Positions 1 to 64,000 of a DNA stretch of 64,000 nucleotides are shown here, in pieces; positions within the stretch are counted from its first letter, which is position 1, and each line of letters opens with the position of its first letter. Made by a program: the position numbers and the translations under genes. Source of the DNA: Variovorax sp. SG517 (GTDB lineage Bacteria; Pseudomonadota; Gammaproteobacteria; Burkholderiales; Burkholderiaceae_C). The notes beneath the pieces were generated by a model. That model ran no database searches, was not told the origin of the DNA, and saw nothing but the letters and a program-made list of their open reading frames with translations. The stretch covers positions 434,001 through 498,000 of the forward strand of contig NZ_JABMJG010000004.1 in NCBI RefSeq assembly GCF_013376045.1, given 5' to 3'.

Positions 1-1360
1 GCGTGGGCCGCAGCAGCCCGAGCACCGCGGCCGCACCCCAGACGATGAAGAACCAGCGGATCTCCGCGTCGCCGCGCTCGGCAATCCCGACCGGCAGCAG
101 GCGATTGGCCCAGAAGAAGGCGGCCATCGCGACGGGCAGGCCGGCGATGGCGCCGAGGTTCAGTCCGTCGACGAGGCGCAGGCCGAAGCCGATGCGCCCG
201 CCCTGGTTGAGCGTCTTCGCGAACTTCTGGCGCTCCTTCACGGCCCACAGCAGAAGCCCCGTCGCCACCATCAGGCAGCCCGCGATCCCCGAGAGGAAGA
301 ACAGCGCGCGCAGCAGCGGATCGCCGAAGCGCGCGATGTGCAGGCCGTAGAGCACGCCGCGCGTCTCGGCCGCGGGCTTGGGCACGTCGCCGAAGGCGCC
401 GATCAGCGCCCCCGTGGTGCCGTTGAAGAGCATCGACGGCTTGTCGTAGGACAGCTGCGGCCCTTCGGCACGGGTGAGCGAGACGATCGCGTTGGCGTCG
501 TTGGGCTGGTGCACGGTGATGCGGCCCACGGCGGCGCCGTTCCAGTGCGCGGAAGCCTGCGCCATCATCGGCGCGATCGGTGCGAGCGGCGCCTTGTTGC
601 CGGAGGCCTTGACCTGGTCGCGGCCGCCGCCGGGAAAGACCTCGGAGAAGAAGGCCTGCTCGCCGCCGCGATCCTTGTAGGCCACCTGCGGCGCCCAGGG
701 CATGTACATGAACATCAGCGTGACCAGACCCGTGTACGTGATCATCAGGTGGTAGGGCAGCGCGAGCACCGCGGTCACGTTGTGCGCGTCGAGCCAGGAG
801 CGCTGGCCCTTCTTCGGGCGGAAGGTGAAGAAGTCCTTGAAGATGCGCTTGTGCGTGACGATGCCGCTGAAGATCGCCACCAGCATGAACATCGCGCAGA
901 AGCCGACGATCCAGCGCGCCCACAGCGCGGGCATGTAGTGCAGGTCGAAATGCAGGCGATAGAAGAACTCGCCGCCGCGCGTCACGCGGGCAGCGGTGAG
1001 CGCCTCGCCGGTGGCCGGGTCGAGCGAGACACGGTCGAAGCGGCGGCGCGACTTGTCGCCGGGTGCGGCCAGATACAGCACGTCGGTCGACGGCTGGCGT
1101 TCGGCCGGCAGGTTGATAAACCAGCGCGGGCTGCCGGCGCCGTGCTTCTGCAGATAGGCCACCGCGCCCTCGGCCGCCTGGACCTGCGGCACCTGTGCCC
1201 GCGCAGCCGGTGCATGCAGCTCGGGCTTCATCCAGAACGTGATCTCGTCCTTGAAGTACGAAGCCGTCCCGGCCGCGAACACCATGAACAGCACCCAGCC
1301 GACCAGAAGGCCCGACCAGGTGTGAAGCCATGCCATCGACTGGCGGAAGCCTTCCTTCAT
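1..1360 (-). CDS. PepSY-associated TM helix protein (3' end outside window)
   Basis: The reading frame runs off the left edge, so the C-terminus is missing. It starts MKEGFRQSMAWLHTWSGLLV, the usual N-terminus of PepSY-associated TM helix proteins: a first membrane helix, a periplasmic PepSY-like stretch, then further helices near residues 150-175, 200-225 and 330-355. Conserved histidines (HTWSG, HFDLHYMP, PYHLMITYTG) could bind haem or a metal. Members of this family often sit beside TonB-dependent siderophore receptors and are thought to help ferric-siderophore reduction or uptake in the inner membrane. The ATG overlaps the TGA of the upstream DUF3649 gene (ATGA), so the two are probably co-translated under the Fur box at 1735. 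Function is inferred from the family. Confidence 0.85.
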   Translation of the reverse strand, partial: MKEGFRQSMAWLHTWSGLLVGWVLFMVFAAGTASYFKDEITFWMKPELHAPAARAQVPQVQAAEGAVAYLQKHGAGSPRWFINLPAERQPSTDVLYLAAPGDKSRRRFDRVSLDPATGEALTAARVTRGGEFFYRLHFDLHYMPALWARWIVGFCAMFMLVAIFSGIVTHKRIFKDFFTFRPKKGQRSWLDAHNVTAVLALPYHLMITYTGLVTLMFMYMPWAPQVAYKDRGGEQAFFSEVFPGGGRDQVKASGNKAPLAPIAPMMAQASAHWNGAAVGRITVHQPNDANAIVSLTRAEGPQLSYDKPSMLFNGTTGALIGAFGDVPKPAAETRGVLYGLHIARFGDPLLRALFFLSGIAGCLMVATGLLLWAVKERQKFAKTLNQGGRIGFGLRLVDGLNLGAIAGLPVAMAAFFWANRLLPVGIAERGDAEIRWFFIVWGAAAVLGLLRPT

Positions 1361-1665
1361 GCGGCCGCTCCGGTGGTGCGCGTGAGCAGCAGGAGGAGCG
1401 AACCCAGCACCGCCGCGGCCAAGGCAAGGCCGGACCACGCACGCAGTGCCGTGCGCGCGGCGAAAACCCACATCACCCCGAAAGCGAAGACGGCGAAGGA
1501 AGCGAGCAGGCCAGTCATCGTGGCCTCGCTGCGCGCCATGCCGAAGACGGCGGGCAGGCACAGCGCGAGCACGACGGAAGAAAGCGCCGCGACGCCGTAG
1601 CCGCCGGCGATGGCTGCCACGGCTCGCGAAGCCACGCCCAAGCGATGGCGGGCGCCGGCAGTCAC
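1357..1665 (-). CDS. DUF3649 domain-containing small membrane protein
   Basis: This 102-residue protein has three hydrophobic segments (about residues 15-38, 45-68 and 76-96) and matches the DUF3649 type found directly upstream of PepSY-TM genes in iron-acquisition loci. The start used is GTG at 1663-1665, because no ATG lies upstream in this frame. An ATG at about 1702 is in another frame and stops after 14 codons. The stop overlaps the start of the PepSY gene by four bases. Its molecular role is unknown. An inner-membrane accessory in Fur-controlled siderophore use is an inference from context. Confidence 0.75.
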   Translation of the reverse strand: MTAGARHRLGVASRAVAAIAGGYGVAALSSVVLALCLPAVFGMARSEATMTGLLASFAVFAFGVMWVFAARTALRAWSGLALAAAVLGSLLLLLTRTTGAAA

Positions 1666-1734
1666 GACGCGCGCCGGACGGCGTGCGAGGTCGTACGGAA
1701 ATTCATGGAACAGGAGAGGAAAATCTCTGGAAGA

Positions 1735-1749
1735 TGAGAATGATACTCA
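1735..1749 (-). promoter_or_regulatory. Fur box upstream of the DUF3649-PepSY operon
   Basis: The 15-mer TGAGAATGATACTCA is an imperfect dyad that agrees with the 7-1-7 Fur consensus (TGATAATNATTATCA) at 11 of 14 symmetric positions. It lies 70 bases before the DUF3649 start, where a promoter would be expected. Iron-dependent repression by Fur is inferred. Confidence 0.7.
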
Positions 1750-1814
1750 TCTGACGGGATTTCTCCTGCTCATCCTGCCTGCGATCCGGGGCATTCAAGC
1801 CCCGGATTCCTGAA

Positions 1815-3167
1815 TCACTTGGCCTGCAGCAGCGCCCCCGCCTCCAGCAGCACCGGTTCGTTGTCATCCGCCTTGTTCGGCTCGCGGCTGCTCGAGAAGG
1901 GCAGGTTGTTGTCGTTGCCGACCACGATGTGCGTGGCGTCGACCACGTCGACGTTCTCGATGGTGAAGAAGGGGAACTTCAGCACGCCGTCGTTCAGGGG
2001 CTTGCGCGCGAGCTTGTCCGGGTCGGCGATGTTCAGCAGGTCGATGTAGCCGATCTTGCGCACCGGGCCGCCGACGTTCGCGTCGTTCAGCTCGACCTTG
2101 TAGACGCGCTTGAACCTGGCGATGTCGTGGAAGCAGTCGGTGCGCTTCTGGCCTTCGGGGCAGGCCTTGTCGCTGGTGCCTTCGCCGTTGTCGCGCTCGA
2201 TGATCAGGCCCGTGCTGCCGTCGATCATGTTGAAGTCGCCGATGGCGTTGCCATTCGCCTCGAGCACGTACTTCCAGTGGCGGCCAGTCCACTTCTCGGT
2301 GGCGACGTCGAACTCCAGCACGCGCAGCGCTTCCTTGCCTTCGACCTTCTCGTAGTCCTTGGCCTCGGCGTTCCACACCGGACCTTCGAGCAGCGCATAC
2401 AGCTTGCTGCCGTCCTTCGACGAGGCCATGCCCTCGAAGCCCTTGGAGCGCTTGATCTGGAAGTCGACCGCGCCGCCTGGAGCACCGGGCGTGGTCACGG
2501 CCGGATGGTCGGGCGAGCGCACGGCCTTGCCGTCGACCAGCGTGTCGTGCACGGCGAGCACCTTGCCCTTCAGGTCGGCCTTGATGAGGAAGGGGCCGAA
2601 CTCCTCGCCGATCCACAGTGCGCCGCCGGCGAACTGGAAGCTCTCGGGGTCGAAGTCGGAGCCGGTCAGGTAGCGCTGCTTCGTGCCTTCATGGACGATG
2701 CGGAAGGGCACCTTCTTGTCGGGGTCGTGCAGGAAGACGGTTTCGATGCGGTTGAACCTGCCGCTCTTGAAGTCCACCTTGTAGTGGTTCAGGTAGAGCA
2801 TGAAGTCGGGCGAGTTGGCCTTGGCGCCGGCGCCGTTGTCGGTGAGGATCCAGAAGCTGCCGTCGTCCATCTTCTTGATGCCGGAGTGGCCCTGCAGCGG
2901 CTGGCCCTTGAAAGGCAGCGACACGCCGGTGCCACGGCCCCCCGAGAGGCCTTCGACCGAGCCCACTGCATCGACGCGCTTGCCGGTGGTGAACTTGCCG
3001 CTGACCTGTAGGTCGGCAGGCGCATCCTTGGGCGCGGAGACGAAGCTCTGCGCGGGCAGCACGGCATGGCCGGCGAGCGTGGCGGGGAAGGCGGTCTGTG
3101 CCTGGACTGCGCTGCACGCGAGAGCGGCAGCAAGGGCGATGAAAGACAGGGGGGCGAGACGCGTCAT
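1815..3167 (-). CDS. esterase-like activity of phytase family protein, secreted
   Basis: A 450-residue protein with a classic signal peptide (MTRLAPLSFIALAAALACSA, cut after VQA). It matches the phytase-like esterase family (PF13449 type, predicted beta-propeller), seen in phrases such as GHSGIKKMDDGSFWILTDNG, YLTGSDFDPESFQF, GFEGMASS and a C-terminal VVGNDNNLPFS. Family members are periplasmic or secreted and probably hydrolyse phosphoesters or carboxyl esters; the substrate is not known. The open frame extends 22 codons further upstream, but the start at 3167 places the signal peptide at the N-terminus. No strong Shine-Dalgarno is visible. It is separated from pbpC by about 80 bases. Confidence 0.85.
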   Translation of the reverse strand: MTRLAPLSFIALAAALACSAVQAQTAFPATLAGHAVLPAQSFVSAPKDAPADLQVSGKFTTGKRVDAVGSVEGLSGGRGTGVSLPFKGQPLQGHSGIKKMDDGSFWILTDNGAGAKANSPDFMLYLNHYKVDFKSGRFNRIETVFLHDPDKKVPFRIVHEGTKQRYLTGSDFDPESFQFAGGALWIGEEFGPFLIKADLKGKVLAVHDTLVDGKAVRSPDHPAVTTPGAPGGAVDFQIKRSKGFEGMASSKDGSKLYALLEGPVWNAEAKDYEKVEGKEALRVLEFDVATEKWTGRHWKYVLEANGNAIGDFNMIDGSTGLIIERDNGEGTSDKACPEGQKRTDCFHDIARFKRVYKVELNDANVGGPVRKIGYIDLLNIADPDKLARKPLNDGVLKFPFFTIENVDVVDATHIVVGNDNNLPFSSSREPNKADDNEPVLLEAGALLQAK

Positions 3168-3246
3168 GAGAGGGAAAGGTTCCAAGTCGAAAACGCGTGA
3201 CCATGCCGGCAAGGAGTGACGCGGCCATGACATGCCCCGCGCGACT

Positions 3247-5619
3247 TCAGGGCGCGATGTCGACCGTCACCTCGCGCGACTCGGCGCGCCCCTGGTCATC
3301 GACCGCGCGCAGCAGGTAGCGCCGGCCCGAGCTCGCCAGGTCGGGCATCCACGTGATGCCTTCGCCCGGCGCGGCGCGGCCGATGAGCGCGTCGTCCGCG
3401 AACCAGTAGATCGCCTGCGTGCCGGCCGCACCTTCGGCGCGCAGTACCAGGGGCTCGGGCTTCTTCGCGCGCAGGGTATGGCGCACGCCGCGCAGCGGCG
3501 AGGTGATGAGCGGCGCGCTGTCCGACGAGGCGTCGCCTTCGCTGCCCTGCGCCTTCTCGCAACCGTCGGAAGGCGCGCTCGCGCGCGGCAGCCCCGCCTG
3601 GCGGAACAGCCGGCGCATGTCGCTGCCCCATTGCTCCACCACCTGCTGCCGCGCATTGGGCTGCGGGCCGCAGACGACCTTGCCCGTGGTCTCGTCGACC
3701 CACACCGCGCGGTGCAGATTGCTGACCTGGATCGGCGACTTGCCGGCGATGAACCACGTCATGGTGCGCACCGGGCACAGCGCGTCGGGCAGGCCGCCGG
3801 TCGCCGAACAGACTTCGACCTGGCGCAGGTCGGGCGGCCGGCGCGACGCCATCTCGCCCGGGTCCAGCCGCTCGGCGCGCAGTGCGTCGACCATGCGCAG
3901 GAAGAGCGGCGCGGCGGCATCCACGCCCACCAGCGCGGGGTTGCTGCTGCCATCGAAATTGCCGACCCACACCACCAGCACGTGGCGGCCGAACACGCCC
4001 GCGGTCCACGCATCGCGGAAGCCCCAGGAGGTGCCCGTCTTCCATGCGATGGCGGGGCGCGCGGCCAGCGTGGTATCGGGGCGCGGCGTTTGCCGCAGCA
4101 TGTCGAGCGTGACGAACGAAGCCTCTTCGCTCAGCAGGCGCAGCGGCTGCACGGGCTTCTCGCCGGGCGCTGGCTGCGTGTAGCGGATGGGCTGCGAGAC
4201 GCCGCCGTTGGCCAGCGTCGCGTACATGCCGGCCAGCTCCTCGGGCGTGACCTCGCCGCCGCCGAGCACCAGCGCGAGGCCGTAGTGCTGCTCGCTCTGC
4301 AGCTTCTGCACACCCGCAAGGCGCATGAAGTCGTAGAGCCCGGGCTTCGAGAGCTTCGCTGCCACGGCCACCGCGGGCACGTTGCGGCTGCGGATCAGCG
4401 CCTCCTGCGCCGGCAGCGGCCCTGCGAAGCGGTGGTCGAAGTTCTCGGGCGTGTAGGGGCCGAAGGAAGTGGGTGCGTCCTTCAGCATCGTCTTCGGATG
4501 CAACAGGCCCTGGTCGAGCGCCAGCGCGTAGATGAAGGGCTTGAGCGTGGAGCCCGGCGAGCGCTTGGCCAGCACGCCGTTGACCTGGCCCGCGATGGCG
4601 TCGTTGCGGAAGTCGGCCGAGCCGATCATCGCGCGCACCTGCATCGTCGACGCGTCGAGCAGCAGCGCGCTCGCGTTGTTCATGCCCACGTCGGCATGCG
4701 CGCGCAGGTACTGCGCCATGACGCGCTCGAGCGTGGCCTGCATGCGCAGGTCGATGGTGGTGCGCACCTCCTGCACGCCGCGCTCCTGCGCGAGCAGCAT
4801 GTCGGTGGCGTGGGGCGCGAGAAAAGGCAGGCTGCCGCGCGACTGCGCCGACAGCGCGAGTTGCGCGTCGGGCGCATGCTGCTTCGCCGTGGGATCGCGC
4901 TCGGCCCACAGGGCAGAGAGGCGCTCGCGCGCGGCCTGCAGCTCGGCGTTGCGCCCGCGCTCGGCGATGCGCTTGACGGGGTTCTGCGGAATCACCGCGA
5001 GCGTCAGCGCTTCGGGCAGGCTGAGCCTGGCGGCGTCCTTGCGGAAGTAGATGAGGCTCGCGGCCTGCACGCCTTCGATGTTGCCGCCGTAGGGCGCGGT
5101 GTTGAGATACGCCTCCAGGATGTCGTGCTTGCTGAAGCGGGCCTCCAGCCACAGCGCCGCGAAGATCTGCGCGACCTTGCCGGTGGGCGTGCGGCTGTCG
5201 ATGCCGTAGACGCGGCGTGCAAGCTGCATCGTGAGGGTGGAGCCGCCCTGCCTGCGCTCGCCGCTGGCGATGCGCCATGCGCTGCGCACCAGCGCGGCGG
5301 GGTTGATGCCGGGGTGCGCGTAGAAGCGGCGGTCCTCGTACAGCAGCACCGCATCGACCAGCGTGGGCGAGATGCGCTCCAGCGGCACCCAGAGCCGGTA
5401 CTGCTCGTCGGCGGCGAGCGTGAGGCGCAGCAGCTCGCCGCCTTGCGCATAGACCGCGCGCGAGCTGCCGACGGTTTCGCTCAGCGGGGCGTGGGGCCAC
5501 AGGCGCAACAGCGCGAGCAACACGGCGACGACTGCAAAAGCAATGAGCGCCTTCCTCCCTCTCCCTCTGGAAGAGGGTTGGGGTGAGGGCATCGGCGACG
5601 GATCGAGCGCGGTGGTCAT
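3247..5619 (-). CDS. pbpC: penicillin-binding protein 1C
   Basis: A 790-residue class A PBP: a cytoplasmic tail, one membrane helix (about 24-40), a glycosyltransferase domain with EDRRFY (catalytic Glu95) and GGSTLTMQLAR (125-135), a transpeptidase domain with SxxK (Ser357-Lys360), SRN (411-413) and KTG (527-529), and a C-terminal BiPBP_C domain (about 700-790). It would polymerise and cross-link peptidoglycan at the periplasmic face. It sits just downstream of an alpha-2-macroglobulin gene, the usual partner of pbpC. Residues about 6-20 are encoded by a REP-like repeat (see 5557), so the tail looks acquired or the true start lies inside the repeat. The start lacks a good ribosome binding site. 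Confidence 0.95.
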   Translation of the reverse strand: MTTALDPSPMPSPQPSSRGRGRKALIAFAVVAVLLALLRLWPHAPLSETVGSSRAVYAQGGELLRLTLAADEQYRLWVPLERISPTLVDAVLLYEDRRFYAHPGINPAALVRSAWRIASGERRQGGSTLTMQLARRVYGIDSRTPTGKVAQIFAALWLEARFSKHDILEAYLNTAPYGGNIEGVQAASLIYFRKDAARLSLPEALTLAVIPQNPVKRIAERGRNAELQAARERLSALWAERDPTAKQHAPDAQLALSAQSRGSLPFLAPHATDMLLAQERGVQEVRTTIDLRMQATLERVMAQYLRAHADVGMNNASALLLDASTMQVRAMIGSADFRNDAIAGQVNGVLAKRSPGSTLKPFIYALALDQGLLHPKTMLKDAPTSFGPYTPENFDHRFAGPLPAQEALIRSRNVPAVAVAAKLSKPGLYDFMRLAGVQKLQSEQHYGLALVLGGGEVTPEELAGMYATLANGGVSQPIRYTQPAPGEKPVQPLRLLSEEASFVTLDMLRQTPRPDTTLAARPAIAWKTGTSWGFRDAWTAGVFGRHVLVVWVGNFDGSSNPALVGVDAAAPLFLRMVDALRAERLDPGEMASRRPPDLRQVEVCSATGGLPDALCPVRTMTWFIAGKSPIQVSNLHRAVWVDETTGKVVCGPQPNARQQVVEQWGSDMRRLFRQAGLPRASAPSDGCEKAQGSEGDASSDSAPLITSPLRGVRHTLRAKKPEPLVLRAEGAAGTQAIYWFADDALIGRAAPGEGITWMPDLASSGRRYLLRAVDDQGRAESREVTVDIAP
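5557..5589. repeat. REP-like palindromic repeat, copy 1 (inside the pbpC 5' end)
   Basis: The element reads CCCTCTCCCTCTGGAAGAGG followed by a G-rich TTGGGGTGAGGG tail. It forms the CCCTCTcc...gaAGAGGG hairpin typical of small dispersed proteobacterial REP-like elements. It lies within the first 21 codons of pbpC and is inverted relative to the copy at 5633-5668. Confidence 0.7.
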
Positions 5620-5632
5620 GGGAGGCGCTGCA

Positions 5633-5668
5633 CCCTCACCCTAACCCTCTCCCGCTTGCGGGAGAGGG
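5633..5668. repeat. REP-like palindromic repeat, copy 2 (inverted)
   Basis: On the minus strand it begins CCCTCTCCCGCAAGCGGGAG and ends GGGTTAGGGTGAGGG, closely matching copy 1 in the opposite orientation. The CCCTCTCCCGC/GCGGGAGAGGG arms form a strong hairpin in the A2M-pbpC gap. The two copies make a BIME-like doublet with the pbpC start codon in the 43 bases between them. Confidence 0.75.
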
Positions 5669-5691
5669 GACAAGGCAAGAGCGCGCAGTGA

Positions 5692-8600
5692 TCAATTCGC
5701 CACCACCTGGAAGCGCGCACCGGCCGAGCGCGAGAACACGCGCCGGTCGTACATCGCCTCGCCATACGCCGCCGGCACCACGTAGTCGCCCACGTTGGTG
5801 GCGCGGGCCTTGTAGGTCACCTCGAGCAGGTCCTTGCCGACGCCGCCGTAGAACACGACGCGGTCTTCGCGAATGTCGGCGTACTGCACCTTCCACGAGC
5901 CGCCGCCGCCCAGGCGCTTCTTCCAGATCGGCGCGTCGGCATTGGCATCGTCGTCGTCACCCACCGCTTGCAGCACCGGCTCCAGCCCGCCGGGCAGCAC
6001 GTCGACCAGTGCCACGTCGTTGATCTGCGCTCGCTCCAGGCTGCGCACGCGCACCCGCACCGTGACCTCTTCGCCGAGCTTCGCCTTGGTGACGGGGTTG
6101 CCCTTGGCGTCGAGCACCTCGTGGAAGATCTCCATTCCCTTGTTCACTGGCGTGGCGGGCACATTGCGCTCGAAGCCCTGTTCGGCCCAGCTGTAGTACA
6201 GATTGAAGTCGCTGTCGTTCGACAGCCTCAGCTTGGCGGTGCCAGCCGGCACCGCGGCGCGCGTGATCGGGTTCACGGCGCCCAGCGCGAGCGCCGCGGC
6301 CTGGCCCTGCGCGTTGACGGCGCTCGCCGAGAGCTTGCCTTCCACGTTCTGCCCCACGGCCTCGAAGTACGAGTCGACCGCGAGCAGCATCGAGGCCGAC
6401 GACAGGCTGTTGTACCAGCCCTCCCGCACCATCTGGGCCATGCCTTCCCACACCGCGGGCTTCAGCGTCTTCAGGCGCGACGGGAAGTGGCGGCCCACCA
6501 GGTGCAGCGTCATGCTGTCGTGCACCAGCGGGTCGTAGTAGGCGCCCCAGGCGTTGCGGCGCTGCTTCTTCTCGGTGCGCGCGAGCAGGTCGGACCACAC
6601 CGGGTCGAGCAGCTCGTTGGCGACCTGCTCCTGCTTCACGAGCTGGTAGCTCGCGGCAAGGTACACGGCACCCAGGTCGTCGCCCCAGCCCACGCCCTGG
6701 CGCGCCAGCTGGTTGCGGCGGGCTTCGCGCAGGTTGGCGAGCGCCGCCGGCGCGACGATGCCCTGGCGCGTCAGCAGGTAGGCCGCCTGCGTACGCTGGC
6801 GCCAGCCGTCGAGCGTGCTGTCGCCGCTGCCGAGCCAGCCCTGCAGGTAGGTGTCGGCCTTCTGCAGCAGGTCCTGCGGCACGGGCAGCTTGTGGTCCTT
6901 GGCCTCGACCAGCAGCTGCACCGCATAGAGGGTGGCGAAGGGGTCGGTGCCGGCACCGGGCCACAGCGAGAAACCGCCGTCGGCCGTCTGCCGCGCGCGC
7001 AGCTGAACCAGGTAGCGCTCGAAGGTCTTGCGCGCCTCGGGCAGCGGGCCTTGCTCCGCGGTGCGGCCGCGCGACATTTCCTTCACCAGCTCGGGCCGGC
7101 CCGCGAGCAGCACGGCCGGGAAGGTCTGGCTGGTGATCTGCTCGGTGCAGCCGTGCGGGTACGCCTCCAGGTACTGCATGAGGCCGGTCGCGAAGGCCCA
7201 CGGCGCGGCCGACACGGCCACGTCGCTCTGGCGGAAGTTCGGATACAGGTCGGCCTGGCTCGAGATTTCTCCCGCGCGCTGGAAGCTGCCGGCCTGCACC
7301 ATCGTGACGAAGGGCGAGGCCGGGCGCACGCTTACCTCGGTCGACAGGCGCGCGCTGTAGTTCTTGTGCGTCGATGTGAACACCAGCGCGGAAGAACCCA
7401 GCACTGCCTGCTCGCCCGGCTTGGCGCGCACGTTGAACTTGGTGCTGGCTTCGCCGCGCTCGTTGACCTTGAGCGTCTGCGTGGCGTCGCCCACCACTTC
7501 GAGCCCGCCCGATGCGGTGAGCGTGAGCGCGATGGGCGCCTCCTTGCCCGAGCCGACGATGTTGTTGGCCAGCCCAACGCCCACCTCGACGGTGTCGCCG
7601 GGCGCCATCGCCAACGGTGCGTTCGGCAGGATCACCATGTCGCCGCGCACCACGGTGCGGGTGCTCTTGGCGGCAGTGGTCTCGTCGTTCACCGCCACGG
7701 CCATCACGCGCAGGCTGCCGTTGAAGCTCTCGGGCACGGTGTAGCTGAACTCGCGGCTGCCGTTCACGTCGACCAGGCCCGACCAGTAGGTCACCGGCTT
7801 GTCGCGCTTGCGCTTGAACGGGTTCAGGTGCTTGCCGAGTTCGCCTTCGCCATCGCCGCCGGGCGCGGCGCCCTGCATGAGCTTCTTGAACTCCGGCAGG
7901 ATCAGGTCGAGCGTCTGCAGCGTGCCCACTTCGAGCGCGCGCTTCTGGAAGAAGTGCTTCAGCGGGTCGGGCGTCTTGTAGCGCGCCACCTGCAGGATGC
8001 CTTCATCGACCGCGAACACGACGGCGCGCGTGGGCTTGTCGCTCGTGAGCTTCATCTTCACGGTCTGCCCCGGCTTCACCAGCTCGCTGCTGGTGAGCTG
8101 CAGGTTGGCGGTGCGCCTGGTCAGCGCTGTGGCAAAGGGCACCACGCCGTACGACAGCGGACTCATGTAGACCTCGTCGGAGGCCGGGTCGCGCACGAAG
8201 TGCACGTTGATGTAGCCGGTGCCCTCGAAGTCCTTGGGCAGCGTGATCTTCTGCACCGATGCGGTCTTGTCGGCCTTGAACCATGCATGCGCGTACACCT
8301 TGTCGCGCTCGATGGTGATGAGGCCCGCGCCCATATAAGGTGCGCGGATGCTCACCGAGATCTCCTGGCCGGGCTCGTAGTCCTTGCGGTCGAGCGTGAG
8401 CTGCAGCTCGGCGTTGCGGTCCAGCGAGCGCGACACGTTGGCATTGCCGGCCACGCTGTATTCCACGCGATTGAGCTCCAGCCCCTGCGCGTTGCGCACC
8501 ACGTAGGCGAAGTTGCCGGGCGCGGCGGTGTCCAGCGCCACGTTGTTGCCGGCTGCGGCAATGGCGAAGGGCTTCTCGTCCAGCACGATCTCCTTGCGGC

Positions 8601-11600
8601 GCGACTCGTAGCGGTACAGGCCGTTGTCCTGCCTGATGAGCACCGACAGCACCTTGCGCTCGACGCGCTCGATCTTCAGGTCGGCCACGGCCGTCTTCTT
8701 CGCGCGCGGGTCGATGGCGATCACCGTGGCGTTGCGCGTGGCGCCCTTGCTCACGTAGCTGGTGTCGCCGTCGACCTTCACGCCGACGAGGTAGGGCAGG
8801 TCGCTCACCAGCGTCTGGGCCTCGGCCGACACGCTGCGCCCGCCCTCGGGCTCGAAGGCCTTGGCGAGCACGTGCACCTGGTAGGTGGCGGCGTCGAAGC
8901 GCGAGAGGCGCAGGTCGAACTCGGCCTTGCCGTCGGCGCTGGTCTGCACGCTGCCCAGGTCGTCCACCTGCTTGTCGGTGGCGCGCTGCGGGTCGAAGAA
9001 AGCGTAGTCGGTGAAGGCGCGGAACACCGGGAAGCCGGGGCTCAGCGTGAGCGTGCCTTCCACCTTACGATCGGGCGCGGGCGTGCCGAAGAGGTTCTGC
9101 ACGTCGATCTGCGCCTTCAGGTCCTTGGGGCTCACCCAGCCTTCGGCAACTTCATTGCTGAGCTTGGCCGTGACCTTGGTGCGGTCGGGCAGGAATTCCT
9201 GCACCTTCACCGTGGTGCTGCCGATCAGCAGGCTCTCGACCTCGGGCGTGCCCGGCGACGACTGGCGCGGCAGGTAGAGGTTGACGGCGTAGTTGCCCGT
9301 GGGCGATGTGTCCTGCGTGGTGTGGGCAATCTCGGCTGCACCGCCCGGGCCGAGCCGGAGCTTCTCGCGCCGCACACTGAGGCCGCGCGCATCGATGATC
9401 TCGGCCTCCAGCGGCAGGTCGCGCAGCGAGGTGCCCCAGTTGCCGGCCTTCACCATCATCGCGATGTGCATGGTGTCGCCGGGGCGGTAGATGCCGCGGT
9501 CGCTGAAGACATACGCGGTCATCTGGTTCGGCACGCCGGCCGCGCGCAGGCCGCCGACGTCGAAGCGCGAGATGTCCAGTGTGCGGTCGCTGCGGTTGAA
9601 GGGCAGGAAGCTCAGGTCGCCGTCCTTGCGCACGACCAGCACCACCGGCGCCTTCTCGCGCTGGTAGCCCGCAAGGTTGGGCAGCTTGGCCGCGCCCGTG
9701 GCGTCGGTGGACTGCGACGCGACGATCATGCCGTTGCGGCCCCACACCTCGACCATCGCGCCGGCCACCGGCTGACCACTGGCGATGCTCTGCACGAACA
9801 CGTCGCGCGTGCCGTCGAGCGACTTCTTGGCCACGATGCCCAGGTCGGTGACGAGCACCAGGCGCTGGTCGATCTGCTGCTCGGGGCTGCCGCCTTCGCC
9901 ACCCTCGCCGTTGCCGTTGCCTTCCTCTTCGGAGGATTGCTCTTCCTGTTGCTGCTGTTGCGCTTCCTCCGGCTGGCCTTCGCCCTCCGGCTTCTTCTTC
10001 GCCTTGGGGTCGTAGCCCTGCACCTTCAGCAGGAACACGCCGCGGCGGTCGGTCGCGTCGCTGCGCAGGTACTCGGCGAAGTCGACGGTCTCGTAGTGCG
10101 CCTTGCCGGCGGGAATGCTCAGCGGAATCTCCTTCTGGAAACGGTCGACGAGGTTGTCCGACTGCAGGCCGCCGTAGAACTGCGGATGCGCGAAGTCGCC
10201 GTTCGTCTGCGTCACCAGGTGCTGCAGTTGCTGCGGCAGCAGGCGGCCGATTTCGAGCCGGATGCCGGGCAGGTCGCGCACCAGGATCGGCAGCTTGCGC
10301 TCGCCGGAAAGCGCGAGCAGCGAACCCTGGCTCATGATGCTGAGCTCGGGCGCGAAGGTCTTGAGCAGGCGCACGTCCTGGAACGCGGCGCCCAGCTGGT
10401 AGCCGCCGGGCGTCTTCAGGCCCTTGGCAACGCGCACCAGCAGGTAGCGGCCGCCTTCGGCCTGCGGCATGCGAAAGCTGACCATCTCGGTCACCTCGCG
10501 CTCGCTGGCGATGGGCTGCAGGTTGAGCTTCTTCGCGCGACGCAGCACGGCATCGGTCACCTTCGACGGATCGGCGGACCAGTCGAACTTCTCCGCGGGG
10601 TCGCCCTTGGCCTCTTCCGTCACGGGCAGCAGCCAGGCCTGCACCACGCGCGCCATCTCGCGCTCGTGCACCGGCATGGAGGCGCTGACCTGCATCACGT
10701 GCTCGGGCTCGCCGTTCTCGCCGGTGACGATGGTGGGCTCGATGCTGGAGATGGAAAGGCTGTAGAGGCCGGGGATCTCGACCGCGCGCGACTGGTCATT
10801 GCGCAGCGCCGGACCGCCCTTCTGCGCGACCGCGCCGGCCGTGAGGCTGAGGATCGCGGGCCGGTTCTTCTCCGGAATGGGCAGCGGCTCCGACTGCAGC
10901 GTGGCGATGAGACGCAGCTTGTCGTAGCTGACGGTGAACTTCTCGCTCGCGCACTTGCCCACGCTGAAGAAGGAGCTGCTGCAGGGCTGGTCGTAGGTCA
11001 GCACCAGGCGCTTCTCGAACTCGGCCGTGTTGACGGGGTGCGAGAAGCGCACCTGGAAGAGCGCACGTCGCACGTTGGCCTGGACCGGGTCCTGGTAGAA
11101 CTCGGCGCCGATGAACTGCGCGGTGAACTCGGGAGAGGTGAACTCGTACTTGCGCTGCGCCAGTTCGATGTGCGGCGCGAGGGCGTTGTCGGCGATCTGC
11201 ACCTTGTACGGCTGGCCGATGGGCCAGTCCTGGGTGGGCAGGAATTCGAGGCGGTTCTGCTTCGTCCAGGTCCAGCGGCCGGCGATGGCAGGCTCCATGG
11301 TGACGCCGGTGGCTTCCTGGCCGATGCGCGCAATGGGCGCGACGGAGGCCGAGAAATTGATGACGAAGGGGTTTGGGCCCCTGTCGAACTCGATCTGCGT
11401 GCGCTGCGGCGGATCGGTCTTCGCGGTGGCGACCACGGGTTCGACGCGGTCGGGCGTGAGGCCGTGCCACCACTTCATCACATGGGGATGGGCGATCCAG
11501 CCGGCCAGCGCAAGCAGCACGAGCACCGCCAGCCATGCCAGGCGCTGCTGCAGCCACTGCAGGCCCAGGAGCACGAAGGAACCCAGGATGCGCAGCCAGC

Positions 11601-11724
11601 CCGGGGGTCGCCAGGAACCGATGAACCCGCGGGCCAGCGGACGCAGGAAGCCGAGCGCTCGGCCCAGCCCGGTGAAGAACACGTCGCTGATCGACGCGAG
11701 TTTTCTGTTGGCGACTTGAAGCAT
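5692..11724 (-). CDS. bacterial alpha-2-macroglobulin (ECAM/YfhM type)
   Basis: A very large protein of 2010 residues with an N-terminal membrane anchor (about residues 45-65), MG-type beta domains, a bait-region-like low-complexity insert rich in Glu, Gln and Gly (about 585-615), and a thioester domain carrying PHGCTEQ, with Cys1526 and Gln1529 retained. Bacterial A2Ms are periplasmic and thought to trap proteases covalently; their genes pair with pbpC, as here, suggesting protection and repair of the wall. The start at 11724 (MLQVANRKL) follows GGGGAG; the frame stays open 39 codons further upstream without signal character. The N-terminus lacks a lipobox, so it is membrane-anchored by a helix rather than by lipid. 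Confidence 0.93.
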   Translation of the reverse strand: MLQVANRKLASISDVFFTGLGRALGFLRPLARGFIGSWRPPGWLRILGSFVLLGLQWLQQRLAWLAVLVLLALAGWIAHPHVMKWWHGLTPDRVEPVVATAKTDPPQRTQIEFDRGPNPFVINFSASVAPIARIGQEATGVTMEPAIAGRWTWTKQNRLEFLPTQDWPIGQPYKVQIADNALAPHIELAQRKYEFTSPEFTAQFIGAEFYQDPVQANVRRALFQVRFSHPVNTAEFEKRLVLTYDQPCSSSFFSVGKCASEKFTVSYDKLRLIATLQSEPLPIPEKNRPAILSLTAGAVAQKGGPALRNDQSRAVEIPGLYSLSISSIEPTIVTGENGEPEHVMQVSASMPVHEREMARVVQAWLLPVTEEAKGDPAEKFDWSADPSKVTDAVLRRAKKLNLQPIASEREVTEMVSFRMPQAEGGRYLLVRVAKGLKTPGGYQLGAAFQDVRLLKTFAPELSIMSQGSLLALSGERKLPILVRDLPGIRLEIGRLLPQQLQHLVTQTNGDFAHPQFYGGLQSDNLVDRFQKEIPLSIPAGKAHYETVDFAEYLRSDATDRRGVFLLKVQGYDPKAKKKPEGEGQPEEAQQQQQEEQSSEEEGNGNGEGGEGGSPEQQIDQRLVLVTDLGIVAKKSLDGTRDVFVQSIASGQPVAGAMVEVWGRNGMIVASQSTDATGAAKLPNLAGYQREKAPVVLVVRKDGDLSFLPFNRSDRTLDISRFDVGGLRAAGVPNQMTAYVFSDRGIYRPGDTMHIAMMVKAGNWGTSLRDLPLEAEIIDARGLSVRREKLRLGPGGAAEIAHTTQDTSPTGNYAVNLYLPRQSSPGTPEVESLLIGSTTVKVQEFLPDRTKVTAKLSNEVAEGWVSPKDLKAQIDVQNLFGTPAPDRKVEGTLTLSPGFPVFRAFTDYAFFDPQRATDKQVDDLGSVQTSADGKAEFDLRLSRFDAATYQVHVLAKAFEPEGGRSVSAEAQTLVSDLPYLVGVKVDGDTSYVSKGATRNATVIAIDPRAKKTAVADLKIERVERKVLSVLIRQDNGLYRYESRRKEIVLDEKPFAIAAAGNNVALDTAAPGNFAYVVRNAQGLELNRVEYSVAGNANVSRSLDRNAELQLTLDRKDYEPGQEISVSIRAPYMGAGLITIERDKVYAHAWFKADKTASVQKITLPKDFEGTGYINVHFVRDPASDEVYMSPLSYGVVPFATALTRRTANLQLTSSELVKPGQTVKMKLTSDKPTRAVVFAVDEGILQVARYKTPDPLKHFFQKRALEVGTLQTLDLILPEFKKLMQGAAPGGDGEGELGKHLNPFKRKRDKPVTYWSGLVDVNGSREFSYTVPESFNGSLRVMAVAVNDETTAAKSTRTVVRGDMVILPNAPLAMAPGDTVEVGVGLANNIVGSGKEAPIALTLTASGGLEVVGDATQTLKVNERGEASTKFNVRAKPGEQAVLGSSALVFTSTHKNYSARLSTEVSVRPASPFVTMVQAGSFQRAGEISSQADLYPNFRQSDVAVSAAPWAFATGLMQYLEAYPHGCTEQITSQTFPAVLLAGRPELVKEMSRGRTAEQGPLPEARKTFERYLVQLRARQTADGGFSLWPGAGTDPFATLYAVQLLVEAKDHKLPVPQDLLQKADTYLQGWLGSGDSTLDGWRQRTQAAYLLTRQGIVAPAALANLREARRNQLARQGVGWGDDLGAVYLAASYQLVKQEQVANELLDPVWSDLLARTEKKQRRNAWGAYYDPLVHDSMTLHLVGRHFPSRLKTLKPAVWEGMAQMVREGWYNSLSSASMLLAVDSYFEAVGQNVEGKLSASAVNAQGQAAALALGAVNPITRAAVPAGTAKLRLSNDSDFNLYYSWAEQGFERNVPATPVNKGMEIFHEVLDAKGNPVTKAKLGEEVTVRVRVRSLERAQINDVALVDVLPGGLEPVLQAVGDDDDANADAPIWKKRLGGGGSWKVQYADIREDRVVFYGGVGKDLLEVTYKARATNVGDYVVPAAYGEAMYDRRVFSRSAGARFQVVAN

Positions 11725-11845
11725 GGAAGCTCCCCACTGTTTTTGTTGGCGCTCGCGAGTGTGCGAGCCATCTGTGAAGCAATCGCGCTGTGTGTGAAGT
11801 CTTCGTGAAAACCGCACAGGCCCGCGCCGGGCCGCATTCAACGAG

Positions 11846-12316
11846 TCATAGCTGGGGCTTGTTCACCATCAGGTAGAAGACGACCACCATGGCCGCGAAG
11901 GCCGGATAGCCCAGCAGTTCCCACCATCGCTGGTAGCGTGCATAGAGCGGCGGCAGCGGCGCCGCATCGCGATGCGCCCGCGCCGCGATCGCCGCCATGC
12001 GGATCTGCAGCCACACCACCGGCAGCCAGCAAGCCCCCGCGAAAACGAACAGAGCCAGCGACAGCGCGAGCCACGGCGTGGAAAGCGGAAAGCCCGCCAT
12101 GTGCGCCAGCGCGAAGCCGGTGGCCGGCTGCAGGATGACGGTGGGCGTGGTGAACCACCAGTCGGCGCGCACCACCAGCCGACTCACGACCGCCTGCGCA
12201 GGCACGCTGCCGCTGCGGTTGGCGAAGAACATGTAGAAAGCCGAGCCCAGTCCGGTACCGACCATCAGCACACTGGAAACGACGTGCAGCCACTTGAGGA
12301 CGAGGTAGGTGTTCAT
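11846..12316 (-). CDS. DUF2269 family membrane protein
   Basis: A 156-residue, four-helix membrane protein beginning MNTYLVLKWLHVVSSVLMVG. The KxxHVxSxxxxxG start and the RADWWFTTPTVILQPATG phrase are typical of DUF2269. The biochemical role is unknown; the conserved His12 and the helical bundle have been compared with haem or quinone-binding membrane proteins, but that is speculative here. It is the last gene of the nine-gene minus-strand run, one base after the DoxX-like gene, so almost certainly co-transcribed with it. Confidence 0.85.
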   Translation of the reverse strand: MNTYLVLKWLHVVSSVLMVGTGLGSAFYMFFANRSGSVPAQAVVSRLVVRADWWFTTPTVILQPATGFALAHMAGFPLSTPWLALSLALFVFAGACWLPVVWLQIRMAAIAARAHRDAAPLPPLYARYQRWWELLGYPAFAAMVVVFYLMVNKPQL

Positions 12317-12317
12317 G

Positions 12318-12695
12318 TCATGGTGCGGCGCGCCGGTACAGATGCCAGAGCAGCGCGGCGATCGGGATGTTCTTGAGCAGCGGACCGAGCGGGTGCAGCC
12401 ACAGGCCGGGCTGCAGCACCGTCGCCACCAGTGTCATGACGAGCATGAGGGCCAGGGCTGCCGCATAGCTGGCACGCCCGGGCCACCGCCACAGCGCGAT
12501 GCCGACCACAAGATCGGCCGCCGCGCCGCCGACGATCAGCCCTTGCACCAGCCACTGCGGCGAGGCAATGCCGGCGGCGGCCAGCACCTGGCGGCTCTGG
12601 CCGTCCAGTTCGACGATGCTGGCGATTGCGGTGAAGAGCCACACGGCGACAAGACTCAAGCGCAACAAGCGCTCCTCCGCAGCAGAATCCTTCAC
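12318..12695 (-). CDS. DoxX-like family membrane protein
   Basis: 125 residues with four predicted membrane helices. The pattern LSLVAVWLFTAIASIVE, then GGAAADLVVGIALW, then PLGPLLKNIPIAALLW matches the DoxX-like family (PF13781 type), which often accompanies NAD(P)-binding saccharopine dehydrogenase/SDR-like genes. Its ATG overlaps the TGA of the SRPBCC gene (ATGA). A role as a membrane subunit for the neighbouring oxidoreductases is inference from repeated family co-occurrence; no catalytic motif is visible. Confidence 0.8.
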   Translation of the reverse strand: MKDSAAEERLLRLSLVAVWLFTAIASIVELDGQSRQVLAAAGIASPQWLVQGLIVGGAAADLVVGIALWRWPGRASYAAALALMLVMTLVATVLQPGLWLHPLGPLLKNIPIAALLWHLYRRAAP

Positions 12696-13198
12696 GTGGC
12701 GGAGCTCCCGTGCTCAGTCCGCTGCCAAGCAACGACTTCATGCGCATGCGCAGCCAGGAACGCATGCATGCGCGCGAAGCGCCGGCGCGTCTGCCGTGCG
12801 AAGACCCACGCGACCACCGGCTCCAGCAGCCAGCGCAACGCCTTCGGGCTCGCCTCGATGGTGTAGACATAGATGAGAACCGAATGGCCCGGTTGCGCGT
12901 CGCGGTGCCGCATGGACGCGGCCCAGCGGCTGAAGGGGAAGGAGCGACCGACCATCGAGGCCGCAGCCACATGCGGTCGGTCGAAGCTTACGAAGCGCGT
13001 TCGCATCGACAGGCCGCGCAACCAGCCGTGGCCCGTGTTCTCCGTCTCGGCGCCGACAAACGGACAGGGCGCGCCGCCCACCACGCGGGCGTTGCCGACC
13101 AGTGAGTCCCAGCGTGCGCGCCACACGTGGTAGTGGAAAGCGTCGAAGACCACGTCGGCAGGCGCCGGCATGTCGAACTCAAAACGCCGGTGCGCCAT
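12692..13198 (-). CDS. SRPBCC family protein
   Basis: A 168-residue soluble protein starting MAHRRFEFDMPAPADVVFDA, the usual opening of a START/Bet v 1-like (SRPBCC) fold that binds hydrophobic ligands in a deep pocket. The C-terminal helix (ALRWLLEPVVAWVFARQTRR) resembles the long alpha helix that closes this fold. It overlaps the end of the saccharopine dehydrogenase-like gene by 20 bases and the DoxX-like start by four, showing tight coupling. The ligand is unknown; a lipid or an amine-modified lipid would fit the surrounding membrane and polyamine genes, but this is inferred. Confidence 0.8.
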   Translation of the reverse strand: MAHRRFEFDMPAPADVVFDAFHYHVWRARWDSLVGNARVVGGAPCPFVGAETENTGHGWLRGLSMRTRFVSFDRPHVAAASMVGRSFPFSRWAASMRHRDAQPGHSVLIYVYTIEASPKALRWLLEPVVAWVFARQTRRRFARMHAFLAAHAHEVVAWQRTEHGSSAT

Positions 13199-14324
13199 GG
13201 CCTGTCACTGCGATTGGCGCTTCTTCGACGATGTCGGTCACCATGCCCCAGCGCGCGAACTCCGGCTCGAACTCAGGCAGGGCGAGCAGGCCCATGCAGG
13301 CATTCGCACCGACGGGCAAGGTTGCTTCGCCTTTCGCAAACCGCCGCGCCAGCAGGATCGCGGCCATGCATGGGATTTCCGGCCCATGGTTGTCGTCGGC
13401 CGCGATGTGCCAGGCGCGCCGCGCCGGCCGGCCCTGTGCATCGGTGCCTTCGACGCGCACGACCATGCCGCCCAGCGCCGTACCCAGCGCGTCGAACATG
13501 CCGCCGGTGGCATGCAGCAGGGACGCCAGCTTCTGCGGCGCCGGCAGCAGTCCCGCGCGGCGCATGAAGGCGAGGAAGGCGAAGGCGCGCTGCGTCAGTT
13601 CGACTTCGAGCGCGGCGCGGAACATCACCGACTGCACGCCTTCGTAGCGCGCCGGAAAGAGCTCCAGGTCGGGAATGTCGCAGAGCGCACCGCGGCGCGG
13701 CTTCATGCGCGCGAACTCCACCCTCGCCGGATCGGCCCAGCCGGGCATCTCGACCCAGCGGCCGCCCTGCCAGACGCGGATGGGCTCGCCGCAGTATGCG
13801 AGCACGCCGGCCAGCGTGGCCTCACCGCGCGGCGCACCTTGCGCGGGGGCGATGCAGATGTCGATGCTCCGGATGTCCTGCCAGCCGTCCGCGAGATGGT
13901 CGACCACGGCGGACGACAGTGCGGGCACGGTGCTGGCACCGCTCACCGCAGTGCGGCCAGCGTGGCGAAAGGTGGCGTCCAAGGCAGCAGGAAAGTCGCA
14001 CACGAAGCGGCGCCCATCGGCCAGGTCGATGTAGTGCGCGCCCGCGGCAGCGACGGCCTGCGGCACGCGGTAGTCCTGGTTCTGGAAGGGCCCGGCGGTG
14101 TGGATCACGAGCCCCACGCCAAGACCGCGCAGGGTGCCGGCGAGATCGGCAGCCTGCACGTCGATGCGCACGCCGCTCGCGGCCGCGTCCAGCGATGAGG
14201 CGAAGGCCGTGGCGCGCTGCGCATCGCGCCCCGCCACCAGCAGTTCGATGCCGGGGCAGCCGGCCAGCGCGCGGCAGATGCGCGCGCCGAAGTTGCCGTA
14301 GCCGCCAAGCACCAGCGTCTTCAT
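13179..14324 (-). CDS. saccharopine dehydrogenase-like NAD(P)-binding protein
   Basis: 381 residues with an N-terminal Rossmann motif (VLGGYGNFGARICRAL, GxGxxG type) and the layout of the saccharopine dehydrogenase NADP-binding family. This family includes carboxyspermidine dehydrogenase, which reduces a Schiff base formed on a polyamine; other members act on lipids or have unknown substrates. It shares four bases with the end of the FAD gene upstream and sits two genes from an aminopropyltransferase, so a reductive step on a polyamine-derived imine is a reasonable hypothesis. No substrate-specific residue can be assigned by eye. Confidence 0.8.
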   Translation of the reverse strand: MKTLVLGGYGNFGARICRALAGCPGIELLVAGRDAQRATAFASSLDAAASGVRIDVQAADLAGTLRGLGVGLVIHTAGPFQNQDYRVPQAVAAAGAHYIDLADGRRFVCDFPAALDATFRHAGRTAVSGASTVPALSSAVVDHLADGWQDIRSIDICIAPAQGAPRGEATLAGVLAYCGEPIRVWQGGRWVEMPGWADPARVEFARMKPRRGALCDIPDLELFPARYEGVQSVMFRAALEVELTQRAFAFLAFMRRAGLLPAPQKLASLLHATGGMFDALGTALGGMVVRVEGTDAQGRPARRAWHIAADDNHGPEIPCMAAILLARRFAKGEATLPVGANACMGLLALPEFEPEFARWGMVTDIVEEAPIAVTGHGAPAF

Positions 14325-15964
14325 GCTGCCGCCGCATCCATTCCCGCGACATGCCCGCGCGTGAACGCCTCTTCGAAGATCGAATAGCCCGACCAGTCCG
14401 CGTGCGCGAACGACAGCCGGCCCGCCACCACGCTGCCGCGATGCCCGGCGTCGGGCGCGCTGCGCTGCGGGCCGATCTGCGCCAGCAGCCCGGGCCTGGG
14501 GATGGACATGGCGTGTCCGTAGCGCGTGATCTCGATGCGCGAGACCAGCGAGGGCAGGTCGGGGTGCGGCACCGACAGCTCGGCGAGCAGATCGTCGCGC
14601 CAGCCGGTCCAGGGGCGCTCCAGCAGAAGCTTGCGGCCGTCGGCGGTGTCGTAGCCGCCCGGGCCCAGTGGGCGGTACCAGCTCAGCACCGTGCCGCGCG
14701 GCGTGGGGTCCAGCGCCTGGTGGCGCGCATCCACGTAGCCGAGGCCCCTGGTGCCGTAGATCACGTTGTCCCAGCTAGGCGCGGCGCCCACGCGGTCGGC
14801 CAGCGGGCCGCGCAGGTGGATGTTGGCCACCAGCCAGGGGGCGTAGCGCACATGCGCGGCGGCGTTCTTCAGCACCTCGGGCGGGTTCTCGACCACGCGC
14901 GCGGCGATGAACACGGGCAGCGCGACGATGCAGCGCTCGGCCTGCCAGCGCACCATCGATTTCGACGCCGCATCCCACGCATCGACCTCGACGCCGTCGC
15001 GCACTTCCGCGATGCGCGTGACGACGCTGCCGGTGCGCAGGCGCTCGCCGAGCGGCCTGGCGAGCTGCTTCGTGAGCCAGCCGTTGCCCTCGGGCCAGGT
15101 GAGGATGCCGTCGCGCTCGGGCCTCGAATCGTTGACGCTGCCCGTCGGATCGCCGGGCGCGTGGAAGCCGTGCCGGCTCGCGAAGTAATGGATGCCGGCC
15201 CAGGCCGACACCTGCCCGATGCCGGCGCCGTAGTCGTCGCGGCAGCAGTAGTCGAGGTACCAGCGCAGCTGCGCATCGCCGAAGCCTTCGCTGTCGAGCC
15301 AGCTCTCGAAGCTGATGGCATCGAGCGCCAGCAACTCGGGCGTGATGGCGGCCTTGAGCGTCGGAATCGCGAAGTGGGCGGCGTGCTGCAGCGCGTCGAT
15401 GCGCCGCGCGAACTTGCGGTACTGCGCGAGCGTGGCCTCGCCCACGCCATGCACGGGCAGCAGCCCGTCTTGCCACTCGCCGTGGAAGAACAGGCGCTCC
15501 TGCGGGCTGTGGCACAGCGTGACCTCGTCGTATTCCCAGCGGCCCGCCACGCGGCGGCGCAGGCCGAGTTCCTCCAGCAGATCCTGCACCTCGCGCGCGT
15601 CGTCGCCAGGCACCGGCAGGTAGTGCGCGCCGAGCGGGCAGGCGATGCCATTGACCACGCCGCCGCGCGCGTTGCCGCCGGCAGTGTCTTCCAGCTCAAG
15701 CAGCGCGAAGTCGTCGATGCCCGAAAGCCGTAGCGCGCGGGCAGCTGCGAGGCCCGCCACGCCCCCGCCGGCGATGACCACGCGCGTACGCTTCACCACG
15801 GCAGGCGTCGTGCTCCCCAGGGCGTGGTCGCGCATCGCATGGCCCTGCGTGACGTCGATGCCGGTGAAGCCGCCCTCGATGGGCGGTGGCGGGGCCTCGC
15901 AGCCCGCGAGCGCCAGAGCACCCGCCGCGCCCGCCGCCACGCCGAGGAATTCGCGCCTTTGCAT
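14321..15964 (-). CDS. FAD-dependent amine oxidase-like Tat lipoprotein
   Basis: 547 residues. The N-terminus MQRREFLGVAAGAAGALALA ends in a lipobox (LAGC, Cys22) and carries an RRxFLG twin-arginine motif, so the protein probably folds with FAD in the cytoplasm and is exported by Tat to become a lipoprotein. The dinucleotide motif VVIAGGGVAGLAAARALRLS follows at about residues 67-86, with a flavin amine oxidase-like C-terminal motif (HADWSGYSIFEEAF). Placed seven bases after the aminopropyltransferase, it may oxidise a polyamine in the periplasm; carotenoid- or amine-type substrates remain possible. Enzyme class is supported, substrate is inferred. Confidence 0.85.
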   Translation of the reverse strand: MQRREFLGVAAGAAGALALAGCEAPPPPIEGGFTGIDVTQGHAMRDHALGSTTPAVVKRTRVVIAGGGVAGLAAARALRLSGIDDFALLELEDTAGGNARGGVVNGIACPLGAHYLPVPGDDAREVQDLLEELGLRRRVAGRWEYDEVTLCHSPQERLFFHGEWQDGLLPVHGVGEATLAQYRKFARRIDALQHAAHFAIPTLKAAITPELLALDAISFESWLDSEGFGDAQLRWYLDYCCRDDYGAGIGQVSAWAGIHYFASRHGFHAPGDPTGSVNDSRPERDGILTWPEGNGWLTKQLARPLGERLRTGSVVTRIAEVRDGVEVDAWDAASKSMVRWQAERCIVALPVFIAARVVENPPEVLKNAAAHVRYAPWLVANIHLRGPLADRVGAAPSWDNVIYGTRGLGYVDARHQALDPTPRGTVLSWYRPLGPGGYDTADGRKLLLERPWTGWRDDLLAELSVPHPDLPSLVSRIEITRYGHAMSIPRPGLLAQIGPQRSAPDAGHRGSVVAGRLSFAHADWSGYSIFEEAFTRGHVAGMDAAAA

Positions 15965-15971
15965 GACGGGG

Positions 15972-17528
15972 CTAGTGAGCCATGACCTTGCCCCACTCTT
16001 GCTCGTAAGTGGTGACCAGGATCTGGTTCGACAGCCGGTTCACTTCCGCCGGCACGCGCGCCATGTCGAGCGGAAAGTCGAACATCAGCGGCAGGGTGCT
16101 CGGGGAGAGGAACCGCAGGCCCGGCGGCAGCGCATCGGGCATGCGGTAGGGCCTGCGGCTGGCGATGATGTAACCCCATTCGCCGAAGCTGGGCACGTGC
16201 GCGTGGTACGGCGTGGCGCGCAGGCCCACCGACTCGATGGTCGTCGCCACGGTCCAGTAGCTCTTGCGCGCCACCAGCGGCGAGGTGGTCTGGATCACCG
16301 CATAGCCGCTGGCCGAAAGACGTTTCTCGAGCAGCGCGTAGAAGCTGTTGGTGTAGAGCTTGCCGATGGCAAAGTTGGTCGGATCCGGAAAGTCGACCAC
16401 GATCACGTCGTACATGTCACCCGGCTGCTGCAGCCACTGGAAGGCATCGGTGTTGACGATCTTCACCTTCGGCGAAGACAGCGAATGCCCGTTGAGCGCA
16501 GCCAGCGTCTCGTGCTCGGTGAAGAGCTTCGTCATGTTCGGATCGAGCTCCACCAACGTGACCGATTCGACCGACGGGTACTTGAGGATCTCGCGCACCG
16601 CCATGCCGTCGCCGCCGCCAAGCACCGCAACCTTCTTGGGCGCGCCCTGGGCGGCCATCACCGGATGCACCAGCGCCTCGTGGTAGCGGTATTCGTCGCG
16701 CTCGGCGAACTGCAGGTTGCCGTTGAGGAAGAGCCGGTGCCCCAGCAGCCCGCGCGTGACCACGATGCGCTGGTAGGGCGAGGTGGCGCTGAAGACGATG
16801 CGGTCCTGGTAGAACTTGTCTTCCGCCAGCGTGGTGATGTGGTTGGCCCCGACGAAGGCGCCCACCAGCGCGGCCAGCGCCAGAAAGCAGGCGACGGCAT
16901 GCGCGCCCACGCGGCGCAGCTCATGGCGGAACAGCCACAGCGCCCACACCGCCACGGCCGCGTTCATGAAGCCGAACAGCAGACCGGTGCGGATCATGCC
17001 GAGCTGCGGCACCAGGATCAGCGGAAACGCCACCGACACGGCCAGCGCGCCGAGGTAGTCGAAGGTGAGCACCTGCGACACCAGATTCTTGAGCACGATG
17101 TTGCGCTTCAGGATGCGCATCACCAGCGGGATCTCGAGCCCCACCAGCGTGCCCACGACCATCACCAGACCGTAGAGCAGCAGCCGGAACGCGCCCGGCA
17201 CGTAGGCGTTGGCAAGGAACAGGATCGCCGGCAGTGCGCCGCCGATCAGCGCCACCAGCAGTTCGATGCGAAGGAAGTGCGCGGGCAGTTGCCGCTCGAA
17301 ATAGCGCGAGAGCCATGAGCCCACGCCCATGGCGAACAGGTAGGTGCCGATGATTGTGCTGAACTGCAGCACCGAGTCGCCCAGCAGGTAGGAGCTGAGC
17401 GCGGCCGCGGTGAGCTCGTAGACGAGTCCGCAGGCGGCGACCACGAACACGCTGGCGAGCAGCGCGATCTCGATCGGTTGCGGCCCCCGCGCGTCCGGGG
17501 TGCGCGCGGGCAGGGCCGCGTCGCTCAA
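15972..17528 (-). CDS. membrane-bound polyamine aminopropyltransferase (spermidine synthase-like)
   Basis: 518 residues in two parts: about seven membrane helices in residues 15-220, then a SAM-type methyltransferase-like catalytic domain with AVLGGGDGMAVREILKYP, the acidic VELDPNM, NTDAF and VVDFPDPTN. It would transfer aminopropyl groups from decarboxylated SAM to an amine, as spermidine synthases do. The start chosen is TTG at 17526-17528, overlapping the DUF350 stop (TTGA); no ATG or GTG occurs before the first helix, and upstream codons are a shadow of DUF350. No speD (SAM decarboxylase) lies nearby, so the donor must come from elsewhere in the genome. Confidence 0.88.
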   Translation of the reverse strand: MSDAALPARTPDARGPQPIEIALLASVFVVAACGLVYELTAAALSSYLLGDSVLQFSTIIGTYLFAMGVGSWLSRYFERQLPAHFLRIELLVALIGGALPAILFLANAYVPGAFRLLLYGLVMVVGTLVGLEIPLVMRILKRNIVLKNLVSQVLTFDYLGALAVSVAFPLILVPQLGMIRTGLLFGFMNAAVAVWALWLFRHELRRVGAHAVACFLALAALVGAFVGANHITTLAEDKFYQDRIVFSATSPYQRIVVTRGLLGHRLFLNGNLQFAERDEYRYHEALVHPVMAAQGAPKKVAVLGGGDGMAVREILKYPSVESVTLVELDPNMTKLFTEHETLAALNGHSLSSPKVKIVNTDAFQWLQQPGDMYDVIVVDFPDPTNFAIGKLYTNSFYALLEKRLSASGYAVIQTTSPLVARKSYWTVATTIESVGLRATPYHAHVPSFGEWGYIIASRRPYRMPDALPPGLRFLSPSTLPLMFDFPLDMARVPAEVNRLSNQILVTTYEQEWGKVMAH

Positions 17529-17743
17529 TGGATTGCAGCAGCCACGATGATGCTGATGCCGAGGCTCATCGCGGCAACCACCAGCCCCAGCGCCACGTTC
17601 TGCTTCTCGACGATCTCGCCCCACAGATCGTAGGGCGTGATCTTGTCGATGATCAGGAAGCAGAGCCAGAAGATCACGACGCCGATCAGCGCGTACACGA
17701 GCGATCCGAGGACCACGCCCGGTTTCAGCCATTCAAATCCCAT
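17525..17743 (-). CDS. DUF350 small membrane protein (YjfL-like)
   Basis: 72 residues with two membrane helices separated by a polar loop (DKITPYDLWGEIVEKQNVAL), the signature of DUF350. E. coli YjfL belongs to this family and is encoded among PspA-like and polyamine-ligase-like genes. DUF350 proteins repeatedly co-occur with aminopropyltransferases, as here. It may form an oligomeric membrane channel or scaffold, but function is unproven. It starts after GGAGGTCCCC, a strong ribosome binding site, and overlaps the next gene through TTGA. Confidence 0.88.
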   Translation of the reverse strand: MGFEWLKPGVVLGSLVYALIGVVIFWLCFLIIDKITPYDLWGEIVEKQNVALGLVVAAMSLGISIIVAAAIH

Positions 17744-17797
17744 GGGGACCTCCAGTCGTAGCAGTAGTTAGAGAGAGCATCGCGCGCATCTTCGCCG

Positions 17798-19279
17798 TCA
17801 TTTGTGGCCGCCGCCACTCGAGTAGCCGCCATACGAGCCGCCCGAGCTCCGATAACCGGAGCCGCCGCTGCTGGAGCAGGTGCTCAGGATGATCAGCACG
17901 ATGATGATCACGACGATGATGAGGATGATGGTGCCGCAGCCCAGCCCCGAGGCGGCGCTCACCGGCAGCGCGTCGGCGCGCTTGAACATGTCCTTGCGCG
18001 CGTCGAGCTTGAAGGCGGTGGCGACCGCGCCGCTGTCGATCTTGCTGCCGGAGGACCACGTCAGTTCGTTGGCCGAGCGCTCCATCGACAGCAGCGCGCC
18101 GCCATTGGCGAAGTCGCGGTTGAAGGTCTTCTGGCCGCGCTCGACCTGCCAGTAGAACTCGCCCGCCACGTAGGTGGTCTCGGCGTTGTAGGCGTATTGC
18201 TGCTGGTAGCGCTTGCCGAGGTAGGTGGCGGTGTTGCCGCTCTCGGCCATCACGGGCGCGCCGGTGGTCGGCTTGACCATGCTCCAGCCGTCCTCGGCGT
18301 CCACCAGGAAGCTGAAGCCGCGCTTGTTGTTGTAGAGCAGGTATTCGTCCCAGCCGAATTGCTCGTCGTCGCCGGGCTCGCTGCCCATGCGGTGCTGGAA
18401 GCCCACCACCTGCCACTGCGCGCCCTGCAGCTGGCCCATGCTGCCCAGCGCGATGAGCGGGCGCACGGGCTCGTCCTGCGTGGCGTGCTTGAGTTCGCCG
18501 CCGATGCCCTGCGACAGGTCGATGATGCTGTTGCATGAGCCGCAGGTGATGCTCTTGCTGTCGGCCAGGTTGACGGTGACGGGCGAGCCGCAGTTGGGGC
18601 AGTTGAAGCTGCGGCCTTTTTCGTCCTTGGCGGATTCGGCGCGCAGGCCGGTGAGCTGGAGGTCTTCCAGCTGCACCGAGCGGCCGAGATAGGCGCTGGG
18701 CTTGGCGGTGCCGTAGTCGATGCTCAGCACCAGCCCGCGGTCGTTGCGCAGCTCGACCATCGCGAACGGCCGACCGAGTTCGGGCAGGTGCGGCAGTTCG
18801 CCCTGCGCCGAGGTCAGCGCCACCTGCTCGTTCGAGGTGACGGTGTAGCTCTGGCCCGCGAAGGCGCTGGTGGCGCCCACGCGCAGGTCGACAGGCGGGG
18901 GCGCGGCGCGCTGCAGGTCGAAGGGCAGGGCGAAGACGTAGGCGCCGTTGTCCTCGCTGAGGATGGCGGTGCGGTCGCCGTCGAGCGCGGCGATCCATTC
19001 GGTCCAGCGGCCGCCGGGGTAGGTGTACTGCAGCCGGCCGATGAGCGTGAAGGGCTTGTCCTGGATGCGGCCGGCGGCGAACAGCTGCAGCGGGCTGAAG
19101 TCGTCGAACAGCTCCGCCATCTTGCCGGTGCGCGCGAGCGTGTCGCCCTGACGCACGACCGTGCTCTGGCAGTAGGGACAGACCGCGTGCGTCGATTGCG
19201 CCGAGCGGAATTCGACCGGTGCGCCGCAGCCGGGGCAGGGCGCTCGGTAGTAGCGTTGGTTGCCGGTTTCCTCAGCCAT
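17798..19279 (-). CDS. DUF4178 zinc-ribbon membrane protein
   Basis: 493 residues. A zinc ribbon opens the protein (CPGCGAP...CPYCQ, about 15-38), followed by a DUF4178-type beta domain (about 60-190), a second zinc ribbon (CPNCGSP...CGSCN, about 208-232), a second DUF4178 domain (about 260-410), a hydrophobic helix (GCGTIILIIVVIIIVLIILS) and a Gly/Ser/Tyr-rich tail. DUF4178 proteins associate in gene neighbourhoods with PspA/SPFH-type membrane-stress proteins and polyamine genes. The role is unknown; the layout suggests a membrane-tethered sensor or adaptor. It follows the SPFH gene by 106 bases that include a hairpin, and precedes DUF350 by 54. Confidence 0.88.
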   Translation of the reverse strand: MAEETGNQRYYRAPCPGCGAPVEFRSAQSTHAVCPYCQSTVVRQGDTLARTGKMAELFDDFSPLQLFAAGRIQDKPFTLIGRLQYTYPGGRWTEWIAALDGDRTAILSEDNGAYVFALPFDLQRAAPPPVDLRVGATSAFAGQSYTVTSNEQVALTSAQGELPHLPELGRPFAMVELRNDRGLVLSIDYGTAKPSAYLGRSVQLEDLQLTGLRAESAKDEKGRSFNCPNCGSPVTVNLADSKSITCGSCNSIIDLSQGIGGELKHATQDEPVRPLIALGSMGQLQGAQWQVVGFQHRMGSEPGDDEQFGWDEYLLYNNKRGFSFLVDAEDGWSMVKPTTGAPVMAESGNTATYLGKRYQQQYAYNAETTYVAGEFYWQVERGQKTFNRDFANGGALLSMERSANELTWSSGSKIDSGAVATAFKLDARKDMFKRADALPVSAASGLGCGTIILIIVVIIIVLIILSTCSSSGGSGYRSSGGSYGGYSSGGGHK

Positions 19280-19335
19280 GGCGTCTCATCAGCCATGGCT
19301 CGGGCGGCCACGAGTCTTTCAAGCCAACGAGGCTT

Positions 19336-19360
19336 CTGACGCCCGTCGAAGGGGCGTCAG
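19336..19360 (-). other. intercistronic hairpin between SPFH and DUF4178 genes
   Basis: The arms CTGACGCCC (19336-19344) and GGGCGTCAG (19352-19360) pair perfectly over nine bases with a seven-base loop. There is no T-run on the minus strand, so it looks more like an mRNA processing or stability element, or a weak attenuator setting SPFH above the downstream genes, than a terminator. Confidence 0.5.
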
Positions 19361-19385
19361 GCGCTGTGCGGAACATGGCGCCGCG

Positions 19386-20438
19386 TCAGACCAGTTTTTT
19401 CAGCAGTTCGGCCTTCTTGGCGTCGAACTCTTCCTGGGTGAGGATGCCCTTCGTCTTCAGCTCGCCGAGTTTTTCCAGCGTGGTCATCACGTCGGCGGCG
19501 CTCACCACGGCCACCGCCGGTTGCTGCTGCTGGGCCGCGGCGGCAGCCGCCGCGTTGGGGCTCAGGCCCTGCGCGAGGTTCTGCGCCAGCACCTGGCCGA
19601 GCGCCACGCCGGCGCCCAGGCCCATCGCGTCGCCCGCGATGCCGCTGCCGCCGCCGGCAGCGCCCTCGGCGAACTTGGGAATGGCCTGCGCCGTCTGGTA
19701 CTGCATGAACTTGCCCATGTCGTTGCCGACCATGCCCATGCCGATCTTCTGGTCGAGGATCTTCTGGAGCTCTTCGGGCAGCGAGACGTTCTGGACCGTG
19801 ATGTTCTCGAGCTTGATGCCGATCTTCTCGAACTCGGGCACCAGCTGGGCGGCGAGCGCCTGGGCGAACTGGATCTGGTTGGCCGCGAGGTCCAGGAAGG
19901 GCACGCCGCTGGAGGCGATGGCGTTGCTGATGTTCTGCAGCACCAGGCCGCGCAGCTGGCCGTCGAGATCGGCCACGGTGTAGGTGTCGCGCGTGCCGGA
20001 GATCTCGGTGTGGAAGGCCTTGGCGTCGCCGATGCGGAACGAGTAGTTGCCGAAGGCGCGCAGGCGCACGGCGCCGAAGTCCTTGTCGCGGATGGTGATC
20101 GGCTGGGGCGTGCCCCACTTCTGGTCGACCTGCTGGCGGGTGCTGAAGAAGTAGACGTCGCTCTTGAAGGGGGACTCGAAAAGCTTGTCCCAGTTCTTCA
20201 GGTACGTGAGCACGGGCAGCGTCTGCGTCGTGAGCTTGTACATGCCGGGGCCGAACACGTCGGCCACCTTGCCCTCGTTGACGAAGACGGCGACCTGCGA
20301 TTCGCGCACCGTGAGCGAAGCGCCGTTCTGGATTTCCATCTCCGCCATCGGGAAGCGCCAGGCCAGCGTGCCGTCGCCGGTCTCGGTCCACTGGATGATG
20401 TCGATGAACTGCTTCTTGATGAAATCCATCAGGGCCAT
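19386..20438 (-). CDS. SPFH/band-7 domain protein with C-terminal SHOCT
   Basis: 350 residues starting MALMDFIKKQFIDIIQWTET, chosen because AGAGGAG lies just upstream. An SPFH-type core (about 20-220; GPGMYKLTTQTLPVLT) is followed by a helical region, an Ala/Gln-rich linker (about 290-315) and a SHOCT motif (LGELKTKGILTQEEFDAKKA) at the end. This is the YdjI-like 'virion core protein' class of SPFH proteins. Such proteins form membrane-associated oligomers and mark envelope-stress modules. It is the first gene of the nine-gene run, divergent from malic enzyme across about 180 bases that should hold both promoters. Confidence 0.88.
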   Translation of the reverse strand: MALMDFIKKQFIDIIQWTETGDGTLAWRFPMAEMEIQNGASLTVRESQVAVFVNEGKVADVFGPGMYKLTTQTLPVLTYLKNWDKLFESPFKSDVYFFSTRQQVDQKWGTPQPITIRDKDFGAVRLRAFGNYSFRIGDAKAFHTEISGTRDTYTVADLDGQLRGLVLQNISNAIASSGVPFLDLAANQIQFAQALAAQLVPEFEKIGIKLENITVQNVSLPEELQKILDQKIGMGMVGNDMGKFMQYQTAQAIPKFAEGAAGGGSGIAGDAMGLGAGVALGQVLAQNLAQGLSPNAAAAAAAQQQQPAVAVVSAADVMTTLEKLGELKTKGILTQEEFDAKKAELLKKLV

Positions 20439-20618
20439 GGTCGGTCGCTCCTCTTGAGGTTTTTTCAGGTTCTGTCCGAACTGCGCATATTGCCACACGG
20501 GCCCGGGAAAACACCCGTGCTATTGGTCATGGGAACCCCTGGCCATGCGGCCTAGGGCGTCATGCGCGAGGTCTACAATCGGCGCCCCCAGAAGAAGCGC
20601 CACCAGGAGCTACGGCAC

Positions 20619-22967
20619 ATGTCAGATTCGACCCCCTCGACCTCATCGACTCCCACGCCCGAAGACAAGCGCGCAGAACTGCGCCGTGCCGCCCTCGAGT
20701 ACCACGAGTTTCCCGTTCCAGGCAAGGTCGCCATCGCGGCGACCAAGCAGATGATCAACCAGCGCGACCTGTCGCTGGCCTATTCGCCCGGCGTGGCGGC
20801 TCCCTGCGAGGAGATCGTCAAGGATCCGGCCAACGCCTTCAAGTACACCTCCCGGGGCAACCTCGTGGCCGTCATCAGCAACGGCACCGCCGTGCTGGGC
20901 CTGGGCGACATCGGCCCGCTGGCCTCCAAGCCGGTGATGGAAGGCAAGGGCGTCCTGTTCAAGAAGTTCGCGGGCGTCGACGTGTTCGACATCGAGATCG
21001 ACGAAAAGGACCCGGCCAAGCTGGTGGACATCATCGCCTCGCTGGAGCCCACCTTCGGCGCAGTCAACCTCGAAGACATCAAGGCGCCGGACTGCTTCTA
21101 CGTCGAGCGCGAGCTGCGCAAGCGCATGAAGATCCCGGTCTTCCACGACGACCAGCACGGCACGGCCATCACCGTGGCGGCTGCCATGGTCAACGGCCTG
21201 AAGGTGGCCGGCAAGAAGATCGAAGAGGTCAAGCTGGTCGCCTCCGGCGCGGGCGCCGCGGCGCTGGCCTGCCTGAACCTGCTGCTCAAGGTGGGCCTGA
21301 AGCGCGAGAACGTGTTCGTCACCGACCTGGCCGGCGTGGTCTACGAAGGCCGCACCGAGCTGATGGACGACGACAAGCGCCAGTTCATGCAGAAGACCGA
21401 CGCGCGCACGCTCGCCGAGGTGATCGAGGGTGCCGACGTGTTCCTGGGCCTGTCCGCGGGCGGCGTGCTCAAGCCCGCCATGGTGGCCAAGATGGCCAAG
21501 CGCCCGGTGATCTTCGCGCTGGCCAACCCCAATCCCGAGATCGCTCCGGAAGACGCCCACGCGGTGCGCGACGACGTGATCATGGCCACCGGCCGCACCG
21601 ACTATCCGAACCAGGTCAACAACGTCCTGTGCTTCCCGTACATCTTCCGCGGCGCGCTGGACTGCGGCGCGACGACGATCACCGACGAGATGGAGATCGC
21701 CGCGGTGCACGCCATCGCCGACCTGGCGCAGGCCGAGCAGAGCGAGCGCGTGGCCGCCGCCTACGTCGGTGAGAAGCTCAGCTTCGGCCCCGAATACCTG
21801 ATTCCGAAGCCCTTCGACCCGCGCCTGATGATGAAGATCGCGCCGGCCGTGGCCAAGGCGGCCGAGGAAAGCGGCGTGGCCCAGCGCCCCATCAAGGACA
21901 TGGACGCCTACCGCGACAAGCTGCAGAGCTTCGTCTACGCCTCGGGCACCACGATGAAGCCCATCTTCGACGCCGCCCGGCGCGCGAGCAAGAAGCGCGT
22001 GGCCTACTCGGAAGGCGAGGAAGAGCGCGTGCTGCGCGCGGCCCAGATCGTGGTGGACGAGGGCGTGGCGCGCCCGACGCTCATCGGCCGGCCGGCCATC
22101 ATTGCCCAGCGCATCGAGAAATTCGGCCTGCGCCTGAAGGAAGAGCTGGACTACGACGTGGTCAACGTCGAGCAGGACCACCGCTACCGCGAGTTCTGGC
22201 AGACCTACCACCGCATGACCGAGCGCAAGGGCGTGACGGTGCAGGTCGCCAAGATCGAGATGCGCCGGCGCCTGACGCTGATCGGCTCGATGCTGCTGCA
22301 CAAGGGCGAGGTCGACGGCCTGATCTGCGGCACCTGGGGCACCACCGCCAACCACCTGCACTACATCGACCAGGTGATCGGCAAGCGCCCCGGCGGCTGC
22401 GAAAGCACCCCGCAGGACGTGCCCGTGTACGCCTGCATGAACGGCCTGCTGCTGCCCGACCGCCAGGTGTTCCTGGTCGACACGCACGTCAACTACGACC
22501 CCTCGCCCGAGGAGCTGGCCGAGATCACCACCATGGCGGCCGAGGAAATGATGCGCTTCGGCCTGAAGCCGAAGGCTGCGCTGCTGTCGCACTCCAACTT
22601 CGGCACCAGCAACGGCCCCAGCGCCATCAAGATGCGCCGCACGCTCGACCTGCTGCGCGTGCAGGCGCCCTGGCTCGAGGTGGACGGCGAAATGCACGGC
22701 GACGTGGCGCTCGACAGCAAGCAGCGCGCGGTCGTCATGCCGCACAGCGCGCTGGCGGGCGACGCCAATCTGCTGGTTTTTCCCAACATCGACGCGGCCA
22801 ATATTTCCTACAACCTGCTCAAGACGGCGGCGGGCGGCAACATCGCCATCGGCCCGGTCCTGCTCGGTGCGGCCAAACCTGTGCATATTCTCACGGCAAG
22901 CGCGACTGTTCGGCGCATCGTGAACATGACAGCCTTGACAGTCGCCGACGCAAACGCGGAAAGATAG
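20619..22967 (+). CDS. maeB: NADP-dependent malic enzyme with phosphotransacetylase-like domain
   Basis: 782 residues: malic enzyme N-terminal domain (about 20-155; [15 protein letters not shown]), NAD(P)-binding domain (about 165-410; [10 protein letters not shown]) and a C-terminal PTA-like domain (about 440-770). This fusion is the MaeB class: malate is oxidatively decarboxylated to pyruvate with NADP, and the PTA-like part is regulatory, binding acetyl-CoA. The start at 20619 (MSDSTPST) follows AGGAG; the longer open frame upstream has no MaeB character. A TACAAT at 20574-20579 could be its -10. An internal stem-loop at 23017 may end the transcript. Confidence 0.95.
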
Positions 22968-23016
22968 GCTATTTGGCGAGAGTGGCCGCCAACTTAAAAA
23001 GCCATTCGATACCCTG

Positions 23017-23055
23017 GCGACTGCTCAAACTTTGGGCAGTCGCTTGCTATTTTCG
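23017..23055 (+). terminator. stem-loop after maeB, possible terminator
   Basis: GCGACTGC (23017-23024) and GCAGTCGC (23036-23043) pair perfectly around an 11-base loop, followed by TTGCTATTTT. The T-run is interrupted, so termination is likely but not certain. Confidence 0.5.
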
Positions 23056-23148
23056 CCAGCGTGGTGCACACTCGCGGGCTTGAATTTGCGGGTTAACCCC
23101 GACGTTGATCGCCAATTCGAACCCCCCGCTCTTTTCTTGTGGTGCCCC

Positions 23149-23562
23149 ATGGCGGCTTACGCCTCGATCACGTCCTCTGTCACAAAGTTTGCGCTCACCA
23201 GTCTGATGCTGGTCGCGTTGACGACGGGGGCCGAGGCCCGCGGATGGTTCGGCGCCGGAAAAACGTCCGCCGAGGAAACGATCGCGCTGTCCGAGCTGCC
23301 GGCGCAGGGCCAGCAGACCTACCGCGCCATCCTCGATGGCGGCCCTTTCAGGTACGACAAGGACGGCACGGTGTTCGGCAATCGCGAGCGTCTTCTGCCG
23401 CCGGCACGCCGCGGCCACTACCGTGAATACACGGTGACGACGCCCGGTTCGCGCAACCGTGGTGCAAGGCGGATCGTCTGCGGCGGCGAGCAGCGCACCG
23501 CGCCCGAGGCCTGCTGGTACACCGCAGACCACTACGCGAGCTTCAGACGGATTGCGCCATGA
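23149..23562 (+). CDS. secreted guanyl-specific ribonuclease (RNase Sa/barnase superfamily)
   Basis: 137 residues: a signal peptide (cleavage about residue 30, AEA) and a microbial RNase N1/T1 domain closely resembling RNase Sa (LSELPAQGQQTYRAI, GGPFRYDKDGTVFGNRE, YREYTVTTPGSRNRG, DHYASF). By alignment with Sa, the catalytic base is Glu93, with Arg108 and His128 completing the site, so it should be active and cut RNA after G. Its stop overlaps the barstar start (ATGA), making an enzyme-inhibitor pair. The start at 23149 gives the signal peptide; the longer open frame upstream is not convincing. Use as a scavenging nuclease or an antibacterial toxin cannot be told apart here. Confidence 0.9.
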   Translation: MAAYASITSSVTKFALTSLMLVALTTGAEARGWFGAGKTSAEETIALSELPAQGQQTYRAILDGGPFRYDKDGTVFGNRERLLPPARRGHYREYTVTTPGSRNRGARRIVCGGEQRTAPEACWYTADHYASFRRIAP

Positions 23563-24038
23563 GCGATGAAAACGACCTGAGCGGCGCCTCGAAGCGCCCC
23601 GACGAAATGATGATGACTATGGAAAGACCAGCGGAGATGACCTTATCCCTTCGTGCCGTACGCCCGAACATCGTGCAATCGATCCGCGCGTTCCGCGTGA
23701 ACGACCTGCAGGACGCAGCCAACGCGGCCGGCCAGCACTTCCTGTACGCCAACCTGGGCAACGCCCAGACCAAGCAGGACGTGCTCGACCTGATCGCCCA
23801 GCAGTTCACGTTCCCGGCCCACTTCGGGAAGAACTTCGACGCGCTGTACGACTGCATGACCGACCCGTTGCATAAATCGGGCCCGCAGCCGGGATTCGTC
23901 ATCGTGCTGGAGCAGATTCCGGCCAACGCCAAGTTCGACAAGGAAGCCCGCGAGCAGCTGCTCGACATCTTCCGCGACGCCTCGGACTACTGGGGCGACC
24001 GCAAGGTCCCGTTCCGGTGCTTCTATTCTTTTCTGTAG
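23559..24038 (+). CDS. barstar family ribonuclease inhibitor
   Basis: 159 residues. The C-terminal 95 are barstar-like: FGKNFDALYDCMTD (about 89-102) aligns with the barstar helix-2 region, with Asp94 and Asp98 at the positions of Asp35 and Asp39 that plug the barnase active site, and the protein ends in the usual VPFRCFYSFL strand. An unusual N-terminal extension of about 40 residues (rich in Met and charged residues) precedes it; a later ATG (codon 27, MTLSLRAVRP) could also be used. It should block the co-encoded RNase in the cytoplasm. Coupled to it by ATGA. Confidence 0.9.
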   Translation: MSDENDLSGASKRPDEMMMTMERPAEMTLSLRAVRPNIVQSIRAFRVNDLQDAANAAGQHFLYANLGNAQTKQDVLDLIAQQFTFPAHFGKNFDALYDCMTDPLHKSGPQPGFVIVLEQIPANAKFDKEAREQLLDIFRDASDYWGDRKVPFRCFYSFL

Positions 24039-24250
24039 CCCGTTCTGCATCCACCAGCCAAGCAGAACGGGCGAACGAGGCTCAACCGAACGTTGAAACC
24101 CTCGATGGCATCGAAGTGAACACCGCGGCAGCCGCCGCTGCCGAACCGGCCGGCGAAAAGATGCCGACCGACAAACTGGTCGACGTTTCGCCCCTGGCGC
24201 TGCGCATGAGCAGCCCCTTCAACGCAGGTTACTGGCTCGCCGCCGCCTGA
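24017..24250 (+). CDS. possible small ORF after barstar, unknown
   Basis: A 77-codon frame begins at a GTG inside the barstar 3' end and runs through most of the gap before rsmA. It encodes an Ala/Glu-rich, mostly polar peptide ending RMSSPFNAGYWLAAA, with coding-like third positions. No Shine-Dalgarno and no recognised domain. It may be translated by coupling with barstar, may start at one of the later ATGs, or may be spurious. Confidence 0.3.
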   Translation: MLLFFSVARSASTSQAERANEAQPNVETLDGIEVNTAAAAAAEPAGEKMPTDKLVDVSPLALRMSSPFNAGYWLAAA

Positions 24251-24264
24251 CGAGAAGAAAAGAA

Positions 24265-24317
24265 GCCGGCAAGCTTGCCGGCCGACAAACAAAAAGCGCG
24301 CCGACGGCGCGCTTTTT
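24265..24317. terminator. bidirectional terminator between barstar and rsmA
   Basis: AAAAAGCGCGCC GAC GGCGCGCTTTTT (24291-24317) is a near-perfect hairpin with A- and T-runs on its two sides, serving the convergent barstar and rsmA units; it abuts the rsmA stop. A second 18-base palindrome, GCCGGCAAGCTTGCCGGC, lies at 24265-24282. Confidence 0.85.
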
Positions 24318-25084
24318 CATTGGGGCAGGGCCTGGGCCAGCGCCACATATTCGGCCACCGGCACTTCCTCGGCCCGCCGCTGGGTGTCGAAGTCGCCGGC
24401 GAAGCCCTTGTCCTGCAGCCACTTGCCCAGCGTGTGGCGCAGCAGCTTGCGGCGCTGGCTGAAAGCCACCTGCACGATCTCGCCCAGGAGCTGCGCATCG
24501 ACCGCCGGCGGCACCGCCAGCGGCACCATCCGCACCACCGCGCTGTCCACGCGCGGCGGCGGGTCGAAGCTCTCCGGCGGCACGAACAGCACGTTCTCCA
24601 TCTCGTAGCGCCACTGCAGCATCACGCTCAGGCGGCTGTAGTCCGAGGTGGCGGGCTTCGCCACCATGCGGTCGATCACTTCCTTCTGCAGCATGAAATG
24701 CTGGTCGGCGACCAGATGGGCGCAGCCCAGCAGATGGAACAGGATGGGCGTGGAGATGTTGTAGGGCAGGTTGCCCACCACGCGCAGCGGCTTGCCCGGG
24801 AACCTCGCGGCCAGTTCGGCGAAATCGACCTTGAGCACGTCGGACTCGACCACGTCGAGCTGCGGATGCCCGCGCAGGCGCTTGGCGAGGTCGCGGTCGA
24901 GTTCGATCACGGTGAGGCGGCCCAGCCGCTCCACCAGCGGCTGCGTCAGCGCCGCGAGCCCCGGCCCGATCTCGACCATGGCGTCGCCCGGCTGCGGCGC
25001 GATCTCGCGCACGATCGCATCGATGATCCCGCCGTCGGACAGGAAATGCTGCCCGAACCGCTTCCTCGCGATGTGCTGAGCCAT
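24317..25084 (-). CDS. rsmA: 16S rRNA (adenine1518-N6/1519-N6) dimethyltransferase
   Basis: 255 residues beginning [15 protein letters not shown], with SAM motif I ([11 protein letters not shown]), the acidic VIELDRD, and motif IV NLPYNIS, all diagnostic of KsgA/RsmA. It dimethylates two adjacent adenines in helix 45 of 16S rRNA late in 30S assembly. The open frame extends 30 codons upstream, but the conserved N-terminus starts at 25084. It follows surA with a repeat in the gap; in many proteobacteria pdxA lies between them, and it is absent here. Confidence 0.96.
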
Positions 25085-25121
25085 GCCGTCAAACCACCAT
25101 CGACGTGAAAGGGATGCCGTG

Positions 25122-25215
25122 CCAGGAACACCGCGGAGCCGGCTTTGCCGGGCCGCTGGTGTTGCCCCCTGCAAGGGGGTTGGCGAAGCGACACGAAGTG
25201 CGCGCAGCCTGGGGG
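25122..25215. repeat. dispersed intergenic repeat, copy A
   Basis: About 94 bases beginning CCAGGAACACCGCGGAGCCG, with a GCCGGCTTTGCCGGGC hairpin and a CCCCCTgcAAGGGGG hairpin followed by GGCGAAGCGACACG and ending GCAGCCTGGGGG. A closely similar copy (roughly 90% identical by eye) lies inverted at 44953-45048. It fills the surA-rsmA gap, has no coding potential, and is probably a small non-autonomous element. Confidence 0.75.
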
Positions 25216-25222
25216 TGTGCCA

Positions 25223-26632
25223 TCAGGACTGCGGTGGGTCGCGGTATTCGACGTAGGCGCGCGCGCGCACTTCCTGCACCCAGGTGGTGAAGGCCTCTTC
25301 CACGCGCTGTTCGCGCAGCGCGGCGCGCGCGGCTTCGCGCTGTTCCGACTGGCTGAGCTTGGAATCGCGGCGGCCCACCACCTGGATTAGGTGCACGCCG
25401 AAGCGCGACACCACGGGATCGCTGATCTGGCCCGGCGAGAGCCGGTCCATGGCTTCCTCGAACTCGGGCACGAACTGGCCCGGGCGCGACCAGCCGAGGT
25501 CGCCGCCCTGCTTGGCGCTGCCGTCCTGCGAGTTGTCGCGGGCGAGGCCGGCGAAGTCGGCCGTGCCGGCCTGGATGCGGCGCTTGAATTCGGCCAGCTG
25601 CGCCACCGCCTGGGCCGTGGTGCGCTTGGGGTCGTTGAGCAGCAGGATGTGGCGCACCTGGGTCTGGGTCACGGTGGCGTCGCCCGATCCGATCTGGGCC
25701 TTGGCCAGCACCTTGAGCACGTGGAAGCCAGCGCTGGAGCGCACCGGCCCGGCGATGCCGTTCACGGCGGTCGACTGCGTGGCCTCGACGAACAGCGACG
25801 GATAGCGGTCGGCGCTGCGCATGCCGATGGCGCCGCCATTGCCGCGGTCGGGCGAATCGGAGTTCTCGCGCACCAGCTTGGCGAAGTCTTCGCCGGAACG
25901 GGCGCGCTGGGCGATGTCCTGCGCCTTCTTCTGCGCGGCGGCCACCTGTGCGTCGGTGGCGTTCTCGGGAACGGCCACCAGCACCTGCGCGAGGTTCAGG
26001 TTCTCGAGCGCCGCGTTCTTGACGGAGGTGTTGCGCTGGTCGCGCAGGTATTCGTCAGCCTCGGCGTCGCTGATCTTGACCTTCGCCTCGACCTCGCGGT
26101 CGCGCAGGCGCGTGAGCAGCAGCTGGTCGCGCAGGTCATTGCGGAAATCCTGCTGCGCGATGCCTTCGGCAGCCACGCGGCGGCGCAGCTCGACCAGGCT
26201 GATCTCGTTCTGGCGCGCCACGGTCTGCTCGGCCTGGTCGATGGCCACTTCGTCGACCTTGATGCCGTTTTCCTTGGCGAGCTGCAGCTGCGCGCGCTCG
26301 GTGATCAGCCGTTCCAGCACGAGCCGCGTGAGCTCGCCGCGGGGAACGCGCTCGGCGTCGGGGTTCTCCTTGATCAGCCGCGACACGCGCGACTGCACGT
26401 CGGTGTTGGTGATCGGCTCCGAGTTGACCAGCGCGACGATGAACTCGGCCGAGCGCTGCACGGGCGGCGCCGCGGGAGCGGCGGCGGAGGGGCGCGCCGC
26501 CGGCGGCCCCAGGCGCGGGCCGGCGCGCATGATGTCGGTGATGCCGGTACCGGGACGATAGCCCTGCGCACCCGCGGTGGCGGCGATGGCCGCGAGACAG
26601 CCCAGGGTGATGATGGAACGGATGTGTTTCAT
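25223..26632 (-). CDS. surA: periplasmic chaperone/peptidyl-prolyl isomerase SurA
   Basis: 469 residues: a signal peptide (cleaved about AGA-Q23), a SurA N-terminal chaperone domain (about 60-200) and two parvulin-type PPIC domains (about 215-315 and 330-430; VRHILLLND and FAGLARDNSQDGSAKQGGDL in the second). It escorts outer-membrane proteins, including LptD, to the Bam complex in the periplasm. It is 21 bases downstream of lptD on the same strand, so co-transcription with its client is likely. Confidence 0.96.
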   Translation of the reverse strand: MKHIRSIITLGCLAAIAATAGAQGYRPGTGITDIMRAGPRLGPPAARPSAAAPAAPPVQRSAEFIVALVNSEPITNTDVQSRVSRLIKENPDAERVPRGELTRLVLERLITERAQLQLAKENGIKVDEVAIDQAEQTVARQNEISLVELRRRVAAEGIAQQDFRNDLRDQLLLTRLRDREVEAKVKISDAEADEYLRDQRNTSVKNAALENLNLAQVLVAVPENATDAQVAAAQKKAQDIAQRARSGEDFAKLVRENSDSPDRGNGGAIGMRSADRYPSLFVEATQSTAVNGIAGPVRSSAGFHVLKVLAKAQIGSGDATVTQTQVRHILLLNDPKRTTAQAVAQLAEFKRRIQAGTADFAGLARDNSQDGSAKQGGDLGWSRPGQFVPEFEEAMDRLSPGQISDPVVSRFGVHLIQVVGRRDSKLSQSEQREAARAALREQRVEEAFTTWVQEVRARAYVEYRDPPQS

Positions 26633-26653
26633 GGCGTCGCTCAGTCAGTCGTC

Positions 26654-29239
26654 TCAGTCGTAGTTGGTGAAGCGGCTCGGCGCTTCGCCCGGTTGGCGCA
26701 GGGGTTCGTAGCGCTGGATGTTCTGCCGCAGGGTCTGCATGGGGCTCGAGCCGATGCTGGAGAAGCCGACGAATTCGAGCTGGAACATGATGCGGGTGTT
26801 CGCCGTCACCAGGCCCGTGGTGGTGCGCTGCAGCACCACGCGCCCGATCCAGCAGCAGCCGTCGTACTCGAAGCCGAGCACGCCGTCGGTGAGCTTCTTG
26901 TCCTGCAGGCTGTAGTTGAGCCGGCCGACGGCATACCAGCGGCCGCCGCCCTGGCCCTTGCCGGGGCCGAGGTTCTTGCCCTTGTCGCCCCACAGGTCGT
27001 TGAGCGGCCACTGCCAGCCCACGTCGATCGACTTGTTGCCGTCGGTCGCCGTCGGGGTGCTGGGCGCCTGGTAGCGGAAGGCCGCGCTCAGGTTGTGGTA
27101 CGGCTCGGGGTTGTAGCGCGCGCTGATGGCCGAGCGCTCCGACTTGCGGGTGTCGGGGTTGTACTGGACGAGGGTGTCCAGGCTCCACTTGGGCGTCCAG
27201 TTGATGGTGGCGCCCAGCAGCAGGTCGCTCGCGCGGTCGGTCACCGGCGTGCCGCCGGGCAGCGTGACCTTCTGGTCGCTGAAGCGCAGCCGCTGCGCGA
27301 TGCCGAAGCGCGCGGCCTCGGCGCCGGTATCGGGGTCGATCAGGCGGGAGGTCACGCCCAGCGTGAGCGCGTTGGTGTCGGAGACGCGGTCGCCGCCGGA
27401 GAACGCGTTCTCGGTGTAGATGGTCGCGAAGCTGAAGTCGTTGGCCGCCGAGTCGTAGTTCGGCAGCATGCTCTGGTTGCGGTACGGCGTGTAGACGTAG
27501 TACGCGCGCGGCTCCAGCGTCTGGCGGAAGGCGCGGCCGAAGTAGCTGGCGTCGCGCTCGAAGGTCAGGCCGCTGTCGAGGCTGAAGGTCGGCACCGTCC
27601 GGTTGCTGGACGTCGGGAAGAAGTACAGCGAGTTCGGGTTGTAGACCTGTCCGTTGACGTACTGCACGCCGTTGAGCGTGAGCTTCGGAATGTCGGACTG
27701 CGGCAGGTAGTAGTTGTACGAGGCCGCGTTCAGGATCAGCTTGGGAATGACGTACGTGCTCGGCGTGATGAAGGGCCGGCTGATCGTCGCTACCGCCATC
27801 GCGCGGTCGCCGTCGGGCTGCGACTGCTGGTTGAAGTCGTAGCCGAGCTGCGTCGACGAGAGCCTGTTCACGCGGAAGCGCGTGTAGTCCAGGTTCAGCG
27901 CGACGTCGAAGCCGTGCCAGTCGTACTTGTTGTAGTTGGCCGTGATCTGCGGCATCCGGTCGTACGCGGGCACGATCGGCGACAGGTTGTACTGCAGGTT
28001 CTGGTACTTCAGCGCCCGGACCATGCCGCTCCAGTCGCCCTTGCTCCAGTTGAGCGACGCGTCGTTGGGCAGCTGGCGCTGCGCGAGCGAGGGCGTGCGG
28101 GTGAAGTCGCGCCAGTAGTCGTCGTCGCTCACCCGGTTGATGTTGATGTTGGCCGACAGCGAATCGAGGCCCAGCGCCTTGGCGTCGAAATCCTGGTGGT
28201 GGTTGAGCCACAGGCCCCAGCGCCGGGTGTTCTTGGGCGCGGGGGTCAGGCTGCTGGCTGTGATCTGCCCGTTGATCAGCTGCTGGAGCTGGCTGGCGCG
28301 CAGTTCGTTGTAGCGGTCGCCCACGAGGCGGTCGCTGCCCATCAAGTCGAAGCGGACGGTTCCCTTGTATTCCTTCTCGAGGTAGCGGAACTCGTTGCTG
28401 AAATTGATGCCGCGCTTGCTCATGATCGTCGGCGTGAACGTGGCGTCGCGGTTCGGCGCGATGTTCCAGTAGTACGGCTGCGCGATCTCGATGCCGTTGG
28501 TGTTGTCGATGCCGACGGTCGGCGGCAGCAGGCCGCTCTTGCGGTCGTTCGACAGCGGGAAGCTTACGCTCGGAATGGGCGGCGTCGTGATACCCATGAA
28601 GCTCAGGCGCGCGTTCTTCGCCACGCCCTCGTTCTCCTCGGTGTCGGTGGTGATCGAGGCCGCGGTCAGCAGCCAGGCGGGCATCCAGCCGGGGAAGTCC
28701 TCGCGGCGGCAGGTGGTGTAGGTGGCTTCGCGGGCGATCGACACGTTGGCGTCGACGAAGTCGATGCGCTTGGCCTCGCCGTGCGCCTCGTTCGCGAGGA
28801 ACTTGTAGCGCACGTTGTTGAAGAAGCCCTCGAAGGTCTCGAGCTTGAGCTGCAGCTCGGGGCCTTCATAGATGTTGCCGGCCTGGTTGACCCGCACGTT
28901 GCCGGTGGCCTTGGCGCGGTCGTCGGGCTGGTAGTACTCGAGCCGGTCGGCGGTGATGGACACCGCGCCGCGGCGCAGCGTGGCGTTGCCCTCGACCACG
29001 GTCTCGAGGTCGGGCCGGCCGGAGATGCGGTCGCCGGTGACCAGGCTGGGCATCTGGCTGCGGTCGGCGGGCGTCAGGGTCTCGGTCAGCAGCGGCGTGC
29101 GCTTCAGCGTGAGCGGCCCTTCGAGGTTGCCGGCCGGCTGCGCGGACGCGCCGTGCGCGTGCATCAGCGCCAGCGACAGGACTGCCAGCGGCAGCGGCGG
29201 CGGGCCGGAGCGCCGCGGGACGACACGACGTCGGCTCAT
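26654..29239 (-). CDS. lptD: LPS-assembly outer membrane protein LptD
   Basis: 861 residues: signal peptide (LAVLSLALMHAHGASA), an N-terminal OstA/LptA-like beta-jellyroll (about 60-200; GDRISGRPDLETVVEGNATL, LEYYQPDDRAKATGNVRV) and a C-terminal beta barrel (LptD C domain). With LptE it inserts LPS in the outer leaflet. The start at 29239 follows GGGAGG; the open frame runs 64 codons further without signal character. The cysteines TTCRREDFPG and GCCWIGRV are consistent with structural disulfides. Divergent from amgK and followed by surA. Confidence 0.96.
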   Translation of the reverse strand: MSRRRVVPRRSGPPPLPLAVLSLALMHAHGASAQPAGNLEGPLTLKRTPLLTETLTPADRSQMPSLVTGDRISGRPDLETVVEGNATLRRGAVSITADRLEYYQPDDRAKATGNVRVNQAGNIYEGPELQLKLETFEGFFNNVRYKFLANEAHGEAKRIDFVDANVSIAREATYTTCRREDFPGWMPAWLLTAASITTDTEENEGVAKNARLSFMGITTPPIPSVSFPLSNDRKSGLLPPTVGIDNTNGIEIAQPYYWNIAPNRDATFTPTIMSKRGINFSNEFRYLEKEYKGTVRFDLMGSDRLVGDRYNELRASQLQQLINGQITASSLTPAPKNTRRWGLWLNHHQDFDAKALGLDSLSANININRVSDDDYWRDFTRTPSLAQRQLPNDASLNWSKGDWSGMVRALKYQNLQYNLSPIVPAYDRMPQITANYNKYDWHGFDVALNLDYTRFRVNRLSSTQLGYDFNQQSQPDGDRAMAVATISRPFITPSTYVIPKLILNAASYNYYLPQSDIPKLTLNGVQYVNGQVYNPNSLYFFPTSSNRTVPTFSLDSGLTFERDASYFGRAFRQTLEPRAYYVYTPYRNQSMLPNYDSAANDFSFATIYTENAFSGGDRVSDTNALTLGVTSRLIDPDTGAEAARFGIAQRLRFSDQKVTLPGGTPVTDRASDLLLGATINWTPKWSLDTLVQYNPDTRKSERSAISARYNPEPYHNLSAAFRYQAPSTPTATDGNKSIDVGWQWPLNDLWGDKGKNLGPGKGQGGGRWYAVGRLNYSLQDKKLTDGVLGFEYDGCCWIGRVVLQRTTTGLVTANTRIMFQLEFVGFSSIGSSPMQTLRQNIQRYEPLRQPGEAPSRFTNYD

Positions 29240-29437
29240 CAGGCCTCCCGCCCGGCCATTCCGAGGGAAGCCGGCGACTCTCCCATGGAGAGCAGCGAGC
29301 GCACAAGGTGCCAAGCGTGGGGGCTTTGGGTCGTAGGCATCGGTTCGGAACGAAAGGTCGTCGGGGACGGCGCGGCAGGCCGGCGGGTTGCAGGGGCCGG
29401 CGGCGATCCGCATCGGCCGGGGGCCGGCCAAGGGGGA

Positions 29438-29464
29438 TTGCCGCGCCAGGCGGATTTGTAGAAT
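29438..29464 (+). promoter_or_regulatory. putative amgK promoter with very short leader
   Basis: TTGCCG (29438-29443) and TAGAAT (29459-29464) are 15 bases apart. Transcription would start about 29471, three bases before the amgK ATG, and no Shine-Dalgarno is present. The amgK message may be leaderless or nearly so. Confidence 0.45.
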
Positions 29465-29473
29465 CGATTATCC

Positions 29474-30571
29474 ATGACAGCACCCCCGCCCCCGGCCGCA
29501 TTGGCCCCAAGCCTCGCCGAACCCATTTCCTGGACCGATCCGCAGCGAGCCGAGGTGTTCAGGGCCTGGCTGGCGGCCGTCGCACCCGCCCACCGGCTGC
29601 TGCCCGAGACCGTGCGCCTGGCCTCCGCCGACGCGAGCTTCCGGCGCTACTTCCGCCTCGACACCACCGACCCGGCCGCGCCCACGCGCATCGTGATGGA
29701 CGCCCCGCCCGACAAGGAAAACAGCGCCCCCTTCGTCCAGGTGGCGCAGCTGATGGCCGCCGCCGGCGTGCTCGCTCCCACGGTGCTCGAATGGGACAGG
29801 CCCAACGGCTTCCTCCTGCTCGACGACCTGGGCCGTCAGACCATGCTGGACGTGATCGATCCGGCCGACCCGCGCGCCGCCCGCCCGCTCTACGACCAGG
29901 CCATCGACGCGCTGATCCGCTGGCAGCTGTCCTCGAAGCCCGGCGTGCTGCCGCCCTACGACCGGGCGCTGCTGGAGCGCGAACTGTCCCTCTTCCCCGA
30001 GTGGTACATCGGCCGCCACCGCGGCATCGCCGTCGAAGGCAAGCTGAAAGAGCGGCTCGACCGCAGCTTCAAGCTGATCGTCGAGAACAACCTCGCATCG
30101 CCTAGCGTCTACGTGCACCGCGACTTCATGCCGCGCAATCTGATGACAGGGAACGCGGCGGGCCTGGGCGTGCTCGACTTCCAGGACGCCGTCTACGGCC
30201 CCATCACCTACGACATCGCCAGCCTGATGCGCGATGCCTTCCTGAGCTGGGACGAGGAGTTCGTGCTCGACGTGACCGTGCGCTACTGGCAGGCGGCGCG
30301 CAAGGCGGGACTGCCGGTCGACGAGGACTTCGGCGCCTTCTACCGCGCGGTCGAATGGATGGGCCTGCAGCGCCACCTGAAGGTGGCCGGCATCTTCGCG
30401 CGCCTCACGCTGCGCGACGGCAAGCCCAGGTACCTGGCCGACACGCCGCGCTTCATTGCCTACATCCGCGCCACCGCCAGCCGCTACACCGAGCTGACCC
30501 CGCTCTCGCGCGCGATCGACGAGGTCGAGGGCAATTCGGCCATCACGGGCTTCGCCTACGGCCGTGTCTGA
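29474..30571 (+). CDS. amgK: N-acetylmuramate/N-acetylglucosamine anomeric kinase (AmgK-like)
   Basis: 365 residues of the aminoglycoside phosphotransferase fold: SADASFRRYFRL in the N-lobe, the catalytic loop VYVHRDFMPRNLM (Asp in HRD) and the metal-binding VLDFQDA. AmgK phosphorylates MurNAc and GlcNAc at C1 in the recycling route that bypasses de novo UDP-MurNAc synthesis and lowers fosfomycin sensitivity. Its position divergent from lptD is the usual one. Its normal partner murU (uridylyltransferase) is not next to it; rsmE follows after 69 bases. Assignment rests on family and locus. Confidence 0.85.
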   Translation: MTAPPPPAALAPSLAEPISWTDPQRAEVFRAWLAAVAPAHRLLPETVRLASADASFRRYFRLDTTDPAAPTRIVMDAPPDKENSAPFVQVAQLMAAAGVLAPTVLEWDRPNGFLLLDDLGRQTMLDVIDPADPRAARPLYDQAIDALIRWQLSSKPGVLPPYDRALLERELSLFPEWYIGRHRGIAVEGKLKERLDRSFKLIVENNLASPSVYVHRDFMPRNLMTGNAAGLGVLDFQDAVYGPITYDIASLMRDAFLSWDEEFVLDVTVRYWQAARKAGLPVDEDFGAFYRAVEWMGLQRHLKVAGIFARLTLRDGKPRYLADTPRFIAYIRATASRYTELTPLSRAIDEVEGNSAITGFAYGRV

Positions 30572-30640
30572 AGGAAAACTGAAAAAGCACCACGCTGTGA
30601 CGCCCGCGCAACGGTCGTTCGCAGCTATCGATTCCGTAGC

Positions 30641-31363
30641 ATGCCGCGCTTTCACTGCTCCGTGCCCCTGAGCGCCGGCGCCAGCCTCGCGCTGCCGTCC
30701 GGTGCCGCCCGCCATGTGCAGGTGCTGCGGATGCAGCCCGGCGACGCGCTCACGCTGTTCGACGGCACGGGCGGCGAGTACGCGGCCACGGTCGAGCGCA
30801 TGGGCCGCAGCGACGTCTCGGTGACGGTCGGCGCGCACCTCGCCGTGGAGCGCGAGGCGCCGCGTGCCGTGCACCTCGCGGTCGGCATGCCGGCGAACGA
30901 GCGCATGGACTGGCTGGTCGAGAAAGCCACCGAGCTCGGCGTGGCGAGCATCCAGCCGCTGGCCACGGCCCACGGCGTGCTGCGCCTGGCGGGCGAGCGC
31001 GCCGAGAAGAAGCGGGCGCACTGGGAAGCCATCGCGGTCGCGGCCTGCGAACAGTGCGGACGCAACCGCGTACCGGCGATCCATCCGGTGCAGTCCTTTT
31101 CCGCCTGGCTCGAAGCGCAGGGCGGCCCCGGCGCCCCGGCCGCGCGCCTCGTGCTGAGCCTCGCCGAGGGCACGCGAAGCCTCGCCGGCATGACCACGGA
31201 CGGGCAGGGCACGACCGTGCTGAGCGGCCCCGAGGGCGGACTGAGCGCCGCCGAGGAGCAGCAGGCCATCGCGCGCGGCTTCGCTCCCGTCACCCTGGGC
31301 ACGCGCGTGCTGCGCGCCGAAACGGCGGCGCTGGCCGCGCTGGTGTCCCTGGCCGGCCTCTAG
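30641..31363 (+). CDS. rsmE: 16S rRNA (uracil1498-N3)-methyltransferase
   Basis: 240 residues with the RsmE order: an N-terminal PUA-like domain (MPRFHCS, HVQVLRMQPGDALTLFDG) and a SPOUT/trefoil-knot methyltransferase domain (KATELGVASIQPL, EQCGRNRVP, SGPEGGLSAAE, LGTRVLRAETA). It methylates U1498 of 16S rRNA in the decoding region. The stop TAG lies inside a three-fold 10-base tandem repeat that continues past the gene. Confidence 0.95.
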   Translation: MPRFHCSVPLSAGASLALPSGAARHVQVLRMQPGDALTLFDGTGGEYAATVERMGRSDVSVTVGAHLAVEREAPRAVHLAVGMPANERMDWLVEKATELGVASIQPLATAHGVLRLAGERAEKKRAHWEAIAVAACEQCGRNRVPAIHPVQSFSAWLEAQGGPGAPAARLVLSLAEGTRSLAGMTTDGQGTTVLSGPEGGLSAAEEQQAIARGFAPVTLGTRVLRAETAALAALVSLAGL

Positions 31364-31384
31364 CGGCCTCTAGCGGCCTCTAGC
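31355..31384. repeat. 10-bp tandem repeat at the rsmE 3' end
   Basis: GGCCTCTAGC occurs three times head to tail (31355-31384), then degenerates. The first copy contains the rsmE stop codon, and each copy brings another TAG. This looks like slippage just past the gene end. Confidence 0.85.
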
Positions 31385-31510
31385 GAGCCTCCAGCCGCCG
31401 GACCGAAAGACCCGGAACGCCGTTCCGGTGAGTGTTTTCCGCAACGCGCGCGCGGAAAGCCTGGGAAACAATCGTTACTCCTTTAAAACAAAAGAAGGAC
31501 TTCCGAGCCC

Positions 31511-32869
31511 ATGCCCAAGTCGACCGGTCCGCTGCGCCTTGCTCCCCTGGTTCTTGCGGCGCTCCTGTGCGCCACGCAGGGCGCGTTCGCCCAGAGCACA
31601 GCCGTCGCGCCGACGCCCGCCCAGGTCAGCCCGGAGGTCGACCGCGCCTACACCCAGCTGATGGCCTCGCCCGCGATCCAGAAGCTGCTGGACGCGGTCA
31701 AGGCCGACCACGAGCGCTCGGTGGAAGACCTGAAGATGCTCACCGAGATCGAGGCGCCGCCCTTCAAGGAGCAGAAGCGCGCCGAGGCCTTCCTCGCGCG
31801 CATGAAGGCCTTCGGCCTGACAAGCGCGAAGATCGACGCCGAAGGCAACGTGGTCGGCGTGCGCAAGGGCACGGGTGGCGGCCCGAAGCTGCTGGTCTCG
31901 GCCCACCTCGACACCGTGTTCCCCGCCGGCACCGACGTGAAGGTGAAGGAGCGCGACGGCCGCCTCCACGCACCGGGCATCGCCGACGACACGCGCGGTC
32001 TCGCGGTGCTGCTGTCGTGGCTCAAGGTGCTGAACGACAACAAGGTGCAGACGGTGGGCGACCTGATGTTCGTCGCCAACGTCGGCGAGGAGGAACTCGG
32101 CAACCTGCGCGGCATGAAGGCGATCTTCCGCGACCACCTCGACATCGACGGCATGGTGGGGCTCGAGCCCTCGGCGCCCGGCTCGGTGCTGGTGCTGGGC
32201 ACCGCGAGCCATCGCTACGAGGTCACGTTCCAGGGGCCGGGCGGGCACAGCTTCGGCGCCTTCGGCCTCGTGCCGAGCGCCATCCACGGCATGGGGCGCG
32301 CCATCGCGAAGATCGCCGACATCCGCACGCCGAGCTTCCCGAAGACGACGTTCACCGTCGGCACCGTGGGCGGCGGCACTTCGGTCAACACCATCGCGCC
32401 CGATGCGCGCATGGCCATCGACATCCGCTCGGACGACATGGGCTCGCTGCTGGAAACCGAGAAGAAGATCCTCGCCGCCATCGACGAAGCCGTGGCCGAG
32501 GAGAACAAGCGCTGGAACGTGAGCACGCTGGGCGTGAGCGTCAGGCTCATCGGCGAGCGCCCCGGCGGCCGCACGCCGTCCGATTCGGCGATCGTCGAGG
32601 CCGCGGTCCGCTCGAACGCCGCCTTCGGCCACAAGACACTGCTGCGCGGCGGCAGCACCGATGCCAACGTGCCGATCTCGATGGGCGTGCCGGCCATCAT
32701 CGTGGGCGGCGGCGGCAAGGCCTCCGGATTCCATTCGCTGAACGAGTCCATTGACATGACAGATGCATGGAAAGGCGCGCAGAATTCGCTCGTCACCGTG
32801 CTCGGCCTGGTGGGCGTGCAGGGGGTCAGCCCCGCGCTGCTGGCCAAACGGACGGCGCGTACCAAGTAA
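31511..32869 (+). CDS. secreted M20 family zinc metallopeptidase
   Basis: 452 residues with a signal peptide (LVLAALLCATQGAFAQ) and an M20 fold: SAHLDTVF gives His132 and Asp134, GIADDTRG the bridging Asp159, and VGEEELGN the catalytic Glu193 and ligand Glu194. A dimerisation domain (about 235-345; GPGGHSFGAFG) is present. It resembles peptidase T or carboxypeptidase G-like exopeptidases and should act in the periplasm or outside the cell on short peptides or acyl-amino acids. The substrate cannot be read from sequence. Confidence 0.88.
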   Translation: MPKSTGPLRLAPLVLAALLCATQGAFAQSTAVAPTPAQVSPEVDRAYTQLMASPAIQKLLDAVKADHERSVEDLKMLTEIEAPPFKEQKRAEAFLARMKAFGLTSAKIDAEGNVVGVRKGTGGGPKLLVSAHLDTVFPAGTDVKVKERDGRLHAPGIADDTRGLAVLLSWLKVLNDNKVQTVGDLMFVANVGEEELGNLRGMKAIFRDHLDIDGMVGLEPSAPGSVLVLGTASHRYEVTFQGPGGHSFGAFGLVPSAIHGMGRAIAKIADIRTPSFPKTTFTVGTVGGGTSVNTIAPDARMAIDIRSDDMGSLLETEKKILAAIDEAVAEENKRWNVSTLGVSVRLIGERPGGRTPSDSAIVEAAVRSNAAFGHKTLLRGGSTDANVPISMGVPAIIVGGGGKASGFHSLNESIDMTDAWKGAQNSLVTVLGLVGVQGVSPALLAKRTARTK

Positions 32870-32886
32870 TTTGTCACGTTGCCAGT

Positions 32887-32910
32887 TCGAAAGTGGCGTG
32901 CCACTTTCGA
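32887..32910. other. perfect 24-bp inverted repeat upstream of yidB
   Basis: TCGAAAGTGGC and GCCACTTTCGA form perfect 11-base arms around GT, 60 bases before the yidB start and 18 bases after the M20 stop. There is no T-run. It could be an operator for a dimeric regulator or a transcript-end hairpin. Confidence 0.6.
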
Positions 32911-32969
32911 CTTACGGTCCGCGGCATTTAACAATGTTGGCGGTTCTGTCACACACCAAGGAAACAGCC

Positions 32970-33431
32970 ATGGGATTGCTCGATTCGGTACTCGGTCAGG
33001 TGCTCGGAGGCGCTGCGCAACAGCAGCAGCCGCAAGGTGGAGGCCTCGGCGGCTTGGGTGATCTGGGAGGCCTGGCCGGCGCGCTGGGCGGCCTGCTCGC
33101 CAACAACGGCAGCGTGGGCGGCCTCGGCGGTCTGGTCTCGAAGTTCGAGCAGGCCGGCATGGGCGACGTCATCGGCTCGTGGATCGGCAAGGGAGAAAAC
33201 CAGCCCGTCTCGGGCGACCAGCTGCAGAACGCACTGGGCAGCGACACCATCGCGAGCATCGCGTCCAAGCTCGGCATCAATGCGCAGACGCTGCTGCCGA
33301 TGCTGGCCACCATGCTGCCGGCGCTCATCGACCAGCTCACGCCGCACGGCAAGATCCCCGACCAGGGGCTGGGCAACCATGACGACCTGCTGGGCTCGCT
33401 CAGCGGTCTGCTGCAAGGCAAGCAGTCCTGA
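32970..33431 (+). CDS. YidB/DUF937 family protein
   Basis: 153 residues starting MGLLDSVLGQVLGG, typical of DUF937/YidB. A Gln/Gly-rich linker (about 15-45) is followed by a helical domain (KFEQAGMGDVIGSWIGKGEN, ISGDQLQNALGSD-like, LGINAQTLLPMLATMLPALI) and the end HDDLLGSLSGLLQGKQS. Function is unknown; members are abundant cytoplasmic proteins in proteobacteria. The start at 32970 has AAGGAAA upstream; earlier codons in the frame are a shadow of the peptidase gene. A strong terminator follows. Confidence 0.85.
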   Translation: MGLLDSVLGQVLGGAAQQQQPQGGGLGGLGDLGGLAGALGGLLANNGSVGGLGGLVSKFEQAGMGDVIGSWIGKGENQPVSGDQLQNALGSDTIASIASKLGINAQTLLPMLATMLPALIDQLTPHGKIPDQGLGNHDDLLGSLSGLLQGKQS

Positions 33432-33456
33432 ACCGGACTGCCTTCTCCAGCGTTCG

Positions 33457-33481
33457 AGCGCCCGCGAGGGCGCTTTTTTTT
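33457..33481 (+). terminator. intrinsic terminator after yidB
   Basis: AGCGCCC, GCGA loop, GGGCGCT, then eight T residues: a clean Rho-independent terminator 25 bases after the stop. Confidence 0.9.
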
Positions 33482-33533
33482 GGCCCGCGCGTGTTGGCCG
33501 ACAATCCCTGCGGCATCAACGGAGAGCAATGGC

Positions 33534-36479
33534 ATGGCGGGCAGTCGCAAGTCGAAGGGGGAAGCACAGAAGAGCGAAGAGAAGAAGGAGGGCGGCCTCG
33601 ACGCGCGGCCCGACGGCAAGGTGCGGTGGACCAAGAACATGCGCGAGGCGCTCGCGCGGTTCAACGACCGGCCCTGCGGCCAGTGCGGCGGCTCGCTTTC
33701 CGACGAGCGCAGCCTGGCCGACAGCCTCGACTTCTTTCGCCGCCACCGCTCCAGCTTCTATCCGCCGCGCGCCGCCCGGCTGCGCATGCTCGAGATGCAT
33801 GGCGCTGCGGCGGCCGAGCTGCTCTTCGAGCCCTCGCCGCACAAGGAAGCCGTCACCGACCTCCTGGCCATCCATGACGCGGAGGTGGTGCGCTTCTTCG
33901 TCGCGCAGGTCAAGCAGATCGACTGCAAGAACGCGCTGGTGAAGCAGGCGGCGCGCTGGCCGCTCTTCGTGCTGCGCGAGCTGCTGTCGGCGAACCCGGC
34001 GCGGCACCAGGCCGGCGCAGCGCTGATCCTGGAGCTTCTAGCGGCGAATCCCGAGTGGCAGAAGCCCCTCGAAGCCTCCTGCGACGAAGCCCAGCGCAAG
34101 ACGCTCGCGCGCCTGCAGGAAGACGGCTCCCCCGGCGTGGCCGACGCCCCCGCCGACGACTGGCCCGCGCTGCTGCGCCGCCCGCCGTGGAAGAACCGGC
34201 AGGCGCTGCCGGTCATTCCGGTGCTGGCGCTGCAGCCGCTGCCTCCGACGGCGCGGCTGCATTGGGCTGACCTGCAGCCGCCGCAGTACCTGCAGGCCAC
34301 GGGCGACCTGTCCGACTGGCTGGCGCGCGAGGTGCGCGTCTCGCGCGATCGCTCGAACCAGTGGATGACCGAGTTCCCGCGCCACCAGCCCGATGCGCTG
34401 GACGCCATCCGCGAAGGCGGCAGCGTGCACAAGGCGCTGTGGATGCTGGGCCTGCGCCCCGAGCTCATCGACGACGTGGCCGCCGGGCGCCGCGAGATCG
34501 CCGGACCCGAGGACTTCGGCCCGCTGCCGGGCACACGCTGGGGCGTGGCCGAATACATCTGGCAGCTGCCCGCGCCACTGGCGGTGGCGGCGTTCACGCA
34601 CGGGCCGGCCGTCGATCACTTCATGGGCGACGTGGCGCGCGTGCGGCCCATCCTCCGCGCCTTCGGCGCGGACGCGCTGCCGGGGCTGCCGCGCTTCCTC
34701 AAGCAGGGCTCGCGCGCGATGTTCGAGCTGGCCTCGGTCATCGAGTGGGACCCGCTCGCCGGCTGGATCGCCAAGGGCTTCCACACCAACCGATGGGTGC
34801 GGCGCGAGGCGGCCGCATGGCTGGCACGCTACCCCGAGACGGCCGCGCGCGGCCTGGTTCCCATCGCGCTGGGCGAGCCAGGCCCCGCGCACGAAGCGGC
34901 ACAGGCCGCGCTGCGCTGGCTGCACGACAACGGCCATGCCGAGGCGGTGCGCGCCCAGGCGCAGGCCTACGGCGCCGAAGCCGCCGGCGCGGTGGCGCAG
35001 CTGCTGTCCATCGCGCCCGAGGACGTGCTGCCCGACAACCTTCCCGCGGTGCCGAAGACGCTGCCGCTGCCGACGCTGCCCCGGCTGATCCTCGCCAAGA
35101 ACGGCCTCGCGCTGCCGCAGGCCGTGGTGCCCGACGTGCTGATGGCGATGATGCTCGGCAAGCCCGACGCGCCGTATCCGGGGCTCGCCGGACTGCTGGA
35201 GGCGATCACGCCCGACTCCCTCGCACGCTTCGGCCGCGCGCTGCTGGCCTGGTGGATCGGCAACGGCCGCCCGGCCAGGGAGCGCTGGATGTTCGCGCTG
35301 CAGGGCCGCCTCGGCGACGGCGAGACCGCGCGCCAGCTCTACGGCCTGCTGCGCCAGTGGCGGGCGGCGCTCGACCGCGTGCGCGCCTACGACGCGATGG
35401 CGATGCTCGGCGAGATCGGCAGCGACGCCGCGCTGATGCACCTGGCCGAACTCGCGCGCCAGACCCGCTACGACGACCTGCGCACCCGCGCCGACCGCAT
35501 GCTCGGCGAGGTGGCCGAACAGCGCGGCCTGAGCCTCGACCAGCTGGCCGACCGCACCGTGCCCGACCTCGGCCTCGATGTCCGCGCGCGCCTCATGCTG
35601 GATTTCGGCCCGCGCAGCTTCGAGGTGCGCATGGACGACAGCTTCCAGCCCGTGGTGCACGACGCGAAGGGCAAGGCGCTCAAGACGCTGCCCAAGCCGG
35701 GCGCCAACGACGACGCAGGCAAGGCGGCCGCCGCAACGACCCAGCTCAAGGAACTGCGCAAGCTCGCGAAGACCGTCGCCACCACGCAGATCAGGCGGCT
35801 GGAGGCCGCGATGTGCGCGCAGCGCCGCTGGGGCCCCGACGAGTTCATGCCCTTCTTCGCCAACCATCCGGTGCTGCGCGTGTTCAGCCGGCCGCTGGTC
35901 TGGGGCCTGTTCGATGCCGCCGACAGGCTGCAGGGCACCTTCCGCGTCACCGCCGAAGACGAGCTGGCCGACCTGCACGACGACCCGGTGAAGCTGGCGG
36001 AGAACGCGCGCATCGGCCTGCCGCATCCGCTGGACTTCGCGGCGCTCGATGCTTCGCTCGCGGCCGCGTGGGGCCATGTGCTGGCCGACTACGAACTGCT
36101 GCAGCCCTTCGAACAGCTGGCGCGCCAGTCCTTCGTGCTCGACGACGCGCTGCGCGCCGGCCGCGAGCTGCCGCAATGGGCCGGCCGCGCGGTGTCCAAC
36201 GCCGCGCTCATGGGCCTGGAGACGCGCGGCTGGGTGCGCGAGATCGGCGACGGCGGCATGGTCAACGCCTTCAACAAGGGCGTGCCCGGCGAAGGCCAGG
36301 TCCGCCTGCAGCTGGAGGAAGGCTGGTTCGTGCAGGACAGCCCCGACGGCAAGGCGCTCCAGACGGTGCTCGGCGTGGCGCTCACCGGCACCGAGCGCAC
36401 GCTGGGCGACCTGCCCCCCATCGCCTTCAGCGAGATCGAGCGCGACCTGCAGCGCGCCATACGGGAGACAGCGCCATGA
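33534..36479 (+). CDS. DUF4132 domain protein with HEAT-like helices
   Basis: 981 residues, starting MAGSRKSKGEAQKSEEKKEG after GGAGAG. A lysine/glutamate-rich head is followed by a small Cys motif (CGQCGG, about 49-54), a long alpha-helical repeat region (about 80-680, HEAT-like, for example RYDDLRTRADRMLGEVAEQR) and a C-terminal DUF4132 domain (about 740-930; LRKLAKTVATTQIRRLEAAM, LVWGLFDAADRLQGTFRV). E. coli MolR/YehI-type proteins share this domain; biochemical function is unknown. It is translationally coupled to the MFS gene by ATGA. A GACAAT upstream at 33499 may be its -10. Confidence 0.85.
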   Translation: MAGSRKSKGEAQKSEEKKEGGLDARPDGKVRWTKNMREALARFNDRPCGQCGGSLSDERSLADSLDFFRRHRSSFYPPRAARLRMLEMHGAAAAELLFEPSPHKEAVTDLLAIHDAEVVRFFVAQVKQIDCKNALVKQAARWPLFVLRELLSANPARHQAGAALILELLAANPEWQKPLEASCDEAQRKTLARLQEDGSPGVADAPADDWPALLRRPPWKNRQALPVIPVLALQPLPPTARLHWADLQPPQYLQATGDLSDWLAREVRVSRDRSNQWMTEFPRHQPDALDAIREGGSVHKALWMLGLRPELIDDVAAGRREIAGPEDFGPLPGTRWGVAEYIWQLPAPLAVAAFTHGPAVDHFMGDVARVRPILRAFGADALPGLPRFLKQGSRAMFELASVIEWDPLAGWIAKGFHTNRWVRREAAAWLARYPETAARGLVPIALGEPGPAHEAAQAALRWLHDNGHAEAVRAQAQAYGAEAAGAVAQLLSIAPEDVLPDNLPAVPKTLPLPTLPRLILAKNGLALPQAVVPDVLMAMMLGKPDAPYPGLAGLLEAITPDSLARFGRALLAWWIGNGRPARERWMFALQGRLGDGETARQLYGLLRQWRAALDRVRAYDAMAMLGEIGSDAALMHLAELARQTRYDDLRTRADRMLGEVAEQRGLSLDQLADRTVPDLGLDVRARLMLDFGPRSFEVRMDDSFQPVVHDAKGKALKTLPKPGANDDAGKAAAATTQLKELRKLAKTVATTQIRRLEAAMCAQRRWGPDEFMPFFANHPVLRVFSRPLVWGLFDAADRLQGTFRVTAEDELADLHDDPVKLAENARIGLPHPLDFAALDASLAAAWGHVLADYELLQPFEQLARQSFVLDDALRAGRELPQWAGRAVSNAALMGLETRGWVREIGDGGMVNAFNKGVPGEGQVRLQLEEGWFVQDSPDGKALQTVLGVALTGTERTLGDLPPIAFSEIERDLQRAIRETAP

Positions 36480-37660
36480 ACCGCAACCTGTGGCTGCTCG
36501 CCATCTGCCAGGGCCTGCTGCTGACGAACAACGTCACCTTCATCGCCATCAACGGGCTGGTGGGGCTGGCGATCGCGCCGCGCGGCTGGATGGCGACGCT
36601 GCCGGTGATGAGCTACGTGATCGGCGGCGCGCTCTCCACCGGGCTGGTGGCGCGCACGCAGCAGCGCTTCGGCCGGCGCGGCTCGTTCCAGACCGGGCTG
36701 GCGGTGGCGCTGGTGTCGGCGCTGCTGTGCTGCTTCGCCGCGGTCACCCGTAACTTCTGGCTGCTGTGCTTCGCCACCGTCGTCGCGGGCTACTACAACG
36801 CCAACGCGGGGCTCTATCGCTTCGCCGCGGCCGAACTGGCGGCGCCGGAATGGCGCGAGAAGGCGGTGTCGATGGTGATGGCCGGCGGACTCATCGGCGC
36901 CGTGGCCGGGCCCAACCTCGCCAAGGCCACGCGCGAGGCCTTTGCCGTGCCCTTCGCCGGCGCCTACATCGCGCTGGCCGCGGTGGCGCTGCTGTCGATG
37001 GCGGTGATGCACTTCATCGAATTCCCGCCGGCGCCCACGCGCAAGGAATCGGGCGGCGGGCGCTCGCTGGCGGAGATTGCGCGCCAGCCGGTGTTCATCG
37101 TGGCGGCCGCGGCCGGCGCGCTGGGCTACGGCGTGATGAACCTGCTGATGGCCGCAACGCCCATCGCGATGCAGATCTGCAGCCTGCCGTTCTCCGACGC
37201 CGCGCTGGTGCTCGAATGGCACGTCATCGGCATGTTCGCGCCGGGCTTCTTCACCGGCCACCTGATCCGCCGCTTCGGCGTGCTGCCGGTGATGGGCGTG
37301 GGGCTGCTGCTGAACCTCGGCTGCATCGCCGTCGCGCTCTCGGGCGTGGAGCTGCATCACTTCATCGTGTCGCTGTTCCTGCTGGGCGTGGGCTGGAATT
37401 TCCTGTTCACCGGCAGCACCACGCTTTCGCTCACGGCCTACGCGCCGGAGGAGCGCGACCGCGCGCAGGGCGCGCTCAACTTCTGCGTGTTCGCGACACT
37501 GGCGCTGACCTCGTTCGCCTCTGGCGTGCTGGTGACCACGCAGGGTTGGCGGCTGCTGAACTTCGGCTCTCTGGTGCCGGTGGTGCTGACCGGTGCGGCG
37601 CTGCTCTGGCTGGCGCGCCGCAGGCGCGCCGTCAGGCCAGCGGCGGAAAGCGCCGGTTGA
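36476..37660 (+). CDS. MFS transporter
   Basis: 394 residues with about 12 membrane helices and the MFS loop motif between helices 2 and 3 (ARTQQRFGRRGS, 62-73). The N-terminus MNRNLWLLAICQGLLLTNN is a short cytoplasmic head. It is likely an inner-membrane exporter or importer; no substrate motif is visible. Its ATG overlaps the DUF4132 stop (ATGA), so the two may work together. The 3' end overlaps the convergent hydrolase gene by 29 bases. Confidence 0.9.
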   Translation: MNRNLWLLAICQGLLLTNNVTFIAINGLVGLAIAPRGWMATLPVMSYVIGGALSTGLVARTQQRFGRRGSFQTGLAVALVSALLCCFAAVTRNFWLLCFATVVAGYYNANAGLYRFAAAELAAPEWREKAVSMVMAGGLIGAVAGPNLAKATREAFAVPFAGAYIALAAVALLSMAVMHFIEFPPAPTRKESGGGRSLAEIARQPVFIVAAAAGALGYGVMNLLMAATPIAMQICSLPFSDAALVLEWHVIGMFAPGFFTGHLIRRFGVLPVMGVGLLLNLGCIAVALSGVELHHFIVSLFLLGVGWNFLFTGSTTLSLTAYAPEERDRAQGALNFCVFATLALTSFASGVLVTTQGWRLLNFGSLVPVVLTGAALLWLARRRRAVRPAAESAG

Positions 37661-38485
37661 GCCAGCGCTGCAGGGCTTCGAAGACCGGATCGGCTTCGAG
37701 CTCGTTGAAGATCTCGTGGTACAGCGTGTCGAAGCAGTGCGCCTCGACCTTGCCGCCGGGCGCCGCCGCCGAGGCGAAGGCCCGGCTCGCGTCGGGCCGC
37801 ACGAGGCGGTCGTCGCCCGCGTAGAGCAGCAGCGTCGGCACGGGCCAGTTCGCGGCCTGCCGCAGCACGTTCTCGCCTTCGTACGCGAGGAAGCGCGCCA
37901 GGCGCCCGCCGATGCGGTCGTGCGTGAGCGGGTCGTCTCGGTAGGCCTGCACCACGGCCGCATCGTGCGAGAGGTAGTTGTCGTCGAGGCCGTTGCCCAC
38001 GCGAAGGTCTGGCGCGATGCGCGACAGCACCGCGAGCAGCAGCTTCTGGAAACCGCTCAGGCCGGGATCGAGCCCCGGCGAGGACAGCACCGCGGCGTTG
38101 ACGTGCCGCACGCCGCGCGCAACCAGGCTCGCCACGACAAGCCCGCCCAGGCTGTGGCCCAGCAGCACCACCGGCAGGCCTGGGTTCTCTCGGCGCGCGT
38201 CGTCGATGACGAGCGCGAGGTCGTCCACCAGCCGCAGTTCGCTCGGCAGGCCGCCGCGCGGGCCGCTGGATTCGCCGTGCCCATAGTGGTCGTGCGCCCA
38301 TACCGCGAAGCCCCATTCGTGCAGGCACTCGGCCAGCCCGTGGTAGCGGCCGGCGTGCTCGCCGAGCCCGTGGACCACGACGACCACGGCACGCGCCGGC
38401 CCGGGCGCCGGCAGCCGGCGCAGTGCGAGCGTTTCGCCGTCGGGCGTGGACAGCGACACGCGCTGCGGCAGAGGCAGCGCCTCGC

Positions 38486-38489
<4 letters not shown>
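37632..38489 (-). CDS. alpha/beta hydrolase, monoacylglycerol lipase/lysophospholipase-like
   Basis: 285 residues of the serine aminopeptidase S33/Hydrolase_4 type: VVVVVHGLGEHAGRYHGLAE (oxyanion region), DHYGHGESSGPRGG, nucleophile elbow LLGHSLGGLV (Ser), acid in LLLYAGDDRLVRP and the His in DTLYHEIFNE. It should cleave acyl esters of glycerolipids. The start taken is TTG at 38487-38489, overlapping the M20 stop (TTGA); no ATG precedes the conserved core, and the upstream open frame is a shadow of the peptidase gene. Confidence 0.87.
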
Positions 38490-39997
<1,508 letters not shown>

Positions 39998-40092
39998 CGT
40001 TGGGTTCTCCGCGGGTGACGAAAGAAAGGACGCATTTTGCGCCTTGGAACAACCGCGCGTAGAGTGCGGGCGATCTCAACCCGGAGGGCCAC

Positions 40093-40863
40093 GTGAGCAA
40101 GGCAAACATCAAGGTGGGCATCGGCGGCTGGACCTACGAGCCATGGCGCGACAACTTCTACCCGAAGGGGCTCGCGCACGCGAAAGAGCTGAACTACGCG
40201 AGCCGCAAGGTCAGCGCCATCGAGATCAACGGCACCTACTACAGCACCTTCAAGCCCGAGACCTTCCGCAAGTGGCACGACGACACGCCCGACGACTTCA
40301 TCTTCTCGATGAAGGCCTCGCGCTTCGCGACCAACCGCAAGCTGCTCTCGGGCGCGGGCGACTCCATCAAGCGCTTCATCGACAGCGGCGTGGCCGAACT
40401 CGGCGACAAGCTCGGGCCGATCGTGTGGCAGTTCATGCCGACCAAGCAGTTCGACGCGGAGGACTTCGAGGCTTTTCTGGCGCTGCTGCCGAAGAAGGAG
40501 GGCAGCCGGGTGCTGCGGCACGTGATGGACGTGCGGCACGAGAGCTTCATCGTGCCCGCCTACAAGGCGCTCGCGAAAAAGTACAAGGTGTCGACGGTGT
40601 TCACCGACGCCGACAAGTTTCCGTCCTTCGAGGAACCCGAAGGCGACATCGCCTATGCGCGGCTGATGATGGCCGACGCCAAGCTGAAGACGGGCTATGC
40701 GCCGAAGGCGCTCGATACATGGGCCGGGCGCGCGCAGGGCTGGGCCGTGTCGCCGAAGAAGCGCGACGTGTTCGTCTACTTCATCAACGGCGCGAAGGAA
40801 AAGGCACCGGCGGCTGCCGGTGCCTTGCTGGAGCGTCTTGGCTGGACCGCACCTACCGCGTGA
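40093..40863 (+). CDS. DUF72 domain protein
   Basis: 256 residues of the DUF72/YecE family (TIM-barrel-like): VGIGGWTYEPWRDNFYPKG, EINGTYYSTFKPETFRKW, FSMKASRFATN and VYFINGAKEKAPAAA. The family's function is not settled. It begins with GTG at 40093, preceded by GGAGGG, which fixes the start. It is divergent from the M20 dipeptidase; a repeat follows its stop. Confidence 0.92.
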   Translation: MSKANIKVGIGGWTYEPWRDNFYPKGLAHAKELNYASRKVSAIEINGTYYSTFKPETFRKWHDDTPDDFIFSMKASRFATNRKLLSGAGDSIKRFIDSGVAELGDKLGPIVWQFMPTKQFDAEDFEAFLALLPKKEGSRVLRHVMDVRHESFIVPAYKALAKKYKVSTVFTDADKFPSFEEPEGDIAYARLMMADAKLKTGYAPKALDTWAGRAQGWAVSPKKRDVFVYFINGAKEKAPAAAGALLERLGWTAPTA

Positions 40864-40883
40864 AAGACGCCTGCGGGCGCCGC

Positions 40884-40967
40884 CGGGCCGCTCCCAAGAC
40901 GGCCCGCGCCTCCCCCTCGGGGGGTGGAGTTACACGCAGCGAAGCGGAGTGAAAAGCCGGGGGGCCT
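40884..40967. repeat. dispersed intergenic repeat, variant copy C
   Basis: Starts GGGCCGCTCCCAAGACGGCC, holds a CCTCCCCCTCGGGGGGTGG hairpin, then CAGCGAAGCGGAGTG and AGCCGGGGGGC. It shares the GGGCCGCT, CCCCCT/GGGGG, CGAAGCG and AGCC-G-run blocks with the repeats at 25122 and 44953 but is more diverged, so it looks like a subtype. It fills the gap between the convergent DUF72 and bactofilin genes. Confidence 0.55.
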
Positions 40968-40970
40968 GTT

Positions 40971-41495
40971 TCAGGCAGCGGCCTGCAGCGAGGGCTTTGC
41001 GGCGCCGAAGCTGATCTCGCCGGAGATCTGGCCGCCTTCCTCGATCACGATCTTGCCGTAGCGGATCTTGCCCGTGACCTTGCCGGTCGAGTGGATGACG
41101 AGTTTCTCGCGCACGGTGAGGCTGCCGTCGAACACGCCGCGGATCTCGGCGATGTCGATCTCGGCGGAGCCCTTGAACGCGCCCTGCTCGGCGATCTGCA
41201 TCAGGCGCGAGTCCATGGTGGCCTCGACCAGGCCTTCGACCACGAGCGTGTCGCAATCGGTGATCTCGACGCCCTTGAGCTTGATGTTGGGGCCGACGGT
41301 GAGCTTGCTGCCGCCTTCCTTCGCGACGGGCGCGGCCGCTGCCGCATTCAGGCCGCCTTGCTGTGCGGTGAGCGACGAGGGATTGACGGGGGTTCCGGAG
41401 AGGTTGGTGCCCGAACCGACGAGCGGCGCGGGGCGCGATGTCAACGAATCGGTGTCACGATCACGCTTGCCGAAGAAGGGGGACTGTGTAGCCAA
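40971..41495 (-). CDS. bactofilin (polymer-forming cytoskeletal protein)
   Basis: 174 residues. A disordered head with a basic patch (FFGKRDRD) precedes a right-handed beta-helix core of short repeats (TVGPNIKLKGVEITDCDTLV, VEGLVEATMDSRLMQIAEQG, AFKGSAEIDIAEIRGVFDG), the bactofilin (DUF583) fold. Bactofilins polymerise without nucleotide at the membrane and organise wall or polarity proteins. TTG at 41493-41495 is the preferred start because GAGGAG sits seven bases before it; another TTG five codons upstream keeps the same frame but would lie within the ribosome binding site region. Confidence 0.87.
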   Translation of the reverse strand: MATQSPFFGKRDRDTDSLTSRPAPLVGSGTNLSGTPVNPSSLTAQQGGLNAAAAAPVAKEGGSKLTVGPNIKLKGVEITDCDTLVVEGLVEATMDSRLMQIAEQGAFKGSAEIDIAEIRGVFDGSLTVREKLVIHSTGKVTGKIRYGKIVIEEGGQISGEISFGAAKPSLQAAA

Positions 41496-41610
41496 AGGGG
41501 AGCTCCTCAAGAAAGGGGACTATCGTAAGAACGCACTCACGGCCTGCGGCACTTCATTGCGCAATAAGCGTAACTGAATAAGTCGATCGCGTACATGACA
41601 ATGTGGCGCC

Positions 41611-42552
41611 ATGAGCCCTCCAAACGCCGAACGGAACGCCGCATCGCGCGCAATGTCATCCACCACCGACTCGCGCTTCGACAAGCCCGCGCACGGCTGG
41701 CGGCGCACGCTCTTCACCGTGATCTTCGAGGCCGACACCCGCGCCGGCCTGATGTTCGACCTGGCGCTGATCGCGGTGATCGTGGCCAGCGTGCTGGTGG
41801 TGATCCTCGACAGCGTGCAGTCCATCCGCGAGCAGTGGCGCGCGGTGTTCAACGTGCTCGAATGGGTGTTCACTGCCCTCTTCACGCTGGAGTACATCGC
41901 GCGGCTCAGTTGCGTGAACAAGCCGCTGCGCTACGCGCTGAGCTTCTACGGCGTGATCGACCTGCTCGCGCTGCTGCCGACCTTCCTCGTGGTCTTCGCG
42001 CCGGAGATGGGGCTGGGCTATCTCATCGACGTGCGCATCCTGCGGCTGCTGCGCGTGTTCCGCATCTTCAAACTATCGCGTTACTCGGTGGAGTACCGCG
42101 CGCTGGTGTCGGCGGTGGCGGCGAGCCGCCGGAAGATCACCGTGTTCGTCGGCTTCGTGATGCTGGTGGTGCTGGTGATGGGCACGCTGATGTACGTGGT
42201 CGAGGGGCCGCCGCACGGCTTCACGAGCATTCCGGTGGCGGTCTACTGGGCCATCTCGACGATGGCCACGGTCGGCTTCGGCGACCTCGTGCCCAAGACC
42301 GACCTGGGCCGCGCGATCGCCTCGGTGATGATGCTGGTGGGCTGGGGCGTGCTCGCGGTGCCGACCGGCATCGTGACCGCCGAGATGGCGCGGCGCGGGA
42401 GCGACGACGAACCGGCTGCGTTGCCGGTGGCGCAGCGCGGCGTTCTCTCGATGGTCGAACCGGCACCCACAGTCCCGGCAGTACCGGCGAAGAGGCTCAC
42501 TCCCGCGGCCAGACGACGCGCCCTTGCGCAGCATCGCCGAGGCGCGCGATGA
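41611..42552 (+). CDS. voltage-gated potassium channel family ion transporter
   Basis: 313 residues with six membrane helices, an S4-like segment of spaced arginines (VRILRLLRVFRIFKLSRY, 141-158) and the pore with selectivity filter TVGFGD (220-225), hence K+-selective. It resembles bacterial Kv-type channels without a cytosolic ligand domain; the tail is Pro/Ala-rich. ATG at 41611 is used, but a second ATG at 41653 (MSSTTD) is equally possible since neither has a clear Shine-Dalgarno. Its 3' end overlaps the convergent yigZ gene by 56 bases. Confidence 0.9.
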   Translation: MSPPNAERNAASRAMSSTTDSRFDKPAHGWRRTLFTVIFEADTRAGLMFDLALIAVIVASVLVVILDSVQSIREQWRAVFNVLEWVFTALFTLEYIARLSCVNKPLRYALSFYGVIDLLALLPTFLVVFAPEMGLGYLIDVRILRLLRVFRIFKLSRYSVEYRALVSAVAASRRKITVFVGFVMLVVLVMGTLMYVVEGPPHGFTSIPVAVYWAISTMATVGFGDLVPKTDLGRAIASVMMLVGWGVLAVPTGIVTAEMARRGSDDEPAALPVAQRGVLSMVEPAPTVPAVPAKRLTPAARRRALAQHRRGAR

Positions 42553-43084
42553 AAGCGTCGGCCTCGGGCTCGGGCAGCGAGAAGGCGAAGGCCACGTCGT
42601 CGCCGTGCTGCACGCCCTCGAGCACCGCGCCTGCCGCCACAAGCTCGCGCCGCACCAGCCCTTCGAGCGCATAGGGCACCGAGCAGCGCAGACTGCGCTG
42701 GCGCAGCAGCGGCACCAGCGTGGCGCCGAGCAGGGCCTGCGCAATCGCGTCGGTGTAGGCCCGCACGAGGCCGCCCGCGCCCAGCTTCACGCCGCCGAAG
42801 TAGCGCACCACGGTCGCGAGCGCGCCTTCGACCTGCTGGTGGCGCAGCACTTCCAGCATCGGCCGTCCTGCCGTGCCGCCGGGCTCGCCGTCGTCGTTGG
42901 CGGCCGACTGCCCGCCCGCCATGAGTGCCCAGCACACATGCGCCGCCGCGGGATGCCCGGCGCGCAGCGAGGCGACCACCGCCAGTGCCGCCGCGCGGTC
43001 GGCCACCGGCTGCACGCAGCCGATGAAGCGGCTCTTCTTGATGACGAGCTCGCTGTGGACCGGCTGTGCGAGCGTGAAGCTCAT
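42497..43084 (-). CDS. YigZ family (IMPACT-like) protein
   Basis: 195 residues with the UPF0029/IMPACT N-terminal domain (KKSRFIGCVQPV, HPAAAHVCWALM, DDGEPGGTAGRPMLEVL) and the VVRYFGGVKLGAGGLVRAY signature, then a DUF1949-like C-terminal part. The family is thought to act near ribosomes or translation control, but no enzyme activity is settled. It is seven bases after metW's stop, reading away on the same strand as metXW's end, so read-through expression is possible. Confidence 0.9.
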   Translation of the reverse strand: MSFTLAQPVHSELVIKKSRFIGCVQPVADRAAALAVVASLRAGHPAAAHVCWALMAGGQSAANDDGEPGGTAGRPMLEVLRHQQVEGALATVVRYFGGVKLGAGGLVRAYTDAIAQALLGATLVPLLRQRSLRCSVPYALEGLVRRELVAAGAVLEGVQHGDDVAFAFSLPEPEADAFIARLGDAAQGRVVWPRE

Positions 43085-43091
43085 TGCGCGA

Positions 43092-43682
43092 TCAACCGCC
43101 GCCGCGCTCGAACTTGAACACCGCCGTGCTGGCGCGCGCGTTGGGCAGCCAGCGCACGTCGCGGCCGTCCTGAAGGCCGAAGGCGTCGAGGATGCGCAGG
43201 TTGTTCTTGCCGGCCAGCACCTCGAAGTCCTTGAAGGTGCCGACGCGGATGTTGGGCGTGTCGTACCACTGGTAGGGCAGGCGGCGCGTGACGGGCATGC
43301 GCCCGCGCGCCACGCTCAGGCGGTTGGGCCAGTGCGCGAAGTTGGGGAAGGCGACGATGCCGATGCGACCCACGCGCGCGGTCTCGCGCAGCATGACCTC
43401 GGCATTGCGCAAGTGCTGCAGCGTGTCGATCTGCAGCACCACGTCGAAGGAGGCGTCGTCGAACATCGCGAGGCCTTCGTCGAGGTTGAGCTGGATCACG
43501 TCGACGCCGCGGCGGATGCACTGCAGCACGTTGCCGTCGGCGATCTCCACGCCGTAGCCGGTGCAGCCGCGCTCGCGCTGAAGCAGGTCGAGCAGGGCGC
43601 CGTCGCCGCAGCCGAGGTCGAGCACGCGGGCCCCCTTGGGCACCAGCTCCGCGATCAGGCGTTGATGTTCGAGGTCGCTCAT
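43092..43682 (-). CDS. metW: methionine biosynthesis protein MetW
   Basis: 196 residues, a class I SAM-methyltransferase-like fold: [18 protein letters not shown] (motif I), GVEIADGN, and [15 protein letters not shown]. MetW forms a pair with MetX in many proteobacteria and is needed for methionine synthesis. It starts at 43682 with the ATG inside the metX stop (ATGA), proving the operon; the open frame upstream is a metX shadow. Confidence 0.95.
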
Positions 43683-44842
43683 TGCTGGAACTCCTTGGCG
43701 ACGCGCTCGAAGTAGGAGCGCACCACGCCCATGTAGCGCACGTCGTCGAGCAGGAAGGCGTCGTGGCCGTGCGGCGCGTCGATCTCGGCGTAGCTCACGT
43801 TGCGGCTGTTGTCGAGCAGCGCCTTGACGATCTCGCGGCTGCGCGCGGGGGAGAAGCGCCAGTCGGTCTTGAAGCTCACGAGCAGGAACTTGGCGCGCGC
43901 CTGGGCCAGCGCGGCGCTGAGCTTGCCGCCGTGATTGCGCGCGGGGTCGAAGTAGTCGAGCGCGCGGGTGATCAGCAGGTAGGTGTTGGCGTCGAAGTAC
44001 TCGCTGAACTTGTCGCCCTGGTAGCGCAGGTAGCTTTCGATCTGGAACTCGACGTCCTGGGTGGAATAGCGGTAGTCCGCGCCTGCCACTTCGCCTTCCA
44101 CCGCGCTGCGCAGGATGCGGCCGAACTTGGCGTTCATCACGTCGTCGCTGAGGTAGGTGATGTGGCCGATCATCCGCGCGATGCGCAGGCCGCGCTTGGG
44201 CACCACGCCGTGCTCGTAGAAGTGGCCGCCGTGGAAATCGGGGTCGGTCACGATGGCGCGGCGCGCCACCTCGTTGAAGGCGATGTTCTCGGCCGTGAGG
44301 TTGGGAGCGCTGGCCACCACCACGGCGTGGCGCACGCGCTCGGGGTACTGCAGCGTCCACGAAAGGGCCTGCATGCCGCCGAGGCTGCCGCCCATGACGG
44401 CCGCGAGCGTCTCGATGCCTAGCGCGTCGAGCAGCGCGGCCTGGGCGTCGACCCAGTCCTCGACCGTCACCACGGGGAAGTCGGCGCCGTAGACGCGGTC
44501 GGTGGCGGGGTTGACGTGCATCGGGCCGGTCGAGCCGAAGCATGAGCCGAGGTTGTTGACGCCGATCACGAAGAAGCGGTCGGTGTCGACCGGCTTGCCC
44601 GGACCCACCATGTTGTCCCACCAGCCCTCGGAGCGGGCCTGGCCCTGATAGACGCCCGCGACGTGGTGCGATGCGTTGAGCGCATGGCACACGAGCACCG
44701 CGTTGCTGCGATCGGCGTTCAGGGTGCCGTAGGTTTCGTAGGCGAGCGTGTAGTCGCTGATCGATGCGCCGCTGCGCAGGGCCAGCGGGCCTGCGAACTG
44801 CATCGACTGCGGAGTGACGACCAGAGGTGGTGACGACGACAT
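43679..44842 (-). CDS. metX: homoserine O-acyltransferase MetX
   Basis: 387 residues of the alpha/beta hydrolase acyltransferase type: [27 protein letters not shown], nucleophile elbow [13 protein letters not shown] (Ser), FKTDWRFSP and the final His in [12 protein letters not shown]. It activates homoserine with an acetyl or succinyl group, the first committed step to methionine; MetX-fold enzymes in this group are often succinyltransferases despite the name. The ATG at 44842 lies only a few bases after the leader terminator's T-run and lacks a clear Shine-Dalgarno. Controlled by a SAM-II riboswitch. Confidence 0.95.
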
Positions 44843-44846
44843 GAAT

Positions 44847-44880
44847 GAAAAACCCGGCCTCGCCAAAAACGAGCCGGGTC
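44847..44880 (-). terminator. leader terminator of the metXW SAM-II riboswitch
   Basis: On the minus strand ACCCGGCTCG and CGAGGCCGGGT pair with one bulged G around a TTTTTGG loop, followed by a TTTTT run just before the metX ATG. It is placed as the expression platform of the aptamer ten bases upstream. Confidence 0.8.
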
Positions 44881-44888
44881 TGCCGCGC

Positions 44889-44941
44889 CTGTCTTTAGCT
44901 GAATTTATAGAGCGCCCGCAAGCTGAAGCAAATCGGCGCAG
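44889..44941 (-). ncRNA. SAM-II (SAM-alpha) riboswitch upstream of metX
   Basis: Reading on the minus strand: TGCGCC stem, GATTTG loop start, GCTTGC, closing GGCGC stem, then CTATAAATTC and AGCTAAAGA. This matches the SAM-II consensus in order and spacing (GCGC-GAUUU-N-GCUUGC-GCGC-UAAAU-AGCUAAA), including the 3' AGCUAAA strand that forms the pseudoknot with the loop. It binds S-adenosylmethionine and should turn metXW off when SAM is plentiful, here probably by favouring the terminator at 44847-44880. Recognised by eye; not run through a covariance model. Confidence 0.88.
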
Positions 44942-44945
44942 GGGG

Positions 44946-44951
44946 AGTATA
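44946..44951 (-). promoter_or_regulatory. putative -10 box of metXW
   Basis: TATACT on the minus strand would place the transcript start near 44939-44940, exactly at the first base of the SAM-II aptamer. The -35 position falls in the adjacent dispersed repeat and is weak (CGCAGT). Confidence 0.45.
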
Positions 44952-44952
44952 T

Positions 44953-45048
44953 CCCCCAGGCTTCGCGCACTGCGTGTCGCTTCGCCAACCCCCTTGGGAA
45001 GGGGGCAACACCGGCGGCCCGGCGGAGCCGGTTCCGCGGTGTTCCTGG
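44953..45048. repeat. dispersed intergenic repeat, copy B (inverted)
   Basis: On the minus strand it begins CCAGGAACACCGCGGAACCG, has the GGCTCCGCC and CCCCCTtcccAAGGGGG hairpins, then GGCGAAGCGACACG and ends GAAGCCTGGGGG, nearly identical to the copy at 25122-25215. It sits between the GDT1 gene and the metX promoter. Confidence 0.75.
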
Positions 45049-45061
45049 AAGGGGACGGGGG

Positions 45062-45625
45062 TTATATGCCGACGATCATCAGAACGCCGAGCACGAGGAA
45101 GATCGCTGCCGAGACGCCGTGCACCAGCTTGATCGGCACGCGCCGCACGATCTTCTCGCCCAGCCACACCACGGGCGCGTTGGCCAGCATCATGCCCAGC
45201 GTGGTGCCCATGACCACCCAGATGTAGTCGTGCGTGAAGCGGGCGGCGAGCATGACGGTGGCGATCTGGGTCTTGTCGCCCATCTCGGCGAGGAAGAAGG
45301 CGACGACCGTGGTGCCGAAGACGCCGAACTTCGATGTGCCGGGGGCATCGTCGTCGTCGAGCTTGTCGGGGATCAGCATCCAGACGGCCATCGCGATGAA
45401 CGAGCCGCCCAGTATCCAGCGCAGCACCTCGGGCCCGAGCCAGCGCGTGAGGTAGTTGCCGACCGCGCCCGCGAGCGCGTGGTTGATGACGGTGGCGGCG
45501 AAGATGCCGAGGACGATCGGCCAGGGTTTCCTGAAGCGCGCGGCCAGGAGAAGGGCCAGGAGCTGGGTCTTGTCGCCCATTTCCGCGAGCGCGACGACGC
45601 CCGTTGCTACGAGAAAAGCTTCCAT
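45062..45625 (-). CDS. TMEM165/GDT1 family manganese exporter (MntX-like)
   Basis: 187 residues, six membrane helices in two homologous halves, each with the family hallmark E-M-G-D-K-T-Q (ALAEMGDKTQLLALLL and FFLAEMGDKTQIATVML) that lines the cation path, separated by an acidic loop (DKLDDDDAP). Bacterial GDT1/UPF0016 proteins export Mn2+. The start at 45625 (MEAFLVATG) fits the family; the longer frame runs into the leader. Expression is very likely induced by Mn2+ through the riboswitch at 45709-45810. Confidence 0.92.
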   Translation of the reverse strand: MEAFLVATGVVALAEMGDKTQLLALLLAARFRKPWPIVLGIFAATVINHALAGAVGNYLTRWLGPEVLRWILGGSFIAMAVWMLIPDKLDDDDAPGTSKFGVFGTTVVAFFLAEMGDKTQIATVMLAARFTHDYIWVVMGTTLGMMLANAPVVWLGEKIVRRVPIKLVHGVSAAIFLVLGVLMIVGI

Positions 45626-45638
45626 GATGAACGTGGGG

Positions 45639-45707
45639 TTCCTTGGGCCGAAGGACGCAATTGACCGTGCAACACCTTCGGCCATATTCCCGAAGTTGCA
45701 CGGTCAA
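45639..45707 (-). promoter_or_regulatory. expression platform between the Mn riboswitch and the GDT1 gene
   Basis: TTGACCGTGCAA (45661-45672) pairs with TTGCACGGTCAA (45696-45707), extended by CTTCGG/CCGAAG after a three-base bulge, an 18-pair stem without a T-run. In the RNA, the strand GGCCGAAGG (45683 to 45675) is also complementary over nine bases to CCTTCGGCC (45654 to 45646), directly before the AAGGAA ribosome site (45644 to 45639). Two exclusive folds are therefore possible, which suggests translational control. Confidence 0.6.
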
Positions 45708-45708
45708 A

Positions 45709-45810
45709 GGTCTCGCCAGGTGTTTTCACTGCACGCGCCATATCCTGGTGGGACAGGACAAGTCTGTTGACGCGGGCCCTTCTCGCAGATCGGAAGGCGG
45801 CTACTCCCCA
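45709..45810 (-). ncRNA. yybP-ykoY manganese riboswitch
   Basis: On the minus strand the leader has GGGGAGTAGCCG (5' end 45809), GTCAACA (45771 to 45765) and GGCGAGACC (45717 to 45709), the conserved pieces of the yybP-ykoY aptamer in the right order. This element binds Mn2+ at the junction of two coaxial helices and switches on Mn exporters. Found directly upstream of a GDT1-type exporter, its usual target in betaproteobacteria. Recognition is by consensus memory, not covariance search. Confidence 0.85.
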
Positions 45811-45826
45811 ATGACGGGCGGAATTC

Positions 45827-45848
45827 TACATCGGCGCACGGATGTAGG
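45827..45848. promoter_or_regulatory. dyad overlapping a possible -10 upstream of the Mn riboswitch
   Basis: CTACATC and GATGTAG form perfect 7-base arms around an 8-base spacer; on the minus strand a TAGAAT -10-like hexamer overlaps the end of the dyad. A repressor site over the GDT1 promoter is possible; it does not resemble the known MntR box. Confidence 0.35.
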
Positions 45849-46050
45849 GCGAAGGACCTCGCCCAATCGTGCAAGTAGGCGCTAGCTTTCGAATAGTTTT
45901 GACAGGTGCTACCTCAGGAAGCAAATTCCCGCTTGCAATTCGGATATTTCACCCATAATGCACGAGCCTCCCTCTTCAATTTGGTCGGGAGGCAGTTCGG
46001 TGATCGGTCAGTTTCGCGCGACTCGACGCTCTCGTTTGAGTGATGCTTTC

Positions 46051-46090
46051 GGGACTCCATCGCTTTTCTTGATGTGTTTATAGGAGTCCC
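46051..46090 (+). promoter_or_regulatory. hairpin masking the RRM gene ribosome binding site
   Basis: GGGACTCC (46051-46058) is perfectly complementary to GGAGTCCC (46083-46090), and the second arm contains the TAGGAG Shine-Dalgarno of the RRM gene (ATG at 46094). The loop is 24 bases with a possible inner ATC/GAT pairing. Such a fold would block initiation until opened, as in thermosensors or cold-shock leaders. Confidence 0.6.
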
Positions 46091-46093
46091 TTG

Positions 46094-46624
46094 ATGGGCA
46101 ACAAACTGTACGTCGGCAACCTGCCTTACTCGGTGCGCGACGGAGATCTCGAACAGGCCTTCGGGCAGTTCGGCGCCGTGACCAGCGCCAAGGTCATGAT
46201 GGAACGCGACACCGGCCGCTCGAAGGGCTTCGGCTTCGTCGAGATGGGCAGCGACGCGGAAGCACAGGCTGCAATCAACGGCATGAACGGCCAGCCCCTG
46301 GGCGGCCGCAGCGTCGTCGTCAACGAAGCGCGCCCGATGGAAGCACGTCCCCCGCGCAGCGGTGGTGGCGGCTACGGCGGCGGCGGTGGTGGTTATGGCG
46401 GCGGTGGTGGCGGTGGCTACGGCGGCGGCGGTGGTGGCGGCTACGGTGGTGGCGGTCGCTCCGGCGGTGGTGGCGGCTACGGCGGCGGTGGCCGCAGTGG
46501 CGGCGGCGGCGGTGGTGGCGATGGCGGTTTCCGCAGCCCCTACGGCGCTGGTCCCCGTGGCGGCGGCGGTGGCCGTTCGGGCGGTGGCGGCGGTGGTTAC
46601 GGCGGCGGCAACAGCGGCTACTGA
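46094..46624 (+). CDS. glycine-rich RNA-binding protein with one RRM
   Basis: 176 residues. An RRM fills residues 3-82, with RNP2 LYVGNL and RNP1 KGFGFVEM, both keeping their RNA-contacting aromatics; the rest is a Gly/Tyr/Ser/Arg-rich tail of GGGGYGG and RSGGGG repeats. Such RRM proteins bind single-stranded RNA and, in bacteria, are often cold-induced; the low-complexity tail may drive condensation. ATG at 46094 is used rather than the TTG immediately before it. A terminator follows after 30 bases. Confidence 0.92.
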   Translation: MGNKLYVGNLPYSVRDGDLEQAFGQFGAVTSAKVMMERDTGRSKGFGFVEMGSDAEAQAAINGMNGQPLGGRSVVVNEARPMEARPPRSGGGGYGGGGGGYGGGGGGGYGGGGGGGYGGGGRSGGGGGYGGGGRSGGGGGGGDGGFRSPYGAGPRGGGGGRSGGGGGGYGGGNSGY

Positions 46625-46654
46625 ACCCTGCACACTCCAGAAAAGCACATATAG

Positions 46655-46680
46655 AAAAAGGCTCCTTCGGGAGCCTTTTT
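46655..46680. terminator. bidirectional terminator between RRM and SDR genes
   Basis: AAAAAGGCTCC TTCG GGAGCCTTTTT is a perfect 11-base stem with a stable TTCG tetraloop and T-runs in both directions, between convergent genes. Confidence 0.92.
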
Positions 46681-46708
46681 CATTGGGCGATCCAGCCGCA
46701 GCCGACGC

Positions 46709-47494
46709 TCAGGCTTCGCCGCTTCGCTTCTTGCGTTCGCGCCCCTGCACGGCCCGATCGAGCACGGCGTTGGGCAGCATGCGCATGATCTTCGCGACCA
46801 CGCCCATCTGCCAGGGAATCACGCGATAGCTGGTGCCGGCCTCGATGGCGCGCAGCGCCTGGGCGGCGAAGTCCTCCGCCTTCATGAGAAAGGGCATGCC
46901 GTAGCGGTTGCCCTGCGTGAGCGGCGTGTCGATATAGCCCGGGCAGAGGGTGACGACCTTGACGCCGCTGTTGTGCAGTTCGCCGCGCAGGCTCTCGCAG
47001 TACGCAACCACGCCGGCCTTGCTCGCGCAATAGGCGCCGTGCCCCGGCAGCCCGCGGATCGAAGCCACGCTGCCGATGCCCACCAGCCGCCCGCTGCCGC
47101 GCCGGACCATCGCCGACACAAAGGGATGGAAGGTGGCCATCAGGCCCACGTTGTTGGTCGCGAAAGTGCGCGCCATCACGTCGATGTCCTCGCGCTCCGC
47201 GGTATCGATGCCCACGCTGATGCCGGCGTTGGCGATCACCACGTCGGGCAGCCCCTGCTGCTCGATGCAGGCCTTGCCGGCGGCGACGATGCTGTCGGTC
47301 TGCGCCACGTCCGCGCCGTAGACGCGCCATCGGTCGGCGCCCAGCTGGCGGGCGCTCGCCCACGATTCGATCTCCTGCGTGCGCCGTGCGACCAGCGCCA
47401 GCCGGTAGCCCGCGTCGTGGAAGCTGGCGGCCAGCGCCTGGCCGATGCCGCTGGAGGCGCCGGTGATGAAGACGAGCGGAGAAGTGTTTGCCAT
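46709..47494 (-). CDS. SDR family NAD(P)-dependent oxidoreductase
   Basis: 261 residues of the classical short-chain dehydrogenase fold: FITGASSGIGQALAASF (cofactor), VIANAGIS (NAG), catalytic Ser in IGSVASIRG and YxxxK in GAYCASKAG, then PGYIDTPLT. Substrate unknown. It follows lptC by 14 bases on the same strand, taking the place where lptA would be expected. The start at 47494 gives a normal N-terminus; earlier codons are an lptC shadow. Confidence 0.92.
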   Translation of the reverse strand: MANTSPLVFITGASSGIGQALAASFHDAGYRLALVARRTQEIESWASARQLGADRWRVYGADVAQTDSIVAAGKACIEQQGLPDVVIANAGISVGIDTAEREDIDVMARTFATNNVGLMATFHPFVSAMVRRGSGRLVGIGSVASIRGLPGHGAYCASKAGVVAYCESLRGELHNSGVKVVTLCPGYIDTPLTQGNRYGMPFLMKAEDFAAQALRAIEAGTSYRVIPWQMGVVAKIMRMLPNAVLDRAVQGRERKKRSGEA

Positions 47495-47508
47495 GCCGAG
47501 ATGCCCGT

Positions 47509-48171
47509 TCAGCGCTTCTTCGCCGGCGCGGGAGCAGCCGCTGCCGCCGACGGAATCAGCACGCCGCGCACCCGGCCGTTGAGGTTGGCCACGCCGCTCA
47601 GGTTGTCGTAGTCGAGCGTGTCGCCGGTGAACTGGTCGGTGCCGCGGATGAGCGTGACCGGCTTGTTCGACGTGACGCGCTCGGTGTCGACGTAGGCGTG
47701 CAGGAAGTCGCCGCGGAATTCGAGGCGCGGCGTGGGCTTGCCGTTCGGCGCCACGGAAGGATCGCGAATGACGATCGCGTTGCCGAACAGCTGCACTTCG
47801 CTGCCGTCGGAATTCGACAGCCCGCGGTCGGCGGTGCCGCGCGTCACGAGCCCCTCGGGCGACACCGAACGCATGCGCACCTTGTCGATCTCGATGGTGT
47901 CGGTGTCGGGGTAGTGCCGGCCTTCGACGCCGTGCAGCTCGCTGCGCAGGTCGCCGTTGGGCAGGAAGTTCTTGATGACGAAGTCGCGCATGAAGTAGTC
48001 GGGCTCGTGCGTGGGCGCGACCTTGGGTGCGGGCTCCAGCAGCTTGGGCGCGTTGCGCACCAGCCAGTAGGTGCCGAGCGCGACGGCGGCCGTCAGGATG
48101 ATCGGCAGATAGATGGTGGCGCGGTCGAGACCGTCGCGCAGCGTGTTCCATGCGCGTTTCATGCCGCTCAT
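47509..48171 (-). CDS. lptC: LPS export ABC transporter periplasmic protein LptC
   Basis: 220 residues: one N-terminal membrane helix (about 22-39; IYLPIILTAAVALGTYWLV) and a periplasmic beta-jellyroll (DYFMRDFVIKNFLPNGDLRS, VQLFGNAIVIRD, RLEFRGDFLHAYVDTERV). It links the LptBFG extractor to the LptA bridge. It overlaps kdsC by four bases. Neither lptA nor lptB follows, which is unusual. Confidence 0.93.
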   Translation of the reverse strand: MSGMKRAWNTLRDGLDRATIYLPIILTAAVALGTYWLVRNAPKLLEPAPKVAPTHEPDYFMRDFVIKNFLPNGDLRSELHGVEGRHYPDTDTIEIDKVRMRSVSPEGLVTRGTADRGLSNSDGSEVQLFGNAIVIRDPSVAPNGKPTPRLEFRGDFLHAYVDTERVTSNKPVTLIRGTDQFTGDTLDYDNLSGVANLNGRVRGVLIPSAAAAAPAPAKKR

Positions 48172-48716
48172 GCGCCCGGTCCCTTCGCAGCGTCGAGCAT
48201 GACGCGGTATTGGCCGCAGGCCGTGAGCAGCAGGTCGCAGAACTCGCGCGCCGCGCCTTCGCCGCCGCGCGCCTTGGTCACGTAGCGCGCAATGCCGCGC
48301 ACTTCCGCGTGGGCATTGGCCGGCGCCGCCGGGAAGCCCACGCGCAGGAGCACCGGCAGATCGGGCCAGTCGTCGCCGATGGCCGCGGCCTGCGCCCAGC
48401 CGAAGCCGAGCTGGTCGAGCATGGCCTGTGCGGCCGGCAGCTTGTCTTCGGTGCCGTAGCGCACATGCTCGATGCCCAGCGCCTCCAGGCGCACGCGCAG
48501 CGGCTTGGAATCGCGCCCGGTGATCACCGCCGGCACGATGCCCGCCTTGCGCAGCAGCTTCAGGCCGTAGCCGTCGAGGATGCTGAAGCGCTTGAGCGTC
48601 TCGCCGTGCTCGGTGAAATACACGCCGCCATCGGTCAGGACGCCGTCGATGTCGAAGAAGACGATGCGCACGTCCTGCGCGGCAAGCAATGTCTCGGCCT
48701 GGAACTCGAGCGGCAT
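48168..48716 (-). CDS. kdsC: KDO 8-phosphate phosphatase
   Basis: 182 residues, a HAD phosphatase of the C0 (KdsC) type: nucleophile motif FFDIDGVLTDG, ITGRDS (motif II), and AIGDDWPDLPVL (motif IV), with no large cap domain. It dephosphorylates KDO-8-phosphate in lipopolysaccharide core synthesis in the cytoplasm. Its ATG shares a base with the kdsD stop (TGATG), placing it in the kdsD-kdsC-lptC operon. Confidence 0.95.
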   Translation of the reverse strand: MPLEFQAETLLAAQDVRIVFFDIDGVLTDGGVYFTEHGETLKRFSILDGYGLKLLRKAGIVPAVITGRDSKPLRVRLEALGIEHVRYGTEDKLPAAQAMLDQLGFGWAQAAAIGDDWPDLPVLLRVGFPAAPANAHAEVRGIARYVTKARGGEGAAREFCDLLLTACGQYRVMLDAAKGPGA

Positions 48717-49717
48717 CAGATGACCTTCGCGCGCATCAGGTCGTTGGTGTTGATGGCGCCGACGACCACCCCGCTGCCGTCGATCACGAACAGCCGGGTA
48801 ATGCCGCACTGCTCCATGAGCTCGGCCGCCTCCACCGCCAGCGCGTCGACGCGGATGGTGCGCGGGTTGTGGTGCATCACCTCGGCCGCCTTCGGACCGC
48901 GCAGGTCGGCGCCGGCCTCGATCAGGCGGCGCAGGTCGCCGTCGGTGAAGATGCCGAGCGCGCGGCCGTCGGGCGCGACCACCGCCGCAGCGCCGAAGCC
49001 CTTGTTGCTCATGGCGCGCATCAGCTCGCCGATGCCGGCGTCGGGCGTCACGCGCGGCACGTCTTCGTCCGAGCGCATGACATCGCTCACATGGGTGAGC
49101 AGCTTGCGCCCGAGCGCGCCGCCCGGGTGCGAGCGCGCGAAGTCTTCCGAGCCGAAGCCGCGCGCGTCGAGCAGCGCCACGGCCAGCGCGTCGCCCATCG
49201 CCATCTGGGCGGTGGTGCTGGCGGTGGGCGCCAGGTTGAGCGGGCAGGCTTCCTTGGACACGCCCGCGTCGATCACGATGTCGGCGTGGCGGGCGAGGGT
49301 GGATTCGGGGCGGCCGGTCATGGCGATCAGGGGCACGCCCTGGCGCTTGACGACCGGCAGGATGACGGTGAGCTCGTCGACCTCGCCGCTGTTGGAGATG
49401 GCGAGCACCAGGTCGACCGCCTTGATCATGCCGAGGTCGCCGTGGCTGGCCTCGGCCGGATGCACGAACATCGCGGGCGTGCCGGTGGAGGCGAGGGTGG
49501 CCGCGATCTTGCGGCCGACGTGCCCGCTCTTGCCCATGCCCATCACGACCACGCGGCCGCGCACCTCGAGGATCTTGCGCACGGCCTCGACGAAGCTGGG
49601 GCCGATGCGGTTCTTCAGGCCGGAGACGGCTTCGGCTTCGATGTCGAAGGTGAGGCGTGCCCGAGCGAGGATGGCTTCGGGGTCGACCACGGGGGCCGGG
49701 GCGGGACGGGAGCTCAT
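48716..49717 (-). CDS. kdsD: arabinose-5-phosphate isomerase (KpsF/GutQ family)
   Basis: 333 residues: a SIS domain (about 30-180; VVVMGMGKSGHVGRKIAATL, ISNSGEVDEL) and two CBS domains (about 205-330; GIFTDGDLRRLIEAGADLRG). It converts ribulose-5-phosphate to arabinose-5-phosphate, the first step to KDO. First gene of the kdsD-kdsC-lptC operon, divergent from the cation antiporter. Confidence 0.95.
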   Translation of the reverse strand: MSSRPAPAPVVDPEAILARARLTFDIEAEAVSGLKNRIGPSFVEAVRKILEVRGRVVVMGMGKSGHVGRKIAATLASTGTPAMFVHPAEASHGDLGMIKAVDLVLAISNSGEVDELTVILPVVKRQGVPLIAMTGRPESTLARHADIVIDAGVSKEACPLNLAPTASTTAQMAMGDALAVALLDARGFGSEDFARSHPGGALGRKLLTHVSDVMRSDEDVPRVTPDAGIGELMRAMSNKGFGAAAVVAPDGRALGIFTDGDLRRLIEAGADLRGPKAAEVMHHNPRTIRVDALAVEAAELMEQCGITRLFVIDGSGVVVGAINTNDLMRAKVI

Positions 49718-49821
49718 CGCCGGATTTTACGGGCCCGCGGCTTGCCCCCGCGGCTCCCGGGGCGCCTCCGGGTGTCCTCCCTGAGGCGCCGCGCACGGCT
49801 CTTGCTCTAGCATCGGCGCCT

Positions 49822-51807
49822 ATGTCTTCGTTCGATCTCACGCTGTTGTACTTGCTGGCCGCGGTGATCGGCGTGGTGGCGTGCCGCTCCCTCAAGCTGC
49901 CGCCGATGCTCGGCTACCTCTCGGCGGGCGTACTGATCGGGCCGCATGCCTTCGCGCTGGCCCAGAACACGGAAGGCATCCAGCACCTGGGCGAATTCGG
50001 CGTGGTGTTCCTGATGTTCGTGATCGGGCTGGAGTTCAGCCTGCCCAAGCTGCGCGCAATGCGAAAGCACGTGTTCGGCCTGGGCATGCTGCAGGTGCTG
50101 CTGACCATGGCCCTCGCCACCGTCGGCGCGCTGCTGATGGCGCGGCTGCTGCCGCCTGCATGGCACCTGGGTTGGCAGACCGCCCTGGCGCTGTCGGGCG
50201 CGCTCACCATGAGCAGCACGGCCATCGTGGTCAAGCTGATGGCCGAGCGACTCGAACTCGAGAGCGAGCACGGCAAGCGCGTGATGGGCGTGTTGCTGTT
50301 CCAGGATCTGGCGGTGGTGCCGCTGCTGGTGCTGATCCCCGCCCTGGGCGCGCCGCCCGAGGCACTGGCCAAGGCGCTGGGCCTGGCGCTGCTGAAGGCG
50401 AGCTTCCTGATCGGCGTGCTGCTGTACGGCGGCCCGCGCGTGATGCGCTGGTGGCTCACGCTGGTGGCGCGGCGGCGCAGCGAGGAGCTCTTCATCCTGA
50501 ACGTGCTGCTGATCACACTGGGGCTGGCCTGGCTCACCGAGCTGGCCGGCCTGAGCCTGGCGCTGGGCGCCTTCATCGCGGGCATGCTGGTGTCGGAGAC
50601 CGAATACAAGCACCAGGTCGAGACCGACATCCGCCCCTTCCACGACGTGCTGCTGGGCCTGTTCTTCATCACCGTGGGCATGTCGCTCGACTGGCACATC
50701 GTGGTCGAGCGCTGGCTGCTGGTGGGCGTGCTGCTGCTGGTGCCGCTGGCCTTCAAGCTGGGGCTGGTGACGGTGCTGGCGAAGGTGCTGGGCGCGACCT
50801 CGGGCGTGTCGCTGCGCACCGGCCTCTACCTGGCGCAGGCCGGCGAGTTCGGCTTCGTGCTGCTGACGCTGGCGCAGGAGCGCAGCCTGCTGCCGCCGTG
50901 GCTGGCCAACCCGGTGCTGGCGTCGATGGTGCTGTCGATGCTGGCGACGCCCTTCATCATCATGTACAGCAACGCCATCGTGCGAAAGCTCGTGGCCAGC
51001 GACTGGCTGCAGCAGTCGCTGCAGATGACGACCATCGCGCGCAAGACCATCAACACGGCGCAGCACGTGATCATCTGCGGCTACGGGCGCTGCGGCCAGA
51101 ACCTGGCGCGCATCCTGGAGCGCGAGGGCATCCCGTACATGGCGCTCGACCTCGACCCCGACCGCGTGCGGCAGGCCGCCGCCGCCGGCGACTCGGTGGT
51201 GTTCGGCGACGCGGCGCGGCTGCAGGCGCTGATGGCCGCCGGCCTCGCGCGGGCCAGCGCGGTGGTCGTGACCTACCTCGACGTGCCCGGCGCGATGAAG
51301 GTGCTCGCCAACACCCGCGCCCATGCGCCGCACGTGCCGGTGATCGTGCGCACGCAGGACGACCACGACCTCGAGAAGCTGCAGGCCGCCGGCGCGACCG
51401 AGGTGGTGCCCGAGGCCATCGAAGGTTCGCTGATGCTCGCGAGCCATGCGCTGGCGCTGGTCGGCGTGCCGATGCGGCGCGTGATCCGCGTGGTGCAGGA
51501 CCAGCGCGACGCCCGCTACAACCTGCTGCGCGGCTACTTCCACGGCGCCGACGACGACAACGCCGACGAGATCGACCACGAGCGGCTCAACAGCTTCACG
51601 CTCGATGCCCGCGCGAGGGCGGTCGGCCAGACGCTGGAGCGGCTGGCGCTCCACACGCTGGGCGTGCGCGTCGCCAGCCTGCGCCGGCAGGACGGCCAGC
51701 CCCGCGCGCTGGCCGACGACACGGTGCTGTCGGACGGCGACACGCTGGTGCTGTCGGGCAAGCCGGCCGCCCTGGCGATGGCGGTCGAGCGGCTGCAGAA
51801 GGGCTGA
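49822..51807 (+). CDS. CPA2 family cation:proton antiporter with TrkA domains (KefB/YbaL-like)
   Basis: 661 residues: about 12-13 membrane helices (residues 1-385) with the LGEFGVVFLMFVIGLEFSLP segment typical of KefB/C, then a TrkA-N/RCK domain with Rossmann motif HVIICGYGRCGQNLARIL (about 416-530) and a TrkA-C domain (about 575-660). It probably exchanges K+ (or Na+) for H+ under nucleotide control. No KefF/KefG-type partner gene is adjacent. The start at 49822 fits the family; upstream frame lies in the intergenic region and kdsD. Confidence 0.92.
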   Translation: MSSFDLTLLYLLAAVIGVVACRSLKLPPMLGYLSAGVLIGPHAFALAQNTEGIQHLGEFGVVFLMFVIGLEFSLPKLRAMRKHVFGLGMLQVLLTMALATVGALLMARLLPPAWHLGWQTALALSGALTMSSTAIVVKLMAERLELESEHGKRVMGVLLFQDLAVVPLLVLIPALGAPPEALAKALGLALLKASFLIGVLLYGGPRVMRWWLTLVARRRSEELFILNVLLITLGLAWLTELAGLSLALGAFIAGMLVSETEYKHQVETDIRPFHDVLLGLFFITVGMSLDWHIVVERWLLVGVLLLVPLAFKLGLVTVLAKVLGATSGVSLRTGLYLAQAGEFGFVLLTLAQERSLLPPWLANPVLASMVLSMLATPFIIMYSNAIVRKLVASDWLQQSLQMTTIARKTINTAQHVIICGYGRCGQNLARILEREGIPYMALDLDPDRVRQAAAAGDSVVFGDAARLQALMAAGLARASAVVVTYLDVPGAMKVLANTRAHAPHVPVIVRTQDDHDLEKLQAAGATEVVPEAIEGSLMLASHALALVGVPMRRVIRVVQDQRDARYNLLRGYFHGADDDNADEIDHERLNSFTLDARARAVGQTLERLALHTLGVRVASLRRQDGQPRALADDTVLSDGDTLVLSGKPAALAMAVERLQKG

Positions 51808-51861
51808 TCGGGGAGCGGGTGAGCGATCGGGCGGGCGGGCGCTCTCGCGCCTTTCCCGCCC

Positions 51862-52875
51862 TCAGTTGATCAGCGTCGGATTGCGCTTTTCCTCTTCGAG
51901 ACGCTGCTGGCGGCGCACCGCCTCACACTGCGCGTGGGCCTTGTACTCGGGCTTCAGGCACTGCGCCGCCATGCATTGGGCCTTGGCGATGAAGTTGCGG
52001 TCGCCGCACATGGCCGCGGGCTCGGCCGGGGCGGCCGGTGCCGGCGGCGGGACCGCAGCGGCGGCCTGGGGCGCGGCTTCGGGCGCGGCCGGCGAAGGTT
52101 GTGCGGCGGGGGTCGCCTGCTTGCGCGACTTGGCGGCAGGCTTGGGCGCCGGAGCCGGCGCGGCTTCCGCGGCGGGCGGGGTCGCGCTTGCCTGGTCGGC
52201 CGCCTTGTCGGCCGCCTGGGGATCCGCCGTGGCGGCGGGAGCCTCCGGCGCGGGAGGCGGCGGCTCGGCCGGCGGCGGCGGTGCCACCGCGGGAGCGGCT
52301 GGCTCAGTGGCCGGCGCGGACTCTTCGACGGCGGCGGGCGCCTTTCGCGTGCCGTAGCCATACCAGCCCGCGACGATCATCGCCACCGCCACCAGCAGCA
52401 GGCCCAGCCACGGCAGGACGACGCGCCAGCGCGGCGAGCGTTCGACCGACGCGGGCCGCCGCATCCTGACCCGGCGGGGCCGCTTCGTTCTTTCGGGCGC
52501 CATGGCCCAGCTCGATTCGAGCCCGGGCGGCGAGGCAGGCGCGTCGGCTGAATCGGACGAGGCGGGCGAATGCGGCAAGCCGTCGTCGTGCAGCATGAAG
52601 ACGGTCTGCTCGTCGTCGCGCCGCGGCGCGGAGGCCGGCGATCTGCTGAAGAAGAACGACTGGCGCGCCGGCGGCGGTGCCGGCGAGAGCTCTTCGAGGG
52701 GCGCCGGAATGGTCGGCGCGCGCAGCTGGGCGGGTGCGGTGGTGGCCCATTCGCGTTCGGGAGTCGGCGGCGGCGGGATCCGGTCGCCCGCGGCGGACAG
52801 CTTGATGCCGCAGCTCCTGCAGAAATTCGCGCCGTCACGGTTCTCCGTGCTGCAGACCGGACAGATCGAGGCCAT
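51862..52875 (-). CDS. zinc-ribbon, single-pass membrane protein with Ala/Pro-rich linker
   Basis: 337 residues, not a recognised family. A zinc ribbon opens it (CPVC...CRSC, residues 5-22), then a disordered Pro/Ala region with a basic patch (RTKRPRRVRMRRP), one membrane helix (VLPWLGLLLVAVAMIVAGWY, about 153-172), a long Ala/Pro/Glu-rich stalk (about 180-290), and a compact C-terminal piece with four cysteines (CGDRNF...QCMAAQCLKPEY...QCEAVR). The C-terminus is probably periplasmic and disulfide-bonded. Possibly a sensor or cell-surface tether; function unknown. Confidence 0.75.
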   Translation of the reverse strand: MASICPVCSTENRDGANFCRSCGIKLSAAGDRIPPPPTPEREWATTAPAQLRAPTIPAPLEELSPAPPPARQSFFFSRSPASAPRRDDEQTVFMLHDDGLPHSPASSDSADAPASPPGLESSWAMAPERTKRPRRVRMRRPASVERSPRWRVVLPWLGLLLVAVAMIVAGWYGYGTRKAPAAVEESAPATEPAAPAVAPPPPAEPPPPAPEAPAATADPQAADKAADQASATPPAAEAAPAPAPKPAAKSRKQATPAAQPSPAAPEAAPQAAAAVPPPAPAAPAEPAAMCGDRNFIAKAQCMAAQCLKPEYKAHAQCEAVRRQQRLEEEKRNPTLIN

Positions 52876-52981
52876 GGATTGCTTGCTGACTACTTCTTGT
52901 TTTTCGGGGGTCTTGGACGGAGGTGGCTGGCCTGCATCCGCAGGATCGATCCGGCGGCGGGCGGGAAAGGAGGTTTCCTGC

Positions 52982-53443
52982 TCAGGTCACCGCGACGCGC
53001 TTGGAACGGTGCGCCATGCGCTTGGCGATCACGGCGCCCAGCGCCATCGCGATCTCCAGCGCCATGTTGGGCTGGCGGTTGCTCATCTCGGCGAAGCGGA
53101 TCGCGGTGAGCCGCCAGACACGGCCCGCGCCGGTGACCACCACGTTGGCCGAATGCGGCTGCCGCGAGAAGAAAGAACCCTCGCCGACGACCGAACCCGC
53201 GGTGAGCACGGCCAGCTTCATCTGCTCCTTGCTGCTGACGCGGTGCACGCTGATGGCGCCGCTCTCGACGAAGAACACCGAGCGGTCGGGCGTGCCCTGT
53301 TCGATCAGCACGTCGCCCACGCCGGTGTCGATCGGCTGCAGGTAACCCGCCAGCGTTTCCCACTGCTGGACGTTGAACGTCAACGCGAACGCGTCGGTGT
53401 TGATGTTCTCCGCGATGGCGCGGCTCAGGTTCTGGATGGACAT
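52982..53443 (-). CDS. cyclic nucleotide-binding domain protein
   Basis: 153 residues consisting of almost only a cNMP-binding (Crp-type) beta barrel: VLIEQGTPDRSVFFVESGAI, AVLTAGSVVGEGSFFSRQPH (phosphate cassette region with GEGSFF) and a C-terminal helix ending in basic residues. No DNA-binding helix-turn-helix follows, so it is not a transcription factor by itself. It lies upstream of the zinc-ribbon protein on the same strand, 106 bases apart. Confidence 0.85.
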   Translation of the reverse strand: MSIQNLSRAIAENINTDAFALTFNVQQWETLAGYLQPIDTGVGDVLIEQGTPDRSVFFVESGAISVHRVSSKEQMKLAVLTAGSVVGEGSFFSRQPHSANVVVTGAGRVWRLTAIRFAEMSNRQPNMALEIAMALGAVIAKRMAHRSKRVAVT

Positions 53444-53545
53444 GTGTTTTTCGACCCCCGCATGTGGGCTGAAGTATCCGCCATGGCCATGTTATTTCGC
53501 TACAACTGTTTACGTTTTTTGGTGGCCGGCCGCCGCCATCTGTGG

Positions 53546-54952
53546 CTATTTACCAATGCAGAAGCGCGAGAAGATGACGCCCAGCAGGTCGTCGGCGCCG
53601 AACTCGCCCGTGATCTCGTTCAGGGCGTTCTGCGCCAGGCGCAGCTCCTCGGCCAGCAGGTCGAGCAGTTGCGCCTGCGCCGCGAGGTGGTCGGCGGCCA
53701 GCGCCAGGTGCGTCTCGACACGCGCCAGCGCCTGCACGTGGCGCGCACGCGCGAGGTACACGCCCTCGGGCACGGCCTGCCAGCCGGCCATGGCCAGCAG
53801 CTGCTCGCGCAGGGCCTCGATGCCCAGGCCGGTCTTGGCGGAGAGGGCGATGCCCTGCGCCGGGTGGACCGCGGGTGCCGCATCCTGCTTGTTCCAGACG
53901 TCGAGCACCGGCACGCTCGCGGGCAGCTTGCGCTGCAGGCCGGCCAGGATCTCCGCGTCGGCGGCGGCGTAGTCGGGCTGGTCCGCGCGGGTCAGGTCGT
54001 GCAGGAACAGCACCGCGTCGGCGCTCTCGATCTGCCCCCAGGCGCGCGCCACGCCGATCTGCTCGACCTCGTCGCTGCTCTCGCGCAGGCCGGCGGTGTC
54101 GGCCACGTGCAGCGGCACGCCGTGGATCTGGATGGTCTGCGAGACCACGTCGCGCGTGGTGCCCGCCACCGCGCTCACGATGGCCAGCTCCGCGCCGGCC
54201 AGCGCATTGAGCAGCGAACTCTTGCCCGCGTTGGGCTGCCCCGCGATCACGACCTTGATGCCCTCGCGCAGCAGCGCGCCCTGGCGCGCGCGCTGCTGCA
54301 CGGCGGAAAGCTGCGACTGCAGCTTCGCGAGCTGCCCGGCCGCGTCGGCCTTCTGCAGGAAGTCGATTTCCTCCTCGGGAAAGTCGAGCGTGGCCTCCAC
54401 CAGCATGCGCAGGTGGATCAGCGCATCGCGCAGCGTGTGGATCTCGCGCGAGAAGGCGCCCGACAGCGATCGCCCGGCGCTGCGCGCGGCCGCCTCGGTG
54501 CTGGCGTCGATCAGGTCGGCGATGGCTTCGGCCTGCGCCAGGTCGATCTTGCCGTTGAGGAAGGCCCGCTGGCTGAACTCGCCGGGCTCGGCCACGCGCA
54601 GGCCGGGCAGGCGAGGACGGCCGGTGACCGGGTCGGGCTCGGCCGCCGCCTCCAGGCAGCGCGCCAGCAGCAGCTGCAGCACCACCGATCCGCCGTGGGC
54701 CTGCAGCTCGAGTACGTCTTCCCCGGTGAAGGAGTTCGGCGAGGGAAAGTGGATGGCCAGGCCGTGGTCTACGGGTTCGCCCTCCGCGTCGCGAAACGGC
54801 AGGTAGGTGGCCTCGCGCGGCTTGAGCGCGCGGCCGCAGATCGCGTCGACCAGCGGCGCCAGCCTGGCGCCCGACACGCGCACGATGCCGACCGCGCCGC
54901 GCCCCGAGGCGGTGGCGATGGCGACGATGGGATCGGAGGTGCGGGCGAGCAT
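53546..54952 (-). CDS. mnmE: tRNA modification GTPase MnmE
   Basis: 468 residues: N-terminal tetrahydrofolate-binding domain ([21 protein letters not shown]), helical domain, inserted G domain with P-loop [14 protein letters not shown], switch VAGTTRD and DTAGLR, NKQD, and the C-terminal FCIGK motif whose Cys is needed for function. With MnmG it modifies the wobble uridine of several tRNAs. Located downstream of yidC as usual, after a terminator. Confidence 0.97.
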
Positions 54953-54973
54953 GGTGGTGCGGATTCTTTCAGC

Positions 54974-54998
54974 AAAAAGGGCCGCTGACGCGGCCCTT
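54974..54998 (-). terminator. intrinsic terminator after yidC
   Basis: On the minus strand GGGCCGC, GTCA loop, GCGGCCC, then TTTTT, 38 bases past the yidC stop and just before mnmE. Confidence 0.85.
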
Positions 54999-55036
54999 CG
55001 TGGGATGGCTGGAGTGCCGTGCGGCTACTGCCGCCG

Positions 55037-56734
55037 TCACTTGGTGCCGAGCACGCCCAGCCGCTTGTTGATGAACCACTGCTGCGCGATCGACAGCACG
55101 TTGTTCGTGATCCAGTACAGCACCAGGCCGGCCGGGAAGAAGATGAACATCACGCTGAAGGCGAGCGGCATGATCCACATCAGCTTGGCCTGCATCGGAT
55201 CGGGCGGCGTCGGGTTGAGCCAGGTCTGGAACAGCGAGGTGGCCGTCATCACGATCGGCAGGATGTACCAGGGGTCGGGTGCCGAGAGGTCGGTGATCCA
55301 GCCGATCCAGGGCGCATGGCGCATCTCGACCGACGACAGCAGCACCCAGTACAGCGCGATGAACACCGGGATCTGGATCACGATGGGGAAGCAGCCGCCC
55401 ATCGGATTGACCTTCTCGGTCTTGTAGATCCGCATCATTTCCTGCTGCATTTCCTGCGGCTTGTCCTTCAGCCGCTCGCGCATTTCCATGATCTTGGGGT
55501 TGATGGCCTTCATCTTGGCCATGCTGGCGTAGGCCTTGGCGTTGAGCCAGTAGAAGGCCGCCTTCAGCAGCACCACCAGCGCCACGATCGACCAGCCCCA
55601 GTTGCCCAGGAGGCCGTGCAGCTGGGTGAGCAGCCAGTACAGCGGCTTGGAGATGATCGCGAAGATGCCGTAGTCCTTCACCAGGTCCAGGCCCGGAGCG
55701 ATGGCTTCGAGCTTCTTTTCTTCTTCAGGGCCTGCGAACAGCGCACTGTTCACGACCTGTGTGGCACCCGGAGCGATCTTCGGCAGCGTGGCCACCATGG
55801 CGATGGAGAACTGGTTGTCGCCCAGGTCCTTCACCCGGAACTCGCGGCGCAGCTGTTCGCTGGCCGGGTCACCCTTGAGCAGCCAGGCCGATGCAAAGTA
55901 GTGCTGCACCATCGCGATCCAGCCGTCGTTGGCTGGCGGCGGCGGTTCGATCTTGCCCTTGGCGATATCCTTGAAGTCGAGCTTGTGGAACTTCTTCTCG
56001 TTGGTGTACGCGGCCGGGCCGGTGAAGGTGTTGGTGCCGAACATGGTGCCGGCGGCCACGGTGCCATGGCGCAGCAGCTGCAGGTACAGCTGCGCGTCGC
56101 GCGGCTGGCCGGTGGTGTTGACCACTTCGTGGCGCACGCCGATGACGTAGTCGCCGCGGTGGAACACATAGGTCTTGACGTACTTCAGGCCGCCGACGGG
56201 GGCGCTTTCGAAGCTCACCTCGAGCGTGTTCTGGCCGTCGGCCATCTCGCGCGGGCCGGCCTTCGGCGTCATCTGCGTCAGGTGGTTGGGGTAGCGCTCA
56301 CCGGTGTCGACCTGGTTGAGCAGGCCCGTCTGCGCGACGTAGCGGGTGGCGGGCGAGCCGTTCTCGAACAGCACCACGTGCTTGGTGCGGTCGGCTTCGT
56401 CGTACTTCAGCAGCTCGAGGTAGTTGACCGTGGCGCCTTCGCTGTCGATCGTGGCCTTGAACAGGTCGGTGGTCACCTTGACCTGCTCGCGCGGCGTGGC
56501 GGCAACAGGCTGCGTGGGAACGGCACCAGCGTTGCCGCCGGTAGCGCCGGCCGCGGTCGGCACGCCGTTGTTGGCCGCGGGGGTGCCATTGGCGGGGGCG
56601 GCGGCCGTGGCGGCCGGCTTGGTCGACGGCAGGAAGGTCGGCTTGTTGCCGTTGAAGACCTGCCATTGGTCCCACAGCAGCACCAGCGAGAAACCAAAAA
56701 TCACCCACAGTATCGTGCGGCGGATATCGTTCAT
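55037..56734 (-). CDS. yidC: membrane protein insertase YidC
   Basis: 565 residues: N-terminal helix (RTILWVIFGFSLVLLWDQW), a large periplasmic beta domain (about 75-350) after an Ala/Pro/Gly linker, and the five-helix Oxa1 core (about 370-555) with GNWGWSIVALVVLLKAAFYW (core Arg replaced in this stretch by Lys), the C1 hairpin MREKLKDKPQEMQQEMMR-like segment and a basic tail. It inserts inner-membrane proteins alone or with SecYEG. Coupled to yidD by ATGA. Confidence 0.96.
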   Translation of the reverse strand: MNDIRRTILWVIFGFSLVLLWDQWQVFNGNKPTFLPSTKPAATAAAPANGTPAANNGVPTAAGATGGNAGAVPTQPVAATPREQVKVTTDLFKATIDSEGATVNYLELLKYDEADRTKHVVLFENGSPATRYVAQTGLLNQVDTGERYPNHLTQMTPKAGPREMADGQNTLEVSFESAPVGGLKYVKTYVFHRGDYVIGVRHEVVNTTGQPRDAQLYLQLLRHGTVAAGTMFGTNTFTGPAAYTNEKKFHKLDFKDIAKGKIEPPPPANDGWIAMVQHYFASAWLLKGDPASEQLRREFRVKDLGDNQFSIAMVATLPKIAPGATQVVNSALFAGPEEEKKLEAIAPGLDLVKDYGIFAIISKPLYWLLTQLHGLLGNWGWSIVALVVLLKAAFYWLNAKAYASMAKMKAINPKIMEMRERLKDKPQEMQQEMMRIYKTEKVNPMGGCFPIVIQIPVFIALYWVLLSSVEMRHAPWIGWITDLSAPDPWYILPIVMTATSLFQTWLNPTPPDPMQAKLMWIMPLAFSVMFIFFPAGLVLYWITNNVLSIAQQWFINKRLGVLGTK

Positions 56735-57018
56735 GACGAAGACTTCTTGTCGGAAGAGAGAAGAGACGAAAACAGCGATCCTGACCTGTCAGTGCGACGC
56801 TGCGATTTCGGCGGGACCGGATCGTGGCCGCCCTGGCACCAGGGCTGGCAGCGCGCGATGCGGTGCAGGGTGAGGTAGCTGCCCTTGAGCGCGCCGTGCA
56901 CTTCCAGCGCCTCGATCGAATACACGGAGCAGCTCGGCGTGAAGCGGCACGACTGGCCGAGCCAGGGGCTCAGCAGCAGGCGGTAGGCCTTCACAATGCC
57001 GATCAGCACGCGTTTCAT
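56731..57018 (-). CDS. yidD: membrane protein insertion efficiency factor YidD
   Basis: 95 residues with the YidD hallmark: an amphipathic head, LLSPWLGQSCRFTPSCSVYS (Cys-rich) and the CQPWCQGGHDPVPP ending of the family, then a short extra polar Ser-rich tail. It assists YidC. It overlaps both neighbours by four bases (rnpA upstream, yidC downstream). Confidence 0.95.
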   Translation of the reverse strand: MKRVLIGIVKAYRLLLSPWLGQSCRFTPSCSVYSIEALEVHGALKGSYLTLHRIARCQPWCQGGHDPVPPKSQRRTDRSGSLFSSLLSSDKKSSS

Positions 57019-57443
57019 GGCGAGGAGGAGGGTGCCGCAGAAGGGGCCGGAGCCGGCGCCGCGGGGGTGCGCGCGGCCCGTGCGAGCAATTGCTGGAGCT
57101 CGGCGCGCACGGCGGCCTTGAGCTTGTCCGAGGAAGCGCTCACGAACTCCTTGCGGTCGAAGCCCGCGCGCAGCCGCACCACGTGCGCGGCACGTGGCAA
57201 TGCGACGCCGGGAGCGGCGCTCACGGCGTAGATCTGGCGCTTGATGGCGTTGCGCGTGACCGCGCGGCGCGCCCAGCGCTTGGGCACCATGGCGCCCAGC
57301 CAGACGTCGTCGGACGCGAACAACGGCTGCGCGCTCGATGCGAGATCGAGCGCACAGCGATGCAATGCGAAATGAGCAGTGCGCGCCACGGTGGCACCTG
57401 CGAGGACGGCCTGGAATTGCGCGCGGGTCTTGAGCCGCTGCAT
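57015..57443 (-). CDS. rnpA: ribonuclease P protein component
   Basis: 142 residues. MQRLKTRAQFQAVLAG opens the fold and the RNR motif region WARRAVTRNAIKRQIY is intact; the C-terminus has an Ala/Pro-rich extension longer than in E. coli. It binds the RNase P RNA and helps 5' maturation of tRNA. The start at 57443 fits the family; the longer frame upstream is a shadow of rpmH and leader. Confidence 0.95.
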   Translation of the reverse strand: MQRLKTRAQFQAVLAGATVARTAHFALHRCALDLASSAQPLFASDDVWLGAMVPKRWARRAVTRNAIKRQIYAVSAAPGVALPRAAHVVRLRAGFDRKEFVSASSDKLKAAVRAELQQLLARAARTPAAPAPAPSAAPSSSP

Positions 57444-57544
57444 GGAAGCCGGGCCGCTTGCGTCGCGCCTGTTCGGGCCAGGCGCGCTGGCTGTCGGAGT
57501 GGGCGCTGACGAGCCGGCTGCTGGCAACGGCAGGCGGGTTGCCG

Positions 57545-57679
57545 TCAGACGGCCAGGCGCTTGCGGCCCTTGGCGCGGCGTGCGTTGATGACGGCGCGGC
57601 CGCCGCGGGTCTTCATGCGGACCAGGAAGCCGTGGGTACGGGCGCGGCGGACTTTGGATGCTTGGTAGGTGCGTTTCAT
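57545..57679 (-). CDS. rpmH: 50S ribosomal protein L34
   Basis: 44 codons on the minus strand encode [20 protein letters not shown] and a basic C-terminus ending KGRKRLAV, the full L34. Its position beside rnpA and opposite dnaA is the standard proteobacterial origin order. Transcription probably starts within the oriC region to the right. Confidence 0.97.
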
Positions 57680-57887
57680 GGTGATTTCCTAATTCCCTGT
57701 TCGCGCTGGCCCTTCGCGCTTTCGTGTTCGAAAGCCTGAAGTACCTGCGGGGCGCCGGGCGAGCGTGTTTCGGATGACCCCCGAAAGACGCAAAGAGGTT
57801 TTCAGGGAAACCCGCAATTATCGCAAACATTGGCTCCGGGAACAATCTTCGAGCGGATTTGCGGGCCTTTCGAAGTGCCGGGCAGCG

Positions 57888-57896
57888 TGTGGATAA
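57888..57896 (-). promoter_or_regulatory. DnaA box (perfect)
   Basis: TTATCCACA on the minus strand, the exact consensus, 100 bases before the dnaA ATG. Confidence 0.85.
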
Positions 57897-57937
57897 GGTT
57901 TTGACAAGTTAGAATGCCGGGCGCCTTCCAGCAGAGA

Positions 57938-57946
57938 ATATCCACA
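57938..57946 (+). promoter_or_regulatory. DnaA box (one mismatch)
   Basis: ATATCCACA differs from TTATCCACA only at the first base; it lies 50 bases before the dnaA start, in opposite orientation to the box at 57888. Confidence 0.6.
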
Positions 57947-57996
57947 ATACCTATACCAAAAAATGCCCGAGGGTTTCATCACTTTTTCCTACGCCC

Positions 57997-59376
<1,380 letters not shown>

Positions 59377-59472
59377 CCGGAAAGAAATCGGATGTCGTCC
59401 AGGAAGCCCCTCGCGACAGCGGAGAATGGCGCCCTGCAAGCTGATTCAAAGAGATAGGAAGAGGAAGAAGAC

Positions 59473-63322
<3,850 letters not shown>

Positions 63323-63355
63323 TGGTTCGATTCCTGTCGAGTGACACGGAAAGTG

Positions 63356-63386
63356 AAAAAAGCGGCTAAATCAGCCGCTTTTTTTT
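63356..63386 (+). terminator. intrinsic terminator after gyrB
   Basis: AGCGGCT, AAATC loop, AGCCGCT and a run of eight T residues, flanked upstream by A residues so it may also stop the convergent gene. Confidence 0.92.
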
Positions 63387-63503
63387 CAGCAAACATAGGC
63401 TTAAGAGCCTGTGCGGCGAACGTGTCCTGAATCAACCGGCGCACCGCTTTCTACGAGTGCAGCGAGACATAGGAACAAGTACGGAATAGAGCGGCGCACC
63501 ACG

Positions 63504-64000
63504 CTAGGTCCCGGTGCCAGTCGCAACATTTGCTCGGGCGCGATCACGCATGAGGGTAAATTGCCGGAGCATGTCTACCCTGTCATAGCCCCGGTACCAG
63601 TTCACTTCCGTATCACGGCGCCTCTCCGCCGTTTCGTGGTTGAAATCGGCTGCGAATCTTGCGCTTCCATCTACAGTGAATATGTATGGAACGCCGCCAG
63701 AATAGTGCCTGATCGCGCCAGTTCTCATCAGGACCGCTTTGCCATTCGGTGCATATTGCGCGTCGATGCGAACGACCACGAAGTTTGCGGCAACGAAATC
63801 ACGAAGCGCTTTTGCCTGGACATCTTGGGCGCCTGAGGGATCCTCAGCCATCTTCTGCGTATGCCGGGCTTCTGGATCCCGGGGCAAGCCATAGGTATAG
63901 CGAAACTCTCCATGCTCCCCGCTGATATGGGCATCGAAGACGTGGCACCAGATGCACCACTCCGCGCCATATTCCACGAGCAAAGTCTTGCCCTCGCTAT
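63504..64000 (-). CDS. thioredoxin-fold protein (5' end outside window)
   Basis: The frame enters from the right edge, so the N-terminus is missing. The visible part begins EGKTLLVEYGAEWCIWCHVF: a strand followed by a CIWC active-site motif, as in thioredoxin-like (thioredoxin_7/DsbD-gamma type) proteins; the cis-Pro side may be GGVPYIFTVDG. A roughly 55-residue insert (EHGEFRYTYGLPRDPEARHT and on) separates the CxxC from the next strand, longer than in thioredoxin. Local GC is lower than in the rest of the window, suggesting transfer. Redox or envelope role only guessed. Confidence 0.75.
   Translation of the reverse strand, partial: SEGKTLLVEYGAEWCIWCHVFDAHISGEHGEFRYTYGLPRDPEARHTQKMAEDPSGAQDVQAKALRDFVAANFVVVRIDAQYAPNGKAVLMRTGAIRHYSGGVPYIFTVDGSARFAADFNHETAERRRDTEVNWYRGYDRVDMLRQFTLMRDRARANVATGTGT

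Follow-up and report, generated by a model that had tools for sequence, protein, structure and literature searches.

SAM-II riboswitches (SAM_alpha, RF00521) followed by terminators have already been reported in beta-proteobacteria by Barrick and Breaker 2007 (text of PMC2258182). The text of Corbino 2005 (PMC1273637) lists Bordetella and notes terminators, and that of Meyer 2009 (PMC2704228) names Alpha-, Beta- and Gammaproteobacteria as the groups in which the class is commonest. The original prediction for the locus described here called SAM-II best known from Alphaproteobacteria, and the rarity that this implied was overstated, since the beta-proteobacterial examples are published. Leyn 2014, in the text of PMC4239095, places SAM_alpha only in Rhizobiales and Rhodobacterales and proposes a new element in beta-proteobacteria, metXZ, located ahead of metXW or metZ (in 10 of 11 Comamonadaceae, among others) and made up of six conserved regions, a pseudoknot of regions 1/4 and 2/6, and a terminator. 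A candidate reported by Khoo 2012 (text of PMC3521395), which by its name is Rfam family RF02424 (Bp2_287), lies upstream of methionine genes in most of the genomes examined there. For S. meliloti, the text of PMC9373788 predicts the metZ SAM-II to be a transcriptional OFF switch; for metA, its authors could not predict an antiterminator driven by SAM-II.

The window, by which we mean the whole 64,000-nt stretch of the Variovorax sp. SG517 genome that was analysed, carries a leader of this kind on its minus strand, some 50 to 100 nt before the metX-metW pair (Table 1). Read in the direction of transcription, it runs from TATACT through GCGCC-GATTTG-CTTCA-GCTTGC-GGGCGC, an A/U-rich segment, and GCTAAAGAC to a GC-rich hairpin and a T-run, after which comes the metX ATG. 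The SAM-II stem and the motifs GATTTG, GCTTGC, and AGCTAAA named in the original prediction all lie on the minus strand inside 44847-44941, and the genes downstream are metXW as claimed: both products score above their NCBIfam cut-offs, and the end of metX overlaps metW by 4 nt. The closest relatives of metX among the matches listed are from Variovorax, with 99% identity to V. paradoxus 110B. The element is an ordinary member of a known riboswitch class, very likely a SAM-II riboswitch that shuts off transcription of metXW at high SAM and represents a subtype of beta- and gamma-proteobacteria. Aptamer homology and anatomy, gene context, the terminator, and an enrichment of antiterminator complementarity were computed and are described below.

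Table 1. Features of the metX leader and the genes it precedes, in window coordinates.
Feature	Position	Strand	Evidence or remark
-10-like box TATACT	44946..44951	(-)	sequence; 6 nt before P1
SAM-II aptamer core	44893..44939	(-)	RF00521 and R2 matches; P1 covariation in relatives, P2 invariant there
P1 5' strand GCGCC	44939..44935	(-)	
L1 GATTTG	44934..44929	(-)	
GCTTGC block	44923..44918	(-)	P2 strand TTGC = 44921-44918
P1 partner strand GGCGC	44916..44912	(-)	
L3	44911-44900	(-)	
AGCTAAA	44900..44894	(-)	P2 strand GC(T)AA = 44899-44895
GCUAAAGAC, pseudoknot P2 3' strand and proposed antiterminator 5' strand	44891..44899	(-)	9 contiguous pairs with 44870-44862
GUUUUUGGC, terminator top, proposed antiterminator 3' strand	44862..44870	(-)	pairing probability with GCUAA
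Intrinsic terminator, hairpin GACCCGGCUCGUU..GGCGAGGCCGGGUU and U-run	44848..44880	(-)	sequence, folding, comparison with relatives
GC-rich terminator hairpin; T-run	44880..44851; 44852..44848	(-)	followed by CATTC
metX ATG	44842..44840	(-)	
metX, homoserine O-succinyltransferase-type, 387 aa	43679..44842	(-)	NCBIfam NF047916, 659.7 bits, cut-off 560
metW	43092..43682	(-)	TIGR02081, 234.7 bits, cut-off 189.5

SAM_alpha is the best Rfam family for the stretch, with 27.7 bits over 44872-44949 (E = 2.1e-4 for 401 nt), and the locus is the best SAM_alpha place in its genome (E = 9.2e-4 genome-wide; next match 15.5 bits). Rfam gives four matches at E<=10 in 44700-45100, and SAM_alpha is the sole SAM or SAH riboswitch family among them. 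The original prediction had offered a score below the SAM_alpha threshold as grounds for giving it up, and the score is literally below the curated cut-off of 36. This happens because the cut-off suits another clade; its value is a curation choice and not a property of the RNA. At E<=0.05, RF00521 also matches 2 of 14 control genomes, so Rfam alone is moderate evidence only, and two further covariance models were therefore built. R1 uses 60 sequences, the window's own included, and its genome matches are counted at E<=0.01. R2 uses 47 aptamers from genomes of the same class, none of them from the window's order. Within the order, R1 matches 152 of 200 genomes, RF00521 matches 107 at E<=0.05, and only 36 reach the Rfam cut-off; for 274 class genomes the corresponding numbers are 143, 123, and 24, which suggests that the cut-off undercounts SAM-II several-fold in these groups. 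Some of the genomes match R1 no better than 1e-5 at best: 13 of the 152 in the order and 11 of the 143 in the class.

R2 scores the window at 61.1 bits over 44882-44945 (E = 3.5e-15, rough like all R1 and R2 E-values because calibration was short), and the runner-up in the 64 kb has 9.5 bits. From a phylum sample with 30 loci defined by RF00521, the same model recovers 29 at E<=0.1; 28 of the 30 lie outside the class, and most look alpha-type by sequence. Since R2 finds both the window and these loci, the window RNA and classical SAM-II belong to one family. The RF00521 and R1 matches listed for the order largely coincide and have the same GAUUUG, UUGC, and GCUAAA parts. By homology of sequence and structure, then, the window RNA is very probably a SAM-II riboswitch, with SAM sensing predicted. 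A whole-genome scan of the window's genome with R1 gives this one match and no second SAM-II.

The P1 stem is backed by covariation: both-sided changes occur at 3 of 6 pairs in the 60 sequences and at 4 of 6 in the 47 sequences from outside the order, versus 0 or 1 in slid controls. The outermost P1 pair counted in relatives (44940 with 44911) fails in 20 of 60 sequences, the window among them, where it is a T-T mismatch. The four core pairs of P2 are present in 60/60 and 47/47 sequences; because they never vary in either set, P2 rests on homology to SAM-II and not on covariation. The RNA shares with RF00521 SAM-II its P1, pseudoknot P2, GAUUUG, UUGC/GCUAAA, methionine genes downstream, and a terminator after P2. 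It scores below Rfam's cut-off. Its beta/gamma relatives differ in having GCGCC:GGCGC as P1 in nearly every case, mostly a shorter loop in front of UUGC, and none of the long GGCCGG-type P2 extension found in many alpha-type copies; GCUAAA also serves in the proposed antiterminator. An additional L3 hairpin is present in some relatives, with 4 of its 6 pairs changing on both sides (14 sequences). A simple pattern search found no tandem aptamers, although R1 and R2 do find pairs, 45 to about 100 nt apart (L216 1300-1477, L223 1299-1477, L269 1505-1734). The class genome G444 (loci L221, L246) has unusually many R1 matches, 10 in all.

The wider comparison draws on 222 leaders, namely 166 scored loci minus 3 (weak RF00521 matches of the window's own genome), plus the 71 of 80 named metX loci, mostly Comamonadaceae, at which the element is present, minus 12 duplicate places. 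At the other nine metX loci there is no R2 match better than E 0.39. These leaders are not independent, a single metX search having supplied 70 of the 71 Comamonadaceae rows; 21 of the 222 entered via RF02424, whose model spans the terminator, and 100 regions were taken by hand, for variety and not at random, from listed R1 matches. The next gene belongs by cluster to methionine or SAM metabolism in 193 leaders (metX 97, metZ 72, metN-like 8, metH-like 7, metK 4, metF 3, metE-like 2), against 24 other and 5 with none. Each cluster takes its name from a single representative, with BLAST against the window's MetX used for metX; the metN, metH, and metE representatives fall below NCBIfam cut-offs, and the metH and metE ones are fragments. 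Clustering uses the longest downstream ORF, and some of the 24 "other" may be wrong-frame met genes (L055 looks so).

A separate observation concerns proteins of about 100 residues starting M[YF]DC, encoded 144-267 nt after the SAM-II aptamer at 14 of 91 order-set loci (L029, L030, L038, L045, L051, L057, L152, L158, L162, L169, L175, L180, L181, L184). Loci of this kind make up 12 of the 24 "other" leaders. For the four proteins searched, NCBIfam gave no match and Pfam none above cut-off; the family is possibly an uncharacterised SAM-regulated protein.

The intrinsic terminator claimed in the original prediction is borne out by a region that folds at -20.1 kcal/mol and is followed by a T-run. 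In 189 of the 222 leaders, a hairpin with a T-run lies no more than 200 nt past the aptamer, compared with 25/222 dinucleotide shuffles and 10/222 upstream stretches. By gene, the terminator is seen in 85/97 metX-like, 62/72 metZ-like, and 1/8 metN-like leaders; the 33 leaders scored without one by the detector used thus include seven metN-like ones. The metN-like leaders (L046, L058, L059, L224, L227, L234, L236, L237) are perhaps under translational control.

The terminator was also said to abut the metX ATG directly. It does lie close, but the T-run stops 5 nt short of the start codon. The related claim, that no room is left for a normal Shine-Dalgarno, holds, and none stands next to the metX ATG in the window. 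From it the original prediction suggested that translation may be controlled along with transcription. The distance from hairpin end to the first in-frame ATG, measurable in 64 of 71 Comamonadaceae metX leaders, has a median of 9 nt, usually U-rich (the start is uncertain in 5 of the 64 rows, whose first in-frame ATG precedes the hairpin end), and the crowded metX start site is therefore a shared trait. Anti-Shine-Dalgarno energy reaches -4 kcal/mol in 24 of the 64, where its source by inspection is the G's in the hairpin arm.

The terminator top of the window, GUUUUUGGC, is complementary to GCUAAAGAC over nine contiguous pairs, two of them wobbles. RNAfold, which covers neither the pseudoknot nor SAM, includes all nine pairs in the minimum free energy structures of nascent RNAs of 86, 90, and 94 nt, and seven at 83 nt; the terminator takes over at 98 and 104 nt, and at 64-80 nt and in the free full-length leader other pairings replace P1. 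The antiterminator hairpin alone has -16.8 kcal/mol. The full leader has -33.8 with the antiterminator forced versus -36.0 free, so the two states are close, as a switch needs. Forcing P1 and blocking the P2 strands makes the terminator form in the window leader. In the window's nascent RNA, GCUAA pairs with the terminator at a mean probability of 0.998, against 0.04 when the terminator is shuffled.

The same complementarity is enriched in the relatives. Among the 189 terminator-bearing leaders, 114 have a duplex stronger than that of 95% of shuffled terminators (47/64 Comamonadaceae metX, 37/80 order, 30/45 class), and the nascent GCUAA-terminator probability exceeds 0.5 in 149 versus 14 when shuffled (55/64, 54/80, and 40/45 by group), leaving 40 that fall short. 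A stricter comparison uses 216 control terminators, real ones from elsewhere in the same loci and the window, which keep the hairpin that shuffles lose, though they were collected at -10 rather than -8 kcal/mol. A duplex of -10 kcal/mol or better is found in 120/189 leaders (69 fall short) versus 7/216 controls, and the motif TTT[AG]GC in 90/189 terminators versus 2/216. Among the 90 motif leaders, 44 have A-U and 30 have C-G at the eighth position of the helix, which is paired in 76 versus 43.3 expected by permutation. This covariation is mostly between clades: Comamonadaceae (42/43 vs 42.0) and the class (18/28 vs 17.4) are at permutation level, and the order set (16/19 vs 11.0, p 0.0005) is the sole group above it. 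The base before GCTAA and the base after TTT[AG]GC show no overall excess of pairing (30/90 vs 28.8 by permutation).

Alpha-type leaders behave differently. From 30 loci outside the 222 (L247-L276), 3 were set aside as beta/gamma-type and 1 had no core; 5 of the remaining 26 lack a terminator. The 21 left, a small sample called alpha-type from sequence, pass the duplex test in 2 cases and exceed a probability of 0.5 in 3. The antiterminator complementarity thus looks like a beta/gamma subtype trait, enriched there and near background in these 21. Pairing of the alpha-type P2 extension strand with the terminator is only weakly supported (4/21 at p<=0.05). Two other candidate pairings were set aside: the GCGGGC block of the aptamer with terminator CCCG, a variant of Leyn's speculation, gives only 4 bp by eye, and GCAAGCTGA, seen in some terminators and considered as antiterminator to CAGCTTGC, looks by eye like the stem partner of TTTAGC.

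The switch we propose would work as follows. At low SAM, the nascent leader would form P1, and GCUAAAGAC, being free, would pair over 9 bp with GUUUUUGGC at the terminator top; the 5' arm of the terminator would then be trapped in the antiterminator loop, and RNA polymerase would read into metXW. At high SAM, GCUAA would be locked in pseudoknot P2 and the antiterminator blocked, so that the terminator could fold and transcription would stop just before the metX ATG. The SAM-binding strand GCUAAA would thus double as the antiterminator strand. SAM binding and the direction of the response are predicted by analogy with the riboswitch class; the switching itself and its OFF logic we infer. Such a scheme would give this class, studied structurally mainly through a translational example, a concrete switching mechanism and, if true, would account for the unusual U-rich loop of the terminator here.

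A different division of labour would have the aptamer act mainly on translation, its pseudoknot hiding a distant ribosome-binding stretch while the terminator is constitutive, as in S. meliloti metA, where the text of PMC9373788 places the Shine-Dalgarno inside the SAM-II aptamer, which acts past the terminator. The missing Shine-Dalgarno beside the window's ATG and the undetected terminators of the metN-like leaders fit such an arrangement. It is nonetheless unlikely, given that a constitutive terminator would have no need of an antiterminator complementarity enriched over both shuffles and other terminators, and that most metX-like leaders carry a terminator. Transcriptional control by SAM-II is thus the reading we prefer.

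Two further readings would take the element out of the SAM-II class altogether. It could be a SAM-II look-alike with another ligand or a protein partner, an RNA class of its own corresponding to metXZ, which the text of PMC4239095 treats as new while confining SAM_alpha to Rhizobiales and Rhodobacterales; the 164 of 200 order genomes below Rfam's cut-off would agree with that. This is very improbable in view of the shared GAUUUG, UUGC, and GCUAAA in the coinciding RF00521 and R1 matches listed for the order, of the recovery of nearly all RF00521-defined loci by a model built from class genomes, and of the want of any other SAM or SAH family among the four Rfam matches in the region. Least probable of all is a small RNA from the plus strand, trans-acting or antisense, as RF02424 is annotated. 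Its model does match 44848-44977 on that strand and the Burkholderia candidate was validated by RT-PCR, but the match has 20.7 bits, far under the curated cut-off of 70, the RF02424 strand is opposite to that of SAM-II in 30 of 30 loci compared, and the U-run follows the hairpin on the minus strand. The RT-PCR, primed with oligo(dT) according to the text of PMC3521395, does not on our reading settle the strand.

Both entries, RF02424 from the opposite strand, probably describe the SAM-II RNA itself. RF02424 covers aptamer and terminator and has methionine genes downstream, with its cut-off exceeded in 1 of 200 order genomes and at one of the 30 compared loci; it is probably the reverse complement of SAM-II plus terminator. 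The metXZ element likewise stands in beta-proteobacterial metX and metZ leaders with a terminator, and a comparison of its six regions by text description alone suggests that it is probably the same RNA as that in the window. In that text (PMC4239095) it is not called SAM-II, its region 3 is left without a partner, and another antiterminator is speculated. The S. meliloti metZ and metA leaders also combine SAM-II with a terminator in an alphaproteobacterial host, and the drawing of metZ in figure S1 of PMC9373788 may show a similar pairing. In the open-access literature searched, "metXZ" together with "riboswitch" leads to Leyn 2014 only, and "RF02424" to no paper. The open-access passages on SAM-II and antiterminators searched in PMC9373788, PMC10907184, PMC2258182, PMC12452182, and PMC4239095 contain no description of GCUAAA pairing with the terminator. 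The likely advances over prior work are therefore the proposed pseudoknot-strand antiterminator, the measured breadth in beta/gamma genomes, and the merging of metXZ and RF02424 into SAM-II. Taken together, we judge it fairly likely that there is a widespread beta/gamma-proteobacterial SAM-II subtype in which the pseudoknot strand is the antiterminator, so that GCUAAA is the object of direct competition between SAM and the terminator top; mostly unseen at Rfam's cut-off, this subtype would have entered the record as a "novel" element, metXZ, and as an sRNA family placed on the wrong strand. If so, three database and literature entries could become one.

The upstream side of the leader has features of its own. 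By its sequence and position, the TATACT box likely marks the start of the leader RNA: of 71 Comamonadaceae metX leaders, 68 have a TATRNT in the 25 nt before P1, and a control stretch has it in none of the 71. In the other two groups, only 10 of 91 and 10 of 60 leaders have it. The unit directly upstream of the SAM-II leader is a GDT1-family antiporter gene (45062-45685, minus strand), at whose start sits a yybP-ykoY manganese riboswitch (45644-45821, minus strand; RF00080, 64 bits, cut-off 45). An 83-bp repeat (44953-45035) with 42 matches in its own genome, itself counted, stops exactly at the -10 box, and this dispersed element may shape the metX promoter.
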